The notes under the pieces are model-generated. The model worked only from the letters and a program-made list of their open reading frames with translations, was not told where the DNA came from and did no database searches. A program made the translations under genes and the position numbers. Shown here one piece after another: positions 1 to 64,000 of a stretch of DNA of 64,000 nt (position 1 is its first letter; every line of letters starts with the position of its first letter). Source of the stretch: Novipirellula herctigrandis (GTDB lineage: Bacteria; Planctomycetota; Planctomycetia; Pirellulales; Pirellulaceae); NCBI GenBank assembly GCA_007859835.1, contig SJPJ01000001.1, forward strand, positions 2,589,257-2,653,256, in the 5' to 3' direction.

Positions 1-198
1 TTCGTTCAATCCGGTAATCGCTGCCTGTGCTTCCTGATCGCTGCCCATTTCGACAAAACCGAAGCCTTTGCTTCGACCACTGTCGCGATCGGTAATAACC
101 TGCGCACTTTCAACCGTGCCAAACTGAGCAAATAGCTGCTCCAAATCCGAACTAGAGACACTAAAGCTCAAGTTCCCACAATACAATTTCCTGCCCAA
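1..198 (-). CDS. RRM-domain RNA-binding protein (3' part outside the window)
   Basis: The minus strand from 198 down to the window edge encodes the first 66 residues of an RNA recognition motif protein. RNP2 is visible as KLYCGNL near residues 4-10 and RNP1 as KGFGFVEM near residues 44-51, the two aromatic-rich strands that contact single-stranded RNA. I chose the TTG at 198 because AGGAG lies about six bases upstream on the minus strand and the codons that follow read MGRKLYCGN, the usual opening of small bacterial RRM proteins. Such proteins are normally about 80-150 residues with a Gly- or Arg-rich tail; the tail is not in the window. The role is probably RNA chaperone or cold-shock-like regulation, which is inference from the family. 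Confidence 0.85.
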   Translation of the reverse strand, partial: MGRKLYCGNLSFSVSSSDLEQLFAQFGTVESAQVITDRDSGRSKGFGFVEMGSDQEAQAAITGLNE

Positions 199-575
199 CG
201 CAAAACTCCTGTGCAAGGATGGACAACCCGGTTTTCAATTCGGGTTTACAAAGACGAATCCCGCTTGGAAACTCACCAAACAGGGGAGGGAAGCGGCGCG
301 AGCCGGCCAGAAACCCTAGCGACGGATGCACAATCTACCAACCAAGCGATCACGATAGCCGAAATAGTAACCGTTGAATAGGTACTACGGATGAAATGAG
401 AGCGGAAATAGTCGCACTTTTCCCCCACAGCTCCGCTTTATCACAACGGTTGGTGATACAAATGAGCTTCGGATACCATTCTGCTGACGTCAACTCCACT
501 CGATGCAGTGTTTTTTACCACGCAAATCTGCTCATCCGTGCAGTCAAATCGTGCCACACAAAAATTCACCAAAAC
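199..575. other. Intergenic region, 377 bp
   Basis: This stretch lies between the start of the RRM gene (minus strand, 198) and the end of the glycosyltransferase gene (minus strand, 576). It must hold the RRM promoter and a long 5' leader. Short open frames on the plus strand have no recognisable protein character, and I saw no RNA gene or clear terminator. Confidence 0.6.
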
Positions 576-1871
576 TCAACTCTCAAACAACGCTCTTAAA
601 GCCGAACAAGCTGCTTCGATCGAGTGTTTCTGGTGAACCATTGCCACCCCTTTCTCCGCTAACTCCGTTCGTCGTTGCGGATCGTTTTTCAACGCCAAGA
701 TCGCGTCTGCGAGCGCGTAATGATCATTGGGCGGCACCACAACGCCGCCCGAAGTGGATGCGACGAGTTCTCCGAAACCACCATGGTCTGGCAATACCAC
801 CGGCACCCCCGAGGCGATTGCCTCGAGTGCAAACAATCCCTTGGGGTCTTCGTATTCCGTCGGAACGGACAACAAATCAAGGGACTGCAAAAAACGAACC
901 TTTTGCTCCAACGTCGGACTGCCGTGATAACAAAAACGAGCTGCCAAGTTTGCTTCGCGAATTCGGTCTTCGATCGAATTCAAATAGGGACGATTCACTT
1001 CCCCGAGCCACCCAGCGACTTCCAACGTCACGTCTTGATCACGTTCTGCCATATGCAGGAACGCGTCGACCAGTCGATGCAATCCTTTTTCGGGTGAGAT
1101 GCGAGCTAAGTAACCAATACGAAATGGTTTTGCCTCTTCGCCACTTGGCCTCCGCGGCTTGTACGGCGAGAGGTCAATCGTTAAAGGGATCGTCGCAATC
1201 TTTGCTTCGGGAACACTCAGCAGCGCACTCATCCTGTCAGCATAGAACCGGCTGTTGACAACAAAGTGGTCCACCGACTTGACCAAGTCACTGCACAATC
1301 GAATCGCTTCGGCCCGCGCTTCCTGCGGTAAATGGTCAAGGAAGATATCGTCGCCTTGCAGCATCACGATCGTTTTTGTCCCTGGCAAACGCTGGCGAAT
1401 CAACGGCAGCGAACCTCCGATCAGCAAGTTGCTAAAGACGATCACATCGGGTTTGATCTCCTGTTCGAGCCAACAAGCCAACCGCTGGACCTCTTCGGCT
1501 TGACGTCCCTCGGTTCCTTTCAACATCGATACCGCTAACGCCCCAAGTTTTGCAGGATCGGTCGACGCGGCACCGCGCGTGGCGAGTCGTATCAATGGTG
1601 GCCAATCGAGCATGCGGCGCAACGATTTGGGTACAAACCGTAGCCACGGCATTTGTTGCAGCAAGTAGACGTGAATGCCGCCAAAAAAAATCTTTTCGCG
1701 GGCGACACTGACTGAATCGGTTCGAATCGGCGTATAAATCGGTTGCAAAAGACAATCGATCCCCGATGCACCGTCGGTCGGATTTCTCAGTGACCGCGCT
1801 AACGCATTGTCATGCATACAACTGCCACAGTACATTCCGGCAGCCCCCGCAGTTAAAAAAACAACTCTCAT
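576..1871 (-). CDS. GT4-family glycosyltransferase
   Basis: A 431-residue GT-B fold glycosyltransferase of family GT4, expected to be cytoplasmic or membrane-associated and to transfer a sugar from a nucleotide sugar to a glycan or lipid. The N-terminal Rossmann half begins with a Gly-rich strand followed by AGMYCGSCMHDNALA, which I recognise from planctomycete members. The C-terminal donor domain begins near residue 250 (FRIGYLARISPEKGL) and carries the EX7E-type stretch EDPKGLFALEAIASGVPVV near residues 340-360, then GGFGELV. The ATG at 1871 gives a normal family length. It is divergent from the cysteine-cluster gene that begins about 60 bp away. Donor and acceptor cannot be read from the sequence. 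Confidence 0.88.
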   Translation of the reverse strand: MRVVFLTAGAAGMYCGSCMHDNALARSLRNPTDGASGIDCLLQPIYTPIRTDSVSVAREKIFFGGIHVYLLQQMPWLRFVPKSLRRMLDWPPLIRLATRGAASTDPAKLGALAVSMLKGTEGRQAEEVQRLACWLEQEIKPDVIVFSNLLIGGSLPLIRQRLPGTKTIVMLQGDDIFLDHLPQEARAEAIRLCSDLVKSVDHFVVNSRFYADRMSALLSVPEAKIATIPLTIDLSPYKPRRPSGEEAKPFRIGYLARISPEKGLHRLVDAFLHMAERDQDVTLEVAGWLGEVNRPYLNSIEDRIREANLAARFCYHGSPTLEQKVRFLQSLDLLSVPTEYEDPKGLFALEAIASGVPVVLPDHGGFGELVASTSGGVVVPPNDHYALADAILALKNDPQRRTELAEKGVAMVHQKHSIEAACSALRALFES

Positions 1872-1928
1872 TTCCTCATGCCTATCGCCCGTGCTTTTCT
1901 CAACGGGATTCCACTATACGGTTTGTGT

Positions 1929-2318
1929 ATGTCCAACGAATCGAACCATTCTACTCCGAGGATCAACAAACGGGTTCTTCCCACGGTTTCAAGTGACTCG
2001 GTCGTTGATTGTAGCGGCTGCGGTGTCTGCTGCATGCATATGGGCTACCCCGTTTACACCCAAGCCACCGAAACACGACCAGCCGAACCTTGGTGGGAAA
2101 CGATGCCCGAAGCGATCAAACAAGAACTACTTGAGACGATGGCAACCTACCAAACGCCTGACGGGGAACTCGACGGGCCCTGCATTTGGCTTGACATGGA
2201 AACACGCCGCTGTCGACACCATGAGCATCGCCCAAATGTTTGCCGAGATTTCCAAGTCGGCAGCAAAACATGCCGCGATTGGCGTAACCACTATCGCGAC
2301 CGATTGAAAGGACAATAG
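1929..2318 (+). CDS. YkgJ-type cysteine cluster protein
   Basis: A protein of about 129 residues with the zinc- or iron-binding cysteine cluster CSGCGVCCMHMGYPV near residues 26-40 and further cysteines towards the C terminus (CRHHEHRPNVCRDFQVGSK region, then a last Cys). This is the arrangement of the YkgJ/UPF0153 family, proposed metal-binding proteins of unknown function. An in-frame ATG at 1878 would add 17 residues (MPIARAFLNG...), but it begins only six bases from the divergent glycosyltransferase start, and the added residues do not look like the family, so I prefer ATG 1929. No partner gene on the same strand follows; the next gene is convergent. Confidence 0.78.
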   Translation: MSNESNHSTPRINKRVLPTVSSDSVVDCSGCGVCCMHMGYPVYTQATETRPAEPWWETMPEAIKQELLETMATYQTPDGELDGPCIWLDMETRRCRHHEHRPNVCRDFQVGSKTCRDWRNHYRDRLKGQ

Positions 2319-2395
2319 GCCCTCTCGTTTACACCATATCTACACCATCGTCGTTAACAACCGAATCCCAAGTTGAGCGCACGAAGCGGAGTTTA

Positions 2396-4462
2396 TTAGA
2401 GTTTCTTTTTTGGTGTCTTCGAGACGAACTGGACGGGCACGTCCGGCAAGGCTTTTAAGAAGGCCCGCCCGTACGGCTTACTTTCGATTCGCGGATCGAG
2501 CACCACGACCATCCCTTGATCCTCCTGAGTTCGGATCAATCGCCCGAAACCTTGCCGGAACTTAATGATCGCTTCGGGCAATTGAAAGTCACTAAATGGA
2601 TTACCGCCACCATCGCGTATCGCTTCAAGCTTCGCTTCGAGAAGCGGATGATCGGGCACCGAGAAAGGCAACTTCGTTATCACCACATTCGTCAAAGCAT
2701 CGCCAGGCACATCGACTCCCTGCCAAAAACTATCGGTACCGAACAACACGCCTCGCGGATTGCGGCGAAACGCGTCCAACAATTGAGTTCGGTTCTGCTC
2801 ACCCGCTTGGCTATATAGTTGCAGGTTGTTTTTTGCAAGCCACGGCGTCAGTGACGTTGCACATCGCCGCAACAAGTCGTAACTGGTGAACAACACAAAC
2901 GCGTGTCCGTCGGTATACCCAACGACTCGTTTGATTTGTTCGGGGATCGATTTTTCAAACAATTCACGGTCTTTCGACGGATCAGGCAAATTGCGAACGA
3001 CGACCAACTTTGCTTGCTGCTTGTAATCAAATGGGCTGCCGACACGGATCGACAAACCATCGGTTAAACCAATTCGAGAGCGAAAGAACTCGAACCGATC
3101 ATCATTGCCGGTCGCCAACGTTGCGCTGGTCATCACGACGCTGCGAATCATTTCGTTTTGAAACAAGATCTCTCGCAGTGTCGAACCAATATCAATCGGC
3201 GAAGCCGCAAGCGTGAGGCGATCGAGCCCCCGTCGCGATCCCGATCGTTCGAGCCAATAGACGGCCGCATCGATATCCTGATTGAGCCATTGCCGCAATT
3301 CACCCGATAAAACCGCCAACCGTTCGCTTGCCGACGCAAAATCCTTTCGATCCGCTTCGTTATTCTGTCCGTCCGCCTGTTGCATCAGCGCTTTGGCCAA
3401 TATCTCCATTGGCTCGCTGAGCGGATTGTCAACGACTTTGGGATGCATCACACGCCCATTACGACTCCCCGAGTTTTCCCACCAATCGAGCAAGTCCGCG
3501 AAAAGATTTGAAGCGGCAAAACGACATTGATCGACTTGTCGCTGCAAACCTTGCAACTTCTGCTCGACCAACAAACCTTTTTGAGTTCGATCGTTGTAAA
3601 GTTTATTAAACGTGTAATCGAATTGGCCGCTGGAGAGTCGAATGCCAAGATGGTCTCCGGCGACCGCTTCAATCGTGTGACACTCGTCAAGAATCACAGC
3701 ATCGTAGTCAGGCAAAATCGATACTTCTTGTTGCCGCAATGCCAAATCACTAAAGAACAATGCATGATTGACGACCATCACTTCCGCGTTGGCTGCACGC
3801 CGGCGAGCTTTAAAGTAGAAGCATTCTTTGAAATGCGGGCATTTGCGACCAAGACAATTACTTGTGTCACTTCGGACTTCATCCCATACCGACGAATCGG
3901 GCTTTACCGGCAATGAAGACAATGAGCCATCGTTGGTCGACTTAGACCACTTGGTGATCGATTGCAACTGCTGGTACTGAATCTCATTTGCCAATGTCGA
4001 AGTCATTTTCGACAATGCACGTTCCATTCGTCGAATCGACAAGTAGTTGCTGCGGCCTTTGACCAAGACTGCCGAGAATTCGCGAGGGATGACGCTATTG
4101 AGCAGTGGAATGTCTTTGTTGATCAGTTGTTCCTGCAAACTAATCGTGTGAGTGGACACCAGGATTCGGCGTTTGCGGTTTTCTTTCGGTTCCGGTTTCT
4201 CACCAAACTCTTCGTCGAATTCGTCCTCGTGATCTTCTTCACCCTGCTTCTCGGTTGCATAGAGAATCGCGGGGACGAGGTAGGCAAAGCTCTTTCCAGT
4301 CCCCGTGCCGGCTTCGGCAACCAAATGCTGGTCGCTACTAAGAGCCTTTTCCACTTCGGCAGCCATGGCCAATTGCTGAGGACGTGGCTGGAAGTTAGGC
4401 AACCGCCGAGAAATGCTCCCACCTTCACCAAGAATCGATTCTGCTTGCAGAGGTTCACTCAA
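2396..4462 (-). CDS. DinG/XPD-like superfamily 2 helicase
   Basis: A 688-residue ATP-dependent DNA helicase of the DinG/YoaA branch of the XPD family. Walker A is EAGTGTGKS at residues 50-58 and the DEAH box is DECH at 259-262; motif III-VI features follow, including TSATLA (about 445), GTDSFWQGVDVPGD, and QGFGRLIR near residue 640. Three cysteines at 203, 208 and 214 keep the C-x4-C-x5-C spacing of the [4Fe-4S] cluster, but the position of the first ligand, usually in GRSNYLCLRR, is Ser142 here (NYLSIRRM). The start is TTG at 4462; no ATG lies upstream of the Q-motif region. The family unwinds 5'-3' and clears R-loops and other structures during repair. Confidence 0.9.
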   Translation of the reverse strand: MSEPLQAESILGEGGSISRRLPNFQPRPQQLAMAAEVEKALSSDQHLVAEAGTGTGKSFAYLVPAILYATEKQGEEDHEDEFDEEFGEKPEPKENRKRRILVSTHTISLQEQLINKDIPLLNSVIPREFSAVLVKGRSNYLSIRRMERALSKMTSTLANEIQYQQLQSITKWSKSTNDGSLSSLPVKPDSSVWDEVRSDTSNCLGRKCPHFKECFYFKARRRAANAEVMVVNHALFFSDLALRQQEVSILPDYDAVILDECHTIEAVAGDHLGIRLSSGQFDYTFNKLYNDRTQKGLLVEQKLQGLQRQVDQCRFAASNLFADLLDWWENSGSRNGRVMHPKVVDNPLSEPMEILAKALMQQADGQNNEADRKDFASASERLAVLSGELRQWLNQDIDAAVYWLERSGSRRGLDRLTLAASPIDIGSTLREILFQNEMIRSVVMTSATLATGNDDRFEFFRSRIGLTDGLSIRVGSPFDYKQQAKLVVVRNLPDPSKDRELFEKSIPEQIKRVVGYTDGHAFVLFTSYDLLRRCATSLTPWLAKNNLQLYSQAGEQNRTQLLDAFRRNPRGVLFGTDSFWQGVDVPGDALTNVVITKLPFSVPDHPLLEAKLEAIRDGGGNPFSDFQLPEAIIKFRQGFGRLIRTQEDQGMVVVLDPRIESKPYGRAFLKALPDVPVQFVSKTPKKKL

Positions 4463-4652
4463 TGGATTGCTTGCGATTTAAGGGGGGAGCGGAAGAAAAA
4501 GCACATGCGATTTTTTCGCCGAATGTTTGAGTGCAGCCGTTTAGACTACGACCGGGTACGCGACGACCGCAAAGTCCTTGAAGCGGCCCAAAGGCTAAAC
4601 TTTCGCAAAAAACGAATGCGATTAGCGGCTAAAGCCTGGACACCAACATTGG

Positions 4653-6107
4653 CTAACCGGTTTGTTCCTGAAACTTTAGGAGCGAATGCTCAAGCAGCAC
4701 AATGGCGGCATCGATATGTTCTCTCGTCGTGATCGCTGGCGGTGGCAAAAAACGAATCCGCGTTGGATCACTGCCGCACACGAAACCAAGTAGTCCGACA
4801 TCGTACATAATATCCATCATCGATTTCGCATGCTCAAAACTTCCGTTGCCTGGCGTAAACACGACCATCATCACTTCGCCGAATGGCCCTGACAAAACCC
4901 CCGGGTACTTGTTGGCTAATTTTTCCAATTCGGCTGCGAAATAATCGTGTCGACGGACATTCTCTCCATCCGCTCCATAGCAACCCATTGCATCGATGGC
5001 GTCGAGCGTCGCCAAGCCTGTGGCAATCGATGCCGAAGCCCCCGTAAAGGTTTGACTTAACACCGGGCCTTTGGGCACAAAATCACTTCCGTACAGAGTC
5101 GCACATACCTGCGTTATTTTTCCGATCGTGACGATGTCCGCGAACGCGTCAAGGCTGTAGTGCTGGAACGCAAACGGGCGTGTCGTGCGCGCGAAAGTTT
5201 GTATCTCGTCAAACAGAATGGGAATCCCCGCTTCGCGGAGCGGTTTGCATAGCGAGGTAAAGAACGCGTTGCTGCCCGGATAGTAGCCACCTTCACCGGC
5301 GATTAGTTCCGCCCAAAACCCAGCGTAACGTCCTGGGTGGCGTTTCAGCAAACGATGCAGCTCATCAACGGCCCATCTCGTACTGCGCTGGGGATGCTCA
5401 GGGTCCAAGAAGGGTAAGTAGTCGACGTTCAATGCCACCGGCAAACCGGCACGATAATTCGGACGATCCGTCAACGCGGCAAGCGCTAATGAACGCCCTG
5501 CAAAAGCGTTGTCAAAAGCGATGATTCGGTCGGCAGGCGATTTGCGATGCAAGGCGATTTTCAATGCATTCTCATTGGCCATCGCACCACTAGTGGAAAG
5601 CAAACAGTGATCCAACTTGGCTCCACTTTCAGTCGCCAATCCCAACAACCGTTCGCACATTTTCAAGCTGGGCGGATGTTGCTGCAAATTCCCCTGCATG
5701 ACGGCATCTTCGAGTGCTCCGTCGATCGCGGCCTCGATCAATCGCGGGTCGCTATGTCCGCAACCATAGACGCCAATCCCGCCGATGAAGTCTAACTTGA
5801 CGCTGCCATCCGCCAATTCCACGAACGGCCCCTTACCGAGCCCCGAAGACAAATAGGGCCAAATCAGCGTGCCACCGCGAGCCTTTCCGAATCGCTCAAG
5901 CATCGAATTGTAATGTGGCTTTAACCCGTCATCGGCGGGATGCACCTGCTTGAGCGGCTGAGCATGTTCGGCGACTGCTTCGGCAATCAATCGCTTTGCC
6001 TCAGCGATACGTGGGTCACTGCGAAGTGAGTCGGCGTGTGTATGGGGACGATTTTCTACTAGATGAACCACAGCCACGGGCTCCAAGATGGAAAGATTTG
6101 GCAACAT
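4653..6107 (-). CDS. Class III PLP-dependent aminotransferase (lysine 6-aminotransferase-like)
   Basis: A 484-residue fold-type I PLP enzyme. The cofactor pocket shows LIAGEGGYYPG near residue 275, the PLP-pyridine aspartate in ILFDEIQTFARTT near 300, and the Schiff-base lysine in VTIGKITQV near 335. The GK-x-TQV context resembles L-lysine epsilon-aminotransferases more than acetylornithine or GABA aminotransferases, though I cannot fix the substrate. The first roughly 65 residues are longer than in the minimal family core. It is on the same strand as the large hypothetical gene upstream (63 bp gap), so co-transcription is possible. I call the family confidently and the lysine substrate only tentatively. 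Confidence 0.85.
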   Translation of the reverse strand: MLPNLSILEPVAVVHLVENRPHTHADSLRSDPRIAEAKRLIAEAVAEHAQPLKQVHPADDGLKPHYNSMLERFGKARGGTLIWPYLSSGLGKGPFVELADGSVKLDFIGGIGVYGCGHSDPRLIEAAIDGALEDAVMQGNLQQHPPSLKMCERLLGLATESGAKLDHCLLSTSGAMANENALKIALHRKSPADRIIAFDNAFAGRSLALAALTDRPNYRAGLPVALNVDYLPFLDPEHPQRSTRWAVDELHRLLKRHPGRYAGFWAELIAGEGGYYPGSNAFFTSLCKPLREAGIPILFDEIQTFARTTRPFAFQHYSLDAFADIVTIGKITQVCATLYGSDFVPKGPVLSQTFTGASASIATGLATLDAIDAMGCYGADGENVRRHDYFAAELEKLANKYPGVLSGPFGEVMMVVFTPGNGSFEHAKSMMDIMYDVGLLGFVCGSDPTRIRFLPPPAITTREHIDAAIVLLEHSLLKFQEQTG

Positions 6108-6170
6108 TGGAATGCCGAATCGTACCGTTTGGACGCGGTTAATGAAATTGGGCGAGTCAGGATGCGGTTT

Positions 6171-8162
6171 CTAAATGCGTCGGATAAAATCGGCCGCATA
6201 ACTCCTCACTTGGGTGCCGTTGAGAACGTGAACCATGCGAAGCTGTTGGACTTGTTCGTCGCTAAAGGAACTGAGCGGCACATGCACCAAATGCTTGTGA
6301 TGTCGACGAGCGAGTCGTTGCCAACCGCTGCCGGGCGGCAACGCCGACAACAGTGCGATTTCGCGGCCTCGCGAATGCAAACACGCCGCCGCAATCAAAC
6401 GCTCTTCCAACGTCTCTGCATAATCAAGTCGCGAGTCGATCCAAATATCGGGTATCACCACCGGAGGGTAAAGAAACAACGCTCCGCCATAAATGCCCAA
6501 GCCGATCCCCGGCCCAACCAATTCGTCCTGAAAATCCGATGCAAAGAACGCTAACGTTGATTCGTCTTTGTGTTCGGCAAACCATGTTGTTCGCCATGGA
6601 TACTCTCGTGGATCCGCCGGTGAATCAAACATCATCACACAGGCATCCAAATCACCGCGACTTGGAGGGACCACTTTCACGTAGATTTGTTTCTCGTACC
6701 AATGGCGAAGCGTATCGCGAATATCAATTCCATCCTTCACGCTAGAGGTAAACTTTTCGGTACGCGCTAAGTCGTTGCCGATAATCGCGCGAGCGCGATC
6801 GAAGACGCGAGTTCGGAAATTCTCGATGCGTTCATCTTCGGGCGGATAACTGCATTGGCTATGCGGATTCCATCGATACTTCCATCGATCTTGTTCGTAT
6901 TTATTAGGGCGACGCTGTAACTTAATCGTTTGCCAAGTGATTGGCGGCCCCGGTAATCGACTAACCAATGGGACCGTTTCGCCATCGGGCAACCGGCCTT
7001 GGTCAATCCCCAAGGTGACTTGGTGCATCGGATCGCGGTCCACTGTTTCAGCGTTGCCAAACGCGTATTGGTTCGCGACTTCCGCCACATGAAGCGAGAA
7101 TTGATCGCCAAGGATCTGTTTGGTTGCCGTGACAATTGCCACCAAATCGGGGGTCATCCGGCGATGAATCAAACAGAGGTTGCGGATGTAGGTCAAACAT
7201 TTAGACAGCAACAGTGGAGTGATGCGGCGAGCTCGGCTGCCCAACTCTTCACGATAGCTTTCACGTGCGGCGATCAACAATTCCTTGACGCCGTCAATTT
7301 GCAGATCCTCGTCTTCTTCCAACTCTGCACGCGCACGTTCATACAATCCGGTGATGTAGGGCAATTCACCGAACAGGAACATCAGCGTCCGATCTTCCAC
7401 CGAGAATCGCTCGGCTGGCTCGACATAATCATGCTCAGGCATTTCAATCTCAGCCGCCTGGTTGGTTATATTGTATGATCGTGAGCTTAGCTGAGTGTAT
7501 GCTTCACGGATCCATGGCCAATGCAAGACACTGCAAACGAACAAGATTCGCTCATGCCGCGATTCCAATTCCTTCAGTCGCATCGCCATATACATGATCC
7601 GCTGCTGCGTTTGATGATCCGACGGCCTCGCAATACTGGGTAGAACCGCCGCGGCAAACACCTCCGGAGAGACATGACGAACGGCGAACGGATCAGGCAT
7701 CACACTTGAACAAGGCAGAAACGGATCGGTTTCCAGATCGACATAAGCACGCGAAATATGCTCGCCCATCGCGGCCCGAATCGCCATGATCACCGGTTGG
7801 CAAGGGTCAATAGGAACGTAGCTGTGCGGAAATGTTTCGAGATCGGAATCGTCATCCTCATTCGTTTCGCCCCAGGCCGGTTCGGACCAATCATGATCCC
7901 CTGCCAATGGCTCAAAGCGGGGGGTGGTCGGCTGAATGACGATCGAAGGCCGAGGAAGTTCCAAGACCGCTGTTTCAACCGGATGGCGGAACGATTCGGG
8001 CAACGGAACCGCGAGACAATCGAAGGGATTTTCGAGAAACCAACGTCGGACGATCAACGAAAATTGGCCGCTTCCGTGGATCACGGGCAACACCGAAATT
8101 CGGTCGCCAATCTGTAACAGATGTGGCGTTTTGTCATGGGGAGAAAAAATCACGAAAAGCAC
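6171..8162 (-). CDS. Large conserved-looking protein, possible distant DUF5682/TraB-like member
   Basis: A 663-residue soluble protein without signal peptide or membrane segment. I do not recognise it securely. The N-terminal half has an order of motifs that recalls DUF5682/TraB-like proteins: a hydrophobic strand ending in an acidic residue (PFDCLAVPLPESF, near 50), a segment YVPIDPCQPVIMAIRAAMG (near 115), YVDLETD shortly after, then RIMYMAMRLKELESRHERI followed by LFVCSVLHW (near 195-220). The C-terminal half includes FRTRVFDRARAIIGNDLARTE (split by my reading near 465) and a last part rich in aromatic residues. It starts with GTG at 8162; the next start candidate is a GTG three codons later. 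It precedes the aminotransferase gene on the same strand. Function is unknown. Confidence 0.7.
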   Translation of the reverse strand: MLFVIFSPHDKTPHLLQIGDRISVLPVIHGSGQFSLIVRRWFLENPFDCLAVPLPESFRHPVETAVLELPRPSIVIQPTTPRFEPLAGDHDWSEPAWGETNEDDDSDLETFPHSYVPIDPCQPVIMAIRAAMGEHISRAYVDLETDPFLPCSSVMPDPFAVRHVSPEVFAAAVLPSIARPSDHQTQQRIMYMAMRLKELESRHERILFVCSVLHWPWIREAYTQLSSRSYNITNQAAEIEMPEHDYVEPAERFSVEDRTLMFLFGELPYITGLYERARAELEEDEDLQIDGVKELLIAARESYREELGSRARRITPLLLSKCLTYIRNLCLIHRRMTPDLVAIVTATKQILGDQFSLHVAEVANQYAFGNAETVDRDPMHQVTLGIDQGRLPDGETVPLVSRLPGPPITWQTIKLQRRPNKYEQDRWKYRWNPHSQCSYPPEDERIENFRTRVFDRARAIIGNDLARTEKFTSSVKDGIDIRDTLRHWYEKQIYVKVVPPSRGDLDACVMMFDSPADPREYPWRTTWFAEHKDESTLAFFASDFQDELVGPGIGLGIYGGALFLYPPVVIPDIWIDSRLDYAETLEERLIAAACLHSRGREIALLSALPPGSGWQRLARRHHKHLVHVPLSSFSDEQVQQLRMVHVLNGTQVRSYAADFIRRI

Positions 8163-8341
8163 TCTTTTCTAGCGAACCAAAATTAACTAACATCGTATCC
8201 TAACGCTCCAAGGTCGGCATTATTTCCAGCATTCCTTCGCATAGAGATTCCCATCTCCATGGGCGATTGCCCTCCCGCGAAACCTGGCTCTGACCTTCGA
8301 ACACGGATCATTTTTTCGTTCGGAAGCACCAAGTTATTCTT

Positions 8342-8379
8342 AAAAACACAGTTCCCAATTGGGAGCTGTGTTTTTTTTT
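8342..8379 (-). terminator. Intrinsic terminator downstream of the MscS-type gene
   Basis: A near-perfect palindrome: ACACAG + TTCCCAATTGGGAG + CTGTGT, with one T-G wobble, flanked by five A on the left and nine T on the right. Read on the minus strand it is a stem followed by TTTTTA about 20 bases after the mechanosensitive channel stop codon. It would also work in the plus direction, although no plus-strand gene ends here. Confidence 0.85.
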
Positions 8380-8397
8380 GCCTTTATCGCCGGTTCA

Positions 8398-11300
8398 TCA
8401 CTTCATATGCACGTCCCTTTGTGGGAACGGGATGGAAATGCCTGCTTCGCGGAACGCTTGAAGTACGGCGATGTTGATTTCATGCGTCACCCCCACGCGG
8501 CGATCTAAGTTCGACAAGTAGAATCGAACCGCATAATTCAATGAATTGTCCCCAAAATTGTCAAAATTGATGAGTGGCGCGGGATCGTTCATCACGTCCG
8601 GATGCTCACTGACGACACGCAGCAAAATTTCCTGGACTTGATGAGGGTCGCTGTCGTAGTCAACACCAACATTGATCGTCAACCGGTTGATCACGTTAGA
8701 CAACGACCAATTTAGCAACTTTTCCGTAATCAAGTCCTTATTTGGGACGACTAACTCTTTTCGATCCCAACTTGTGACCGTCGTCGCTCGCATTTGGATT
8801 CGCGATACGATGCCGGTGGTTCCGTCGATTGTCACAACATCCCCCACTCGCACCGGTCGCTCAAGCAATAAAATGATACCCGAGACAAAGTTTGCCACGA
8901 TTTCCTGCAACCCGAAACCGAGACCTACCGAAGCGGCTGCAAGCAACCACCCGAGCTGAGTCCACGGAATACTCAACAAGTTCAAAATCAGGATAGCCGC
9001 AATGACAGTCAAAACGTAGCGCAGAATGGTGGTCAATGCATAGCGTGCACCGCTATCAAGCGACGTTCGCCGCAGAATCGACAGCTCCAACAAGCTCGGC
9101 AAATTTCGCACGGCAAAAATAGCACCAACGATCGTCACAAAAACGTATATCAGGTCGCGTAGCGTCACCGCTTCGACGGTTTCGCCCATACCCACCGTCC
9201 ACAATTCAACTTGGTTGAATCGTTTGATCGCTGGCAACACATCGCTCCAAATGAACAACAGCCCAAAAAACGCAACCGAAGCTGCGGTGACATGAAACAG
9301 TTGCCTCGTTTGACGATCAAGCTTAGGAAGATCCGCTGCCTCCTCCTCTTGAATCTCAATCCCAATGTCACTGGTCAACCCTTCGGCAGACGACGCTGTC
9401 AGGGCGGACAATTTCTTTTCGCGGCGTTCCATCGCTTGTCGGCGGGCGACATCTCGGTAATGCAGACTTAGAACACGAAAAATCAACGCAGTTAGAAGCA
9501 ACACAAATACCAAAAACAAAATTGACGCTTGCAGCAATTCGCCAAACGTAAATGCGGTATCAAGAAATCCCATAAAAGCGAAAACCGCAAAACTGATTGG
9601 CAACCCGATGGCCACCAACCAAATTAAACGCCGCCATCGGTAACTTTGCGAATCGGGATTCTCGCGGCGTGTTTGCACATAGATCGGACTATTCACCCGA
9701 AACATCAAATGGTGAAACGTAGCGGTTGCAATAAACAAAGCGATCGCTGTCAAGCGAGAAAGACTCGTCCGAACCACCTCATTAGGATGCTCGCGGAATA
9801 CCCACATCAAGAAAACGAGGATCGCTCCGGTCACCGTGTACCAGCGCAAATGAAACCGAATCAATGAACGCACCGGTTCGTCCCATCCAAAATGTGCTTC
9901 GGCGAGTCCATAGGGACGGCAAACATGTTTCATCAATTCGCGAGACGCAACGTAGACGGCCGTAAGGACGCATGCACTGCCAACACCATGCACAAACACC
10001 CCGCCGCCGATTTGGCTTTTCAAAAGCCATCCCATAACCGCAAAAACGACGGGCCATGCTAACGATAAAATGACGGTTGCCAACAACGCTTTGGCGGTCG
10101 GAGCAAACGTCGTTCTATAGAGAGAAGCTTCCTTGGCGGTCTTTTCCAAAACATGCCGACAACGAGGCCGATAAACAAACAAGCCAATCGCCACCAAGGC
10201 GGCAAGCATCGAAGAGATCGGTTGGCTGAATGCACCGAGAGTCCATTGACTCAACACACCACGCCAATGACTTGGCTTCGTCATCCATGCCGTCGCAGGG
10301 ACGATTTCCTTCAACTCGGCAACCGAAAATGCGGGTGAACTACGAATCCAAAACAGATTTTCATCCACAAACCTAATGTAGTGGTCGATCGCTTGCCGAA
10401 GTTCCCGACGGTGGGTGTCAGCATCGAGCATTGTTTGAAGCAGCGAATTTTGAGCCACCAAAGTGTCCGACAACAATGACTTTTGCTGCCGTAGTAGCTT
10501 CTGCTTTTGCACGCTTTCCGGTGAATCGCCAAGCGACTCAAGCTGGATTTCAACTTGATCAAGATTGTCCTCCAACTCAAACGCATTGATTTGATACTGT
10601 TGGATTTTTTCACGCAAATCGGTTCGCGGCTGAAACTTTGCACGCAGTTGTTGAAATTCACTTTGTTTATCACGAAGCATGACACCGAGTGCGTCGGTCA
10701 AGCCAACTTTTTCGAGTCGCTCTTCGGAGTTTTCTTGAGCCGCTTTGACGAGTCGATAACTCTGTTCGGATTCAGCGAGTAAACTCGAGGCTTCCGCCGC
10801 TTGCCTAACGAGGTCTTGTTGCTGGCGAGCGATCTCGATGTTCTGTTTCGCAATCGGCTTGAGTTGCTCGGGAGTTTCAGCAAGCATTTCCGTCAAAGAT
10901 TCGATTCGATCAGCGACCACGTCCCGCTGCCGCTCGATCAAAGCCGCTGCAAGTTGGTTCGCCTCTGCTTGCAAGGCCGTCACTCGCAGGCCGGACAATT
11001 GAACTTGTAGCGGCAGCAGGTCCACCGTGGACCCATAGGCGGCTTGTTCCTTACTTAACTCCGCCAATTTTGCCGCACGTGATTGTCGGCTCGCTTTCAA
11101 CTGAATGACTCTTGCACGCGTTTGCAACGGAATCTCGTTGGGCGGAGCTTGTCGCGACAATTGCTCATCAATTTTTTCGAGTTCCTCTTCGGTAGCGATC
11201 CGCTCAGCCGGAATTTCGCCCAGTCGCTCTTGCCGACGCGACCGCTCATCCTCAAGCAATTTTTTCTGTTTGGTTGCAAGCTCCAGTTCTGATTTCTTAG

Positions 11301-11727
11301 CCGTCAAACGTTGCTTGATGGACTCGACGGTTGCATCGGCATCCAGCGGTCCAAGCGCAGGCAACGGTTCGTCAAGTTTCAGCTTCGTTTGACGGATTTG
11401 ATCAGCGGCATCAAGAACCATTTTCTCATAGTCGCTAGCGTTTTTCACGCTGGCGTCGGCGGCCTGCAATTTCTGCTGGGCTTGTTGATAAAGATCCTCC
11501 AACGCGGTTTTGACGCTCGGCTTGAGGCCATCGTTTGCTTTGACTTCTGCTAACCCCGTCGCGACCGCCTCCTGATCGATGTCCGCTTCCGTGACCACCA
11601 CGGGAGCGGGTCCATCGGCGTTTTCCGATGCTTGTGTCAGCTGAGCCTGGCCTTGCGCCGGCAAAAGAGCTGAAAAGCACATCACTAGCAGGGCGAGAAA
11701 AATCGCGTTTCGTAGAGCCAAAAGCAT
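8398..11727 (-). CDS. MscS-family mechanosensitive channel, long MscK/KefA-like form
   Basis: A 1109-residue inner-membrane channel. From ATG 11727 it begins with a signal peptide (NAIFLALLVMCFSALLPAQGQA), then about 450 residues of periplasmic coiled coil rich in Gln, Glu, Leu and Arg, then roughly ten membrane segments from about residue 510. The pore and beta domain are clear near the C terminus: GLGFGLQEIVANFVSGIILL, RPVRVGDVV, and VPNKDLITEKLLNWS. This is the architecture of MscK/MscM rather than the small MscS: it should open on membrane tension during hypo-osmotic shock. A TTG nine codons upstream is possible, but ATG 11727 puts the signal peptide directly at the N terminus. It is transcribed away from the sigma-factor operon at 12 kb and ends at a strong terminator. 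Confidence 0.92.
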   Translation of the reverse strand: MLLALRNAIFLALLVMCFSALLPAQGQAQLTQASENADGPAPVVVTEADIDQEAVATGLAEVKANDGLKPSVKTALEDLYQQAQQKLQAADASVKNASDYEKMVLDAADQIRQTKLKLDEPLPALGPLDADATVESIKQRLTAKKSELELATKQKKLLEDERSRRQERLGEIPAERIATEEELEKIDEQLSRQAPPNEIPLQTRARVIQLKASRQSRAAKLAELSKEQAAYGSTVDLLPLQVQLSGLRVTALQAEANQLAAALIERQRDVVADRIESLTEMLAETPEQLKPIAKQNIEIARQQQDLVRQAAEASSLLAESEQSYRLVKAAQENSEERLEKVGLTDALGVMLRDKQSEFQQLRAKFQPRTDLREKIQQYQINAFELEDNLDQVEIQLESLGDSPESVQKQKLLRQQKSLLSDTLVAQNSLLQTMLDADTHRRELRQAIDHYIRFVDENLFWIRSSPAFSVAELKEIVPATAWMTKPSHWRGVLSQWTLGAFSQPISSMLAALVAIGLFVYRPRCRHVLEKTAKEASLYRTTFAPTAKALLATVILSLAWPVVFAVMGWLLKSQIGGGVFVHGVGSACVLTAVYVASRELMKHVCRPYGLAEAHFGWDEPVRSLIRFHLRWYTVTGAILVFLMWVFREHPNEVVRTSLSRLTAIALFIATATFHHLMFRVNSPIYVQTRRENPDSQSYRWRRLIWLVAIGLPISFAVFAFMGFLDTAFTFGELLQASILFLVFVLLLTALIFRVLSLHYRDVARRQAMERREKKLSALTASSAEGLTSDIGIEIQEEEAADLPKLDRQTRQLFHVTAASVAFFGLLFIWSDVLPAIKRFNQVELWTVGMGETVEAVTLRDLIYVFVTIVGAIFAVRNLPSLLELSILRRTSLDSGARYALTTILRYVLTVIAAILILNLLSIPWTQLGWLLAAASVGLGFGLQEIVANFVSGIILLLERPVRVGDVVTIDGTTGIVSRIQMRATTVTSWDRKELVVPNKDLITEKLLNWSLSNVINRLTINVGVDYDSDPHQVQEILLRVVSEHPDVMNDPAPLINFDNFGDNSLNYAVRFYLSNLDRRVGVTHEINIAVLQAFREAGISIPFPQRDVHMK

Positions 11728-12031
11728 GGTGAAATCATCGAGGTTGCTGGGCAAATTGGATAGCAGCGTGCATTTTCAACCATTGCCCCCCCTCTCTGCA
11801 ACCGCCATCCGGATTTCAGCGAAACCCCAGACCACCGTTGGGGTTAGTCAATCAACCGCCGTACACGACGCAGCCTCGCTCGCTTTTCAGAAATCAACAG
11901 GCGACAATGCCAAAGCAGACGTGTTCAGCCCGGTGAACAAACATTAGAATATAGATTCCTTCCCTCACGGGGTTTCCCAAACACCACTTTTTTGCGATTC
12001 CGCTGCATTGGCTGTTAGCGATTCGACTGCG
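11728..12031. other. Divergent intergenic region, 304 bp
   Basis: It separates the MscS-type gene (minus) from the sigma-factor operon (plus) and must carry both promoters. I saw an AT-rich TAGAAT at 11945-11950 that could be a -10 box for the operon but no good -35 box before it. No gene is supported here. Confidence 0.5.
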
Positions 12032-12661
12032 ATGCGTTATCAACAGTCCGATCCGGACGTTCGTTTGATGCTGCGCGTACGCGACGATGACGCCGGAGCG
12101 TTCGAAGAACTGGTGCGACGGTACGAACCGAGATTGGTGCGTTTGATGCAAACCATAGGGCCAAGTCGTGAATTGGCCGAAGACCTAACGCAAGAAACCT
12201 TCCTGCGCGTCTACCGGGCGAGAAAACGGTACGAACCGGGAGCCAAGTTTTCGACATGGCTGTTTACGATCGCCGGTAATGTCGCACGCAATTCCGCACG
12301 TTCGGTTTCGCGGCGTCAGGAAGTCAATGAAGTCGATGCACCGCGAAACCCCGCAGCTACTAGCAACGCCCAACTTCTCGCCCATACCGCGATGGAAGCA
12401 AGTGGATTGATGCCAACAAGATTGGCCGAAGGAGAAGAACGGGCCGAGATCGTTCGCATGGCCGTCTCCTCTTTGAGCGAACGACAACGAATGGCCCTGA
12501 TGTTGTCTCGCTTTGAAAACATGAGCTACGCCGATATCGCCAAGGCGATGGATTTGACTCCCAAGGCTGTCAAATCGCTGCTGAGTCGGGCACGAGTGAA
12601 TTTGAAGGAAGTGATCCAACCTTACATGGAATCAGGAACCATTCCGAAGGAGGTTCAATGA
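12032..12661 (+). CDS. ECF-type RNA polymerase sigma factor
   Basis: A 209-residue sigma-70 family protein with only regions 2 and 4. Region 2 covers about residues 22-95: AFEELVRRYEPRLVRL, EDLTQETFLRVYRARKRYEP and FSTWLFTIAGNVARN. A linker with an Asn/Ala-rich insert follows, then region 4 at about 140-200 with SLSERQRMALMLSRFENMS, YADIAKAMDLTPKAVKSLL and SRARVNLKE. ATG 12032 puts the protein start just before region 2; a TTG eight codons upstream is the alternative. Its stop codon overlaps the next start (ATGA), with GGAGG inside its end serving the anti-sigma-like gene, so the two are translationally coupled. It probably controls its own operon, by analogy with other ECF pairs. Confidence 0.92.
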   Translation: MRYQQSDPDVRLMLRVRDDDAGAFEELVRRYEPRLVRLMQTIGPSRELAEDLTQETFLRVYRARKRYEPGAKFSTWLFTIAGNVARNSARSVSRRQEVNEVDAPRNPAATSNAQLLAHTAMEASGLMPTRLAEGEERAEIVRMAVSSLSERQRMALMLSRFENMSYADIAKAMDLTPKAVKSLLSRARVNLKEVIQPYMESGTIPKEVQ

Positions 12662-14055
12662 TGAGTACCAGCCTGCTGTCCGACGAAGCTCCTGTGGATC
12701 CCGATGACGAACTCCTAGTCGCCTATGTGGACGGTGAACTCGATAGCCCTTCACGCAATGAACTCGAAGAGCGATTGCTTCGCGACGATTCCCTTCGCCG
12801 ACGTCTACAAGAGCTACAAGAAGGCTGGGACCTGCTAGACAATTTGGCCACTGCGACGCCAAACGAAAAATTGGTGGAGTCGACGATGGAGTTGGTCGTA
12901 GCCGATTTGGTGGCACCAAAAATCGCGAAGCCGGGGATCGCTTCCGCGTACCGACTGCCCCTCATGACTGCCGCAGCATGCATAGCGGGTATCCTTGCAA
13001 CGATAGGTGTGATTTGGGCGATTCGCAATCACAATTATCAATCACAACTCGCTGATTTGGCGATTGCTGAAAATATCGATGCATATTACTACGGCAGCGA
13101 TTTGCAATTGATGCGTGATTTAGCGATCAATGAATCGTGGAGCAAAATGATTTTGGCGATGCAAGAAATCGGTGATGTATCGACCCACACGCCATTGGTC
13201 GCGGCAACCGATTTGGATGAACGGGAAAAGCAGATTGCGAACTTACCGTTGGCTGACCGTGCCCAACTTGATTCGCGGTGGAAACGATTCACACGTTTAG
13301 CACCAGAAGATCAGCAGCGACTTCGCGAAACGGCCGAAGCGGTTCGTCGTCAACCTCAACCCGAGCGATTGCTTGAGACAATGCAAGCGTACGCGGGATG
13401 GCGAGAAACACTCTCAAGCGACCTTAGGGATCAAATCAAAAACAGCGATATCGATCAGCGACGTGATGTGATCCGGCAGGCGATCGATGAATCGCAATTA
13501 GCATTGTCACGTCAATCGGGAGCGATATTGTCCGACGAAACGATCGAACGAATCGATTACGCGTTACACCGAATATTGCACCAGAGACTTGCACAGAAAA
13601 TTCCAAATCTAATTGATTTTCGTTCACGGATAAAGAAGTTTTTCAGCCCTGATGCCGTCGACATGGCATCGATTGGCGCGATGGTCGCGAACGACCCGGG
13701 ACGAACCGATCGCCGATCGAGCGGACGGCTCGGCTTGCTTCGCGGTGTTAGCGATCGACCGGATCCGTTGAGTCACGGAGAATTAGCAATGATTGAATCA
13801 ATGCTGACCGATGCTGACCGCGAGATGCTTGATATGATCGCCGGAAATCCTCGCGACCCGTTTATCGAATCGGAGACATTGCGTTTTTGGGCCGAAGAGA
13901 CGCTTCGCCGAAAAATGCCTTGGCGAGAAGAGGACCCGCGAACTTTGATCGAGCGGTACGAACAAATCGATGACCCTGAATACCGAGAAACACTCGATTT
14001 GTTGCCTCCAAAAGCGATGCTCGATCGACTCACCCCCGAGCGGCACAGGCCCTAA
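12658..14055 (+). CDS. Membrane protein with zinc-less anti-sigma-like N terminus
   Basis: A 465-residue protein that overlaps the sigma gene by four bases and has the strongest Shine-Dalgarno site of the region (AAGGAGG, 12647-12653). Residues about 15-65 read like the helical sigma-binding part of an anti-sigma factor (DDELLVAYVDGELDSPSRNE, then LEERLLRDDSLRRRLQELQE) but lack the HXXXCXXC zinc motif. One membrane helix follows near residues 100-122 (LMTAAACIAGILATIGVIW). The remaining roughly 340 residues, expected on the far side of the membrane, are charged and helical with several Arg/Asp/Glu-rich stretches. Position and topology suggest it holds the sigma factor and senses an envelope signal; the sensor part is unlike any domain I know. 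Confidence 0.8.
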   Translation: MMSTSLLSDEAPVDPDDELLVAYVDGELDSPSRNELEERLLRDDSLRRRLQELQEGWDLLDNLATATPNEKLVESTMELVVADLVAPKIAKPGIASAYRLPLMTAAACIAGILATIGVIWAIRNHNYQSQLADLAIAENIDAYYYGSDLQLMRDLAINESWSKMILAMQEIGDVSTHTPLVAATDLDEREKQIANLPLADRAQLDSRWKRFTRLAPEDQQRLRETAEAVRRQPQPERLLETMQAYAGWRETLSSDLRDQIKNSDIDQRRDVIRQAIDESQLALSRQSGAILSDETIERIDYALHRILHQRLAQKIPNLIDFRSRIKKFFSPDAVDMASIGAMVANDPGRTDRRSSGRLGLLRGVSDRPDPLSHGELAMIESMLTDADREMLDMIAGNPRDPFIESETLRFWAEETLRRKMPWREEDPRTLIERYEQIDDPEYRETLDLLPPKAMLDRLTPERHRP

Positions 14056-14081
14056 CACCTAGCAACGCGAGAAATTTGAAG

Positions 14082-14330
14082 ATGGCGGTGAAACTTGGTC
14101 CTATCCGAGACGCCGAGAACCGAATCCGGCGTGATTTCATCGATTTCGCTCGATTGTGGGGCGATGTGCGCCAAGATTGGTTGGATGATCGGTGTCGCCA
14201 ATTCGAACAAAAACACCTTGCCTCACTCGGCCCCAGCTTGAATCGGTTCACTGCCGCGCTGAGCGAATTCTATGAGGTCGTGCGGCGTGCCGACGAGGCG
14301 CTGCAAGATAACGACCGCAAGGATTCATAG
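14082..14330 (+). CDS. Small helical protein, possible WXG100-like partner of the FtsK-type ATPase
   Basis: An 82-residue protein without signal peptide, predicted by eye to be two long amphipathic helices: a first from about residue 5 to 38 (FARLWGDVRQDWLDDRCRQF) and a second from about 46 to 74 (FTAALSEFYEVVRRADEAL), with a Gly-Pro turn between (SLGPSL). Size, helical hairpin plan and Trp residues recall WXG100/ESAT-6 secretion substrates, but the exact W-x-G turn motif is absent. It sits 26 bp after the anti-sigma-like gene and 29 bp before the FtsK/SpoIIIE ATPase, so it is almost certainly in the same operon. The TTG two codons upstream is an alternative to ATG 14082. It could also be a cytosolic adaptor. 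Confidence 0.75.
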   Translation: MAVKLGPIRDAENRIRRDFIDFARLWGDVRQDWLDDRCRQFEQKHLASLGPSLNRFTAALSEFYEVVRRADEALQDNDRKDS

Positions 14331-14359
14331 CCGCTCATTCATCGATTACACTAGGAAGG

Positions 14360-17300
14360 ATGAAAGACAACTCTGTCCATCCAACAGGGCTCCTTAGCCC
14401 GACTCGTCAATCACGTTTGCTCAAAGGGATCCGCCAGCGATTCGAATCAAGCGTTACCGATCATGGTGCGCTTGCTCTGCGTCATGCTTCGCAAATCGAC
14501 GAACAGAAACAAACTTTCGATTTGCGCCGCCAAGAGAAGACTGACGAGTGTCGTCTACTGCGCCGCGATACATTGAAAACGTGGGACGAAGCCGAGGAAA
14601 TCCTCATTCGTCAATACGAAGCTTTCGCAATCCAAAATCGCGACGAGCAGAACCGCTTGACGGCGATATTTCGTCGCAAGTCTGCGGAAGGAAAAGCGAA
14701 AATTGAGCACAAAGTGGCGGCTCGTTGTCAGGCAGTGGAGTATCAATATGCCCAACGAAAGAACCGACCAGGACAACAACGCGATAAAGAGCTCTCGGAA
14801 ATCGACAACGCGATCCAGCCAATCATCCGCAGTTTGCAGCTTGGCCGAGAATTGACAGTGGAAAGACTGGACCATTTGCCAACGGTCCCTCCGCCGGAAA
14901 CGCCCGAAGAAGACCAACGGGTTCCACCGCCAAAAAACACGAAAGAAACCGTCAATTCCATCAATGAATTGACAAAGCGGTGCGAAGAAACCGTGTTGCT
15001 AATGTATGCAGGCTTGGCGTCGAAAATCATCGACTCCTACTATTTACCCGGCACGGTTGTGCTCGTTTGTATCCTTTGGGTCATCGGAACTTATCTCTAT
15101 CAACCTCAAACGCCATCACTGGTTGTCGCTGGGGTGGGGACCGTGATCACGATTTTGATTGGCTTCATCGCTTACTTCATTTTGATGTGGCCGCTAAAGA
15201 AGTTAACCCGTCGACTCTATCCTATCGTCGAACGACTGGCCGCCGCAGCGGACGAGTGCGCACAAGTCGGTCGCGAGCTTTCGATACAAACCGCCTCCGT
15301 CGCTTCGGCCGATTTGCTCGCACAGCGGCAATCGCATCTTGCTTCTGCGGCGCGTTGGAAAACGAAACAACTTGATCAACTTGAAAAAGACTTGGAGATC
15401 GAACAACAGCATGCCCGCCGGTCGCTTGTTGAATCATTGCATACCGAAAACGAGAATTTTGCAGCCAAACGGACCCGCATCATGGATAGCATGCGAATGC
15501 GTGCCGATGCAGTCGCAAATCAAATCACCGGCGAATTGGCCAGAAACGCCGAACAACTGCAAAACGAACGCGATGCATCGGAGACGCGCCGCCGGAATGA
15601 GTGCAGACATTTGGTTCAACGACTCGAGCAAGGCGTTGAGCACGGCTTTGATCGGATGACCCAAGCAACACAGCAAGTTGAAAATCAATTTCCAAAATGG
15701 GAAACGGTAGTCGCTCAACCACCGCTATCGGCGAACGGCATCGATTTTGTGCCAGTAGGCTCATTGCAAGTCAATCACCATTTGAAGGAAGTCTTCCAGC
15801 ACCCTGGCGTGGAATCCACTTTCGGTGATTCGTTTCATAGCATTCCGATTCCGGAGACGTGCCCGGTTGTACTACACCGCCGTTTGCATAGCGGACTGAT
15901 CATCACAGCACCGCCTTCGTTTATGAACCGAGCGATCGAAACCGCCCACCAAATCCTTTGGCGATTGCTATCCGGATCGCCGGCCGGACAATGCAAACTG
16001 ACGCTATTGGATCCGCTTGGACGAGGTCAAAACTTCACTAGCTTCATGGCACTCGCCGATCATGATCCATCGATTGTCGGGCATCGCGTGTGGACAAGCG
16101 ACGCACAAATCAACGAGCGGTTTGCGGAATTGTCTCAGCATGTCGAGGACGTTTTGCAAGCCAGCCTTCGCGATCGGTTCGAGCGAATCGAAGATTACAA
16201 TGAGTTGGCCGGATCGATGGCCGAACCTTACCGCGCCGTTGCGGCGATTGGATTCCCGGAAGGGTTGACACGCGAAGGCTACAAGCACTTACTAGCCCTC
16301 GTCGAAAGTGGGCTTCGTTGTGGCATCTTTTTGATTCTTGTGTGTGACTCCACGCGACCGTGGCCAGCCGATATGCCAATGCCCAATTCAGAAAAAGCGA
16401 TGCGTCTAGCGATCGACCAGGCGGGTGATTGGCATGTCACCAGCGATGGGCTCGACGAACTGCCGTTTGCACCGATGGAATTGCCTTCGGGTAAACTCCG
16501 CGACGCATTAGTCGAAAAAATTGGAACCGAAGCGGTTGAAGCTTCGCGAGTGGAAATCCCGCTGGAAAGTATTCTTAACCCCGACCAAGCCGGATTGGGA
16601 AATGCCTCCGATGGCGTTGATATTCCTGTCGGTAGCCAAGGAGCACAACGCGTCCTTGATTTGGATCTGGGCGAAGGGGTCCGGCAACATGTCCTAATCG
16701 CGGGCAAGACAGGGTCCGGCAAAAGCACCCTTCTTCACGCGATCATCACTTCGGGCGCGTACCGATATACTCCCGATGAGTTGCAATTCTACTTATTGGA
16801 CTTCAAAAAGGGCGTCGAATTCAAACCGTACGCGGACGAGTGCTTTCCGCATGCACGCGTGATTGGAATCGAAAGTGAACGGGAATTTGGACGCAGTGTA
16901 TTGCAACGACTGGACGCGGAACTGCAACATCGCGGTGAAAAGTTCCGGGCAGCAGGTGTTCAAGAGCTTGGCGAGTATCGAGCGCAGACCGGCTCGGTCA
17001 TGCCAAGAATCATGTTGGTTGTCGATGAATTCCAAGAGTTGTTCGTGCGCGACGACCGGTTGGCAGGTGATTGTACAATGTTGCTTGATCGGTTGGTTCG
17101 ACAAGGTCGATCGTTCGGGATGCACGTGGTGTTAAGCAGCCAATCGTTGGCCGGTGCATACTCGCTGCCACGTGCTACGCTCGGCCAAATGGCGGTGCGG
17201 ATCGCCATGCAATGCAGTGAATCGGATGCGGCGTTGATTCTGGCCGACGATAACACCGCTGCTCGTTTAATCAATCGACCAGGCGAAGCGATCTATAACA

Positions 17301-18259
17301 ACGCGGGTGGTTTGATCGAAGGAAATCAACCGTTCCAAGTTGCATGGTTGTCTTCGTCGGCACACCGCAATCTATTGTCCCAGATCGCAAAACGCGACGG
17401 GAAATTTGTCAAATCATTGCCACCCGCAGTCGTGTTTGAAGGGAACCGTCCCTGCCGATGGACGCCGCTGCTCGCCGACGCCGCGGAAGATTCAGCCGCC
17501 CCGCAAACGCTTCAAGGGCTATTGGGCGAAGCTGTTGAAATTGGCCCGCCCGTTTCGGTGAAGTTGACACGAGACACTGGGCGGAATTTGTTAGTCATCG
17601 CGCCTCCCGATTCTCGCGGTGCCGTGCTCGCCACATGCTTAGCAAGTTTCCAGCACAACGCCACTCGATTAGAAGTCATCTATTTTGACGGCAACCGAAT
17701 GGACGATGGCGAATCATTGTCGGGTTGGCTCAGCGAGGCCGGAATCTCCGCAAAGACGGTCAAGCTACGGGACGCGGAGCAGGAAATAATCAAGGTTCGC
17801 CAGATGATCAAAGAACGGGGTGAACGAGATACCGAGAGTGAAGGAACGCCGCCACCAGTGCTAGTAGTAATTGATCCACTCGAACGGTTCCGAGAATTAC
17901 GACAAGAAGAATCGTTTAACTTCTCGTTGGATGCTGCCAGTAGTCCCATGAGCGGATCGGTAGCGTTGCAAGAGACGCTTCGTGACGGCCCACCGGTCAA
18001 CGTGTTTGTCGGTGTCGTTTGTGGCAGTGGTGAAACTTTGACGAGATGGTTGCCGCGAACGGCACAACATGATTTGGAGTTGCGAGTTCTGGGCCGGATG
18101 AACGCTGCAGATTCATCGCTATTAATTGACAACCCGATGGCCTCCGAATTATCGGCTGCGACGATGCTAATGTACGATGACGCCGACGGACAAATCCGAA
18201 AGTTCCGTCAATGTGACCGCCCGACTGCTAGCGATGTGGCAAAGTGGCTCAGCGAGTAA
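14360..18259 (+). CDS. FtsK/SpoIIIE-type multi-domain ATPase with coiled coils and two membrane segments
   Basis: A 1299-residue protein. Residues about 25-150 are a charged coiled coil, two membrane helices follow at roughly 227-247 and 253-277, then a second coiled coil up to about 460. Three ATPase-like units come after. The first (about 500-650) has a strand and loop HSGLIITAPPSF in place of a P-loop. The second is intact FtsK: HVLIAGKTGSGKST near 775-788, and Walker B IMLVVDEFQEL near 880. The third (about 1075-1290) has NLLVIAPPDSRG instead of a P-loop and a Walker B-like VLVVIDPLERF near 1167. Tandem FtsK domains with degenerate copies behind membrane helices are the plan of EssC/EccC of type VII secretion, whereas FtsK itself has four helices and a DNA-binding gamma domain, which is absent. 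It may move proteins or DNA; the former is favoured by context. Confidence 0.88.
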   Translation: MKDNSVHPTGLLSPTRQSRLLKGIRQRFESSVTDHGALALRHASQIDEQKQTFDLRRQEKTDECRLLRRDTLKTWDEAEEILIRQYEAFAIQNRDEQNRLTAIFRRKSAEGKAKIEHKVAARCQAVEYQYAQRKNRPGQQRDKELSEIDNAIQPIIRSLQLGRELTVERLDHLPTVPPPETPEEDQRVPPPKNTKETVNSINELTKRCEETVLLMYAGLASKIIDSYYLPGTVVLVCILWVIGTYLYQPQTPSLVVAGVGTVITILIGFIAYFILMWPLKKLTRRLYPIVERLAAAADECAQVGRELSIQTASVASADLLAQRQSHLASAARWKTKQLDQLEKDLEIEQQHARRSLVESLHTENENFAAKRTRIMDSMRMRADAVANQITGELARNAEQLQNERDASETRRRNECRHLVQRLEQGVEHGFDRMTQATQQVENQFPKWETVVAQPPLSANGIDFVPVGSLQVNHHLKEVFQHPGVESTFGDSFHSIPIPETCPVVLHRRLHSGLIITAPPSFMNRAIETAHQILWRLLSGSPAGQCKLTLLDPLGRGQNFTSFMALADHDPSIVGHRVWTSDAQINERFAELSQHVEDVLQASLRDRFERIEDYNELAGSMAEPYRAVAAIGFPEGLTREGYKHLLALVESGLRCGIFLILVCDSTRPWPADMPMPNSEKAMRLAIDQAGDWHVTSDGLDELPFAPMELPSGKLRDALVEKIGTEAVEASRVEIPLESILNPDQAGLGNASDGVDIPVGSQGAQRVLDLDLGEGVRQHVLIAGKTGSGKSTLLHAIITSGAYRYTPDELQFYLLDFKKGVEFKPYADECFPHARVIGIESEREFGRSVLQRLDAELQHRGEKFRAAGVQELGEYRAQTGSVMPRIMLVVDEFQELFVRDDRLAGDCTMLLDRLVRQGRSFGMHVVLSSQSLAGAYSLPRATLGQMAVRIAMQCSESDAALILADDNTAARLINRPGEAIYNNAGGLIEGNQPFQVAWLSSSAHRNLLSQIAKRDGKFVKSLPPAVVFEGNRPCRWTPLLADAAEDSAAPQTLQGLLGEAVEIGPPVSVKLTRDTGRNLLVIAPPDSRGAVLATCLASFQHNATRLEVIYFDGNRMDDGESLSGWLSEAGISAKTVKLRDAEQEIIKVRQMIKERGERDTESEGTPPPVLVVIDPLERFRELRQEESFNFSLDAASSPMSGSVALQETLRDGPPVNVFVGVVCGSGETLTRWLPRTAQHDLELRVLGRMNAADSSLLIDNPMASELSAATMLMYDDADGQIRKFRQCDRPTASDVAKWLSE

Positions 18260-18286
18260 GCGTCTGAGCTTGGGCTCCCACTGTGA

Positions 18287-18323
18287 GTACATCGGACACG
18301 TCAATTGGTGGTGTCCAACGTAC
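18287..18323. repeat. Inverted repeat between convergent genes
   Basis: GTACATCGGACAC (18287-18299) is followed after eleven bases by GTGTCCAACGTAC (18311-18323), pairing at ten of thirteen positions. It fills the gap between the ATPase gene and the convergent cutA gene and ends exactly at the cutA stop. There is no T-run, so it may be a weak two-way terminator or a dispersed repeat. Confidence 0.5.
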
Positions 18324-18650
18324 TTAATTGGTCTGTTCGATAATCCATTTACGATAACCGTCACTTGCTTCGGCGATCGGAATCATAATGATTTCGGGTT
18401 CGTCGTAGGGGTGTTCTTTAAGCAAACGGACTTTCACCTTTGGCCATGTCGTAATCGCTGTCTTGATCATCAGACGGAATTCTTGGTTTTCCTCGATTCG
18501 GCCCGCCCAGCGATAATGGCTTTTGATCGGCCCATCAATCTGAACGCAGGCCGCCAAAGATTGGCTCACCAAGTCATCGGCAAGTCGCTTGGCGTCCTGT
18601 TCGGACTGAACCGTCGTTAGGACCAAAACAATCGACGAAGAGTCTGACAT
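18324..18650 (-). CDS. cutA: CutA1-family divalent cation tolerance protein
   Basis: A 108-residue protein of full CutA1 length. The family signature is plain: VLTTVQSEQDAKRLADDLV near residue 10, LAACVQIDGPIKSHYRWAG near 30-50, EFRLMIKTA near 60, and the C-terminal HPYDEPEIIMIPI followed by YRKWI. CutA1 is a very stable trimeric ferredoxin-like protein linked to copper and other divalent metals, although its true role is unsettled. It is a single gene, convergent with the ATPase operon and divergent from the HlyD-like gene 130 bp away. Confidence 0.93.
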   Translation of the reverse strand: MSDSSSIVLVLTTVQSEQDAKRLADDLVSQSLAACVQIDGPIKSHYRWAGRIEENQEFRLMIKTAITTWPKVKVRLLKEHPYDEPEIIMIPIAEASDGYRKWIIEQTN

Positions 18651-18780
18651 GTTGATATTTCCTTTTTTCGTGTAACACTAGCACTCTATTGTAGAGCCTA
18701 TGCCGACTTGTCGGACCTCGATTTCTTGCCAACTTCCGTTACGTTTTAGATTGCCTTCCCACAATTCTTAAGAGCTATTG

Positions 18781-19686
18781 ATGAAACGCCTCGCAACTTG
18801 CCGTGCAGCTTCACTCTTGACGGTTCTTGCCACTATCACAACGTATGCGCAAGAAGCCAAACCTGCGACCAAAACGATTGTCGTTCCTGATGCTCAGGTT
18901 TCTTATATCCAAAACACCTTTCTCGCTGCCCCTATCTCTGGCATTGTCGAGTCGATCCATGTCAGCGAAGGCGAGAACGTGGACAAAGATGCCTTGCTAA
19001 TACAGCTCGATTCCCTGCATGTTCAAACCGAATATGAAGCGGCGGTGGCTGCGATGGAAGCGGCAAAAATGGCTAGCGACAACGATGTCGATGCTCGCTA
19101 TGCTCGGCGAGCTCTCGACTTTCATCTGCGTGAACTGAGCCAAAGCCAACAAGCGAATACTCGGTTCTCAGGGGCTGTCAGTGATTCCGAAGTAGAGAAA
19201 CTGCGATTAGTCGTCGATCAAGCACGGCTTGCCATTGAACAGGCGGAGCATGAACAGCAAGTTGCCAAAGCTCACACGCGTGAAAAAGAAGCCGCTGTTC
19301 AATTCGCCAAACAACGTGTGGACGACCATGCGATTCGCGCCAGTGTGAGCGGCCAAGTTGTTGAAATCGTGACACAAAATGGCGAGTGGGTCGAAGCCGG
19401 AAAACCAGTCGTCCGTGTGATCTCGGTCGATCCAATTCGCATCGAATGCTTTGTCGACGGACGCCAGCACGGGCCAGAGCAAGTTGGCCGCAAAGTGAAC
19501 TTCGTTTGCGAGAAAATGCCACCAATCGGTGGCATTAAAAAACGCAGGTCTGAATTTCAAGGAATCGTCGACTTCGTGTCACCCGAATTGCATCCCGTTA
19601 CCGGACAAGTGCGATTGTGGGCCACCGTGCGAAACTCCGACGGTCTATTGCGGAGTGGCATGCGCGGTCGAATCGAAATCCAGTAG
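18781..19686 (+). CDS. HlyD/RND-type periplasmic adaptor protein
   Basis: A 301-residue membrane-fusion protein. The signal peptide (ASLLTVLATITTYAQE, to about residue 24) leads into a lipoyl half-motif (AAPISGIVESIHVSEGENV, near 50-70), a helical hairpin of about 100 residues rich in Ala and Gln, then the second lipoyl half (IRASVSGQVVEIVTQNGEWV) and a beta-barrel domain to the end (GMRGRIEIQ). ATG 18781 is preferred to the TTG directly before it. In typical systems the adaptor joins an inner-membrane pump to an outer-membrane channel, but no pump gene is adjacent; the next gene is convergent. The pump is probably encoded elsewhere or the adaptor acts as a stand-alone efflux part. Confidence 0.85.
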   Translation: MKRLATCRAASLLTVLATITTYAQEAKPATKTIVVPDAQVSYIQNTFLAAPISGIVESIHVSEGENVDKDALLIQLDSLHVQTEYEAAVAAMEAAKMASDNDVDARYARRALDFHLRELSQSQQANTRFSGAVSDSEVEKLRLVVDQARLAIEQAEHEQQVAKAHTREKEAAVQFAKQRVDDHAIRASVSGQVVEIVTQNGEWVEAGKPVVRVISVDPIRIECFVDGRQHGPEQVGRKVNFVCEKMPPIGGIKKRRSEFQGIVDFVSPELHPVTGQVRLWATVRNSDGLLRSGMRGRIEIQ

Positions 19687-19690
19687 CGAT

Positions 19691-20005
19691 TCAGGCCGCT
19701 TTCAAGTCTGATTGAAGAAGATTCGCAGCTCTTACAGGAACCGTTGCCGATTCGCGACGGATCCCATCACTGCCGTAATAGATGACTGCGTTCTTAGTGA
19801 AATCACAAATCGCTGTCAGTTTCACGCTTCGAGGTCCGTGAAGACAGAAGTAGATTCCACACGTTTTTCCACCGCGAATCACCTCACGGTGAGTCATGGG
19901 AAATTCCTTCGGCTCGAGGTGACCCAATTCGCAAAGTCGTTGTTCGACATTGGCACAAAATGAATCAAAGTCGATTCGAGGAGGCTTAACACAAATCATT
20001 AACAT
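19691..20005 (-). CDS. Small protein of unknown function
   Basis: A protein of about 104 residues, no signal peptide, with a mixed alpha/beta look: KPPRIDFDSFCANVEQRLCE, then GGKTCGIYFCLHGPRSVKLT and AICDFTKNAVIYYGSDG. The last half reads as a beta meander with several cysteines. The open frame extends upstream to 20191, but those 62 residues look unlike coding sequence for this protein, so I chose the internal ATG at 20005. It ends five bases from the convergent HlyD-like gene. I cannot name its family. Confidence 0.55.
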   Translation of the reverse strand: MLMICVKPPRIDFDSFCANVEQRLCELGHLEPKEFPMTHREVIRGGKTCGIYFCLHGPRSVKLTAICDFTKNAVIYYGSDGIRRESATVPVRAANLLQSDLKAA

Positions 20006-20199
20006 ACCGCTATAGGAGGGAGCACCCGAATTTTCACGTGGCCAAACGGAGCGAGTGCATAATCGCTTGGCAGCATGGATATCGGCGCGAGGTATCCAGA
20101 AGATTAGCCTGCAAAAAAGACTAATGCTCCTCAGCGAGAGAATCTGGTAAGGCGTGGCGGTTATGACAATCCGGAGTGAATTGAACGCCAAAGCAAGGA

Positions 20200-20856
20200 T
20201 TAATGATGCCGTAGCGAACCGCCACTATCACCGCGAGTGATACGACCGAAAATGTCCGCCAAGATTGCCTGTTCTAGCGAAGCGTCACGGCCAAGTGGTA
20301 TCCACCCTAGCGTTTGGGGGCTGTCGTCCACACGATCCTGCTCTCGAACCAAGGTCCCATCGTGTCGATGGGAAACACTCGTTTCCGTGGCAAACTGGGT
20401 TCGGTCGGTATCTTCTAAGTCCTTTTGCACCACCACTTCGATCACATACCCGGCTCCCTGGGGGCGCAACGTTACGATCGCACGCCGACGAATCGATTGA
20501 AGGCTTGATTGCAATCGCTCGAAACCAGGCGTGCTATCTTTGTTCCAAGGTTGAGCCCATGAACTGCCCACTTTGTACGCCGTTTCAAGTCGCCCATCCA
20601 AAATCATTCCGTCAGAATTTTGAACCGGTTGTTCGCGAGCGATACGAAAATAGTCGTCAACCGCATCGACGACTTGCGACCAAACAAATCCATCGGGTGC
20701 TGGAGGCAATTCGAGTGGATTGGGAACAAAGGTTTGCGGTGGATTGTTATTCAAACGAAAAGCTAATTGTCCGCATCCGGAGATCGCAATGATCGCAAGT
20801 ACGAAGGTAGATACCTGAAGCAGAGGCCACAGAAACGATCCTTGATGCCTCACCAT
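20200..20856 (-). CDS. Predicted lipoprotein of unknown function
   Basis: About 218 residues with a lipoprotein signal: a hydrophobic stretch (LLQVSTFVLAIIAI) ends in the lipobox ISGC near residue 29, so the mature protein should be lipid-anchored. The rest has a mixed alpha/beta pattern (FVWSQVVDAVDDYFRIAREQ near 60, RRRAIVTLRPQGAGYVIEVV near 125), followed by a segment on sigma-like or PPIase-like partners that I cannot identify. It follows the SurA-like gene on the same strand with a three-base gap, so the two are probably translationally coupled and both work in the periplasm. ATG 20856 is preferred to a GTG directly before it. Confidence 0.72.
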   Translation of the reverse strand: MVRHQGSFLWPLLQVSTFVLAIIAISGCGQLAFRLNNNPPQTFVPNPLELPPAPDGFVWSQVVDAVDDYFRIAREQPVQNSDGMILDGRLETAYKVGSSWAQPWNKDSTPGFERLQSSLQSIRRRAIVTLRPQGAGYVIEVVVQKDLEDTDRTQFATETSVSHRHDGTLVREQDRVDDSPQTLGWIPLGRDASLEQAILADIFGRITRGDSGGSLRHH

Positions 20857-20859
20857 CAC

Positions 20860-22107
20860 CTAAAACCGCTCCGGCTTTGCTGATGAATTGATTTGCCTTG
20901 AGGCAATGCTTTTCGGCAGAGGTTTTGCGCCCGGAATGTCCGAAGGAAACAACGTCCACACGGGAATCCGTTTCTCCATTTCCTTCATGACCGTCGTTTG
21001 CGATTCTGCGATCTTTCCTTCGCGAATTTTCGATCGGATTTCGTCTTGCACTTCACTCAGTGGCGTAAATCCAGCTTCGCGTCGACCGAGAACGCGAACG
21101 ATATGCAAACCATCGCCATCAGCGATCACTTCACTCATTGCATTTAGAGGCAACTGAAATACTTGGCTATCCAATACATCGGAGGCTAACGAACCTTTTT
21201 TTGTCCACTCGTGTAGTCCACCGCTGCTGGCAAACGGCTCTTCGCTCTTTTCGCGTGCAACCGCTTGCATATTCCCCCCGAAATAGGCCTCTCGTCCCAT
21301 ATCGGAAATTACTTTCTTGGCCGCTTCCAGATCCGGATAGTTGCTCCGTAACACCGTCAACTGTTCCCATCGAGCCGCCGCCTTTTGTAGGTACTCGTCG
21401 TGATGTTCGAAGTAGAACTCGGTAATTTCTGAAAGGGAAACGGTTGGCTCTTGCTCGACTTTGCTGCGAATGTACAAATGCCCGAGCATCGCATCGGCGA
21501 AATCGCGTTGGCGTGCCGACAGGGAACTTCCTTTCTTCCGTAGCAAGTTGTCAAGTTCCGTAAGATCATCGACCTTGTATTGCTTTTGCAGCTGCGGCAA
21601 TTCCGATTCATAGAACATTTGGCGAGCGCGCGCGGCCAATGTCGCGTCTGCCTCGGCTCGTTTATCCGCGTTTTGGGTGCCGACTTGATCGAGCAAAAAT
21701 GATTCTCGCATCATTTTGTTTTGAATGGCTTGGTTGAGCAGGCCGCGAGTAAGATTGATACGAGCAAAGCGGAGTTGATCCGCCGGTATTTCTTGCCCCG
21801 TTTTGCTGAGCACGTCATCGATACGAGCCTGCACTTTTGGCGACAACTCACCTAGGAAAATCGGAGATTGGCCAACTACGGCCAAAATCGCCGCCGGATC
21901 GTCAGGCAATTCGATGCTCTGAGCGTCATCAATTTCCGCGCGTGTGGGAATTTCTGCTAAGCATCGAGCGGAGCTCAAAAACGCCATGGCAAGAAGCATC
22001 ACCGTAACGATCAAAACATTCGTCGACCGGCAAAACACGGTACATGGGAAGGTTTCGGGCGATTGCATTCCTTGCTCTTCGCTGCGGGAAAGGGGAAATT
22101 CGGACAA
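20860..22107 (-). CDS. SurA/PpiC-type periplasmic peptidyl-prolyl isomerase
   Basis: A 415-residue exported protein. After a short charged N terminus a signal helix is visible (NVLIVTVMLLAMAFLSSARC, near 30-50). Residues about 70-210 are helical, as in the SurA chaperone part, and a parvulin-like domain lies near 245-350, with AYFGGNMQAVAREKSEEPFA, SSGGLHEWTKKGSLASDVLD, VFQLPLNAMSEVIADGDGLH and IVRVLGRREAGFTPLSEVQDE. The family assists outer-membrane or envelope protein folding. An ATG at 22068 would give a signal peptide with a shorter n-region and is an alternative start. It is followed three bases later by the lipoprotein gene. Confidence 0.85.
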   Translation of the reverse strand: MSEFPLSRSEEQGMQSPETFPCTVFCRSTNVLIVTVMLLAMAFLSSARCLAEIPTRAEIDDAQSIELPDDPAAILAVVGQSPIFLGELSPKVQARIDDVLSKTGQEIPADQLRFARINLTRGLLNQAIQNKMMRESFLLDQVGTQNADKRAEADATLAARARQMFYESELPQLQKQYKVDDLTELDNLLRKKGSSLSARQRDFADAMLGHLYIRSKVEQEPTVSLSEITEFYFEHHDEYLQKAAARWEQLTVLRSNYPDLEAAKKVISDMGREAYFGGNMQAVAREKSEEPFASSGGLHEWTKKGSLASDVLDSQVFQLPLNAMSEVIADGDGLHIVRVLGRREAGFTPLSEVQDEIRSKIREGKIAESQTTVMKEMEKRIPVWTLFPSDIPGAKPLPKSIASRQINSSAKPERF

Positions 22108-22166
22108 TGGAACTCAAAACAATGTTTGTCTTGTAGTCACCGTAGAGTCCTGGTCGCAAGGTCAGC

Positions 22167-23999
22167 TTACAAATACTTGGCCAAATCGCCGCCACGGCTT
22201 GCTCGAGCATCCACTTTCGATAGCACCTGAGGATCTTCCACTAGCGGCGGAGCGTGCCACGGTTTCACGCGAGCATCGATCAAAAGCGGGCCATGACACC
22301 CCCAATGTTTATCAATTGTGTACGGTTGCACCCCTCCAATGTCGACAGCAGGGTCACTTCGCGTGAATGTCGCCCATAGCCAATTGTTCAGCGTCGCGGA
22401 TGCAAAATCGCTATCGTCGACCAAAGTCACAATGGGGAAACCACTTAGTCGCGGATCGTTCTCCATCGATTGGCCCAACTTCAACAAGTCGTCGCGGTTG
22501 GACGAGGAAACGTACTTTGGTGAATTGCATGCCAATACTCCTGGAAATACGATTCGTGGATCCGAAAAACCATTTGGCATCGAAAACTCGTTCGGCAGCT
22601 CCGTCGGCAGCGTTCGTTTGACCGCCCCGGTTGCCGCGACCACGACTTTGGAGCCGCGATTCATTCCGCTGCCGCTGTAGTCGAGTGTGTCGATCGTTGT
22701 TTTGGTATAGAAATGCAAATCGCGTCGCCAATCAACCCGCTCTAAAACGTACCGCAGGAACGATTCGATGTCGTGAATATCAAGATCCCCAGCCGGATCG
22801 TCGGTGATCCATAAATACTTGGCCAACGACAATTGACCGTTCCCTAGGATCGCATTGGCCTGTGTCAATAACTCCTGTGGCTCCTCGTTTTTCATGAACG
22901 GCATGTACCGCTCACTTCCGATCGCCAATAACAACGGATGCACGCCCGCGGCATCGACCGCATGGACCGCTCTGATCCCAGGAATGACATCCGGAATGAT
23001 AGGATCCGTCAGCTCATGGATCAATTGGCCAAATGTCGTGTCTTCTTGTGGCGGTCGGCCAACAACGGTGAATGGCCATATCGCACCATCACGGTGCCAA
23101 ACATGTTCCACGTTCATCATCGGAAAGTCATGTTGCAAACTGTAGTAACCTAAATGATCTCCGAATGGGCCTTCGGGTTTTCGCCGAGACGGATCAATGG
23201 TTCCGACAATCGCAAAATCGGCATCGGCATACACCGGCGCATGATCGCCGCGTATCATCGCAATACGATGCCCGGCCAACGCGCCACCAAATGTCAATTC
23301 CGTCAATCCTTCGGGCAGCGGCATAACGGCGGCAACGGAGATCGCCGGAGCTCCACCGATGGTAATAGCAACTCGAAGCGGTTCCCCTCGATCAAGAGCC
23401 AATCCATGATGAACGCCAATGCCGCGGTGAATTTGATAGTGCAGCCCTACCTCGCGATCAATGTCATATTCATTACCCGATAATTGAATCCGGTACATTC
23501 CCAGGTTCACACGCATCAAATCATCAGGTGCATTGGGATCCACGCTTAGCACCTGAGGCAACGTCACAAACGCGCCTCCGTCGTCGGGCCAACTGGTTAG
23601 CTGAGGCAAATCCGATATACGGCACTCGTTTGCCTTAACCGAACCACGCGATGTCCACCTTGGCAACGTTCGGATCGCTGTTAGCGGAACGCCCGCATAC
23701 CGAAAGGGATGCTTCGGCAGTGCTGACGGATCGGATTTGACTTCCAGCAACCGTCGAACGGACTCGAGCGTGTGGCGAAACAGAAATCGAGATTGTTCGA
23801 GAGAGGCGAACAAATTTGACACCATCGGAAATCGCGTGCCCTTCACGTTCGTGAACAACACCGCAGGCCCCCCCGACAGGTAGACGCGGCGTTGGATTTC
23901 AGCGACCTCCAAATAGGGATCGACCTCCTCGTTCACTTCAATCAAACGCCCGTCAACTCGCAGGTCGTCGACAACTTCTTTCGTACTTCGGTGTTTCAC
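22167..23999 (-). CDS. UbiD-family prenylated-FMN decarboxylase
   Basis: A 610-residue member of the UbiD family, which uses prenylated FMN to decarboxylate aromatic or unsaturated acids, for example 4-hydroxy-3-polyprenylbenzoate in quinone synthesis. Recognisable parts are the start LRVDGRLIEVNEEVDPYLEV, the GAPAISVAA strand near 240, the EGPFGDHLGYYS signature near 277-288, and RIVFPGVLACNSPKYV near 525. It starts with GTG at 23999, preceded by GAGAG. A UbiX prenyltransferase is not in the window. Planctomycetes often carry this type as a menaquinone-pathway enzyme, but substrate assignment is inference. Confidence 0.88.
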   Translation of the reverse strand: MKHRSTKEVVDDLRVDGRLIEVNEEVDPYLEVAEIQRRVYLSGGPAVLFTNVKGTRFPMVSNLFASLEQSRFLFRHTLESVRRLLEVKSDPSALPKHPFRYAGVPLTAIRTLPRWTSRGSVKANECRISDLPQLTSWPDDGGAFVTLPQVLSVDPNAPDDLMRVNLGMYRIQLSGNEYDIDREVGLHYQIHRGIGVHHGLALDRGEPLRVAITIGGAPAISVAAVMPLPEGLTELTFGGALAGHRIAMIRGDHAPVYADADFAIVGTIDPSRRKPEGPFGDHLGYYSLQHDFPMMNVEHVWHRDGAIWPFTVVGRPPQEDTTFGQLIHELTDPIIPDVIPGIRAVHAVDAAGVHPLLLAIGSERYMPFMKNEEPQELLTQANAILGNGQLSLAKYLWITDDPAGDLDIHDIESFLRYVLERVDWRRDLHFYTKTTIDTLDYSGSGMNRGSKVVVAATGAVKRTLPTELPNEFSMPNGFSDPRIVFPGVLACNSPKYVSSSNRDDLLKLGQSMENDPRLSGFPIVTLVDDSDFASATLNNWLWATFTRSDPAVDIGGVQPYTIDKHWGCHGPLLIDARVKPWHAPPLVEDPQVLSKVDARASRGGDLAKYL

Positions 24000-24465
24000 T
24001 CAGGTTTACTCTCAAAATTTATGTCGGGAACGGACTCGGCACTGTCAACTTTGCATTTGAGGGTAGCGGAGCCGACCCCATTTCAATCTAGAGGAAGCAC
24101 TAGTGGTGTACCCAAGCAAACCGAAAGCAGCAACCTGCGGATAACCGAACTTGACCGTTTTCCCTATGCACCCCCTTTTTTTCCTATGCATCCTCTTCCC
24201 GAGTGCCCGAATTCCCGAGTGCCCGAATGTCATAGCACGCGAATGTCAAAGTGCCCAAACTCTGGTCCCATCGCCATAGTGGATCGCTCACTATCGCGTC
24301 GCGTCCGAGTCGCACCACGCGTGATGTTATTGATCTTCCGCATCAGGCTATCCATGCTAACTTGCAACCCATTTTAACAGTTATGCCGGCAAAACCCGGA
24401 CATGCCGCTCGTTGTTTGTTCGAATCCAATCGACGCGATGCCTGTTGGGTCTTACCATAGAGTAA
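24000..24465. other. Intergenic region with short repeats, 466 bp
   Basis: This divergent region separates the UbiD gene (minus) from the CHAT-like gene (plus). It has two CCTATGCA copies, a homopolymeric stretch and a degenerate 16-bp repeat at 24198-24261. No coding or RNA gene is supported. Confidence 0.6.
24198..24261. repeat. Degenerate 16-bp tandem repeat, four units
   Basis: Units CCCGAGTGCCCGAATT (24198-24213), CCCGAGTGCCCGAATG (24214-24229), TCATAGCACGCGAATG (24230-24245) and TCAAAGTGCCCAAACT (24246-24261). The first two differ at one base; the last two have drifted. They lie about 200 bp upstream of the CHAT-like gene. Confidence 0.7.
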
Positions 24466-27400
24466 ATGCTCCTGACTGAAACTACGCAAATCATGGATTT
24501 TCCTTTGATCGATCGCTTGACGCCGGCAGTCCGCTATCGGTTGCTGATTTTACTTGTCCTATTCGCCCTAGCACCTGCAAGTCGATGCTTCGCCCAAAGC
24601 GGCGGACTAGGCAATTTCGGCACGCTCGGTGGCTTCGAACCGCGCGGACAGTACCCGTCGCAAGAATACTTTGCCGCACTTGAAATCTATCGCGATGGCG
24701 ACTTGGAAGACGCGACCGAAGCATTTGAGATCGCCTTGCGCCGCACGCGCCGCGATATCAACGGGCGTTGGATCGATGCGATTCCCGTCTACGCGATGCT
24801 AGGCGAGTGCTATTGGCATCTCGGTGCTTTGCCAAAGGTCCGTGAAAATGTTGACATGGCGTTGCAGCTAGCGATTCGACATCGCGGATGGCAAACTCGC
24901 GTCGATTGGGACTCGGCCATTCGCCAAGGTGTCCAACGTTCGCCCCAGCAATGGTTGTGGCCCGAAGCGGCTGCCATCAATCGCATCGTCACCGCAGATC
25001 GTTTGAAGATGAGTTCGGGTGAGCGTTTGACAGAACAATCGATCGCACGGGGCGGTGCAATCGAAGAGTTTAACATCAAGACCTTGGACGTTATCGAAAT
25101 CATGCGAGGACTCGCGATCGCATGTTACCGAAAACGCATCTTAATGGGCCCGCTTGCTCAAACCGATCCGCTTGCATCCGAAATGGCCGAAGCGATCAAG
25201 ACAGGCGGTATCCCTCAACCGATCGCTCGTTCGTTGCTTGGGTGTGTTCGCGCATCGACACGGTTCAGCAACAAAGACGACAAACGTGCTTTAGATGACA
25301 CCGTCAAATACGGCACACTCGGCGGTGGCGTTCATCCACTCACGCCGATTGCGTTACTCTTACAAGCATCGGCGTTAGCTGAATCGGATCGAGCCGACGG
25401 GATGCTCGCCGGAGCTCTCGCGACGGTTCACGCATCGGGCGCCATGGAACAACCTGAGTGGATTGGCGAGGCGTTGCAGTTGGCTGCCGGAATCGCATCC
25501 GAAAAGGAAGCCGTTGCTGTCCGAGTCACAGCCGAACGCGTCGGGACGGCGTTGGCACGCAAATCACGCTTAGCCGCAGTCCATAGTTTTGTCGCCGGCG
25601 CCGATGCCGCGATTACCGCCGGTGACTTGGATGGCGCGACCATGTTAATCGGTCAAGCGAAATCATTCGCCGATCGTCGCGATGTCTTACAGCCTCGGAT
25701 CAGTGCTTATGGCGGCTACGTCGCCGCACGGCTCGCTGCCGCTCGCGGAGATGCTTTTGGCTTTGGCAAATCCACCACAGTGGATCAAGCATATGCTTCG
25801 ATGCAGTCGTTTGCTTTCGAAAACAACATCAACAAACGCAAATTTGTTTCGATGCCGAGCCTTTACCAAATGAACTTGATTGGGCAAGCGGTTGGATCGC
25901 GAATCGGGACTTCCTCAAGTGACGAGTTCTTGGAATACTACAGTAGCAATCCACCGCAATCGCTTTGGCGACGAGATCCAGTCGACGCGTTGGCGTTTTC
26001 GACAATCGATCGATCGGCAGCATTGAACGCTAGGTTAGCCATTGCCGGTGCGTCGACCGACGGCTCCAAAGTGCTCGCCCGCAGCGACGCGTTGCTCGCC
26101 GGACGATTCTCGCAAACGCTTCCGATGGCTGGACGTATCGCCAGTGCCCGACATTTGGCTCGAAGCGAACAAGACGCCTTGCCCGCTGATGCCGTAGCAC
26201 TTCGAGGAAAGGGTATTCCAGCGATCAATCGTCTTCGCCAAAGCGTTCTCGATTCACGCGTCCCCGCCGGTGCGGAGTTCGACCGCGATGCTTTGACAAA
26301 AGCGGGAATCGTTCAAGAATCGCTCGCCAGTACGATTGCGTTGAGCCGGTTGTCGCTGCCGCAACTTACGCCCCCGCGACTGGATCCGAAAGCTCCAGCC
26401 GAAAAATTGCCCGCTGGTACGGCAATGGTCACGTTTGCCGTTTCAAACAATCGCATCTATACCACCTTCACCTTCGACGGAAATACCAATGCGTGGATAT
26501 CCCCGATCGGACGTTTACCTGCGGGCATTACATCGGTTTTGAGATCGATTGGTGTCGGAAAGAGTCGCGGTGGAAAGTTGCCCGAAGATGATTCATGGCG
26601 CAAAGATGCCGCGACCATCATGCGTCTTCTGTTTCCGGAACCAAGTTCGTTCCACGACGCACCGTTTGATTCGCTGATCATCGTACCCGATGGACCGCTT
26701 TGGTATTTGCCCTTTGAACTGTTGCCAATCGATGAGACATCGCCAGCCTTGCTTGGCGAAAAGTTTCAAATCCGCTATGCCGCCACACCGGGCTTGGCCC
26801 TGCAATGGGCCGCAGCAGCGTCGGAAAACCAAACCGTCGGGTTGGTCGCCAGCCGGTTCTTCGCACCGCGAGAATTGGATATCAATCAATCGATTGCGCA
26901 ATCGATCGTCGACGCTACCGAGGGATCCGTGATGCTACCGACGGGTGAACCAACAGTACCATCACCGTATTTAGGAACAGCCGTTGAGCATTTGATCGTA
27001 GCGGCGCCGGTAATCATGGATATCAAGGTCCCATTCGCAATGAACATCGTGCCGTACGATAAAGCCAATTCAGGCGCAACGCTTGGCGGATGGATGCGAT
27101 TCCCGTCTCAGGTTCCCCGATCCGTCTCGTTGGCTGGTTTCCGTTCGCTTGCCGAATCAGGACGATTGGGGGACGGACGCGAACTATTTCTGACGCTCGC
27201 GGCACTGCAAACCGCAGGAGTGCGAGATGTGCTGATCAGTCGATGGGCAGTCGGCGGTGAATCGACGGCGATTGCACTGCGAGACTTTGCCCAAGAGCTA
27301 CCGTTTTCAGGAATGGCACAAGCATGGACCCGAGCAAAGATGGTACTCCGACGCAGCGACTTGGTTCCCGACGCCGAGCCTTTGCTGGCCAATGCGGACG

Positions 27401-27483
27401 AAGATCGCGAAATATTGACTGGCGAAGAACCCCTGTTCTGGTCCGGCTATCTACTTGCCTCACCGGTGGAAACCAGCCCTTGA
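24466..27483 (+). CDS. Exported CHAT-domain-like protein with degenerate active site
   Basis: A 1005-residue protein with a signal peptide (RLLILLVLFALAPASRCFAQ, to about residue 44; ATG 24493 is an alternative start). Residues about 65-450 form helical, TPR-like repeats (EYFAALEIYRDGDLEDATEA opens them). The C-terminal third is CHAT-like, with FDSLIIVPDGPLWYLPFELL near 733-752 and VRDVLISRWAVGGESTAIAL near 920. CHAT is a caspase-like peptidase with a catalytic His in an HxxxHG-type strand end and Cys in LSACxT; the matching places here read LIVAAPVIMD (near 842) and VSLAGFRSLAES (near 886), so both residues are missing. It is tail to tail with an ECF sigma gene, three bases apart. A scaffold or regulatory role is likelier than proteolysis. 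Confidence 0.83.
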   Translation: MLLTETTQIMDFPLIDRLTPAVRYRLLILLVLFALAPASRCFAQSGGLGNFGTLGGFEPRGQYPSQEYFAALEIYRDGDLEDATEAFEIALRRTRRDINGRWIDAIPVYAMLGECYWHLGALPKVRENVDMALQLAIRHRGWQTRVDWDSAIRQGVQRSPQQWLWPEAAAINRIVTADRLKMSSGERLTEQSIARGGAIEEFNIKTLDVIEIMRGLAIACYRKRILMGPLAQTDPLASEMAEAIKTGGIPQPIARSLLGCVRASTRFSNKDDKRALDDTVKYGTLGGGVHPLTPIALLLQASALAESDRADGMLAGALATVHASGAMEQPEWIGEALQLAAGIASEKEAVAVRVTAERVGTALARKSRLAAVHSFVAGADAAITAGDLDGATMLIGQAKSFADRRDVLQPRISAYGGYVAARLAAARGDAFGFGKSTTVDQAYASMQSFAFENNINKRKFVSMPSLYQMNLIGQAVGSRIGTSSSDEFLEYYSSNPPQSLWRRDPVDALAFSTIDRSAALNARLAIAGASTDGSKVLARSDALLAGRFSQTLPMAGRIASARHLARSEQDALPADAVALRGKGIPAINRLRQSVLDSRVPAGAEFDRDALTKAGIVQESLASTIALSRLSLPQLTPPRLDPKAPAEKLPAGTAMVTFAVSNNRIYTTFTFDGNTNAWISPIGRLPAGITSVLRSIGVGKSRGGKLPEDDSWRKDAATIMRLLFPEPSSFHDAPFDSLIIVPDGPLWYLPFELLPIDETSPALLGEKFQIRYAATPGLALQWAAAASENQTVGLVASRFFAPRELDINQSIAQSIVDATEGSVMLPTGEPTVPSPYLGTAVEHLIVAAPVIMDIKVPFAMNIVPYDKANSGATLGGWMRFPSQVPRSVSLAGFRSLAESGRLGDGRELFLTLAALQTAGVRDVLISRWAVGGESTAIALRDFAQELPFSGMAQAWTRAKMVLRRSDLVPDAEPLLANADEDREILTGEEPLFWSGYLLASPVETSP

Positions 27484-27486
27484 TGA

Positions 27487-28131
27487 TCAACCATCTGACA
27501 ATTCTGGAAATACCGATTCATCCAAATCCATCCGGCTAATGATCGATCGAAGCCGGATTTGAAAATCGCTTTTGAAATTAGCGACTTGCTGTTCACTCAA
27601 TCCAGTCTTTTCGGCTACCTCTTTATTGCCCAACCCGACGACGTACAGCAATTCTACGGATCGTAGTTTGCTCCAACTATTCGTTTTTTTCCACCGGTCG
27701 ATTTGATCCGCAATCGCGCTACGGATCGCTTCACGCTCGATTTGCTTACGCTCAACACTGCGGGCAATCGAACTTGCCATTCGGTCATGCCCCACCCAAT
27801 CGGTGTCGCCCGCATGACTCGAACCGCGACGGTGCATCTGCATCGTCGGACGACGCCCTTCACGGCGCAGATGGTCCGTTAACTTGTAGGCACAAATCGA
27901 AAACAGATAACTCTCCAATCGCTTTGTTCCGTCATAATTTGGCAAACTGATCAAAAAGCCGACGAAAGCATCTTGGACAATATCCTCGCTCGCCGCACGG
28001 TCACGAATCCGGCTATTCACAAACGCTAACAACCGGCCTTCATAGCGATCAATCAATGCTTGCCATGCATCGCCATCGCCTTGGCGAATACGGTCAATCA
28101 GTTCGGCGTCGATATTGGGAGAATCCGTCAT
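27487..28131 (-). CDS. ECF-type RNA polymerase sigma factor
   Basis: A 214-residue sigma-70 family protein. Region 2 covers about residues 15-95 (AWQALIDRYEGRLLAFVNSR, SEDIVQDAFVGFLISLPNYD, LESYLFSICAYKLTDHLRRE). A Gly/Ser/His-rich linker follows, then region 4 near 150-205 with LRSVELLYVVGLGNKEVAEK and TGLSEQQVANFKSDFQIRLR. No anti-sigma gene is adjacent. It is convergent with the CHAT-like gene and is followed by pgl upstream on the same strand (ten bases between the pgl stop and this start), so pgl and this gene may be co-transcribed in the order pgl then sigma. Confidence 0.9.
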   Translation of the reverse strand: MTDSPNIDAELIDRIRQGDGDAWQALIDRYEGRLLAFVNSRIRDRAASEDIVQDAFVGFLISLPNYDGTKRLESYLFSICAYKLTDHLRREGRRPTMQMHRRGSSHAGDTDWVGHDRMASSIARSVERKQIEREAIRSAIADQIDRWKKTNSWSKLRSVELLYVVGLGNKEVAEKTGLSEQQVANFKSDFQIRLRSIISRMDLDESVFPELSDG

Positions 28132-28141
28132 ATAGTGAATA

Positions 28142-28849
28142 CTAACGGACTAGCGAATCAGGGCAAGCGTCCTGAGTAACAAACCAACGTGTTGGGCGAA
28201 TCAATTGGGAGGGGTATTCGTTTGGACGTTGGTTCTCCGAAAACACGTTGGCAAGCGCTGTTTTTTTAGAATCGCCCGCTACCAAAAACCAAATCTCCTT
28301 TCCGGAGTTGATTGCCGGTGCCGTCAACGTGTAGCGGAAGGCATCAAATTTTTCGACCCAATTCTCGACGAACCACCGCGACGATTCATCGATCGCCTTT
28401 GTCCTCGGAAATAGCGATGCGGTATGCGCGTCGTCGCCCATTCCGAGTAACACCAAATCCCAAGCAGGCATCGGTTGATCGGAAAAATGCTCTCGCAGCG
28501 TCCGCTCGTATGCGAGGGCTGCCGATGCAGGATCATCCACGTTCACGGGCACGTTATGAATATTCGCCTGCGGCACCTTCCGTTTGTCAAGAATCGCTTC
28601 ACGGACCATCTTAAAATTGCTATCCGGCGAATCCGAAGGAACATTGCGTTCATCCCCCCAGAACCAATGAATGCGAGTCCAATCGAGATCGCGTTGGGCG
28701 ATCATTTCATACAACCGCTTCGGCGTCGAACCGCCCGATAGCGAAACACGAAAAAGACCGTTTGACGCAATACATTGATTCGCCAAATCGCAAAACGCGT
28801 CAGTTGCGGCTTGGTGCAGGTCCGTGAGTTGGATATAGGGTTTCATCAT
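28142..28849 (-). CDS. pgl: 6-phosphogluconolactonase
   Basis: A 235-residue protein of the SugarP_isomerase/glucosamine-6-phosphate isomerase fold. Diagnostic parts are LSGGSTPKRLYEMIAQ near residue 38, HWFWGDERNVPSDSPDSNFK near 61-80, and LVLLGMGDDAHTASLFP near 131-147, all typical of DevB-type lactonases. It hydrolyses 6-phosphoglucono-delta-lactone in the oxidative pentose phosphate pathway in the cytosol. The start at 28849 is one of two adjacent ATG codons. No zwf or gnd gene is beside it. Confidence 0.93.
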   Translation of the reverse strand: MMKPYIQLTDLHQAATDAFCDLANQCIASNGLFRVSLSGGSTPKRLYEMIAQRDLDWTRIHWFWGDERNVPSDSPDSNFKMVREAILDKRKVPQANIHNVPVNVDDPASAALAYERTLREHFSDQPMPAWDLVLLGMGDDAHTASLFPRTKAIDESSRWFVENWVEKFDAFRYTLTAPAINSGKEIWFLVAGDSKKTALANVFSENQRPNEYPSQLIRPTRWFVTQDACPDSLVR

Positions 28850-28969
28850 GGTTGAGAAAGATTGATCAAGGTTGTTCTCACTGCCACGCTCGCCGCAGCG
28901 TGATTTTTCGGCACTGGACGCCGCGACGCGGAAGCCACCGCAACGGCAAGTTTTTAATGGATGATCGGC

Positions 28970-29827
28970 TCAGAACGATTCTGCTTCACCGGGGAAGCTA
29001 CCCTCGGCGATTGCTTCGCGATACTTGGTTGCCGTTTCACGAAGTGTCACCGTAACATCCGCCATCTTGCGGACAAACTTTGGCGAGTAACCCGACGTCA
29101 ATCCGACGAGATCGTTGGTTACCAACACTTGTCCGGTCGTGGAAGGCCCCGCCCCGATTCCAATCGTTGGTACCTTAACCGCTTCGGTGATCGCCATGCC
29201 AACTTCGACCGAAACACATTCGACTAGAACCGCAAACGCGCCCGCTTTCTCGGCGGCAACGGCATCCGCGACCAAGGTTTCCACTTCACGTTTCACTCGG
29301 TAGCCTCCTTCGACGTGGACGTTCTGTGGCCGAAGTCCCACGTGAGCCATCACGGGAATCCCTGCTGTGACCATCGTTTCGATCCGCTCGGCTTGCTCGG
29401 CACCTCCTTCGAGTTTCACCGCGTGGCAGTTCGTTTCTTTCAGCACGCGAGCACCACATTCGACACTACGAAGAATCGACAATTGGCCTTCGGGGAATGG
29501 CAAATCGACCACAACCATGGCGCGCCGAGCGGCGCGGCCAACCATTTCGGCATGATATAACATTTGATCCATCGTCACCGAAAGCGTCGTTTCATGGCCT
29601 TGGACCACCATTGCCAACGAATCGCCGACTAGCAGAATGTCGATACCCGCTTCGTCCAAAATGGCTGCCGTGGGATAGTCGTAAGCTGTCAACATCGAGA
29701 TCGTTTTGCCACGATCTCGGATCTTTTGAAGTGTCCGCGTGGTTACCCGCGAGATCGGCTTGGGTGGTTTCGGCGCAGATGGTTCTGGCTCAGATGGTTT
29801 CGGCTTGGAGGGCACAGGGTCACTCAT
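28970..29827 (-). CDS. panB: 3-methyl-2-oxobutanoate hydroxymethyltransferase (PanB)
   Basis: A 285-residue enzyme of the pantothenate pathway, which adds a hydroxymethyl group from methylene-tetrahydrofolate to alpha-ketoisovalerate to give ketopantoate. After an unusual roughly 24-residue Ser/Pro/Lys/Glu repeat-like start, the TIM barrel is canonical: SMLTAYDYPTAAILDEAGID, LLVGDSLAMVVQGHETTL, VVVDLPFPEGQLS, VKLEGGAEQ, GIPVMAHVGLRPQ, ECVSVEVG and TIGIGAGPSTTGQVLV. The metal and substrate residues of the family lie in these. The low-complexity N-terminal tail is dispensable for the fold. PanC is not in the window. Confidence 0.94.
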   Translation of the reverse strand: MSDPVPSKPKPSEPEPSAPKPPKPISRVTTRTLQKIRDRGKTISMLTAYDYPTAAILDEAGIDILLVGDSLAMVVQGHETTLSVTMDQMLYHAEMVGRAARRAMVVVDLPFPEGQLSILRSVECGARVLKETNCHAVKLEGGAEQAERIETMVTAGIPVMAHVGLRPQNVHVEGGYRVKREVETLVADAVAAEKAGAFAVLVECVSVEVGMAITEAVKVPTIGIGAGPSTTGQVLVTNDLVGLTSGYSPKFVRKMADVTVTLRETATKYREAIAEGSFPGEAESF

Positions 29828-29941
29828 CAGTGCAAGTTTCGTTCGATTTTCGCAGCTTAGGGAGGCTCACAAGCATTCAAGCTAACCGTACAATTAAGAT
29901 TATCCAAGCCGGGCAAACCTATCCAAGTTGGAAACACCAAA

Positions 29942-30691
29942 ATGTGCAAATGCTTTTCATCGCCGATGCAACCGATATTTGTGTGTCTTCTCACCCTCTT
30001 TATCGCCGCCCCATCCTTCGCTCAGACGCAGCAAACCGGCGCGAACATGGTGACCAACATCAAAGGAAAACTCAAAAGCTTTCAACCGGGCGTATTGACC
30101 GTTACGAAGGACGACGGGACCGATGTCATGGTGCAACTTCCCGATGAATTACCTGCCTTCGTTTTTTCAGCCGAAGCCAAACCTGCATTTATCAGCCGTG
30201 GAATGCTAGTTCGTTTCTCGGGAATGTTTGATTTGGCGGGAAACCCACAAGCACCAATTGAAAAAGTGGAAATCATCCAACCGATTCCAACGAAACAATT
30301 GCGGGGCAGTCAGCAAGAGGACTTTACACCGGGGGTACATGGTGACCGCCACGCCAAAAACAAACCTCCCAAGCCAATCGCAAATTACAAAATTGTCGGT
30401 GTCCCGATGGGAATCATGGGCAACGGAATCATGGCCGTGCAAGCTGGAAAAATGCTAGTACGTGCCCAATTGGCCGAGAACGTGAAATTCCGAATCCGGT
30501 TCAACAACTTGTCCTTAGCGCAACCTGGCGACTCGGTTTCTGTCGCTGGATTCTATCAACCGCCGGATGAAACAAACGTGAAAGCCGAACGAATCACGAT
30601 CACAACCCAACGGGTGTATGGTGACCCCAATTCCATCGATGCCAAGCCGGAGCGAAAATCGCCACGTGATCGCAAAGAAAAAGCAGAGTAG
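29942..30691 (+). CDS. Exported protein of unknown function
   Basis: A 249-residue protein with a signal peptide (QPIFVCLLTLFIAAPSFAQ, to about residue 28); ATG 29966 is a possible alternative start. The mature part looks like two related beta-rich domains: one with GKLKSFQPGVLTVTKDDGTD near 40 and another with MAVQAGKMLVRAQLAENVKF near 165, each followed by a segment on acting as a barrier or valve to solvent that I cannot define. A highly charged tail ends in RKSPRDRKEKAE. It is followed by an in-frame tandem duplication of its last eight codons. It is 114 bp upstream of fhcA on the same strand, but nothing links its function to C1 metabolism. Confidence 0.65.
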   Translation: MCKCFSSPMQPIFVCLLTLFIAAPSFAQTQQTGANMVTNIKGKLKSFQPGVLTVTKDDGTDVMVQLPDELPAFVFSAEAKPAFISRGMLVRFSGMFDLAGNPQAPIEKVEIIQPIPTKQLRGSQQEDFTPGVHGDRHAKNKPPKPIANYKIVGVPMGIMGNGIMAVQAGKMLVRAQLAENVKFRIRFNNLSLAQPGDSVSVAGFYQPPDETNVKAERITITTQRVYGDPNSIDAKPERKSPRDRKEKAE

Positions 30692-30715
30692 GATCGCAAA
30701 GAAAAAGCAGAATAA
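30668..30715 (+). repeat. 24-bp tandem duplication spanning a stop codon
   Basis: Two 24-bp units, 30668-30691 and 30692-30715, match at 22 of 24 positions. The first holds the stop codon TAG of the preceding gene and the second is in the same frame and ends in TAA, so both encode DRKEKAE followed by a stop. Confidence 0.85.
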
Positions 30716-30804
30716 AAGGACAAAGAATCCGAAGCGGCCAGCACAGAGTGAACCGAGCAAACCGACACTGACGTATTCATAAATCGAAATAGCAAACACA
30801 CGCA

Positions 30805-32454
30805 ATGTTAACACGTATCGTCGGTGGCCATCGAATCGACCCTGCCTCGGATCTCGATTCGGTTGGCGATTTGTGGATTAATGACGATCGAATCACGGAT
30901 TCGCCCCTTGGCAAAATCCCGGATCACACGATTGATGCCACAACTTGCATCGTCATGGCCGGGGGCATCGATTTGCACACCCACATCGGTGGTGGGAAAT
31001 TGACGCTAGCTCGAATGCTGCTGCAAGACCAATTCCCACGCGACAGCGAAGCGTTGTGCCCGTTTCTACCAGCAGCCGGTGTTGTCGGCAGTCGCTATCT
31101 CGATATGGGATACACGACTTGCTTTGAACCGGCCGTGATCCCTTGCAACGCACGCGCCGCACATGCTGAAATGGCAGACGTCGCGGGCATCGACACGGGT
31201 GGATATTGTTTGATCGGTAACGATGACTTGCTACTGAGTTTGCTGGCCAAAAACTCACCCCAATTGATCATTAACGACTACGTCGCCTTCATGGTCGCCG
31301 CAACCAAGTGCATTGCCGTAAAGGTCGTCAACCCCGGTGGCATCAGTGCGTTTAAATTCAATGCACGATCCTTCGACGTCGACACGCCGCATCCAAAGTA
31401 CGGTGTAACTCCGTCGACGATCATCCGCCGTTTATGTCGTGCGGTCCATGAAATCGGCTTGGCTCATCCACTACACATTCACTGCAGCAATTTGGGGGTC
31501 CCTGGGAACATCGCATCGACAATTGCAACGATCGAAGCAGCCGACGGCTTGCCAATTCATCTAACACACGCCCAATTCCACTGCTACGGAAACGAGGGGC
31601 CGAACCAAATGTCATCGGCGGCTTCACAATTGGTCGCAGCCATGGAGAAGCACCCCAATGTCACGATCGACGTGGGCCAGGTCATGTTTGGCCAAACCAC
31701 GACAATCAGTGCCGATTCGATGCACCAATTTGCGAACACACGTTATGCCAAACCTCGTAAATCAGCATTGCTGGATATCGAATGCGAAGCGGGTTGTGGT
31801 GTGGTGCCATTTCGCTACCGACGACGTCAATTTGTGCACTCGCTGCAGTGGGCCATCGGATTAGAATTGTTCCTAATGGTCAAAGATCCGAACCGCGTCT
31901 TCCTGACGACCGACCACCCTAACGGAGCACCGTTTACGACCTATCCGCATTTGATCCGTTTACTCTGTGACCGCTCGTTTCGCGAAACGGCGTTGGCGGA
32001 AATCCATCCTGAAGCCCGGGCGGCTAGCCAACTCGCAGGGATGGATCGCGAGTACACGCTCAGCGAAATTGCGACGATGACTCGATCCGCACCCGCCAAC
32101 ATCCTTGGCTTGACTGATCTTGGGCGGCTTTCCAGTGGTGCCACTGCGGACGTGGTCGTTTATGAGAATCATAAAAATGTCGAAAGCATGTTCGCAACGC
32201 CGAAATACGTGATCAAACATGGCCAAACGGTGCGTGGTCCTGGTGCGGTTGATGTGAAAACTCTGGGATCCGTAACTCATACCGCAGACGTTTCTTTCGA
32301 TCCTAACTCGGTCAAACTGCTAGCGGCTCGCTACCGTGAATTTGGAGCAATGGAATTGGAACGTCTGGTCATTAGTGATGATGAGATGGAAGGCGTTCTA
32401 GGGAGTCTGCCACAAAAACAAGCTGCAGTTCGATCGCGAGGCAACTTGGCATGA
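30805..32454 (+). CDS. fhcA: Formylmethanofuran dehydrogenase/hydrolase subunit A
   Basis: A 549-residue amidohydrolase-superfamily protein. The metal site starts with GGIDLHTHIGGGK at about residues 53-65, the form typical of FwdA/FhcA; later segments LPIHLTHAQFHCYGNEGPNQ (near 250) and TTDHPNGAPFTTYPHLI (near 370) are also family-specific. In planctomycetes and methylotrophs the Fhc complex hydrolyses formyl-methanofuran to formate rather than reducing CO2. It overlaps fhcD by four bases (ATGA), so they are translationally coupled. Methanogen homologues are of similar length. Confidence 0.92.
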   Translation: MLTRIVGGHRIDPASDLDSVGDLWINDDRITDSPLGKIPDHTIDATTCIVMAGGIDLHTHIGGGKLTLARMLLQDQFPRDSEALCPFLPAAGVVGSRYLDMGYTTCFEPAVIPCNARAAHAEMADVAGIDTGGYCLIGNDDLLLSLLAKNSPQLIINDYVAFMVAATKCIAVKVVNPGGISAFKFNARSFDVDTPHPKYGVTPSTIIRRLCRAVHEIGLAHPLHIHCSNLGVPGNIASTIATIEAADGLPIHLTHAQFHCYGNEGPNQMSSAASQLVAAMEKHPNVTIDVGQVMFGQTTTISADSMHQFANTRYAKPRKSALLDIECEAGCGVVPFRYRRRQFVHSLQWAIGLELFLMVKDPNRVFLTTDHPNGAPFTTYPHLIRLLCDRSFRETALAEIHPEARAASQLAGMDREYTLSEIATMTRSAPANILGLTDLGRLSSGATADVVVYENHKNVESMFATPKYVIKHGQTVRGPGAVDVKTLGSVTHTADVSFDPNSVKLLAARYREFGAMELERLVISDDEMEGVLGSLPQKQAAVRSRGNLA

Positions 32455-33377
32455 GCGATTCGGTCACGATCAACGGAGTCCAAATTGAGCCAACTTATGC
32501 CGAAGCGTTTGACATGAAGGCGACTCGGCTTGTCGTTACTGCGGACGACCAACAATGGGTGAATGATGCGGTTGCCGCGATGACGGGATTTGGCACCAGC
32601 GTGATCGCATGCGGGATCGAAATCGCTATGGAACAACCGCTCGAGCCTGAGCGAACGCCTGACGGTCGACCGGGAGCGGCGATTCTCGCATTTGCGGTTT
32701 CTAGCAAAGAGATGGAAAAGCAAATCACACGTCGCGCCGGCCAGTGTGTCCTAACGTGCCCCACGTCGGCCCTTTACGCTGGCATCGCTGCAACGACGCC
32801 CAAGTCGCAGCAGCGGATTCCGATTGGAAAGGCTCTTCGTTATTTTGGGGATGGCCACCAAATCAGCAAAGTGATCCAGGGCAGGCGTTTTTGGCGAATT
32901 CCGGTCATGGATGGCGAATTTGTTTGCGACCATGACGTTGCTCAAGTGGATGGGATCGGTGGCGGAAATATTATCCTGCTAGGTCAGAACGTCGATTCAG
33001 TCACCCGAGGCTGCCGCGCGGCTGTTAAAGCGATGCGAAACGTCCCTAGTGTGATCATGCCATTCCCAGGCGGTGTGACGCGAAGCGGTTCCAAAGTAGG
33101 TTCAAAATACGCCACACTCTTTGCATCGACCAATGACGCGTATTGCCCAACGCTACGTGAAACCAGTCCCGCCTCGCTTCTACGCGACGCTGAGACGGTG
33201 GCAATGGAAATTGTCATCGACGGCTTGTCCGATGCTGCGATTCGTGACGCCATGCGAGCAGGCATTTTTGCAGCATGCCAAAGCAACGAAGATGGCACAC
33301 TGAGGCGCATCACCGCAGGAAATTTTGGTGGAAATTTGGGAAGACACCACTATCATTTGATCGAGGTGATTGGATGA
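32451..33377 (+). CDS. fhcD: Formylmethanofuran-tetrahydromethanopterin formyltransferase
   Basis: A 308-residue formyltransferase (Ftr/FhcD). The start MSDSVTINGVQIEPTYAEAF is highly characteristic, and RAGQCVLTCPTSALYAGI near 88 and IPVMDGEFVCDHDVAQVDGI near 148 also match the family. It moves the formyl group between tetrahydromethanopterin N5 and methanofuran. It is overlapped at both ends by ATGA junctions, with fhcA upstream and fhcC downstream, in the order A-D-C. Methylotrophic proteobacteria have C-D-A-B, so the order differs. The gene is cytosolic and part of the linear formaldehyde/C1 oxidation route. Confidence 0.94.
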   Translation: MSDSVTINGVQIEPTYAEAFDMKATRLVVTADDQQWVNDAVAAMTGFGTSVIACGIEIAMEQPLEPERTPDGRPGAAILAFAVSSKEMEKQITRRAGQCVLTCPTSALYAGIAATTPKSQQRIPIGKALRYFGDGHQISKVIQGRRFWRIPVMDGEFVCDHDVAQVDGIGGGNIILLGQNVDSVTRGCRAAVKAMRNVPSVIMPFPGGVTRSGSKVGSKYATLFASTNDAYCPTLRETSPASLLRDAETVAMEIVIDGLSDAAIRDAMRAGIFAACQSNEDGTLRRITAGNFGGNLGRHHYHLIEVIG

Positions 33378-34117
33378 ATGGATGGACGTTTGAACTGAAA
33401 CCGAAAGTCGAAAAGGATGTCGATGCATCACCAATCCATTTGGACACTTTCAAGGGCAAAGCGATTGATGAAGTGAGGGCGATTCCACTGTCGATTGGCA
33501 AAGAAATTTGCTCGATAGGTGACCTGTTCTTGGTCAAGAAATCGAACCAGAATAATACGATCCGGCTCGAGGGCGACCTTTCCCACTTTCATCACATTGC
33601 ATCGGCACAGCAACGCGGCCAGACAATCGTATGTGGCGATGTCGGTGATTATTTGGCAGCACCAACGGGTGCTCGACGAGCGGGCATGTCGGGCGGCCGG
33701 CTAATCGTCAGCGGATCCGCGGGCGACGCCGTGGGCCATCGAATGCGTCGGGGTGAAATCGCAATCAACGGATCGGTAGGCAATCTCTTAGCTGCACACA
33801 TGGTCGCCGGTACGATCATCGTAGCGGGCGAGGTTGGAAGAAACTGCGGCTATGCGATGCGTCGGGGCACGCTGTGCCTATCGAAGCTTCCCGATTTGTG
33901 CCCTAAACGGTTTGGCAAGCCCACCCAATTTCAAACGGCTTTCTTTTCGCTGATGCAAAAACAATGGCAGGAAGAATTGCAGACGCTCGGTAGCGTTGGA
34001 GTCGACCTCAGCGAGATTACCAGATTACTCGACCAGATTAGGGAAACCCACTTTGCGTCGGTTCGCGGTGACTTCGCAGTCGGCGGCCAAGGCGAAATGA
34101 TTGTGTTGCGATACTAA
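33374..34117 (+). CDS. fhcC: Formylmethanofuran dehydrogenase/hydrolase subunit C
   Basis: A 247-residue protein of the FwdC/GltS-C-type beta-helix fold. The right-handed helix shows as repeated Gly-containing turns from about residue 70 to 175: GDLSHFHHIASAQQRGQTIV, GDVGDYLAAPTGARRAGMSG, GSAGDAVGHRMRRGEIAING and GEVGRNCGYAMRRGTLCL. The start at 33374 overlaps the fhcD stop (ATGA); it reads MNGWTFELKP. A C-terminal segment of about 60 residues follows the helix. FhcC is a structural subunit of the Fhc complex. No fhcB gene follows; the next gene is convergent. Confidence 0.92.
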   Translation: MNGWTFELKPKVEKDVDASPIHLDTFKGKAIDEVRAIPLSIGKEICSIGDLFLVKKSNQNNTIRLEGDLSHFHHIASAQQRGQTIVCGDVGDYLAAPTGARRAGMSGGRLIVSGSAGDAVGHRMRRGEIAINGSVGNLLAAHMVAGTIIVAGEVGRNCGYAMRRGTLCLSKLPDLCPKRFGKPTQFQTAFFSLMQKQWQEELQTLGSVGVDLSEITRLLDQIRETHFASVRGDFAVGGQGEMIVLRY

Positions 34118-34287
34118 ACACGAATGCCTCGATCGCAACACTTCTATTTGCCAACGCCACAAAACCTCCGGATTGAAACGAGTGCTTTGTCGACAATCCG
34201 TTTCGGATTTGCCCGCGACCGTAAAACCGAAACTGGACACAGCATCGAAAATCATGACGAGAACAAAAACATCTCCTAATGCCAATA

Positions 34288-35571
34288 CTAGATCCCAGTG
34301 TCCGCTTGGGAATCAGATTCGGTATCGCTTCCCTTATCTGCTGGCTGCTTGCCCGCTGGCCCATCGGCTGGCCCATCGGCTGGCTTGATCGGTTCGGCTA
34401 AAGTCGGTTGGCCGGTCTTGTCTGTTGCCGGCAACGAGTCCTCATGATCATTATGCGCACCAGCGTTGGTTTGCGGGTCGGGCTCTGGGGCGGGCAACGT
34501 CGATGGTTCGGAATCGTCACGCTCAGTGGGTTGGCTTTGAGTCTGCTTGCTTGGCGTTTGGGCGCTTGGTTGGCTATAAAAACTCGCGGCAGAATCCACA
34601 CGCAAATGCAATTGGTGACGTGTCTCGGCGAAACCAGCCAAAGTGGAAATCCAACCAAGCTCGGGATTGGAAACGACTCCGTCGTAATTTGCCACCAATG
34701 ATGCGAGCAGATCGGAAGGAGGAGACCCCGCGTCAACCCAATCCACGATCTTCCGGGGAGCCAAATAGTTCGCCCAACCCTCGCCCTCGTCTCCCATGGC
34801 CGCCAAACCATCAACTAATTGGGCCGCCGATCGCGCGAGTGTCGTATCCGAGACGTGAGGATTCATTCCACCTTGAGGATAAATTGGCGGATAAATCGCT
34901 TCGCCAGGGACACCGCTACCGTTAACCGGACCGGCCCATTGCGGATAATCCGCAGAGAAATCGGGTCCAGGACGGGGAACGGCCGAAGCGATCACGTCGC
35001 CGGAGTAGTTCGGATAGTTGTAATCAGGCGTATTATCGGGATAGTCGTATTCAGGGTAACTGTACCCTGGGACTCGATGCGACGGATCGCCGTAGCTTGG
35101 GTAGATCCCATCATCAGAATAGCCATATTCGCGATCGACGTAGTCGCGAGGAATCACCGGTGCAAAACGGTCATAGTACGGCGAATAAGGACCGTAACTG
35201 AAGCCGATCCCAGGGCCTGTGAAGGGCGTCGTTGGATAGGGAGTCGGATAAGGAGCTAGAAAGGGGGGTGGAAAGGGAGCACCAAACGGGCCTCGCACTC
35301 GCGCAGCCCCCCAAGGAGCGACGTCAACGCCGACAAACGGACCTCGAACCTGGACTCCGCCGAAAGTGCCGATTCGAACCCTTTGAGCCGAGACATCCGA
35401 CGCAAATGTGCCCAGCAAGCACAATCCCGCGACGGCAAAGCTCGCGGCCTTCAGTGCTGCGGCCTTCAGTGCTGCGGCCTTCAGTGCTGCGGCCTTCAGT
35501 GCTGCGGCCTGTTGTGCTGCGGTACGACCAAGTAGTGAAAATACCGAGTGGAGCGAGAGGTTTTGGATCAT
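34288..35571 (-). CDS. Exported Pro/Tyr-rich protein with pentapeptide repeat in the signal peptide
   Basis: A 427-residue protein of unknown function. The N terminus holds an unusual leader: AALKA repeated from about residue 22 to 42, followed by the hydrophobic SFAVAGLCLLGTFASDVSAQ and a probable cleavage site near residue 63. The next roughly 140 residues are Gly, Pro and Tyr rich (RVRGPFGAPFPPPFLAPYPT, SYPEYDYPDNTPDYNYPNYS) and look disordered. A folded segment of about 80 residues follows (LARSAAQLVDGLAAMGDEGE, APRKIVDWVDAGSPPSDLLA). The final 90 residues are an acidic Ser/Thr/Pro/Gln tail. It is probably an envelope or surface protein. It is convergent with fhcC. Confidence 0.75.
   Translation of the reverse strand: MIQNLSLHSVFSLLGRTAAQQAAALKAAALKAAALKAAALKAASFAVAGLCLLGTFASDVSAQRVRIGTFGGVQVRGPFVGVDVAPWGAARVRGPFGAPFPPPFLAPYPTPYPTTPFTGPGIGFSYGPYSPYYDRFAPVIPRDYVDREYGYSDDGIYPSYGDPSHRVPGYSYPEYDYPDNTPDYNYPNYSGDVIASAVPRPGPDFSADYPQWAGPVNGSGVPGEAIYPPIYPQGGMNPHVSDTTLARSAAQLVDGLAAMGDEGEGWANYLAPRKIVDWVDAGSPPSDLLASLVANYDGVVSNPELGWISTLAGFAETRHQLHLRVDSAASFYSQPSAQTPSKQTQSQPTERDDSEPSTLPAPEPDPQTNAGAHNDHEDSLPATDKTGQPTLAEPIKPADGPADGPAGKQPADKGSDTESDSQADTGI
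35444..35518. repeat. 15-bp tandem repeat coding for AALKA
   Basis: Four identical copies of GCGGCCTTCAGTGCT (35444-35503) and one diverged copy (35504-35518). On the minus strand each encodes a five-residue Ala/Leu/Lys unit, so copy number changes would keep the frame of the exported protein. Confidence 0.92.
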
Positions 35572-35683
35572 AGATTTCTTTCCGTTCTGGTCGGAGACGG
35601 ACGCGATTGAGGGTTCAAAAGGTTCAAACAGGGTAAGGTAGACACACTATTCTAATCGCGCATTCCAATAGAAAACGGTAAGG

Positions 35684-35890
35684 TTAGGCAGTTTTTCGTA
35701 AGCGTTTCTTGGGCTCGGCCGGCCATTCTTTCGCCAGATAGCCTAACGGAGTCGCCCCATCGAGGGCCCAGATCCACTTTTTTGCAGCTTCGCTACGCCG
35801 AATCCCACGGAAGCTATTGACAGAATACAGTGGAAACGGATACTTGCCCCTTCTCAATTGCTCCAAGAAACGACGTAGTAAAATCCACAA
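35684..35890 (-). CDS. Possible small basic protein (uncertain)
   Basis: A 68-codon open frame rich in Arg, Lys and Trp (for example [20 protein letters not shown] near residues 38-57) ending in RKTA. Codon choice in the last half looks natural, but it starts eight bases from rpsL on the opposite strand and overlaps a good rpsL promoter candidate. It may be a remnant of a longer gene or chance. I recognise no family. Confidence 0.2.
35817..35844 (+). promoter_or_regulatory. Candidate sigma-70 promoter of rpsL
   Basis: TTGACA at 35817-35822 matches the -35 consensus exactly and GATACT at 35839-35844 matches four of six -10 positions, with a 16-base spacer. The predicted start site is about 45 bases upstream of rpsL. 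Confidence 0.45.
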
Positions 35891-35898
35891 AACCTTCT

Positions 35899-36264
35899 AT
35901 GCCAACGATTAATCAACTCGTCCGCAAGCGACGAAAACTGAAAAAGAGCCAAAGCAAGTCGCCTGTACTTGAGAAATGCCCTCAAAAACAGGGTGTTTGC
36001 TTGCAAGTGCGTACGATGACCCCGAAGAAGCCAAACTCGGCGCTGCGGAAGATCTCACGTGTACGTTTGAGCAACGGTAAAGAAGTCACCGTTTATATTC
36101 CTGGTGAAGGCCACAACCTTCAAGAGCACTCGATCGTGTTGGTACGCGGTGGCCGTGTTCGCGACTTGCCAGGGGTTCGCTACCAAGTCGTTCGCGGATC
36201 TCGCGACGCATTGGGCGTCGAAGGACGCAAACAATCGCGAAGCCGCTACGGTGCGAAGAAATAG
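35899..36264 (+). CDS. rpsL: 30S ribosomal protein S12
   Basis: A 121-residue protein, usual bacterial S12 length. It starts [13 protein letters not shown], holds the decoding-loop signature [14 protein letters not shown] with the streptomycin-determinant lysine (PKKPNS, near residue 43), and ends in [14 protein letters not shown]12 sits at the decoding centre of the small subunit. It leads rpsG and fusA in the usual str order, 139 bp ahead of rpsG. I chose ATG 35899; longer in-frame extension is not S12-like. Confidence 0.98.
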
Positions 36265-36403
36265 TTTTTCGCGAAATTGTCGCGACGATCTTTCGCCTCG
36301 GCGTTTCGAGCAATCCATCATTTGATCCATTTCACCGCTTTCGTTGCCAAATCCTATCGTGTCGGTTTGGCCTCGACCCAAAACGGAATAGCCAAAATTA
36401 ATT

Positions 36404-36874
36404 ATGGGACGTATCACAGCTAGCCGGACTTCCTTGAAAGGGGACCCGAAGCATAATTCGATGCTTGCAGGCAAGTTCATCAATTGCTTGATGCTTGACG
36501 GCAAAAAGACCACCGCGCAAAGAGTCTTCTATGACGCGTTGGATGAAATCGGCAAACGGAACTCGGACGATGAGCCGATCAAAATCTTCGAAGATGCCGT
36601 TGAGAACATCAAGCCTTACATCGAAGTTCGCAGCAAGCGAGTCGGTGGTGCTAGTTACCAAGTCCCAATGCAAGTCAATCGCACACGTCAACAGAGCTTG
36701 GCGATTCGTTGGTTGCTCGCAGCGATCCGGGACAAGAAAGGCCGTCCGATGCATTTGAAGTTGGCTGACGAACTGCTAGCCGCCTACAAGAAGGAAGGCG
36801 CGGCTTACACGAAACGCGAAAACACACACCGCATGGCCGATGCGAACAAGGCATTCGCCCACTTCGCTTGGTAG
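36404..36874 (+). CDS. rpsG: 30S ribosomal protein S7
   Basis: A 156-residue protein of normal S7 length. Typical pieces are [12 protein letters not shown]-type [20 protein letters not shown] near residue 26, [20 protein letters not shown] near 78-97, and AFAHFAW at the end, as in most bacterial S7. S7 nucleates assembly of the 30S head and binds the 3' major domain of 16S rRNA. It is followed by an intrinsic terminator before fusA, so expression of fusA may be partly separate. Confidence 0.98.
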
Positions 36875-36900
36875 TAAACGCGTCCAAACCAATTCATCGA

Positions 36901-36931
36901 CCGCGATCCGGAGAACCGGGTCGCGGTTTTT
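36901..36931 (+). terminator. Intrinsic terminator or attenuator between rpsG and fusA
   Basis: CCGCGATCCGG, loop AGAA, CCGGGTCGCGG, then TTTTT: an eleven-pair GC-rich stem with one G-U pair and a U-run. A second copy of the right arm and T-run, CCGGGTCGCGGTTTTT, occurs at 36980-36995 without its own left arm. Confidence 0.85.
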
Positions 36932-37056
36932 CATGCGCGACATTTTGAAGCACGAAACGCACCGCACTTCGTCCATTTGCCGGGTCGCGGTTTTTGCAGT
37001 GCGCGTGTAACCTAAACGCTGAATTTCACCCACTCTCTAAAGCCCCCTTTGTTCCG

Positions 37057-39150
37057 ATGGCCACTGATATTTCCAAACTTCGTAACATCGGCATCATCGC
37101 GCATATCGATGCTGGGAAGACCACCGTCACCGAGCGAATGCTCTATCTCAGTGGTGCTAAACATCGTGTTGGTCGGGTCGATCATGGCACAACCGACACG
37201 GATGATGACCCCGAGGAACAAGAACGAGGGATCACGATTTTTAGTGCTTGTGTCAAATACAACTGGCAACAGTATTCGATCAACTTGCTCGACACCCCCG
37301 GCCACGTCGACTTCACCGCAGAAGTCGAACGGTGTCTTCGCGTGCTCGATGGTGCGGTGACCGTCTTTTCCGCGCGCGAAGGGGTCGAAGCTCAAAGTGA
37401 AACCGTTTGGCGACAAGCCGACCGATACCGCGTGCCTCGAATTGTCTTTATCAACAAAATGGACCGTGAAGGAGCCGACTTTGAAACGGTCTTTAACGAC
37501 ATCGCTCCTCGGCTTGGCGGTCGCCCGGTCGCGGTCGAGTTACCGGTGGGACAAGGTCCACCGCACACCAGCAATCCGTTTCGCGGAGTGATCGATTTGG
37601 TCGATATGAAGTTGCTGGAGTTCGACCCGGAAACCGAAGGCAAACAGATCACTGAAACAGAAATTCCGGATGACCTGATCGACGAAGCAACGCTATGGCG
37701 CGAACAGATGCTCGAAGCGGTTTACGAGCTCAGCGATGAAGCAATGCAATTGGCGATGGAAGAAAAGCCAGTGCCAAAAGAGATGATCATTGCGGCACTT
37801 CGCAAAGGTTGTATCGATATGACAGTCCAACCCGTGCTGTGCGGATCGGCGCTGCATGGGATTGGCGTGCAGCCGTTAATGACGGCTGTTGGCAACTTTT
37901 TGCCAAGTCCGCTCGATATCCCGCCCGTCGAAGGAGTCGACCCTAAAAAGCAGGACAAGAAGCTGGTTCGCAAACCCGATGTGAACGAACCGTTTTGCGG
38001 ATTGGTATTCAAAATTTTGCCCGCCAAGACAGGCGACAATTATTGGGTACGCGTCTATAGCGGTGTCCTCAAACAAAATTCGCGTGTCCAGTGCCCCAAC
38101 CGCGAAAAGAAAGAAAACGTCGCCCAATTGTGGCAAATTCACGCCACCAAAAAGGATCGTGATGGACAAATTGATGCGGTGGGCGCGGGCGACATCTGTT
38201 GCCTGATTGGGCCTCGGTTTGCCATCACTGGTGACACGCTTTGTGATACAAAAGCACCGATCGAGCTACCCAGCATCAAGTTTGCCGAAACGGTCTTGTC
38301 GATGGCCATCGAACCCGAAAGCACGGCGGATCGCAAAAAGCTAGAAGAGACGCTCGAAATGCTCAAGCGACAAGACCCAACCTTCCAAGCAGTCGAGAAT
38401 GCGGAACTTGGCCAGATGCTAATTAGCGGCATGGGCGAATTGCACCTTGAGGTGATCCAACATCGCCTGACACGTGACTTTGGTTTGAACGTGAAATTCT
38501 ATAAGCCGCGTGTTAATTATCGCGAAACGATTGGTGGTGATGCCGAAGTGGTCGGCCAATGCAATCGCCAAATCGGTGCAACGAATATGTTTGCTCGTTT
38601 GACGGTCCGCGTCTCGGCTCTCGAAGATCCTTCGGCCCCCGTTTTGGTATTTGACCGATTGCCTCCGGAGTGCCCACTTCAAGGCAACACGCGGGCCGCC
38701 GCGATCGAAGAGTTGCGCGAGCGTGCGGGCGGTGGCGGTTTGATCGCCGGGTTCCCCTTATCGGGCGTCAAGATCGAAGCCGTGGATGCAGAGGTCCATG
38801 AAGAGGGAAGCGACGAAGTCGCGTTCCGGATCGCGGCCGGGGATGCGTTCGACCGCGGCTTGGAAGCGGCTGGCCCCCTGTTACTTGAACCAGTAATGAA
38901 AGTCGAAGTCACCACCCCCGAAGATTACATGGGCGAAATTGTAGGCGATTTACAACAACGACGTGCCATCATCGCAGCAACGGAAACGCGAGGAGCGATG
39001 ACGGTGATCACTGCTCACGCACCACTAAAAGAGCTGTTCGGCTACAGCAGCGCGGTGCGAAGCCTAAGCCAAGGCCGAGCCGGCAGCAGCATGGAACCCT
39101 TCAGCTACCACGCAGCTCCCAAAGAAGACGCCGAAGCGTTTTCGTATTGA
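37057..39150 (+). CDS. fusA: Elongation factor G, divergent type
   Basis: A 697-residue translational GTPase. P-loop AHIDAGKTT at residues 15-23, G2/G3 region ERGITIFSA and DTPGHVDFT near 88, and NKMD near 140 are intact, followed by domain II to V with GMGELHLEVIQHRLTRDFGL near 474. The switch I segment reads GRVDHGTTDTDDDPEEQERG instead of the usual HDGAATMDWMEQEQERG, as in the EF-G subtypes of spirochaetes, planctomycetes and some delta-proteobacteria. It catalyses ribosomal translocation and possibly recycling. The open frame extends 63 bases upstream, but ATG 37057 (MATDISKLRNIGIIAHIDAG) is clearly the start. Confidence 0.96.
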   Translation: MATDISKLRNIGIIAHIDAGKTTVTERMLYLSGAKHRVGRVDHGTTDTDDDPEEQERGITIFSACVKYNWQQYSINLLDTPGHVDFTAEVERCLRVLDGAVTVFSAREGVEAQSETVWRQADRYRVPRIVFINKMDREGADFETVFNDIAPRLGGRPVAVELPVGQGPPHTSNPFRGVIDLVDMKLLEFDPETEGKQITETEIPDDLIDEATLWREQMLEAVYELSDEAMQLAMEEKPVPKEMIIAALRKGCIDMTVQPVLCGSALHGIGVQPLMTAVGNFLPSPLDIPPVEGVDPKKQDKKLVRKPDVNEPFCGLVFKILPAKTGDNYWVRVYSGVLKQNSRVQCPNREKKENVAQLWQIHATKKDRDGQIDAVGAGDICCLIGPRFAITGDTLCDTKAPIELPSIKFAETVLSMAIEPESTADRKKLEETLEMLKRQDPTFQAVENAELGQMLISGMGELHLEVIQHRLTRDFGLNVKFYKPRVNYRETIGGDAEVVGQCNRQIGATNMFARLTVRVSALEDPSAPVLVFDRLPPECPLQGNTRAAAIEELRERAGGGGLIAGFPLSGVKIEAVDAEVHEEGSDEVAFRIAAGDAFDRGLEAAGPLLLEPVMKVEVTTPEDYMGEIVGDLQQRRAIIAATETRGAMTVITAHAPLKELFGYSSAVRSLSQGRAGSSMEPFSYHAAPKEDAEAFSY

Positions 39151-39181
39151 TGTTCATGCAACTTCACACAGCCAGCACCCG

Positions 39182-40198
39182 ATGACCGAAACGCTTTCTT
39201 TTGCCGATGACACGTTGATCCTAATTGATCAAACGCGGCTACCTGCGATATTGGAAACCTTTGAATGCCGGACCGTCGAACAGGTGTTTGACGCCATCTT
39301 GCGGTTGGTGGTTCGTGGTGCTCCGGCGATAGGGATTGCCGCAGCCTACGGCGTTTGTTTGGCTCGAGACTCATCCGACAAGCCAAGCCGCGATGCGTAC
39401 TTGAAAGCCATCGATCGATTGGCCCAAAGCCGTCCAACGGCCGTCAATCTATTCTGGGCTCTCGACCGAATGCGAAACGTCATCGCAAGCACCGATGACG
39501 ATCAGAGACTACCCGATAGTTTGCTCTGCGAAGCAAAAACGATTCATGACGAGGATCGCGAAATGTGCCGAGCGATTGGCCGAAACGGAGCGAGTCTGTT
39601 GGAAAAATCCCAATGCGTTTTGACCCATTGCAACGCAGGCGGCTTAGCGACATCGGTTTGGGGAACGGCATTGGCCCCGATCTATCATTTGTATGAATCA
39701 GGCCACACTCTCAAAGTGTTTGCCGATGAAACCCGACCGCTTCTGCAGGGAGCCCGCCTGACCGCATGGGAACTGTCACAAGCGGGAATTCCAGTAACGG
39801 TTTTGACCGATTCAATGTCGGGAAGCTTGCTCCGTACCGGCAACGTCGATGCGGTGATCGTCGGTGCGGATCGCATTGCTGCCAATGGAGACGTTGCAAA
39901 CAAAATCGGAACGTATCCGCTGGCGATCTTGGCCCGCTATCACAATGTACCGTTCTATGTCGCCGCGCCCTCAAGTACGTTTGACCCAAATCTGGCGAGT
40001 GGCGATTTGATTCCGATCGAGCAGCGAAGTCGCAGTGAAGTTGCTGAACCGTACGGTGTCACACTCGTCCCGCCGAGTGCCGATGTAATGAACCCTGCGT
40101 TCGATGTGACACCAGCAGAATTGGTATCGGCCATTGTGACCGAGCGAGGTGTTGTCGAGCAGCCAAACCACGAAAAGCTAGCAAAGCATTTCGCGTGA
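39182..40198 (+). CDS. mtnA: S-methyl-5-thioribose-1-phosphate isomerase
   Basis: A 338-residue aldose-ketose isomerase of the eIF2B-related family. Signatures are VVRGAPAIGIAAAYG near residue 40, LTHCNAGGLATSVWGTALAP near 142-161, VFADETRPLLQGARLTAWEL near 180, and VIVGADRIAANGDVANKIGT near 222-241, which includes the catalytic Asp and Cys contexts of MtnA. It converts methylthioribose-1-phosphate to methylthioribulose-1-phosphate in methionine salvage. It lies 31 bp after fusA on the same strand and ends in a terminator hairpin. No other mtn gene is nearby. Confidence 0.95.
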   Translation: MTETLSFADDTLILIDQTRLPAILETFECRTVEQVFDAILRLVVRGAPAIGIAAAYGVCLARDSSDKPSRDAYLKAIDRLAQSRPTAVNLFWALDRMRNVIASTDDDQRLPDSLLCEAKTIHDEDREMCRAIGRNGASLLEKSQCVLTHCNAGGLATSVWGTALAPIYHLYESGHTLKVFADETRPLLQGARLTAWELSQAGIPVTVLTDSMSGSLLRTGNVDAVIVGADRIAANGDVANKIGTYPLAILARYHNVPFYVAAPSSTFDPNLASGDLIPIEQRSRSEVAEPYGVTLVPPSADVMNPAFDVTPAELVSAIVTERGVVEQPNHEKLAKHFA

Positions 40199-40222
40199 AG
40201 CAGGAAAGATTTCTGCTTTTCT
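40198..40222 (+). terminator. Intrinsic terminator of mtnA
   Basis: AAGCAG and AAA pair with TTT and CTGCTT around a very short loop with one bulged G, followed by TTTTCTT. It overlaps the mtnA stop codon and separates it from the csrA leader. Confidence 0.6.
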
Positions 40223-40552
40223 TAAAAAATTCACTGTCGAGTGACCAGACTTGTCACACGCACCGCTGATACTTCTCTTGTCGAGCCGAGAGTGGCCTTC
40301 AACAATGTCTCAAAACGAGACTTGGAGTTCATTTCGGTATCGGGTGACCAACGACAGCGCAAACAGCCCAAGCCTTGGCAACGTATAGAATCAGAACCCA
40401 AAAAAACAAATCACCGCTTTTTGCGAAGATTTGTTAATGAAACGATTCAATATCGAACCAAAACAGGCAAAGCGAGACTCATTGGTACAACATTTGCGAT
40501 TACGGTTAAATTAATTCTTAAGTCAGTTCAAGGAAAACAAGGAAGTAATCAA
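40199..40552 (+). promoter_or_regulatory. Long csrA leader, 354 bp
   Basis: No gene is supported here, although an open frame runs through in phase with csrA. The last 25 bases hold two GGA triplets (CAAGGAAAACAAGGAAGTAA) around the ribosome binding site, the core of CsrA-binding sites, which would fit autoregulation. The rest is AT-rich near its end and otherwise unremarkable. Confidence 0.4.
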
Positions 40553-40861
40553 ATGCTAGTATTAAGTCGAAAAGAAGGCGAACAACTACTAATCGGCGAC
40601 AACATTGTTTTGACGATCAATCGTCTTGCCGGAAATCGTGTCGCGATTGGAATCGATGCTCCAAAAGACGTACGTGTGGTACGAGGAGAATTGCAGCCGA
40701 AAGAATCACGGCCGATGCAACCACAGTCGAAACCATTGCAACTGCGAGAGCCCTCAATCGACTACGTTGATACTACCAAGATGGGACGCAGCTTCGCGTC
40801 GACGGGCATGGCAGTCATGCACGACTCAAGCGTCTCGGTCGCTAGCCAAGCCGACCGTTGA
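40553..40861 (+). CDS. csrA: Carbon storage regulator CsrA with C-terminal extension
   Basis: A 102-residue post-transcriptional regulator. Residues 1-47 are standard CsrA (MLVLSRKEGEQLLIGDNIVL opening), with the RNA-binding residues Leu4 and Arg44 in place. The remaining roughly 50 residues, rich in Gln, Pro and Ser, are longer than the usual tail of 15-25 residues and probably disordered. CsrA dimers bind GGA-containing mRNA leaders. The start is ATG 40553, preceded by AGGAAG; the upstream in-frame sequence is not CsrA-like. It is convergent with the glycosyltransferase-like gene at 41 kb. No fliW or flagellar gene is near, unlike many csrA loci. Confidence 0.93.
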   Translation: MLVLSRKEGEQLLIGDNIVLTINRLAGNRVAIGIDAPKDVRVVRGELQPKESRPMQPQSKPLQLREPSIDYVDTTKMGRSFASTGMAVMHDSSVSVASQADR

Positions 40862-40895
40862 AGAGGAACCGTCAGCTTTGAATAAACCGCTCTTT

Positions 40896-41855
40896 TTAAG
40901 CGGCACGGCGATAGGCTTCCGATTTCTGACCCCGCATTGGAATCACGTTGATTGACGAGCTAAATTCCCGGATCTCGTCCCAATGAACGCGACGTTGCAT
41001 TTCAGCGACGACTGATTTTCCTGAAAGCTGGCCAAGTGATTCGATGAACCTATCGGGGCTTGCTAGGTTCCTCATCGCCGAGCGTACTCCATCTCGCAAT
41101 GCTCTACGATCTTTGGTGATCGACTGACGAATCGCCCACAATCGTTTCCCGCGAGTAAAAGAGGCGACATTCCAAGTTGGCGTGAAACCTTCACAGACCA
41201 AATCGCTGCCGTCAGCGCTAACCGACCGCCAACCTGCTTTTTTCAAGGCCAATCCAGCCGCGTAGGAAGCTTCCAGTAGGTTGCTGCCTCGATAGCAATG
41301 CATGGCACTTCGCAGCACGTCACTGCGCCAAAATGAGGCGTCGATGAAGACACCGTCTGTCCGCATCGCTTGCGGGCGGTCTACCTCAGTCGTACCTGCA
41401 CACGACGGGTCACACAAACGACCAGCATGATCGTGCCATCCAAGAGCGACAATTTCACCGTCCCGAGTTTGCCGAACCACGGGCGCAACCGCCGCGACAT
41501 CTTGGTGCTCGAACTTTTCGAGTGCCGCATCGACCCACTCCGAAGTCGCTTTGAGCCCGTTGGAAATCACGTGAATGAAACGGCCCTTGGCCAATTCGAC
41601 TCCGGATTCGACCAAACCCGATACCTCCGAAGTGTCACTCACTACAAATCGGACTTCGTCGCTAAGTTCAAAGGGATCATCGTAGCTGCCGTCATGAGCG
41701 ACAATCACTTCGCAACCACTTGGCCTGTGCTCAAGCACACTAATCAAACTGGTTTCAAAAGCGATCGTGTCCTTACCAACGGGCACTACAATACTAAGCC
41801 GAGCAGTGAGAGGAGTCTTTGGCACCGAATCACCTACAAGAAAGAATGCTAGCAT
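40896..41855 (-). CDS. GT2-like glycosyltransferase
   Basis: A 319-residue protein with the GT-A start of family 2: RLSIVVPVGKDTIAFETSLI near residue 19, followed by CEVIVAHDGSYDDP near 50, where the DGS replaces the usual NDGS. A later acidic pair (near 90-110) expected as DXD is not clear, so activity is uncertain. A Trp/Arg-rich C-terminal part has no membrane segment. I prefer ATG 41855; a GTG at 41873 would add six residues. It stands alone between csrA (convergent) and the aldo/keto reductase (divergent). Confidence 0.72.
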   Translation of the reverse strand: MLAFFLVGDSVPKTPLTARLSIVVPVGKDTIAFETSLISVLEHRPSGCEVIVAHDGSYDDPFELSDEVRFVVSDTSEVSGLVESGVELAKGRFIHVISNGLKATSEWVDAALEKFEHQDVAAVAPVVRQTRDGEIVALGWHDHAGRLCDPSCAGTTEVDRPQAMRTDGVFIDASFWRSDVLRSAMHCYRGSNLLEASYAAGLALKKAGWRSVSADGSDLVCEGFTPTWNVASFTRGKRLWAIRQSITKDRRALRDGVRSAMRNLASPDRFIESLGQLSGKSVVAEMQRRVHWDEIREFSSSINVIPMRGQKSEAYRRAA

Positions 41856-42087
41856 CTGTGCGCCAGCTTTCACGGACCGAAACGATAGGGTCGTCGTTCT
41901 AAGTACTTTTCGGTAGAAAGACCGTCACAGATGAGATCTTCGCACCAAGTGGCGCGGAAAGATTTGTGGTTTACTCATAGGCGATTCGAATCAACAACCC
42001 AATCGGCATATTTTCAGTCGCGCTGTTTCGGATCAGTTGGCCAACATCCTCTCAACCCAATGCCCTCTTTTTTAAAGCGACATATTG

Positions 42088-43074
42088 ATGCACACGCGAC
42101 AGCTATCAACCGCAGGCCCCCAAATTTCCGAGATTGGCTTTGGTGCATGGGCCATCGGTGGCGGATGGGGCAAACAAGAGGATGCCGAATCGATGCGGGC
42201 ATTGAACATGGCGATCGACCGTGGAGTCAACTTCATTGATACGGCCCAAGGATACGGCGACGGACATAGTGAACAAATCATCGGTGAAGTACTAAAAAAC
42301 CGAAGCGAGTCGATTTTTGTTGCCACCAAGACGGCTCCCGCTGAAGGGCCATGGCCACCCAGCCCCTATTGTCGTTGGCAAGACCGCTACTCCGCTGCTT
42401 ACTTGCGAGCCAACGTTAACGAGAGGCTAAATAACCTTGGCGTCGACCGACTCGATTTGCTTCAACTACACACCTGGACACGAGCCTGGAACGACGACCC
42501 TCAGCCATTGATGGTGCTACATCGACTCCGTGACGAAGGAAAAATCAACCTGATCGGCGTCAGCACTCCTGAGCAGGACCAGGACTGCGTCATTCAATTA
42601 ATGCGAAATGGATTGGTCGATGTTGTTCAGGTGATATTCAATTTATTTAACCAAGAAGCCGCAGCTCAGATACTGCCAGTCGCCGCAGAAACGGGAACGG
42701 GCGTGATCGTTCGCGTCTCACTTGACGAAGGGGCGTTGACGGGCAAGTACACCGCCGATCACGTATTCCCCGAAGACGACTTCCGCCACCGCTATTTCGA
42801 GGGCGACCGGATGAGACGCACAACAGAGCGAGTCGAAGCGATCCGCCAAGACATCGAGTCGTTCGGTCTTAGCGAAGATTACACGATGGCCGACGTGGCT
42901 TTGAAATTCGCATTGGCACGGCCAGAAGTCAGCACCGTCATCGCCGGGATGCGCAACGTGAAACAAGTCGAACAAAACACACGAACGAGTCAATTGCGAG
43001 ATTTGCCAAGCGAAATGGTCACACACCTACACCGCCACAATTGGCAACGAGGCGTTTGGTATTCGGGGAAATAA
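42088..43074 (+). CDS. Aldo/keto reductase
   Basis: A 328-residue NADPH-dependent oxidoreductase with the usual TIM barrel. The N terminus (RQLSTAGPQISEIGFGAWAI) and DTAQGYGDGHSEQIIGEVLK near residue 52-71 give the catalytic Asp-Tyr pair; the lysine is in VATKTAP and the histidine region in LLQLHTW. The C-terminal cofactor part (STVIAGMRNVKQVEQN) is also typical. Compounds reduced cannot be read out. The ATG at 42088 follows an in-frame TTG. No neighbouring gene suggests a pathway. Confidence 0.92.
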   Translation: MHTRQLSTAGPQISEIGFGAWAIGGGWGKQEDAESMRALNMAIDRGVNFIDTAQGYGDGHSEQIIGEVLKNRSESIFVATKTAPAEGPWPPSPYCRWQDRYSAAYLRANVNERLNNLGVDRLDLLQLHTWTRAWNDDPQPLMVLHRLRDEGKINLIGVSTPEQDQDCVIQLMRNGLVDVVQVIFNLFNQEAAAQILPVAAETGTGVIVRVSLDEGALTGKYTADHVFPEDDFRHRYFEGDRMRRTTERVEAIRQDIESFGLSEDYTMADVALKFALARPEVSTVIAGMRNVKQVEQNTRTSQLRDLPSEMVTHLHRHNWQRGVWYSGK

Positions 43075-43111
43075 AATTCCGCGTAGCGGTACAAAATACG
43101 CCATCCGAACA

Positions 43112-43141
43112 CGTGACATCGTTGATCGTGACATCGTTGAT
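43112..43141. repeat. 15-bp direct duplication
   Basis: CGTGACATCGTTGAT occurs twice in tandem, at 43112-43126 and 43127-43141, in the 248-bp gap before the TrkH gene. Confidence 0.85.
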
Positions 43142-43322
43142 ATTGAATGACGTCTGCGAACAGCTTGCGTTCAATGGGTTACTCCCCGGTATCGCAAAGT
43201 CGATTACAATTCCGTCCGCCAGCGAGTTACCAGAACTGACGATTTCGTGTGATCCGCTTGTGCCGGGCCAGCAACGTGGTTCTGACGCGGGATTTTTCTG
43301 TTTGTAGCCAGCCGGAACGACA

Positions 43323-44783
43323 TTGAAAAAAAAATCGTCCACAAAGCCGTCTTGGAGATCCCAAACGCGAATCTCGCCCGCACATGGGCGGACCCGGGGT
43401 CGTTGGGATACCTCGCTTGAAGGCAACCAAATATTCTGGCGGAAAGTCTCTCCGCCGCAAATGTTTGTTGGTTCGTTTTTGTTCTTGATCACCGTCGGCA
43501 CATTGGGGCTGATGTTCTTGCCTGGCATTCGCACAGGCGAGCGATTGAACTTGACGGATTCGCTATTCATGGCTACCAGTGCCGTCTGCGTGACCGGATT
43601 GTCGGTTTCAGATCTAGCAACCGAGTTCACGTTTCGCGGTCAAGCTTTCATGTTGTTACTGATTCAACTTGGCGGGCTGGGCATGTTAGCGTTCACGAGT
43701 TTGGTGATCCAAGTACTTGGTTTTCGGTTATCGCTTGGTACCGAGTCGTTAACGTACGAAGCACGGCGCGGAAGCCCCACCGTGAACGTTCGGCATTTGA
43801 CGCGAGACGTCGTCTTATACACATTCATGATCGAGCTTGTTGGTACGATTGCATTACTTTGTGCATGGGGACCGCGTGACGGATTGGACCAAGCATGGTG
43901 GCCCGCATTGTTTCATTCAATCAGTGCGTTTTGTAACGCCGGTTTCTCGACCCATAGTGATTCGCTGATCGGTTTTCAAAGTGCACCGCTGACGATCACG
44001 ATCATCTCGGCACTTGTCATTGCGGGCGGAATTGGCTTTATAACGATGGAAGAATCGTGGCTAGCGTTTCGAACTCGCAAACAAACGCGTCCTCATCACT
44101 TGTCGTTGCATTCGCGTTTGGTGCTCTATGTAACAGCGGCTCTATTGATTTTGCCTTGGCCAATGTTTGCGGCTTTTGAATGGAACGGGACGCTCGGCCA
44201 AATGTCATTGGTTGACAAGTTTTTCAACTCGATGTTTTTAAGTGTGACACCACGAACGGCTGGGTTTAACACAATTGATTATTCGGTCGCCTCGGACAGT
44301 ACGAATTTTTTAACGATCCTGCTGATGACCGTCGGCGGATCTCCTGGTTCGACCGCCGGCGGAATGAAGACGACCACGTTTGCCCTCGTCGTACTGCTGG
44401 CATGGTCTCGAATTCGTGGTCATGAAACGACCCTGTTTGCGAACCGTTCGATTCCCGACGATACGGTCGAGCGAGCGAGCGGCTTGATGGTGGTTGCGTT
44501 TATGTTGATGACCATCAGCGTCTTTGCGTTGGCCGTTACGGACGAGATCGCTGGTGAACGCGGGCATTTTTTAGCAAGAATGTTTGAAGCAGTAAGCGCA
44601 TTCAACACCGTTGGCTTGTCGATGCAAATGACGTCGGAGCTTTCCTACTTGGGACGATTCGTGACAATCGTATTAATGTTTGTCGGTCGCGTAGGCCCTC
44701 TCATGTTGGCTTCGGCACTCGTCATCGGCCGAGGTCGCAAAGCCAATTTCCGATATGCTTATGAAGATGTGGCAATTGGTTAG
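43323..44783 (+). CDS. TrkH/KtrB-type potassium uptake channel subunit
   Basis: A 486-residue membrane protein with four M1-P-M2 units. The four selectivity-filter loops are visible: TSAVCVTGLSV, FCNAGFSTHSD, TPRTAGFNTIDYS and AFNTVGLSM. The N-terminal 40 residues are charged and cytoplasmic. No ATG precedes the first membrane helix, so the start is probably TTG 43323 (MKKKSSTKPSW); the first ATG, 43461, would leave only the helix. The next gene encodes the matching TrkA/KtrA regulatory subunit, so together they form a K+ (or Na+-coupled K+) uptake system in the inner membrane. Confidence 0.92.
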   Translation: MKKKSSTKPSWRSQTRISPAHGRTRGRWDTSLEGNQIFWRKVSPPQMFVGSFLFLITVGTLGLMFLPGIRTGERLNLTDSLFMATSAVCVTGLSVSDLATEFTFRGQAFMLLLIQLGGLGMLAFTSLVIQVLGFRLSLGTESLTYEARRGSPTVNVRHLTRDVVLYTFMIELVGTIALLCAWGPRDGLDQAWWPALFHSISAFCNAGFSTHSDSLIGFQSAPLTITIISALVIAGGIGFITMEESWLAFRTRKQTRPHHLSLHSRLVLYVTAALLILPWPMFAAFEWNGTLGQMSLVDKFFNSMFLSVTPRTAGFNTIDYSVASDSTNFLTILLMTVGGSPGSTAGGMKTTTFALVVLLAWSRIRGHETTLFANRSIPDDTVERASGLMVVAFMLMTISVFALAVTDEIAGERGHFLARMFEAVSAFNTVGLSMQMTSELSYLGRFVTIVLMFVGRVGPLMLASALVIGRGRKANFRYAYEDVAIG

Positions 44784-44839
44784 TACGCTGCCGTTGGAAA
44801 AAAATAGATTAACGAAGAACTGAACAAGGGAACAATCCA

Positions 44840-45496
44840 TTGAAACGTTACGTCGTGATTGGACTGGGGAATTTTGGTGCCAGCGTTGCAGAGGCGCTCT
44901 CGGCTAACGGCGCCGAAGTGATTGCAGTCGACCTCGATGGCGATGCGGTGGACCGAATCGCGTCGAATGTTACCAAAGCCGCAATGGGAAACGGAACTGA
45001 CATCGCAACGCTTGAGCGACTTGGGGCTGAAGGAGCCGATGCGGCTGTGATCTCCACTGGCGACGATATCACCGCCAGTATCCTGGCGACGATGTCATTG
45101 CGAGATCTACATGTTGCGGACGTTTATGTCAAAGTGAACTCGCGTGACCACGCCCGTGTCATGGACCGTATCGGAGTGACCGAGACGGTTTTCCCCGAGC
45201 GTGAATCGGCGATCAGTTTAGGGACACGAATGGGCGGAAAAGCGGTGTTAAATCATGTTCGACTGGGCAACGAATTTAGCATCCAAGAGATGGCGGTGCC
45301 CGGGGCGTGGCAAGGACATACGCTTCGCGAATTGGCTCTGCGACAGAAATACGAGATCACGGTGGTTGCACTTCACGATATTTTGCAGGACACCATTTCG
45401 TCGACCCCCGACCCAGACGCCAAATTAAAAGACAGTGATACGCTACTGATAGCTGGCAGTGACGAAACACTCGCCCGCGTCGCCGAGTTGCCTTAA
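44840..45496 (+). CDS. TrkA/KtrA-type potassium uptake regulatory subunit
   Basis: A 218-residue RCK protein. The Rossmann nucleotide site is VIGLGNFGASVAEAL at residues 5-19, with an acidic residue at the end of strand 2 (VIAVDLDGDAVDRI). The RCK_C domain begins near residue 140 (SIQEMAVPGAWQGHTLRELA). It binds ATP/ADP or NAD and gates the KtrB-type channel. The start codon is TTG 44840, preceded by AAGGG. It is 56 bp downstream of the channel gene, in the usual channel-regulator order. Confidence 0.92.
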   Translation: MKRYVVIGLGNFGASVAEALSANGAEVIAVDLDGDAVDRIASNVTKAAMGNGTDIATLERLGAEGADAAVISTGDDITASILATMSLRDLHVADVYVKVNSRDHARVMDRIGVTETVFPERESAISLGTRMGGKAVLNHVRLGNEFSIQEMAVPGAWQGHTLRELALRQKYEITVVALHDILQDTISSTPDPDAKLKDSDTLLIAGSDETLARVAELP

Positions 45497-45562
45497 AGCG
45501 ACGATATCCTTAGATTAACAAATTCCATTTCAACTCCATTTTTCCAAGCAAGATACGTTTCG

Positions 45563-46834
45563 ATGCTCACGTTGCCCACCTTCTCGACCGCACGAACCCA
45601 AATTGCTGGTTGCTCGATTTCGGACTTAGTTCGCAAGTATGGTACTCCGCTATACGTTTACGACCAATCGGTGATCGATCAACGAATCGAAGATTTGGCC
45701 GCATTTGATCGCATCCGCTACGCACAAAAAGCATGCAGCAACATTGCGATCCTGGATCGAATGCGTCGCAAGGGAGTTGTCGTCGATGCGGTCAGTGCGG
45801 GCGAAGTTCGCCGCGCAATGATGGCGGGATATTCACCCGACCCCGCCAAACACGAAATCGTCTATACGGCAGATATCTTCGATCATGAATCGCTCGACTT
45901 GGCCGTCGAACATTCGCTGCACGTGAATTGCGGATCGCCCGACATGATCGGCCAACTAGGGGTACGTCGCCCGGGTGCCGAAATCACTCTTCGCATCAAT
46001 CCTGGTTTTGGACACGGGCATAGCCAAAAAACGAATACCGGTGGCGAACAAAGCAAGCACGGTATTTGGCACGAACAAGTAGACGATTGTTTGTTGCGAG
46101 CCGACCATGACGGAATGATGATCACCGGACTTCACATGCACATCGGATCGGGCACCGACTTGGAACACCTCAGTGCGGTTTGCGAATCGATGGAGAAGGT
46201 AGCGATGAAAGTCGGACGAACCCTGCGCACGATCAGCGCCGGTGGCGGCTTGCCTGTTCCCTACAAAAGTGACGAGTCTTATGTGGACCTCGACGAATAC
46301 TTTGCGCTTTGGGACGCAACTCGGAATCGACTGAGTGAAACATTCGGCCATCGAGTGGACTTGGAAATCGAGCCTGGACGTTACTTGAGTGCAGAGAGCG
46401 GTTTTTTGATTGCCGAAGTTCGCAGCATCAAGAAAGTGGGAAAAAATCTTTTTGCTCTCGTTGACGCTGGTTTCAACGACTTGGCTCGACCAGTCATGTA
46501 CGGTTCTCACCACCCCATTTCCGTATGCGGAGCAACAAGCGATGTTTCGAGTCGGGAACCGGTCGAAGTGATTATCGGCGGACCGCTGTGTGAATCAGGC
46601 GACATTTTCACCCAGCGTGAGGGGGGCTTTGTTGAAAGCCGCCCGTTACCGATGCCATTCATTGGCGACTATATCGTGATCGAGAACGCCGGAGCCTACG
46701 GCTTTGTGATGTCGAGTAATTACAACAGCAAAACGCGGGCTCCCGAAGTATTGATTGAAAACGGCCAACCAAAACTCATCCGACAACGAGAAACCTTTGA
46801 CGATTTGGTCCGAGGCGAAGTAATCCCGGATTAG
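45563..46834 (+). CDS. lysA: Diaminopimelate decarboxylase
   Basis: A 423-residue PLP enzyme of the alanine racemase-like decarboxylase fold. The N-terminal barrel holds the Schiff-base lysine in RYAQKACSNIAIL near residue 52, then SAGEVRRA, LRINPGFGHGHSQKTNTGG near 148, HMHIGSGTD near 190 and the glycine loop SAGGGLPVPYK near 228. The C-terminal barrel has IEPGRYL and GGPLCESGDIF near 340, with the family cysteine. It makes L-lysine from meso-diaminopimelate, the last step of lysine synthesis. It follows the KtrA-type gene by 66 bp and may be read through from it. Confidence 0.92.
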   Translation: MLTLPTFSTARTQIAGCSISDLVRKYGTPLYVYDQSVIDQRIEDLAAFDRIRYAQKACSNIAILDRMRRKGVVVDAVSAGEVRRAMMAGYSPDPAKHEIVYTADIFDHESLDLAVEHSLHVNCGSPDMIGQLGVRRPGAEITLRINPGFGHGHSQKTNTGGEQSKHGIWHEQVDDCLLRADHDGMMITGLHMHIGSGTDLEHLSAVCESMEKVAMKVGRTLRTISAGGGLPVPYKSDESYVDLDEYFALWDATRNRLSETFGHRVDLEIEPGRYLSAESGFLIAEVRSIKKVGKNLFALVDAGFNDLARPVMYGSHHPISVCGATSDVSSREPVEVIIGGPLCESGDIFTQREGGFVESRPLPMPFIGDYIVIENAGAYGFVMSSNYNSKTRAPEVLIENGQPKLIRQRETFDDLVRGEVIPD

Positions 46835-46871
46835 GGGACCAAGCTAGTCGCCGACGGATCTGCCACGATTG

Positions 46872-46890
46872 CGTGAAACACTGTTTCACG
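46872..46890. promoter_or_regulatory. Perfect palindrome, possible operator
   Basis: CGTGAAACA C TGTTTCACG is a perfect 19-bp palindrome in the 105-bp gap before the cyclic-nucleotide/ferredoxin fusion gene. A TTGACG hexamer lies at 46902-46907 just behind it. It could bind a dimeric regulator; half-site spacing does not fit the CRP consensus. Confidence 0.5.
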
Positions 46891-46939
46891 ACTTGTTTCT
46901 CTTGACGCTGAAGCCTATTCCTTAGTAACCAAGAGGGCG

Positions 46940-48625
46940 ATGAGCTTAATCACAGGGACCCCCGTGCGCCGGCCCAAACGCTGGGACTATCCGCTGGACG
47001 TGTCGATGACCGACACCGATGTTGCATGGCTGCGCTCACGCGAACCATTCTCTTCGATGGATTCACGTGCTTTTCCTCACGCCGCACTACTCGGTGAGAT
47101 CCTTCGAAATGACTGCCGCCTGTTGCGATGCGAGCCTGGCGAAATCATTACTCGTCAAGGCGACTATGGTGGCAGCGCACTGTTGATTCTTGCCGGCAGT
47201 GTCCGCGTGCTGGTCAACAATCTTCCCGATGAACAACTCTACCGACACTCACAGGCCGCCGAACGGACGTGGCGTCAAAAACTGCATCGGCACTTTTTCA
47301 AACCATCGGCGAGGGAAACTCGACGCCCCGAACAAGTCTCGCTTGCCCATTCAAGCAACGGCACCCCCATTCGACGTGTCGACGATCGCCATGCAATTTT
47401 CCTACAAGATTGTGATGCGGTTCTCGGACAGCGTCAGGGGGTCACCCTCGGCCCACGCGACATGTTCGGCGAAGTCGCGGCGATGTACCGCTTGCCTCGG
47501 TCGGCAACGATCGTTGCCGAAAATGAAGCGACGCTGATCGAAATCCGCTGGCAAGGCCTACGACTGCTGCAGGCGGATGCGTCCTTTTGCGAATCCATTG
47601 AAAAACGCTATCGGGAAAAATGGCTCGCCGTCCATTTGCGAGAATCATCTCTACTGAGCGAGTTGCCCGAGGAAGCAATAGCCCGTTTGGTCAACACAGC
47701 CGAGTTGAATTCGTATGGAAACAAAGAGTGGTATACGGACTATACAACCAGCCGTAATTTCCCGCTCGCGAAACAGATTGCCTCGGAAACGATCATCGCC
47801 GAAGAAGGACACTCGCCGACCGGACTGACGATCATCCGAAATGGTTTCGCGCGAGTAACCGCTGGTCACGGTGACTCGCTGCAAACGTTATCGTACCTGG
47901 GAAAGGGGCAAGCCTTTGGGTTCGATGAACTATGTAACAACTTGCAACCCACCGCCGGATCGTCACCATCGGTTCTGCAGAATTCGCTCCGTGCCGTCGG
48001 ATTTGTCGACACGTTATCCATCCCCGCAGAAGTGTTCGCCGAAGCAGTTCTGCCTCACCTAAAGGCAACACCGAAACCACACGCCCCCACATGCCCGTCA
48101 CATTTGCTAGATTTCGTAGTCGCCAATCGGTTTAACAATGGGCATCGAGCGATGGTCATCGACATGGATCGATGCACCGATTGCAACGACTGTGTCCGTG
48201 CATGTGCAGACATCCACGATGGGAACGCACGCTTCGCTCGCCAAGGCCCCAGCCACGGCCAACTGCAATTCGCCCAAGCCTGCATGCACTGTGCCGATCC
48301 CGTCTGCATGATCGGATGCCCGACCGGTTCGATCGCTCGCGATGAAAGCACCGGCATTGTTCAAATTCACGAACCGATCTGTACGGGATGTGGCGTTTGT
48401 GCCAATGCGTGTCCGTACCAAAACATAAGCATGGTCGTTGTTCGCGAATCGAACGGCGAACCTTACTGCGACCAAGAAACGGGCGATCCTGTTCAAAAAG
48501 CAACCATGTGTGACGGCTGCCACTCGCGCCCCGGGGGACCAGCCTGCGTATCGGCATGCCGAACCAATGCACTAGTCCGAATCGACCTGACAGAACCCTC
48601 ACCGCTCGATTCGCTGATGCGATAA
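46940..48625 (+). CDS. Fusion of two cyclic-nucleotide-binding domains with a four-cluster ferredoxin
   Basis: A 561-residue cytosolic-looking protein. A first cyclic-nucleotide-binding domain covers about residues 35-230, interrupted by an insert near 92-160; its phosphate-binding cassette FGEVAAMYRLPRSATIVAE keeps the Glu and Arg of true binders. A second domain, about 235-385, has a degenerate cassette (FGFDELCNNLQP). Residues about 410-550 have sixteen cysteines in four sets: CTDCNDCVRAC, CMHCADPVCMIGC, CTGCGVCANAC and CDGCHSRPGGPACVSAC, as in DmsB/HybA-type electron-transfer subunits. ATG 46940 has AGAGGG directly upstream. It may gate electron flow by a nucleotide signal. No catalytic partner subunit is adjacent; the next gene is a kinase. 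Confidence 0.88.
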   Translation: MSLITGTPVRRPKRWDYPLDVSMTDTDVAWLRSREPFSSMDSRAFPHAALLGEILRNDCRLLRCEPGEIITRQGDYGGSALLILAGSVRVLVNNLPDEQLYRHSQAAERTWRQKLHRHFFKPSARETRRPEQVSLAHSSNGTPIRRVDDRHAIFLQDCDAVLGQRQGVTLGPRDMFGEVAAMYRLPRSATIVAENEATLIEIRWQGLRLLQADASFCESIEKRYREKWLAVHLRESSLLSELPEEAIARLVNTAELNSYGNKEWYTDYTTSRNFPLAKQIASETIIAEEGHSPTGLTIIRNGFARVTAGHGDSLQTLSYLGKGQAFGFDELCNNLQPTAGSSPSVLQNSLRAVGFVDTLSIPAEVFAEAVLPHLKATPKPHAPTCPSHLLDFVVANRFNNGHRAMVIDMDRCTDCNDCVRACADIHDGNARFARQGPSHGQLQFAQACMHCADPVCMIGCPTGSIARDESTGIVQIHEPICTGCGVCANACPYQNISMVVVRESNGEPYCDQETGDPVQKATMCDGCHSRPGGPACVSACRTNALVRIDLTEPSPLDSLMR

Positions 48626-48769
48626 TTCACCGATTTGGCCTCTCTTTTTGCCTGTTGCCAACCACTTCCGTTTGAATCAATCTGGTACATTCGTTTCAGG
48701 CATTCTTCGGTGCATCCCCCCGACTTCTCATCTTTCGATCCAACTCGCGGTCTTTTCCCGGTTCTTATT

Positions 48770-51565
48770 ATGGCGAAAATCACTTGTCCACTTTGCAGTC
48801 ATGCTCACACCATCAAGACGGTTAAGTACGGCAAATTCACGCTCAAGTGCTCCAAGTGCAAAGAACCGTTCTTACTTGTCGTTGATCAACATGAAGAAAA
48901 ACCTCGCTTACGAGTCGGCAAAATCAAGCCGCTATCGACAGCACAAAACACAGCAAATAAGCAACCTGTAACAAGACCCCCGGAAACGATCCAAGCAGAG
49001 AAAGTCACCGCAGCGGAAGAGACAATCGACCAGACCGCTTCGCCATCGGGTGATGTGGAGGAAACACAAGGCGAAGAATTTTCGGTCGACAAAACACCGG
49101 TTGTTCGTTGTGGCTCGGGTCTATCAGGCGCGGGGCTTTCAGACGCGGGCAAATCAAGCTCGGGACGAACCGGCACGAAAGGCAATCAAACTGATGCAAC
49201 CCTTGATGCGTCCCCAGAAAATCGATCGGGCGTCTCGTCCGATGACTCATCATTTTCACCGTCCAGTCGCATTGGTGGTTATCGTGTCGTCCAACCTCTT
49301 GGCTCCGGTGGAATGGGAGCGGTGTATCTCGCGAAACAAATTTCGCTCGATCGCGATGTGGCACTAAAAACCATTCAAGCTCAATGGGCATCGAACCCAC
49401 GCGTGATCGCACGGTTTATTCGCGAAGCTTATGCGGCAGCCCAATTAACTCATCACAACGTCACCCAAATCTATGACCTCGGCAGCGAACGTGGTGTCAA
49501 TTTCTTTAGCATGGAATTAGTGGATGGTGGATCACTCGACGATCTGCTGAAAGTTAAAAAACGCATTGAGCCGAACCAAGCGGCAGTGATGATTGTTCAA
49601 GCGGCACGAGGGCTCAAATTCGCCCACGACCACGGGATGGTACATCGAGATATCAAGCCGGCAAACTTGATGATCACCGAAGACGGCATCATCAAAATTT
49701 GCGATCTTGGCTTAGTGAAAACGCCGGAGTACCACGAGGACGAAGCGACTTCGAAAGAAGACCGAAACATACTGCTCTCATCCGCCCGATCGCATGTTAC
49801 CGGGATGGGATCGACAATGGGAACGCCGGCTTATATGTCACCGGAACAAGCCAACGATGCTTCCCAGGTTGACCAACGTTCGGATATCTATTCGCTTGGT
49901 TGCACGTTCTATGCACTGATCACAGGAACGCCCCCCCAAAGTGACGGCACCGCGGAAGAGATCATAACGAAACGACGCACGGTTCCCGTTGAGCCCATCC
50001 ACACGGTCGCAAAGGATGTGCCAGATGAATTGGCAACCATCATCCAGCGAATGACCGCTCACGAGCCTGCCGACCGGTACCAAGACCTTGCTGAGTGCAT
50101 CGTTGATTTAGAACAATTTATTGGAACGAATTCCGATGGCCTCGATAAGAGTGAGAAACTCGAATTGGCGGAGCAGTTCAACTCGATTGCCAAACAGTAT
50201 GCCGGGTTGCCGAAAACCAAATTCACAAAATTGGGCCTGCCAGGTTTTGCCATTGTCTGTGCCGGGTTGTTTATCGCTAGTTTTTTTGTGAGTTGGAAAA
50301 TCGCGATCGCAGTAGCCCTGTTTGGAATTTGCACCCCGTGCTTCGCCAGCGGGTTGTCGGCGTGGAGCGGCAATGAAACGCCGATCGGCAGCCGACTTCG
50401 TTCACTGCTATTGACTAGCCGAATCACCGATTGGATCGCATGGGGATTTGGCTTACTCTTTTTGATTCTGATCACGTTTGTCCTAGGATTGGCGATCCAC
50501 GGATTGGTGGCGATCGTGCTAGCGGTGATCGTTGCATCGGCCTATCACTTCGGGCTTGAGCAAGCCGCGAAAAAAGAACGAGAACCGCTGCTAGACCAGG
50601 CCAATAAACTGCTTCGACAAATGCGTTTCGGTGGCATGGAAGAAGAGTCGCTTCGCCGTTTTGTCACCGAGTCAACGGTGCCGTATTGGCGAAATCTATA
50701 CGAAGGCTTGTTCGGTTATGACGAGATGCGAGACGCACAAAAGGCGGCCTCGACGTCTAACCAATCCGGCGGCAAACATAGCCTCACCATTCGCGACCGA
50801 GTCGTTGATCGATTGGATACGAAACTGACCGTGAACCAGAAAGAACATACGCAAGATGTCTTGGCAGAAGTGGAACGTCAATGTCTCGTCGCCCAAGGGA
50901 TGAGTCAAGCCGAAGCCAGAGACCAAGCCATCGCTAGAGCAACGTCGTTGGTCGATGCTGCAAACGAGATTAAGATTGAGTTGCCAGGTGAAACAGCGGA
51001 ACAAAAACGGAATCGAATCAAAGCGATGATGGCCGATGCGCGAACCAACAACCGAAAGCCGGATGTTTCCCTCGCACGACGAACAAGCGAACGTTTAGCC
51101 GGACTGCTGCTCGGCGGAACCGTCCGTTTTGCAATTGGCTGCACGATGGTTGCATTGTGCGGACTTTGGATGCGAGAAAACCACTTGCTCGATGCGGAAT
51201 CGCTCGACCAAGCCAAAGTGGCAGCCACAAGCTTGTCGGATCAAGTATCCGATCCTTCGCAAGCAGCCATGGCGGTCGCTTCGAGACTCAGCGAAACGAG
51301 TCCGTTAAGTCTGCCTGTCATTGGAATGCTATTTGATTCCTTCGCCCCCGGTTTGATCGGATTGTTGGTTCTTGGTAGCAGCTTGGTTTACGGATGGAAA
51401 TACAGTCTATTCGCGATTCCCGCGGCGGTGATTGCATTGCTCGGTCCATCGTTGGGTGTCCCCTCGCTCGGAGTCGCCCACGGTGCCGCGTGGATCAGTG
51501 CTGCTATCTCGTTTGCGATCTTGATTGTGGGACTGATTTTGGGTCGGACGAAAGAAGCGGTATGA
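48770..51565 (+). CDS. Ser/Thr protein kinase with zinc-ribbon start and membrane segments
   Basis: A 931-residue PknB-like kinase. The first 40 residues are a zinc ribbon (ITCPLCSHAHTIK then LKCSKCKEPF). A Ser/Thr-rich linker leads to the kinase at about 165-440: LGSGGMGAVYLAKQ, VALKTIQ, catalytic MVHRDIKPANLMIT, metal-binding CDLGLVK (DLG for DFG), and GTPAYMSPEQ. Hydrophobic helices follow near 485-520 and 545-590 and again near the C terminus, with a SHOCT/2TM-like charged helical part between. I chose ATG 48770 because it opens the zinc ribbon; the longer frame upstream is not. It is 144 bp after the cyclic-nucleotide/ferredoxin gene. Target unknown. Confidence 0.92.
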   Translation: MAKITCPLCSHAHTIKTVKYGKFTLKCSKCKEPFLLVVDQHEEKPRLRVGKIKPLSTAQNTANKQPVTRPPETIQAEKVTAAEETIDQTASPSGDVEETQGEEFSVDKTPVVRCGSGLSGAGLSDAGKSSSGRTGTKGNQTDATLDASPENRSGVSSDDSSFSPSSRIGGYRVVQPLGSGGMGAVYLAKQISLDRDVALKTIQAQWASNPRVIARFIREAYAAAQLTHHNVTQIYDLGSERGVNFFSMELVDGGSLDDLLKVKKRIEPNQAAVMIVQAARGLKFAHDHGMVHRDIKPANLMITEDGIIKICDLGLVKTPEYHEDEATSKEDRNILLSSARSHVTGMGSTMGTPAYMSPEQANDASQVDQRSDIYSLGCTFYALITGTPPQSDGTAEEIITKRRTVPVEPIHTVAKDVPDELATIIQRMTAHEPADRYQDLAECIVDLEQFIGTNSDGLDKSEKLELAEQFNSIAKQYAGLPKTKFTKLGLPGFAIVCAGLFIASFFVSWKIAIAVALFGICTPCFASGLSAWSGNETPIGSRLRSLLLTSRITDWIAWGFGLLFLILITFVLGLAIHGLVAIVLAVIVASAYHFGLEQAAKKEREPLLDQANKLLRQMRFGGMEEESLRRFVTESTVPYWRNLYEGLFGYDEMRDAQKAASTSNQSGGKHSLTIRDRVVDRLDTKLTVNQKEHTQDVLAEVERQCLVAQGMSQAEARDQAIARATSLVDAANEIKIELPGETAEQKRNRIKAMMADARTNNRKPDVSLARRTSERLAGLLLGGTVRFAIGCTMVALCGLWMRENHLLDAESLDQAKVAATSLSDQVSDPSQAAMAVASRLSETSPLSLPVIGMLFDSFAPGLIGLLVLGSSLVYGWKYSLFAIPAAVIALLGPSLGVPSLGVAHGAAWISAAISFAILIVGLILGRTKEAV

Positions 51566-51756
51566 CGTGATGGCGAAAATGGCACTCGCGGCGCAAAGGG
51601 CCTATCGAAAAGGGAAGTGCGGTCGCTGATGCATCAACGGATCAGTACCTTAAATGATATGCTTGAATTTTTGCCGACAATCTGCTGGTTGGCTCCAAAT
51701 CCCTACCGCGGCTGATAAAAACGAAACCGCTCCTTGTGATTTGGCCCTGCCGAAAA

Positions 51757-52641
51757 TTACCCTGATACTTTTTCACTACCGTAGGGTCGCGTGCTAATCA
51801 CGCCTTCTTCGGGGCTACTGGCGCTGCCGTAAAGCTTCTTTGGAATCCGGCCAGCCAAGTAGGATTGTCGCCCTGCGATCGCCGCATGTTTCATTGCCGT
51901 CGCCATTCGAACGGGCTCACGTGCGTAAGCGATCGCTGTGTTAAGCAGCACTCCATCGGCCCCAAGTTCAAACGCAACACTCACGTCACTCGCACTACCA
52001 ACCCCTGCATCGACGATCACGGGGTAATCGGGATCGTCTTCTTTGAGGTATTCCATGATGATTCGGAAGCTATTGGGATTTAACATCCCTTGACCACTAC
52101 CGATCGGGCTGCCCGCGGGCATCACACTTGTTGCGCCAGCCGCCTTGAGTCGCTGGGCCGTGACGGGGCAATCGTTGGTATAGCAGAGGACCTTGAAACC
52201 TTCGGCAGTAAGTTCTTTGCAGGCAGTGATCGTTTCCACAGGATCAGGCAACAATGTCTTACTATCACCAAGCACTTCGAGCTTGACCCAATCGGAACCA
52301 GGGTTACCAAGTGTTCGCAAAATTTCGCGGCCCAATTTGGCGGTACGAATCGCATCATCGGCCGTGAAGCAGCCCGCGGTATTGGGGAGCAACACGTAAC
52401 GATCAAGATCGATAAAGTCGAGGATGTTTTGGCCGAGGCGGTCATAAAGCCTTTCACGGCGAACAGCCACCGTCACGCACCCGCTTCCGGAAGCGTCGAG
52501 CGAATCACGCATTTGTTCCATCGTGTCATAGCGCCCCGTTCCAACGAAAAGACGACTGGAAAAAGAATGCCCGCCAACCACAAGAGGGCTATCGGCGGCT
52601 GGATCGGTAGGGATTTCGTTTTCAGATGCTGGTGTCGACAC
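51757..52641 (-). CDS. thiG: Thiazole synthase ThiG
   Basis: A 294-residue TIM-barrel enzyme making the thiazole phosphate of thiamin from DXP, glycine imine and ThiS thiocarboxylate. Signatures are [47 protein letters not shown], the Schiff-base lysine in [21 protein letters not shown]-type [16 protein letters not shown] near 195, and [13 protein letters not shown]. There is no ATG before the fold, so I chose GTG 52641 (VSTPASENE); a TTG at 52722 would add 27 non-typical residues. ThiS and other thi genes are not nearby. No TPP riboswitch was seen upstream. Confidence 0.93.
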
Positions 52642-52848
52642 GTGACAAGTCTGGGGTTTCAAAGGTAGCGGAAAAATCGCGTCAGCGAAGAGCTGACCCA
52701 ACCCAGAGAATACCAGATTCAAGGACGATTCAGAAAGAGGCGGGTTTACCTCCCGTCCATTTTGAGTATACCCGCACTCACGCGAACTTTAGGTTTTGTG
52801 CGACAATTTTGCTTTCGAGCAGTCACCGGATTTTGCGGAAATTTCGCA

Positions 52849-53988
52849 CTAGGAGGTCAAAGCCATTTCAACGACTTCGATCACGTCACGACCCGCTTTT
52901 CGTCGTGCCCATTGTTTTAGCTCGAACTGAGCGGCCCAAGCCGTATGGCAAACCTTCGCCCATAAGCGTGGTGCGACGATCCGCAATTCTAACAATCGTG
53001 TGGGTTCGGCACCAATCCGTTGCTTATAGGGCTCATCGCCTCGCAAAAATTCCACGCCTGTCATTCGATGGTCGTGAGCAAACTTGAGACTTAATGCCGT
53101 TAGCACGCGACCTGGTTCATGTTTCGATGCATCAATATCGTAGCCAGTGCTATACACATACATGCAGCCATTGCCCCCCATAAAGTTCAATGTGCTACCA
53201 ATTGATTTCCCGTCGAGTTGCAGTTCTAGCAAATGCAATCGATCGCGGTCGCACATGTCACGGGCCACATCATGCACAAAGTCACGCAGTCGCTCGTCAG
53301 AGTAGGTCCCAGGTTCCCCAACCGTGTTCCAACGTCGTTGGTGTAATTCGATCAAACCATCTAAGCACTCCGTCACTTGGTCGTGCGACGTTGCAACATG
53401 CACTTCAAGTCCATCGATTGTTCCAACTCGTTTCGAGAGTTCACTGTACTTTCGACGGGTTCGCCGACTCAGGCTGCCGAGCCAATCTTCCCATGTATCA
53501 TGGCATTGAAACAGCCATGTATGCATACGTGATTGAGCATGAACAATCGCACCACCCGATCTCAATACCGATGCAAAATGTTTCATCACGACGTCCTCTT
53601 CGCTGACACCACCAATCTCGATTGTCTCCCAATCGTTCGACTTACTATTGGCTTCGCGAATCAGAAACGAGGCCATCGATTCAGCAATGGCTTTAGCATC
53701 TTCGGGCTTAGCAAGCACCGACACAAAATCGCCGCAAACATTGTTGTCACCAAGAATGCGAAGCGTTTTGGGCGACGTGGCCTTGCGATAGAATGGCATT
53801 AAGCCGCAAACATCACCTTGCGAATCCCGAGCAACCAAGACGTACGGCTCTTGGCCATCGGCAAACTGTTTCCACCAAGCATGTAGCCAAGACGTTTCCC
53901 GAAAGGGGATGCCTTGGGCAAGCAAATTCCACTTGTCGCGGTCCTCCAAGAGCTCTTCGATATTGCAGAACCGTTCGACGCGATACAT
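52849..53988 (-). CDS. GNAT-superfamily acyltransferase, CelD/BcsL-like
   Basis: A 379-residue protein of the acetyltransferase_6/CelD type, with two GNAT folds. The N-terminal half has WNLLAQGIPFRETSWLHAWW near residue 20 and PYVLVARDSQGDVCGLMPFY near 48-67. The C-terminal half includes LGSLSRRTRRKYSELSKRVG near 170 and a barrel core LHLLELQLDGKSIGSTLNFM followed by YSTGYD near 270. Homologues act in exopolysaccharide or cellulose-related gene sets or transfer acyl groups to sugars. The gene is alone on its strand, with a divergent 625-bp gap to the polysaccharide cluster. Confidence 0.85.
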   Translation of the reverse strand: MYRVERFCNIEELLEDRDKWNLLAQGIPFRETSWLHAWWKQFADGQEPYVLVARDSQGDVCGLMPFYRKATSPKTLRILGDNNVCGDFVSVLAKPEDAKAIAESMASFLIREANSKSNDWETIEIGGVSEEDVVMKHFASVLRSGGAIVHAQSRMHTWLFQCHDTWEDWLGSLSRRTRRKYSELSKRVGTIDGLEVHVATSHDQVTECLDGLIELHQRRWNTVGEPGTYSDERLRDFVHDVARDMCDRDRLHLLELQLDGKSIGSTLNFMGGNGCMYVYSTGYDIDASKHEPGRVLTALSLKFAHDHRMTGVEFLRGDEPYKQRIGAEPTRLLELRIVAPRLWAKVCHTAWAAQFELKQWARRKAGRDVIEVVEMALTS

Positions 53989-54613
53989 GTTGTGACCAGA
54001 AAACAGAGTTCGATGGAAGTCAGAGTTCGATGAAAGTGTTCATCTGAAAACCTAGCCCTCTCAATAACCCGAACACGGCACGATCGCAGCAAATCACACA
54101 CAATGACCGCCCGGTTGAGTCACGCAAGTTGTACAATCGGCGTATTCGGAACCCCTTTTCGGGGTTAGCCACCAAGCAGGTCAATTCCGTTACAATAAGA
54201 CGCACTCAAGCGTTGGTTTGGTGGCGACTCGATGAATCGATCGGCCATGCAAAAGTCAACGGAGAGTATGACACTTTTACGATTCACCCAAAGGAGCATA
54301 CTAACCTCACCAAGAGGCATTCCGGGCCTCACCAAGAGGCATTCCGGGCCTCACCAAGAGGCATTCCGGGCCTTGCCAAGAGGCATTCTCAGGAAACGAG
54401 GACTGCAAACTTCTGTGTTTAAGGAGTAACAGGCGTTCGAGATATCGCCCACCGAAATTACTTCACTGATCCAAATACGAAATCGTCACTTCGCATAGGC
54501 TAAGAAGCGATTGTCCCATCACTCCGGATCCCCCAAAGGGCTGAAGTACCTTCGAAAGAATCCCACCAAAGTCACGATTGACAACACAACCTCCCAAATA
54601 CTCAAACAACACC
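53989..54613. other. Divergent intergenic region with minisatellite, 625 bp
   Basis: It separates the GNAT gene (minus) from the GH2-like gene (plus) and contains the 22-bp repeat array at 54309-54388. An open frame of about 97 codons across the repeat looks like chance. Promoters of both flanking genes must lie here but I cannot point to clear boxes. Confidence 0.6.
54309..54388. repeat. 22-bp tandem repeat, about 3.6 units
   Basis: Units at 54309-54330 and 54331-54352 are identical (ACCAAGAGGCATTCCGGGCC plus TC), the third at 54353-54374 differs by its last base, and a partial fourth runs to 54388. The unit length is not a multiple of three, so it is not a protein repeat. Confidence 0.93.
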
Positions 54614-57505
54614 ATGACGACTCACTATTGGCAAGTGTTCTTTACGAGCTTAATCACATGCTTGACTATCACATCGGGTGCAGAGGCCCAAACGAAGATG
54701 GATCTCTCGGGCCGCTGGTTCGTACGGATGGATCCCGATCGGCAATACACTCCCATCTCGGACCAGACGCCCCCCCTTTCAGACCAGACGCACAATGAAG
54801 CTGGGTTTCAACCGGTTCTGCTTCCCGGCACACTGCGGGATAGCGGTTTAGGCAATCCTGTTGGACCAAACACGAAATGGATCGCGCAAGGCAAACCAGC
54901 CTTATTGGAGCGACCGGAGTTCAAAAAACATCAAGCTCCTGATCAATTCAAAATCCCGTTTTGGCTGCAACCCAAACTGCATTATGTTGGCTCGGCATTT
55001 TACCAACGTACCGTCGAGATCCCGGAAACGTGGCAAGGCCAACAAGTCTCTCTGTCCCTCGAGCGTCCTCATTGGCGCACTCAAGTGTGGGTCGATGGAA
55101 AACCTGGGGGCGAAGACGATTCGCTCTCCACGCCACACGTCTACGATTTGACCAACCAACTCACGCCCGGCCGTCACACGCTGACCATCCTCGTCGACAA
55201 CTCCCTGCAACCGCTGGATGTTGGAATCAATTCGCATAGTGTCAGCGATCATACGCAAAGTGCTTGGCACGGCATTGTCGGCAAGATTGAGCTACGCGCA
55301 GAACCTCGACAAGCGATCCACAACGTACAGGTCTTTCCTGCCATTGACGGCCGTTCCGCAACAGTCACTTTGAACCTTAAGAATTTAGGCGAGAAAAAAC
55401 GTGATGGCAAAATCACGTTCCGTGTCACTCAACAAAACGAAGTCCTTGGTACACGATCCCTGAACGTTACGGCGGTAAATCAAGACGGAAACATTGAAAC
55501 ATCAATTCCGTTTAGTCGTGAAGCAAAGCGATGGGACGAATTCAATCCACAACAATGCCTGCTTGAAGTGACGTTAAGATCCGACAAATCTTCAGTAGCA
55601 ACAAAACAAATTTCCTTTGGTATTCGTCATCTCACAACCAAGGGCACGCGGTTCATTTTGAATGGGCGTCCATTGTTTCTCCGCGGAACGCTCGAATGCT
55701 GTATCTTCCCACTAACCGGATATCCGCCGACGGATGTTGAATCCTGGAAACGGATCATTCGGATTTGCAAGGCCCATGGACTCAATCACATTCGGTTTCA
55801 CTCTTGGTGCCCGCCCGAGGCTGCGTTTGTTGCAGCCGACGAATTGGGTTTCTACTTTCAAGTGGAATGTTCAACGTGGCCTAACAGCAGCACGTCGCTC
55901 GGTATTGGAAAACCGATTGACGAATGGCTGTATCGTGAAGGAGAACGAGTCCTTACCGAATATGGTAACCACCCGTCCTTTTTATTGCTCGCCATGGGTA
56001 ACGAACCCGGTGGACCACAACGAGGGGGCAAGTACCTTGGACCTTGGGTGGAACACTTCAAATCCCTTACGAAACGGCAACTCGTCACAAGCGGTGCGGG
56101 ATGGCCAAGTATTGCCGAGAATGAATTTCACGTAAGACCTGATCCAAGAATACAGCAGTGGGGACAAGGACTACGCAGTCGCATTAACGGTCTGCCGCCC
56201 AGCACGATGGTCGACTACCGAGACTTTGTGAACCAGTTTGAGATCCCGGTTATTAGTCACGAAATTGGCCAATGGTGCGTGTATCCCAACTTTGACGAAA
56301 TGAAAAAGTACGTTGGTTCTCTGCAGCCGCGCAACTTTGAAATCTTCCGCGAATTGCTCGCCGAAGCTCAAATGCCAGACCAAGACCACGATTTTTTGAT
56401 GGCATCAGGCATGCTACAAAAGCTGTGCTACAAGGAAGAGATTGAGTCGGCTTTGCGGACCCCTGGTTTTGGCGGTTTCCAACTACTAGACCTTCACGAT
56501 TTCCCAGGCCAAGGAACTGCGTTAGTGGGTATGCTTGATCCTTTCTGGGATTCAAAACCCTATATGACAGCGAGCGAATTCAGCCATTTTTGTGGTCCCA
56601 TCACTCCGCTTGCGAGAATGGCGAAGCGAACATGGACCAGCGACGAAGTCTTCGCTGCAGACATCGAAGTCTCTCATTTTGGTCCGAATGACCTAAGCGC
56701 AGTCGAACCCAAATGGAGCGTGAGTTGCGATGCCGAGATGATCGAATCAGGCTCGCTTCCGACCCTCGACATTCCTACGGGGAAACTCGCGAGGCTCGGG
56801 CGCATCGAACTTCCGCTTGGGAAACTCGGCGAGCCAGCGAAGCTGACATTGCGAGTTTGGCTAAGCGACGGCAAGCAAGAACATGGCAATGATTGGGATT
56901 TCTGGGTTTACCCGCCGGCAATCGATACACCACCCACCGAAGACATTCTCGTCGTAGACACTCTAAAGGGAACCACCGAGTCGCATCTTAAAAACGGCGG
57001 AAAGGTCGTTTTGCTAGTCGACCCTGCAAACTTGGATTCGAAGGTGCAAATCGGTTTTTCGTCGATCTTCTGGAACACGGCTTGGACCAGTGGACAATCG
57101 CCACATACGCTGGGCGTATTGTGCGATCCAAAACATCCTGCGCTATCCGCGTTCCCTACCGAATTCCACAGCAATTGGCAGTGGTGGGAACTCGTCAGTC
57201 GATCGAAGCCCATTGAGCTTGACTCGCTTCCACCTGATGTAAGGCCAATCGTCCAAGTCGTGCCTGATTGGTTCCGCCCACAGCGACTCGGATTGATCTT
57301 TGAAGTGAAAGTTGGTGACGGCAAACTTCTAGTCTGTTCAATCGATTTGAAAAACGAATTAGAGGCTCGGCCTGTCGCACGCCAATTACGCCAAAGTATT
57401 TTGAAATACGCTGCGAGTGACAATTTTGCCCCAACTAAAAGTGTGGATGTCGCATCGATCCATCGCTTGCTGAGTAGATCAACTTCGCAATCTGCGAACG
57501 ACTAA
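54614..57505 (+). CDS. Exported glycoside hydrolase of family 2 type
   Basis: A 963-residue enzyme with a signal peptide (WQVFFTSLITCLTITSGAEA, to about residue 25). A sugar-binding jelly roll covers about 28-220 (LHYVGSAFYQRTVEIPETWQ, VWVDGKPGGEDDSL), an immunoglobulin-like domain follows to about 335, then the TIM barrel (HGLNHIRFHSWCPPEAAFVA). The acid/base glutamate is in GNHPSFLLLAMGNEPGG near 463 and the nucleophile candidate in VISHEIGQW near 550. About 300 residues of beta-sandwich follow. It starts at ATG 54614; an upstream TTG adds twelve residues. It heads the sulfatase cluster; substrate could be a beta-linked uronate, galactoside or mannoside, not resolvable here. Confidence 0.88.
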   Translation: MTTHYWQVFFTSLITCLTITSGAEAQTKMDLSGRWFVRMDPDRQYTPISDQTPPLSDQTHNEAGFQPVLLPGTLRDSGLGNPVGPNTKWIAQGKPALLERPEFKKHQAPDQFKIPFWLQPKLHYVGSAFYQRTVEIPETWQGQQVSLSLERPHWRTQVWVDGKPGGEDDSLSTPHVYDLTNQLTPGRHTLTILVDNSLQPLDVGINSHSVSDHTQSAWHGIVGKIELRAEPRQAIHNVQVFPAIDGRSATVTLNLKNLGEKKRDGKITFRVTQQNEVLGTRSLNVTAVNQDGNIETSIPFSREAKRWDEFNPQQCLLEVTLRSDKSSVATKQISFGIRHLTTKGTRFILNGRPLFLRGTLECCIFPLTGYPPTDVESWKRIIRICKAHGLNHIRFHSWCPPEAAFVAADELGFYFQVECSTWPNSSTSLGIGKPIDEWLYREGERVLTEYGNHPSFLLLAMGNEPGGPQRGGKYLGPWVEHFKSLTKRQLVTSGAGWPSIAENEFHVRPDPRIQQWGQGLRSRINGLPPSTMVDYRDFVNQFEIPVISHEIGQWCVYPNFDEMKKYVGSLQPRNFEIFRELLAEAQMPDQDHDFLMASGMLQKLCYKEEIESALRTPGFGGFQLLDLHDFPGQGTALVGMLDPFWDSKPYMTASEFSHFCGPITPLARMAKRTWTSDEVFAADIEVSHFGPNDLSAVEPKWSVSCDAEMIESGSLPTLDIPTGKLARLGRIELPLGKLGEPAKLTLRVWLSDGKQEHGNDWDFWVYPPAIDTPPTEDILVVDTLKGTTESHLKNGGKVVLLVDPANLDSKVQIGFSSIFWNTAWTSGQSPHTLGVLCDPKHPALSAFPTEFHSNWQWWELVSRSKPIELDSLPPDVRPIVQVVPDWFRPQRLGLIFEVKVGDGKLLVCSIDLKNELEARPVARQLRQSILKYAASDNFAPTKSVDVASIHRLLSRSTSQSAND

Positions 57506-57668
57506 ACGGCAAGCACAAAACCGATCCGTCATTACCGTATTTGCCGACCACCGCATTTCGTGGTTCCCAGAAAATCACATTGGGATACGTTCTAAATCAT
57601 GATCCCAAGTCAACGGCTCGCTGATTTGTTTCTACCAAGCTTCAATCCCTGATACGAATCGAAATAGC

Positions 57669-59093
57669 ATGACACGAATCCTTTTCATCACGACGCTCTA
57701 CCTAGCCTTGTTTTGTGGAACACTCGCAGCATCCGAATCGAAACCGAATGTGATCGTGGTTCTTAGTGACGATCAGGGATGGGCAGACATTGGCTACAAC
57801 AACCCGAAGGTCTATACGCCGAATCTCGACAACCTGGCATGCCGTGGTGCCAAGTTCGTGAACCACTACGTCATGCCGCAGTGTACGCCGACTCGCGTTG
57901 CACTAATGACAGGGATGTACCCGGGGCGTTTTGGTGGTGCAGCAATGCAGGCCAACAACGCACCTTCGTTCCCAATCGGCACTCCTACGCTCGCTAACAT
58001 GTTCAAGGATAGCGGCTACGAAACGTCGATATGCGGCAAATGGCACTTGGGATCATCGCCCCAGCACGGCCCAAATCACTTCGGTTTCGACGAAAGCTAT
58101 GGGTCCTTGGCCGGTGCGGTCGGCATGTATGACCATCGTTATCGCAAGGGGGAATTCTATGAAACGTGGCATCGCAATCATCAACCTATTGAAGGTAATG
58201 AAGACGGAGTACATGCAACGGATTTGGTGACGCGAGAAGCAATGGGTTTTATTGAAAAAGAACATGAGAAGCCATTCTTCTTATACATTGCCTTTCACTC
58301 CGTCCATACTCCGCTCGATGAACGAGGTGAGTTTGTCGATCAACCTACAAAGCTTGACGACAAGAATCCAAAACGCTGGCTTCATGAAGACGACATCAAG
58401 TGGTTCAACGACCCGGAGGGAAAAATCCAATCTGAAACCGACCCCGAAAAGCGACTGCTGTTAGCGGCCGCTTACCACTTGGACGACGCTATGGGCGAGA
58501 TTGTCGGCGCGTTGGAACGTAGCGGCCATCGAGAGAACACGTTGATTCTATTTTCATCCGATAATGGCCCACAAGGCAATTGGAACGGTAACGCCTATCC
58601 TGACGATTTAAAACTGACCGATTTCAACCAGACGCTACCAATGCGGGGCAAGAAATTAGATGTTTGGGAAGGCGGCATTCACGTAGCCGCCTTTGCCAAT
58701 TGGCCTGGCAAAATTGATCCGAAAGAGATCACCGCCCCCGTTCACATTGTCGATTGGTATCCGACGCTGGCGAATTTGATTGCCTATCAACCATCCACGC
58801 CGACTAGATGGGACGGCGTGGATCTTTCCAGTGTTATTTTTGGTGATGACTCATTAGCCAAACGAGATCTCTATTGGACCTGGAACACGAAAACCAATCG
58901 CTGGGCCCTGAGGTACGGCGAATGGAAAATTGTGAAATATGGTGTCGGGTCGCCGGAGCAGCCTAGCCAGTGGCAACTTTTCAATCTTGCGGAAGATCCG
59001 AAAGAACAAACGAACGTCGCAGTGGAGCATCCCGAAATCGTTTCGACTCTCCATCAACGATTTTTGATTCATCGAGCAAAGGACAAAAAGTAA
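57669..59093 (+). CDS. Formylglycine sulfatase (S1 family)
   Basis: A 474-residue exported sulfatase with a signal peptide (ILFITTLYLALFCGTLAA). The first metal site is NVIVVLSDDQGWADIGYNNP near residue 30, the modification site is CTPTR at residues 72-76, so Cys72 should become formylglycine, and GKWHLGSS near 125 and FSSDNGPQGNW near 300 supply further metal and sulfate ligands. It would cut sulfate esters from a carbohydrate in the periplasm. It lies 163 bp after the GH2-like gene and overlaps the next sulfatase by one base (TAATG), so the two are coupled. The anaerobic or aerobic maturase is not in the window. Confidence 0.94.
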   Translation: MTRILFITTLYLALFCGTLAASESKPNVIVVLSDDQGWADIGYNNPKVYTPNLDNLACRGAKFVNHYVMPQCTPTRVALMTGMYPGRFGGAAMQANNAPSFPIGTPTLANMFKDSGYETSICGKWHLGSSPQHGPNHFGFDESYGSLAGAVGMYDHRYRKGEFYETWHRNHQPIEGNEDGVHATDLVTREAMGFIEKEHEKPFFLYIAFHSVHTPLDERGEFVDQPTKLDDKNPKRWLHEDDIKWFNDPEGKIQSETDPEKRLLLAAAYHLDDAMGEIVGALERSGHRENTLILFSSDNGPQGNWNGNAYPDDLKLTDFNQTLPMRGKKLDVWEGGIHVAAFANWPGKIDPKEITAPVHIVDWYPTLANLIAYQPSTPTRWDGVDLSSVIFGDDSLAKRDLYWTWNTKTNRWALRYGEWKIVKYGVGSPEQPSQWQLFNLAEDPKEQTNVAVEHPEIVSTLHQRFLIHRAKDKK

Positions 59094-60541
59094 TGATCAA
59101 AACCAAATACATAGCAATCGTTTTGCTCGTTGCCGTTATGGGCACGTTCCTTCCTTGTGCTTTGCATGCTGCCGAACCGCCCAACGTGTTGTTCATCGCA
59201 ATTGATGATCTGAATGACTGGATTGGTTGCCTAGGTGGTCACCCGAATGCGGTGACTCCCAATATTGATCGCTTGGCTCGCCGCGGGGTTTTGTTTTCCA
59301 ATGCTCACTCTCAGGCACCGATTTGTGGCCCTAGTCGTGCGAGTCTTTTCACCGGACTTCTGCCTTCAACCTCCGGAATCTACGGGCAAATCTCCGACAA
59401 ACAGATCCCTTTGGCCAGCCCCATTGCGGCACGGGCAAGGCTGCTGCCTGACTATTTTGAAGATTACGGCTACAAAACATTGGCCTGTGGAAAGCTATTC
59501 CATAACGGCGATCGAGCTGGTGTTTTTGACGACTACGGTGGACAAGCAAGCTTTGGTCCGAAACCAAAGAAACGATTCAAATACGATCCAGCTTGGTTTC
59601 CAGATAAAATGGGAAGCACACAAACCGATTGGGGAGCCTTTCCTGAGACCGACGCAGAGATGCCCGACGACAAGATCGCCGCTTATGGTGTCGAAAAGTT
59701 GAAACAGCAGCATGACAAACCGTTCTTTTTGGCCGTTGGATTCATGCGTCCGCATGTTCCTTGGTACGTCCCGCAAAAATGGTTTGATATGCATCCCGTG
59801 GAAAACATCAAACTTCCACCCTACATCGCGAACGACCTTGACGATGTGCCGGAAATATCGCGGCAAGTGAACGATTTGCCCGCCATGCCAACGACCGAGT
59901 GGGCAATCGAGGAAAACGAATGGAAAAACATCGTCCAAAGTTACCTAGCATGCACGACCTTTGTTGACGCTCAAGTTGGCAAAGTACTCGACGCACTCCG
60001 GCAAAGCCCCTATCGCGACAATACGATCGTGATTCTTTGGTCGGACCACGGTTACCATCTTGGTGAAAAGAACCGGTTTGCAAAGCAGGCTTTGTGGGAT
60101 CGCGCCAACCGGATGCCGTTAATCATCGCCACACCCGATCGCCGCCATGGCGCAATTTGCTCAAAGCCTGTAGGCTTGATTGATCTCTATCCGTCCTTGT
60201 TGGATCTCTGTGCATTGCCTGCCAACACGGTAAACGATGGCCGCTCATTGGCCCCGTTGCTTGCTAATCCCAACGCAACATGGGATGCGGTGACCATCAC
60301 AACCTATGGCCCCGGAAACCATGCGATCCAAACCGAGCGATATCGCTTTTATCAATATGAAGACGGATCATTGGAATTGTACGATCACGCCGAGGATCCC
60401 AATGAGTGGAAAAATCTTGCCCTGGATCCCTCGATGAAGGACGTACTCGACACCCTGCGTTCAAAGCTACCGAAATCGAATGCAGAGTCATCAAAATACA
60501 ACAAGTATCCTGCTAATCGATACTTTCAAAAAAGATTCTAA
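59093..60541 (+). CDS. Formylglycine sulfatase, iduronate-2-sulfatase-like
   Basis: A 482-residue exported sulfatase with a signal peptide (IAIVLLVAVMGTFLPCALHA). The metal-binding start is NVLFIAIDDLNDWIGCLGGH, the modification site CGPSR is at residues 78-82, and ILWSDHGYHLGEKNRF near 315 carries the distal metal ligands. The DDLNDW start and LGEK motif are typical of the iduronate-2-sulfatase-like branch (S1_7). The ATG overlaps the previous stop codon (TAATG). It should act on a different sulfate position or sugar from its neighbour. C-terminal residues (NKYPANRYFQKRF) are basic. Confidence 0.94.
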   Translation: MIKTKYIAIVLLVAVMGTFLPCALHAAEPPNVLFIAIDDLNDWIGCLGGHPNAVTPNIDRLARRGVLFSNAHSQAPICGPSRASLFTGLLPSTSGIYGQISDKQIPLASPIAARARLLPDYFEDYGYKTLACGKLFHNGDRAGVFDDYGGQASFGPKPKKRFKYDPAWFPDKMGSTQTDWGAFPETDAEMPDDKIAAYGVEKLKQQHDKPFFLAVGFMRPHVPWYVPQKWFDMHPVENIKLPPYIANDLDDVPEISRQVNDLPAMPTTEWAIEENEWKNIVQSYLACTTFVDAQVGKVLDALRQSPYRDNTIVILWSDHGYHLGEKNRFAKQALWDRANRMPLIIATPDRRHGAICSKPVGLIDLYPSLLDLCALPANTVNDGRSLAPLLANPNATWDAVTITTYGPGNHAIQTERYRFYQYEDGSLELYDHAEDPNEWKNLALDPSMKDVLDTLRSKLPKSNAESSKYNKYPANRYFQKRF

Positions 60542-60641
60542 TCACTGGCTGCATCATCATGCTTTGGGCGTAGGCAATCATATGAGAGCTCCCAAAGAAT
60601 CATCCAACCTCAATCGAGACGTCCAACAAAATCGAGCGACA

Positions 60642-61901
60642 ATGCAAACAACGAGAACGACAAGAATGCGATATGGGTTATTCACTGTCTGGAGCGTGCT
60701 CACTACGGCCTTTCTCGGGCCAGTCGTAAAGGCCGAGGATTTCGGCGACGACCATCGACAAATAGCGCTGTGTAATGCCGACTCGGGAGTATCCAATTCG
60801 GTTATTTTCACCACGGACTCGATGCCCTCGCCAGTCGAACTGCCGAAGGCTGATGTCGCCAAGCAAGCACGTCTGATCTTCAAGAAACAAGTGCAATCGT
60901 CCCATGCCCAGCGTCGGAAGGAATTGGCAGAGAAGAATATCACGATTGACGACAAGACCTTGAAGTGGAAAGAATCCACCTATGGAGAAAGACCGAAGAA
61001 TGGACACAGCCTTTGGATCTCGATGCACGGTGGCGGCGGAGCACCGGCGATCGTAAACGACCGCCAATGGGAAAACCAAGTCAAACTGTACCAGCCAAAA
61101 GAGGGAATCTACATCGCGCCGCGAGCACCGACGGACACATGGGATCTGTGGCATCAAAACCATATCGACCCTCTGTTCGCGAGATTGATCGAAAACCACA
61201 TTGCGGTGCACGGAGTCGATCCCAACCGAGTTTACATCATGGGGTACTCCGCAGGCGGTGACGGCGTCTGGCAGCTCGCACCTCGTATGGCGGATCGATT
61301 CGCAGCAGCCTCGATGATGGCAGGGCACCCGAATGAGGCCTCATTGCTTGGACTCCGCAACCTTCCCTTCGCAATCTTCATGGGAGGTAACGACCGTGCC
61401 TACAAACGTAACACGATCGCTGCAAACAAAGCCAAGGAACTTGACGAACTTCGCCAAGCCGATCCGGACGGATACGTGCATCTAGTACGCATCTATGAAG
61501 GGCTCGGCCATTGGATGAATCGGAAGGACCAGGAAGCCCTTCCCTGGATGGCTAGCTATGAACGCCAACCGTGGCCAAAGAAGATCATATGGTACCAAGA
61601 CAATGTAACGCACGACCGATTCTATTGGCTCAAAATCCCTGAAGGCACAGCAAAAAAGGGTACGACAATCACCGCGACGGTTAACGGACAACACATTGAA
61701 CTCAGTGGCGAAATCCCCACAGGGACGCGAATCCGTTTATCCGACAATCTTCTAGATCTCGACCAAGATGTCCAAGTATCCGTAAACAACAAAGCTGCGT
61801 TTTCCAGAAGAGTTCATCGCAGCATCAAAGTATTAGAGAAAACGCTCGCCGAACGCTTAGATCTCGCTGCAGCCGCTTCCGCCGAAATTATCTTGGAATA
61901 A
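60642..61901 (+). CDS. Exported alpha/beta hydrolase (esterase-like)
   Basis: About 419 residues. A membrane-spanning signal helix (YGLFTVWSVLTTAFLGPVVK) starts about residue 12 from ATG 60642; other in-frame ATGs lie at 60582 and 60666, and the frame reaches back into the sulfatase gene. The hydrolase core reads SLWISMHGGGGAP (oxyanion region), YIAPRAPTDTWDLWHQNHID, and the nucleophile elbow YIMGYSAGGDGVWQ with Ser203 (from 60642). The catalytic His is probably in EGLGHWMNRKDQE. It resembles PHB-depolymerase or feruloyl/carbohydrate esterases and could remove acyl groups from the cluster's glycan. A short C-terminal beta domain follows. Confidence 0.82.
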   Translation: MQTTRTTRMRYGLFTVWSVLTTAFLGPVVKAEDFGDDHRQIALCNADSGVSNSVIFTTDSMPSPVELPKADVAKQARLIFKKQVQSSHAQRRKELAEKNITIDDKTLKWKESTYGERPKNGHSLWISMHGGGGAPAIVNDRQWENQVKLYQPKEGIYIAPRAPTDTWDLWHQNHIDPLFARLIENHIAVHGVDPNRVYIMGYSAGGDGVWQLAPRMADRFAAASMMAGHPNEASLLGLRNLPFAIFMGGNDRAYKRNTIAANKAKELDELRQADPDGYVHLVRIYEGLGHWMNRKDQEALPWMASYERQPWPKKIIWYQDNVTHDRFYWLKIPEGTAKKGTTITATVNGQHIELSGEIPTGTRIRLSDNLLDLDQDVQVSVNNKAAFSRRVHRSIKVLEKTLAERLDLAAAASAEIILE

Positions 61902-62042
61902 GCGATGCCCGATGCTGTACGACAATGCGTTAATGTAGACAACGGTCCGAACCACTACCACACGATGCCTACAAACACAACGCAATGCCAAGCCGAGATG
62001 ACTTGACCTGTGCCCCCCCGACTTCAAGAAACGAAAAACAAC

Positions 62043-63404
62043 ATGACTTCACGTTTTACGATTGCGGCGTTATCTGCGGTTACCGTTTTTTCCACGCTTG
62101 CCGCATCCACCAATGCACAATCGGCCTCCTACGACCGGACTGCGGACCAGCACGGCTTCATCATTTTCATGGAAGAAGGTGGCTGGTGCTGGTACCAGGA
62201 TCCACGATCCATCATGCATGACGGAAAACTTTTTATCGGTTCGGTGAAGGGAAACGGCTCGGGATCGGCACGCGTCGGCGTCTACGATCTGAAAACCAAA
62301 CAACCGATTGGCACGGCAACGATGCGGGACAACTTCCAACGCGACGACCACAACTCGCCCGTCTTCTTTGCTCGACCTGATGGATCCGTACTTGCAGTCT
62401 ATGCACTACACGGCAATGACAAATTGCATCGCTATCGCATTTCGGATCCCGACGCCCCGCTGAGATGGAGCGAGGAAAAGGTGTTCGATCACAACAACAC
62501 TTTGGCGGAGCGTGACGGCGTCACTTACATGAATCTCTACAACATGAGCAGTGAAGGAAAACTGTACAACTTCTACCGCGGATTTCAGTACAACCCTTGC
62601 TTCATTACTTCAACGGATGCCGGGCTGACATGGGGCGAAGACACCCACTTTATCAAGAGCGAGGTTGTAGGATACCAACGCCCCTACGTCCGCTATGCAG
62701 GTAACGGAATCGATACTGTGCACGTTAGCTTTACGGACGCACATCCACGCAACTTTGGAAATAGCATCTACTACACGGCCTTTCGTGATGGGAAGTACTT
62801 CCGTGCTGACGGGACACTCATCAAGGATCTAAAGCAAGATGGCCCACTTGTGCCGAGTGAAGCGGAACTTGTTTACAAAGGTAACGGTAAGAATGGGATC
62901 GCCGATAATGAAAGTGAAGAAAACCGGGCCTGGACAGCCGCCATGACGATCGACGCACAGGGTCATCCCCATATCGGCTATACAGTGCATTTATTTAATG
63001 AGGACCATCGTTTTCGGATTGCCTCGTGGGACGGCAAGCAATGGCATGATCGGCAGGTCGCCTTTGCCGGCAAGTGTCTGTATACAGCAGAGTCGAGCTA
63101 CACCGGCCTGATCAGCCTCGATCCGAAAGATCCGTCAATCGTGGTGATCTCCACCGACGTTGATCCAACCACCGGAAAGGATGGCGGCGGCAAGCACGAA
63201 ATCTACCGCGCCAAAGTGGGACTCCGCGACGATGTCAACACCATCGAGTGGGAAGCCGTAACGAAGGATTCCCCCGTCCGCAACCTCCGACCGATGGTTG
63301 TTTGCGACGGCGAAACACGCGTCATTCTTTGGAATCGTGGCGACTTCAAGTCCTACACCGATTTCCAACTCGACACCATCGGGTTGGTCGAAAGTGTAAA
63401 ATAG
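62043..63404 (+). CDS. Exported BNR_4-type beta-propeller protein, possible polysaccharide lyase
   Basis: A 453-residue protein with a signal peptide (FTIAALSAVTVFSTLAASTN). From about residue 30 the sequence is a beta-propeller with BNR-like turns: GWCWYQDPRSIMHDGKLFIG, FQRDDHNSPVFFARPDGSVL, STDAGLTWGED, NGIDTVHVSFTDAHP, ENRAWTAAMTIDAQGHPHIG and NRGDFKSYTDFQLDTIGL. This matches the BNR_4 family, some members of which are ulvan or rhamnose-glucuronate lyases with a catalytic His-Arg/Tyr set; HNSP and HP contexts here fit but do not prove it. GTG 62010 is an alternative start. It is between the esterase and the third sulfatase. Confidence 0.82.
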   Translation: MTSRFTIAALSAVTVFSTLAASTNAQSASYDRTADQHGFIIFMEEGGWCWYQDPRSIMHDGKLFIGSVKGNGSGSARVGVYDLKTKQPIGTATMRDNFQRDDHNSPVFFARPDGSVLAVYALHGNDKLHRYRISDPDAPLRWSEEKVFDHNNTLAERDGVTYMNLYNMSSEGKLYNFYRGFQYNPCFITSTDAGLTWGEDTHFIKSEVVGYQRPYVRYAGNGIDTVHVSFTDAHPRNFGNSIYYTAFRDGKYFRADGTLIKDLKQDGPLVPSEAELVYKGNGKNGIADNESEENRAWTAAMTIDAQGHPHIGYTVHLFNEDHRFRIASWDGKQWHDRQVAFAGKCLYTAESSYTGLISLDPKDPSIVVISTDVDPTTGKDGGGKHEIYRAKVGLRDDVNTIEWEAVTKDSPVRNLRPMVVCDGETRVILWNRGDFKSYTDFQLDTIGLVESVK

Positions 63405-63454
63405 TAAGACAAAAAACACGCGCCGTTAACACCCCTATGAGAGAGTGACCTGCC

Positions 63455-64000
63455 ATGAATCGAATCCCGTTGATGGCGATATTGTGCCTTGCTCTTCCCC
63501 CTTTGCTTGGCCTCCGTTCGGCGACTCAGGCAGAGCAGCCACCAAACATCGTAATCGTCTTGGCTGACGATCTCGGGTATTCGGATGTTGGATTCAATGG
63601 ATGCAAAGACATTCCAACGCCCCACATTGATTCCATCGCCGAGAACGGTGTCCGCTTTACAAACGGCTATGTCAGCTTCTCTGTTTGTGGTCCGAGTCGG
63701 GCCGGGTTGATGACCGGTCGTTATCAGGGCCGTTTTGGATTTCGTGTCAATCCGAGCATTGACCCGACCGACCCCACCATCGGTTTGCCACAAGACGAAA
63801 AGAATCTTGCGGAAACGCTCGGCACCGTCGGCTACACCAGCGGCGTGCTGGGAAAATGGCACCTGGGTTCTCATCCAACACAGCACCCGCTCAAACGCGG
63901 GTTTGATGAATTCTACGGTTTCCTTAGCGGCGGTCACGATTACTTCCCGGAAAAATTAACGCTCAATGACTTGAGCGAAGTCCGACAAAAGTGGCAATGG
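63455..64000 (+). CDS. Formylglycine sulfatase (3' part outside the window)
   Basis: The first 182 residues of a third exported sulfatase. The signal peptide (LMAILCLALPPLLGLRSATQ) is followed by the metal site NIVIVLADDLGYSDVGFNG near residue 30, the modification motif CGPSR at residues 78-82 (Cys78), and GKWHLGSH near 137. The start ATG 63455 has GAGAG about eleven bases upstream. It is arylsulfatase A-like in its first third; specificity cannot be judged. The frame is still open at the window end. Confidence 0.95.
   Translation, partial: MNRIPLMAILCLALPPLLGLRSATQAEQPPNIVIVLADDLGYSDVGFNGCKDIPTPHIDSIAENGVRFTNGYVSFSVCGPSRAGLMTGRYQGRFGFRVNPSIDPTDPTIGLPQDEKNLAETLGTVGYTSGVLGKWHLGSHPTQHPLKRGFDEFYGFLSGGHDYFPEKLTLNDLSEVRQKWQW

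What the first reader, a model, noticed from the sequence alone, without database searches (positions are those of the whole stretch)
12032..18259. Four-gene operon pairing an ECF sigma system with an EssC-like ATPase and a small helical protein
Sigma factor, coupled membrane anti-sigma-like protein, 82-residue helical protein and FtsK/SpoIIIE-type ATPase are co-directional with gaps of -4, 26 and 29 bases. Tandem FtsK ATPases next to small helical proteins are the signature of type VII secretion, but no other Ess/Ecc component is present, and the regulatory pair is not part of known systems. It may be a minimal planctomycete translocation system under envelope-signal control.
Basis: partly seen in the sequence, partly recalled or inferred. 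Interest (0 to 1): 0.82.

Follow-up and report, generated by a model that had tools for sequence, protein, structure and literature searches.

The report
Minimal WXG100 export module in planctomycetes
The small helical protein and the ATPase are half of a conserved four-gene module that resembles type VII protein secretion, while the neighbouring sigma factor pair appears to be there only through a rearrangement in this genome.

Summary
The four genes exist as described, but are not one conserved operon. The 82-residue protein ("S70") and the EccC-like ATPase belong to a four-gene module: S90 (WXG100 protein), M180 (helical, no known family), S70 (a WxD hairpin), ATPase. That order holds in 71 of the 80 best-scoring S90 loci, from Planctomycetota, Verrucomicrobiota and Chloroflexota. 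In the window genome S90 and M180 lie together 2.1 Mb away. Of 149 family genomes, 82 have ATPase and S90, 4 only ATPase, 1 only S90, 62 neither. The sigma pair adjoins the ATPase in 1 of 94 loci, the window's own; its orthologues in close relatives lie elsewhere. The ATPase aligns collinearly with EccC over three domains and has one P-loop, in the middle one. YukC was found in 0 of 30 genomes, YukD in 2 of 30. A 2012 footnote already noted WXG proteins with such an ATPase in planctomycetes. M180 carries extra C-terminal domains in 8 of 78 loci, so it may be cargo. Best reading: a minimal T7SS-like exporter. Export is inferred, not shown; the active-domain tree is unresolved.

The parts
12008..12661 (+). 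ECF-type sigma-70 factor (217 aa from TTG 12008, 209 aa from ATG 12032); judged not part of the module
   Evidence: adjacency to the ATPase seen only here; start from conserved upstream bases
12658..14055 (+). Anti-sigma-like protein, 465 aa, one hydrophobic segment (residues 100-124), long C-terminal part; judged not part of the module
   Evidence: NF052375 E=2e-9, below cut-off; hydropathy; orthologues unlinked in relatives
14082..14330 (+). S70: short WXG100-like helical hairpin, 82 aa
   Evidence: AF2 pLDDT 93.9, helices 6-32, 36-46, 49-81; family in 58 of 60 ATPase-bearing genomes; profile match to S90 E=6.9e-6, probability 84.5%
14178..14186 (+). W33-L-D35, the W-x-D motif at the bend of the hairpin
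   Evidence: W and D invariant in the 26 aligned members (26 of the 35); place in the model
14360..18259 (+). EccC-like membrane ATPase, 1299 aa
15026..15202 (+). Two adjacent hydrophobic, probably transmembrane segments of the ATPase (residues 223-247 and 250-281)
   Evidence: hydropathy only; a further segment at 643-663 also passes the threshold there
15827..16429 (+). First, degenerate ATPase-like domain (about residues 490-690), aligned with the EccC region before D1; limits approximate
   Evidence: hhalign; no P-loop
16595..17344 (+). Middle ATPase domain with the only P-loop (residues 746-995), aligned with EccC D1
16703..16729 (+). P-loop GKTGSGKST, the only G-x4-GK[ST] motif of the protein
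   Evidence: 84 of 85 family proteins have exactly one such motif
17477..18214 (+). Third, degenerate ATPase-like domain (about residues 1040-1285), aligned with EccC D2; limits approximate
   Evidence: hhalign; no P-loop

Best explanation
S70 and the ATPase are the split-off half of a four-component module that works like type VII secretion: S90 (WXG100), M180 (helical), S70 (WxD hairpin) and ATPase. Proposed mechanism: S90 and S70, paired with themselves, with each other or with M180's N-terminal helices, form a composite targeting signal that docks on a membrane-anchored ATPase, whose single active domain (the EccC D1 equivalent) drives export of M180, with or without a C-terminal domain, across the inner membrane. 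The sigma/anti-sigma pair is a neighbour by rearrangement. Shown by computation: gene order, co-occurrence, hairpin model of S70, WXG100 membership of S90, collinearity with EccC, single P-loop, position of the sigma pair. Inferred: dimers, docking, oligomeric motor, export itself, M180 as cargo.
Confidence: 0.7

Rival explanations
1. The module is not an exporter but an intracellular stress or conflict device: the EccC-like ATPase remodels protein or nucleic-acid complexes, and the WXG100-like proteins are cytoplasmic adaptors.
For: A Rhodococcus plasmid carries a related set next to TerD genes, with a TerD domain at the ATPase N terminus. The CoCoNuT paper describes similar ATPase/WXG100 genes in RNA-targeting islands (passages). 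YukC and YukD are absent or rare.
Against: Every one of 85 aligned ATPases has at least one hydrophobic segment before residue 600, whereas the CoCoNuT relatives are said to lack transmembrane domains. Beside the ATPase no gene other than S90, M180 and S70 recurs in more than 7 of 54 loci; those other genes were not annotated.
Confidence: 0.2
2. The four-gene unit of the window works as read: an ECF sigma and anti-sigma control the exporter in response to envelope signals.
For: Tight spacing on one strand. Co-transcription in this one species is possible after the rearrangement. Two module loci without the ATPase, L079 and L128, have a sigma-like gene a few genes away.
Against: 1 of 94 ATPase loci, the window's own. 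Orthologous pairs lie without S70 or ATPase in five relatives' stretches of 18-19 kb. S90 and M180 sit 2.1 Mb away. No shared promoter motif was evident by eye, which is not a statistical test. ECF sigma genes are common in planctomycetes (general knowledge), so a nearby one is weak evidence.
Confidence: 0.08
3. The ATPase is a DNA translocase of the FtsK/SpoIIIE kind and the small proteins are incidental.
For: FtsK_SpoIIIE is its top Pfam family (AAA_22 also passes its cut-off). The active-domain tree does not reject grouping with FtsK (p-AU 0.26). With the family's own active-domain profile one FtsK scores 73 bits, within the range of EccC D1 domains (66-88).
Against: Three domains collinear with EccC against one shared with FtsK; operon and co-occurrence with a WXG100 protein; EccCa 110.9 bits against FtsK 27.2; PDB EccC E=3.3e-36 against FtsK E=2.6e-9.
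Confidence: 0.04

Closest known systems
[quoted passage not shown] passages seen)
   Same: Three-domain ATPase with only the middle one active, WXG partner, planctomycetes and verrucomicrobia named; called apparently mobile versions of T7SS
   Different: The passages seen do not mention M180, the second WxD hairpin, the four-gene order or splitting over distant loci
EssC-like ATPase with two WXG100 proteins, one with and one without WxG, in Type III-A CoCoNuT islands (PMC11090510; passages seen)
   Same: Three ATPase domains with only the central one predicted active, N-terminal coiled coil, a pair of WXG100-like proteins; the paper credits Anantharaman 2012 (not held) for the operon also standing alone
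   Different: Those ATPases are said to lack transmembrane domains and sit in defence islands; here the ATPases have hydrophobic N-terminal segments and the operon includes M180
Helicobacter HP0062 and HP0066 (PMC3397514 and PMC4978471; passages seen)
   Same: HP0062 is a hairpin with WRD in the bend and the best PDB match of S90; the pair is described as paralogous to a minimal type VII set
   Different: The genes between HP0062 and HP0066 were not compared here
T7SSa, T7SSb and T7SSc-j (PMC11217815; abstract and Discussion read)
   Same: EccC/EssC-type ATPase plus WXG100 protein as the common core
   Different: T7SSc-j ATPases are said to have four NTPase domains; here EccC D3 has no counterpart in the alignment. 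YukC not found and YukD rare

Membership tests
Type VII secretion system (general) | EccC/EssC-type ATPase with tandem FtsK-like domains and N-terminal membrane segments | tested here: met
   hhalign 680 columns E=1.8e-28 with EccC over three domains; hydrophobic segments. One domain fewer than EccC; active-domain tree unresolved
Type VII secretion system (general) | Linked WXG100-family protein | tested here: met
   S90 matches PF06013 in 16 of 16 aligned members, and in the window genome with 34.3 bits against a cut-off of 27.3; in the operon elsewhere, unlinked in the window genome
Type VII secretion system (general) | ATPase-dependent secretion of the WXG100 protein | not testable with these tools
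   needs an experiment
T7SSb (Ess/Yuk) | EssB/YukC membrane protein | tested here: not met
   PF10140 in 0 of 30 ATPase-bearing genomes; Bacillus subtilis control positive
T7SSb (Ess/Yuk) | EsaB/YukD ubiquitin-like protein | tested here: not met
   PF08817 in 2 of 30 (G353, G056), not in the window genome; Bacillus subtilis control positive
T7SSa (ESX) | EccB, EccD, EccE and MycP | not tested
   not searched
FtsK/SpoIIIE DNA translocases | Whole-protein similarity to, and placement with, FtsK | tested here: inconclusive
   only one domain aligns (246 columns); FtsK is its own group at 100/99, but grouping with it is not rejected, p-AU 0.26
WXG100 (for the window's small protein) | Short helical hairpin with W-x-G in the bend | tested here: inconclusive
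   hairpin met; motif is W-x-D; TIGR03930 matched by 12 of 26 members at E up to 0.1, the window protein at 0.07, below cut-off; profile match to S90 E=6.9e-6
ECF sigma / anti-sigma pair | Sigma regions 2 and 4 with an adjacent membrane anti-sigma | tested here: met
   the anti-sigma model score is under its cut-off

The most novel reading that the evidence does not exclude
A minimal four-gene type VII-like secretion system is widespread in Planctomycetota, Verrucomicrobiota and some Chloroflexota and needs no other dedicated machinery: one three-domain ATPase, a WXG100/WxD pair, and M180. M180 is a new effector-carrier family, built like LXG proteins, whose N-terminal helices bring variable C-terminal domains (metallopeptidase, nuclease-like, Imm33-like) to the ATPase.
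Probability: 0.35. Interest if true: 0.85.

Novelty: new variant of a known kind. Interest (0 to 1): 0.62.

Why it matters
Type VII secretion is usually described as a machine of Gram-positive bacteria and mycobacteria with several membrane parts. A conserved four-gene version in planctomycetes and verrucomicrobia would show what the smallest working set may be, give a candidate export route of this kind in diderm bacteria, and offer a simple system for testing how WXG100 pairs and the EccC motor work. M180 is a concrete candidate cargo.

Tried and rejected
Sigma/anti-sigma as a conserved part of the system: rejected. Promoter comparison upstream of the sigma gene and of S90: nothing evident by eye; it suggested an earlier start codon instead.

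Tree of the active domain: unresolved in two builds with long branches, so not used as evidence for EccC or FtsK. Foldseek with the S70 model: best E 0.82; the second look put HP0062 first, within the range of unrelated helical bundles. M180 against PDB: best E 0.024, to unrelated coiled or helical chains; against Pfam: nothing consistent; a weak resemblance of 43 columns to S90 (E=0.0016, probability 16%) is not relied on. A model of the ATPase core was wanted and could not be made.

Literature on planctomycete or verrucomicrobial WXG100 and type VII systems: searches; the pertinent items are under Closest known systems. Only open-licence papers are held and most listings were not opened, so absence is weak.

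Limits and rows dropped. Alignments used part of what was found: A1 16 of 34 S90, A2 12 of 34 M180, A3 26 of 35 S70, A4 42 of 85 ATPases. The 94 loci are 55 from the phylum sample, 38 from the family sample and the window; six of the 94 have no gene upstream before the contig ends. L050 and L057 gave no ATPase call from my gene caller and are not counted; ATPase loci of G219, G302 and G336 were not in that count, and about 48 of the 86 ATPase genomes of the family sample were not fetched. S70 was not called in L075 and L108, though one search finds it beside the ATPase in L108's genome. In one search at most 35 candidates per genome were scored. S90 without ATPase was tested in the family sample only; M180 in 28 genomes only. 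The genomes are related, so the Fisher value printed is not used.
Full report
What is there. On one strand the window carries an ECF-type sigma factor, a 465-residue anti-sigma-like membrane protein, an 82-residue protein and a 1299-residue FtsK-family ATPase, with gaps of -4, 26 and 29 bases as stated. The ATPase scores best with the type VII model EccCa (110.9 bits, far below that model's cut-off of 509; FtsK 27.2 bits). Hydropathy shows two adjacent hydrophobic segments at residues 223-247 and 250-281.

The ATPase family. Relatives at E up to 1e-30 occur in 60 of 392 Planctomycetota genomes and in 86 of 149 genomes of the window's family. In 84 of 85 aligned family proteins there is exactly one G-x4-GK[ST] motif; in the window protein it lies in the middle domain. 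Profile comparison aligns the last 854 residues with three actinobacterial EccC proteins over 680 columns (E=1.8e-28), pairing the three domains with the region before EccC D1, with D1 and with D2; D3 is outside the alignment. With four FtsK proteins one domain aligns, over 246 columns (E=1.4e-18). Trees of the active domain alone do not settle the matter: grouping the family with FtsK (p-AU 0.26) or with EccC D1 (p-AU 0.11) is rejected in neither case.

The neighbours in other genomes. Around 54 ATPase loci three small genes recur just upstream, in 34 or 35 loci each. I call them S90 (about 90 aa), M180 (about 160-230 aa, longer in some) and S70 (about 70-82 aa, the family of the window's small protein). 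S90 is a WXG100 protein: 16 of 16 aligned members match PF06013 at E up to 0.1, best 1.4e-11, and its profile finds Helicobacter HP0062 (E=3.2e-12) and EsxB (E=1.2e-8) among solved structures. Its bend motif is W-[RQ]-D. S70 has an invariant W-x-D in the 26 members aligned. The model of the window protein is a confident hairpin with that motif in the bend, and the S70 and S90 profiles align motif on motif (E=6.9e-6, probability 84.5%).

Conservation. S90-M180-S70-ATPase in this order on one strand is seen in 71 of 80; 7 have S90, M180 and S70 but no ATPase in the stretch held; 2 have S90 without M180. The 80 were chosen for likeness to an operon-borne query, so this is not an unbiased frequency. 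In 60 ATPase-bearing genomes S90 is found in 57 and S70 in 58; one of the three without S90 is 98% complete. Of 28 genomes tested for M180, all 19 with the ATPase have it; of the 9 without, one has a marginal match (E=0.008) inside a 1290-residue frame. In the family sample 82 genomes have both ATPase and S90, 4 only the ATPase, 1 only a partial S90 and 62 neither. The parts are kept together in genomes even when far apart: 0.4 to 5.3 Mb in contig coordinates in the eleven unlinked cases listed. This is the strongest evidence that they work together.

The window's own version. In this genome S90 and M180 are adjacent at C1:465276-466065, 2.1 Mb from the window; S90 there is the only PF06013 match over cut-off. 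In close relatives S70-ATPase is preceded by other genes, in nine loci a protein of about 510 residues that resembles HEAT repeats below cut-off in the one scanned; its orthologue in the window genome lies at C1:3184413. The sigma and anti-sigma orthologues of five relatives lie in stretches of 18-19 kb without S70 or ATPase; in the three closest the sigma is 81-84% identical. Of 94 ATPase loci only the window's has the pair next to it. Downstream the CutA and HlyD genes stay with the ATPase in two relatives, so the join lies upstream of S70. The regulatory half of the finding is thus a rearrangement seen only here, though read-through in this species is possible. Two module loci without ATPase (L079, L128) have a sigma-like gene a few genes away.

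M180 as possible cargo. In 67 of 78 M180 proteins fewer than 30 residues follow the conserved domain, in 3 there are 34 to 55, and in 8 there are 143 or more. Of the extensions scanned, Imm33-like passes its cut-off in L278 (Phycisphaerales) and in L093 (an unnamed planctomycete) and falls short in L266 and L229. In an Anaerolineales locus (L255) the extension is DUF6782, a putative metallopeptidase (E=3.2e-8, over cut-off). In a Thermoflexales locus (L227) it has a nuclease-like ExK pattern seen by eye, with no Pfam support. A conserved helical N-terminal part with changing C-terminal domains is how LXG effectors are built (abstract of PMC9600955 in a search listing). This makes M180 the best candidate cargo, by inference only.

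What is missing. YukC was found in 0 of 30 and YukD in 2 of 30 ATPase-bearing genomes, with Bacillus subtilis positive in both controls. EccB, EccD and EccE were not searched. If this is a secretion system, it lacks parts of the known ones, and how cargo would cross an outer membrane is open.

Prior knowledge. A footnote of a 2012 paper names planctomycetes and verrucomicrobia among lineages with solo WXG domains and an ATPase of three domains with only the middle one active (PMC3482391, passages). A 2024 paper describes such ATPases, said to lack transmembrane domains, with two WXG100 proteins in defence islands (PMC11090510, passages). WxG and FtsK genes are called a minimal type VII set, with HP0062 and HP0066 as paralogues, in PMC4978471 (passages). 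A Rhodococcus plasmid found here carries such an ATPase with an N-terminal TerD domain, next to proteins matching S90 (E=6e-14), M180 (E=2e-9) and S70 (E=5e-4); these E-values are for a search of seven proteins only. This ties the module to that known kind. Not met in searches or in the passages seen: the four-gene set with M180, its order across phyla, its co-occurrence over split loci, and M180's changing C-terminal domains.

Verdict. A minimal T7SS-like export module is the best explanation (0.7), a new variant of a known kind.

Noticed in passing
window 12008-12031: Bases before the annotated ATG of the sigma factor are conserved in five relatives, two of which lack that ATG; the start is probably TTG 12008.
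   Followed up: partly
L286 (Rhodococcus sp. AH-ZY2 plasmid) 7483-12913: Related module on a conjugative actinobacterial plasmid: ATPase with an N-terminal TerD domain, then M180-like (314 aa), S70-like and S90-like genes, next to TerD-family genes.
   Followed up: partly
L255 6899-7909: Anaerolineales M180 with a C-terminal DUF6782 putative metallopeptidase (HEGTH by eye), between S90 and an S70-like gene; a 211-residue protein after it was not identified.
   Followed up: partly
L227 716-1897: Thermoflexales M180 with a long C-terminal extension holding an ExK nuclease-like pattern by eye; no Pfam match.
   Followed up: partly
L093 5120-6256 and L278 M180 gene: M180 proteins fused to an Imm33-like domain over cut-off.
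   Followed up: partly
L167, L168, L170-L174, L179, L183: In close relatives S70-ATPase is preceded by a protein of about 510 residues, HEAT-like below cut-off in L173, where a DinB-family gene precedes it.
   Followed up: partly
window 8398-11754, minus strand: Large MscS-family channel gene divergent from the sigma gene; no match at the sigma loci of five relatives.
   Followed up: no
G087, G105, G137, G194, G024, G356, G251: Module genes dispersed over two to four loci while all four are kept.
   Followed up: partly
L079, L128: Sigma-like gene a few genes from M180-S70 (G024) and S90-M180-S70 (G307), far from those genomes' ATPase.
   Followed up: no
G427:C2:491920-493320: The anti-sigma orthologue of a same-genus genome shows one in-frame stop.
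   Followed up: no
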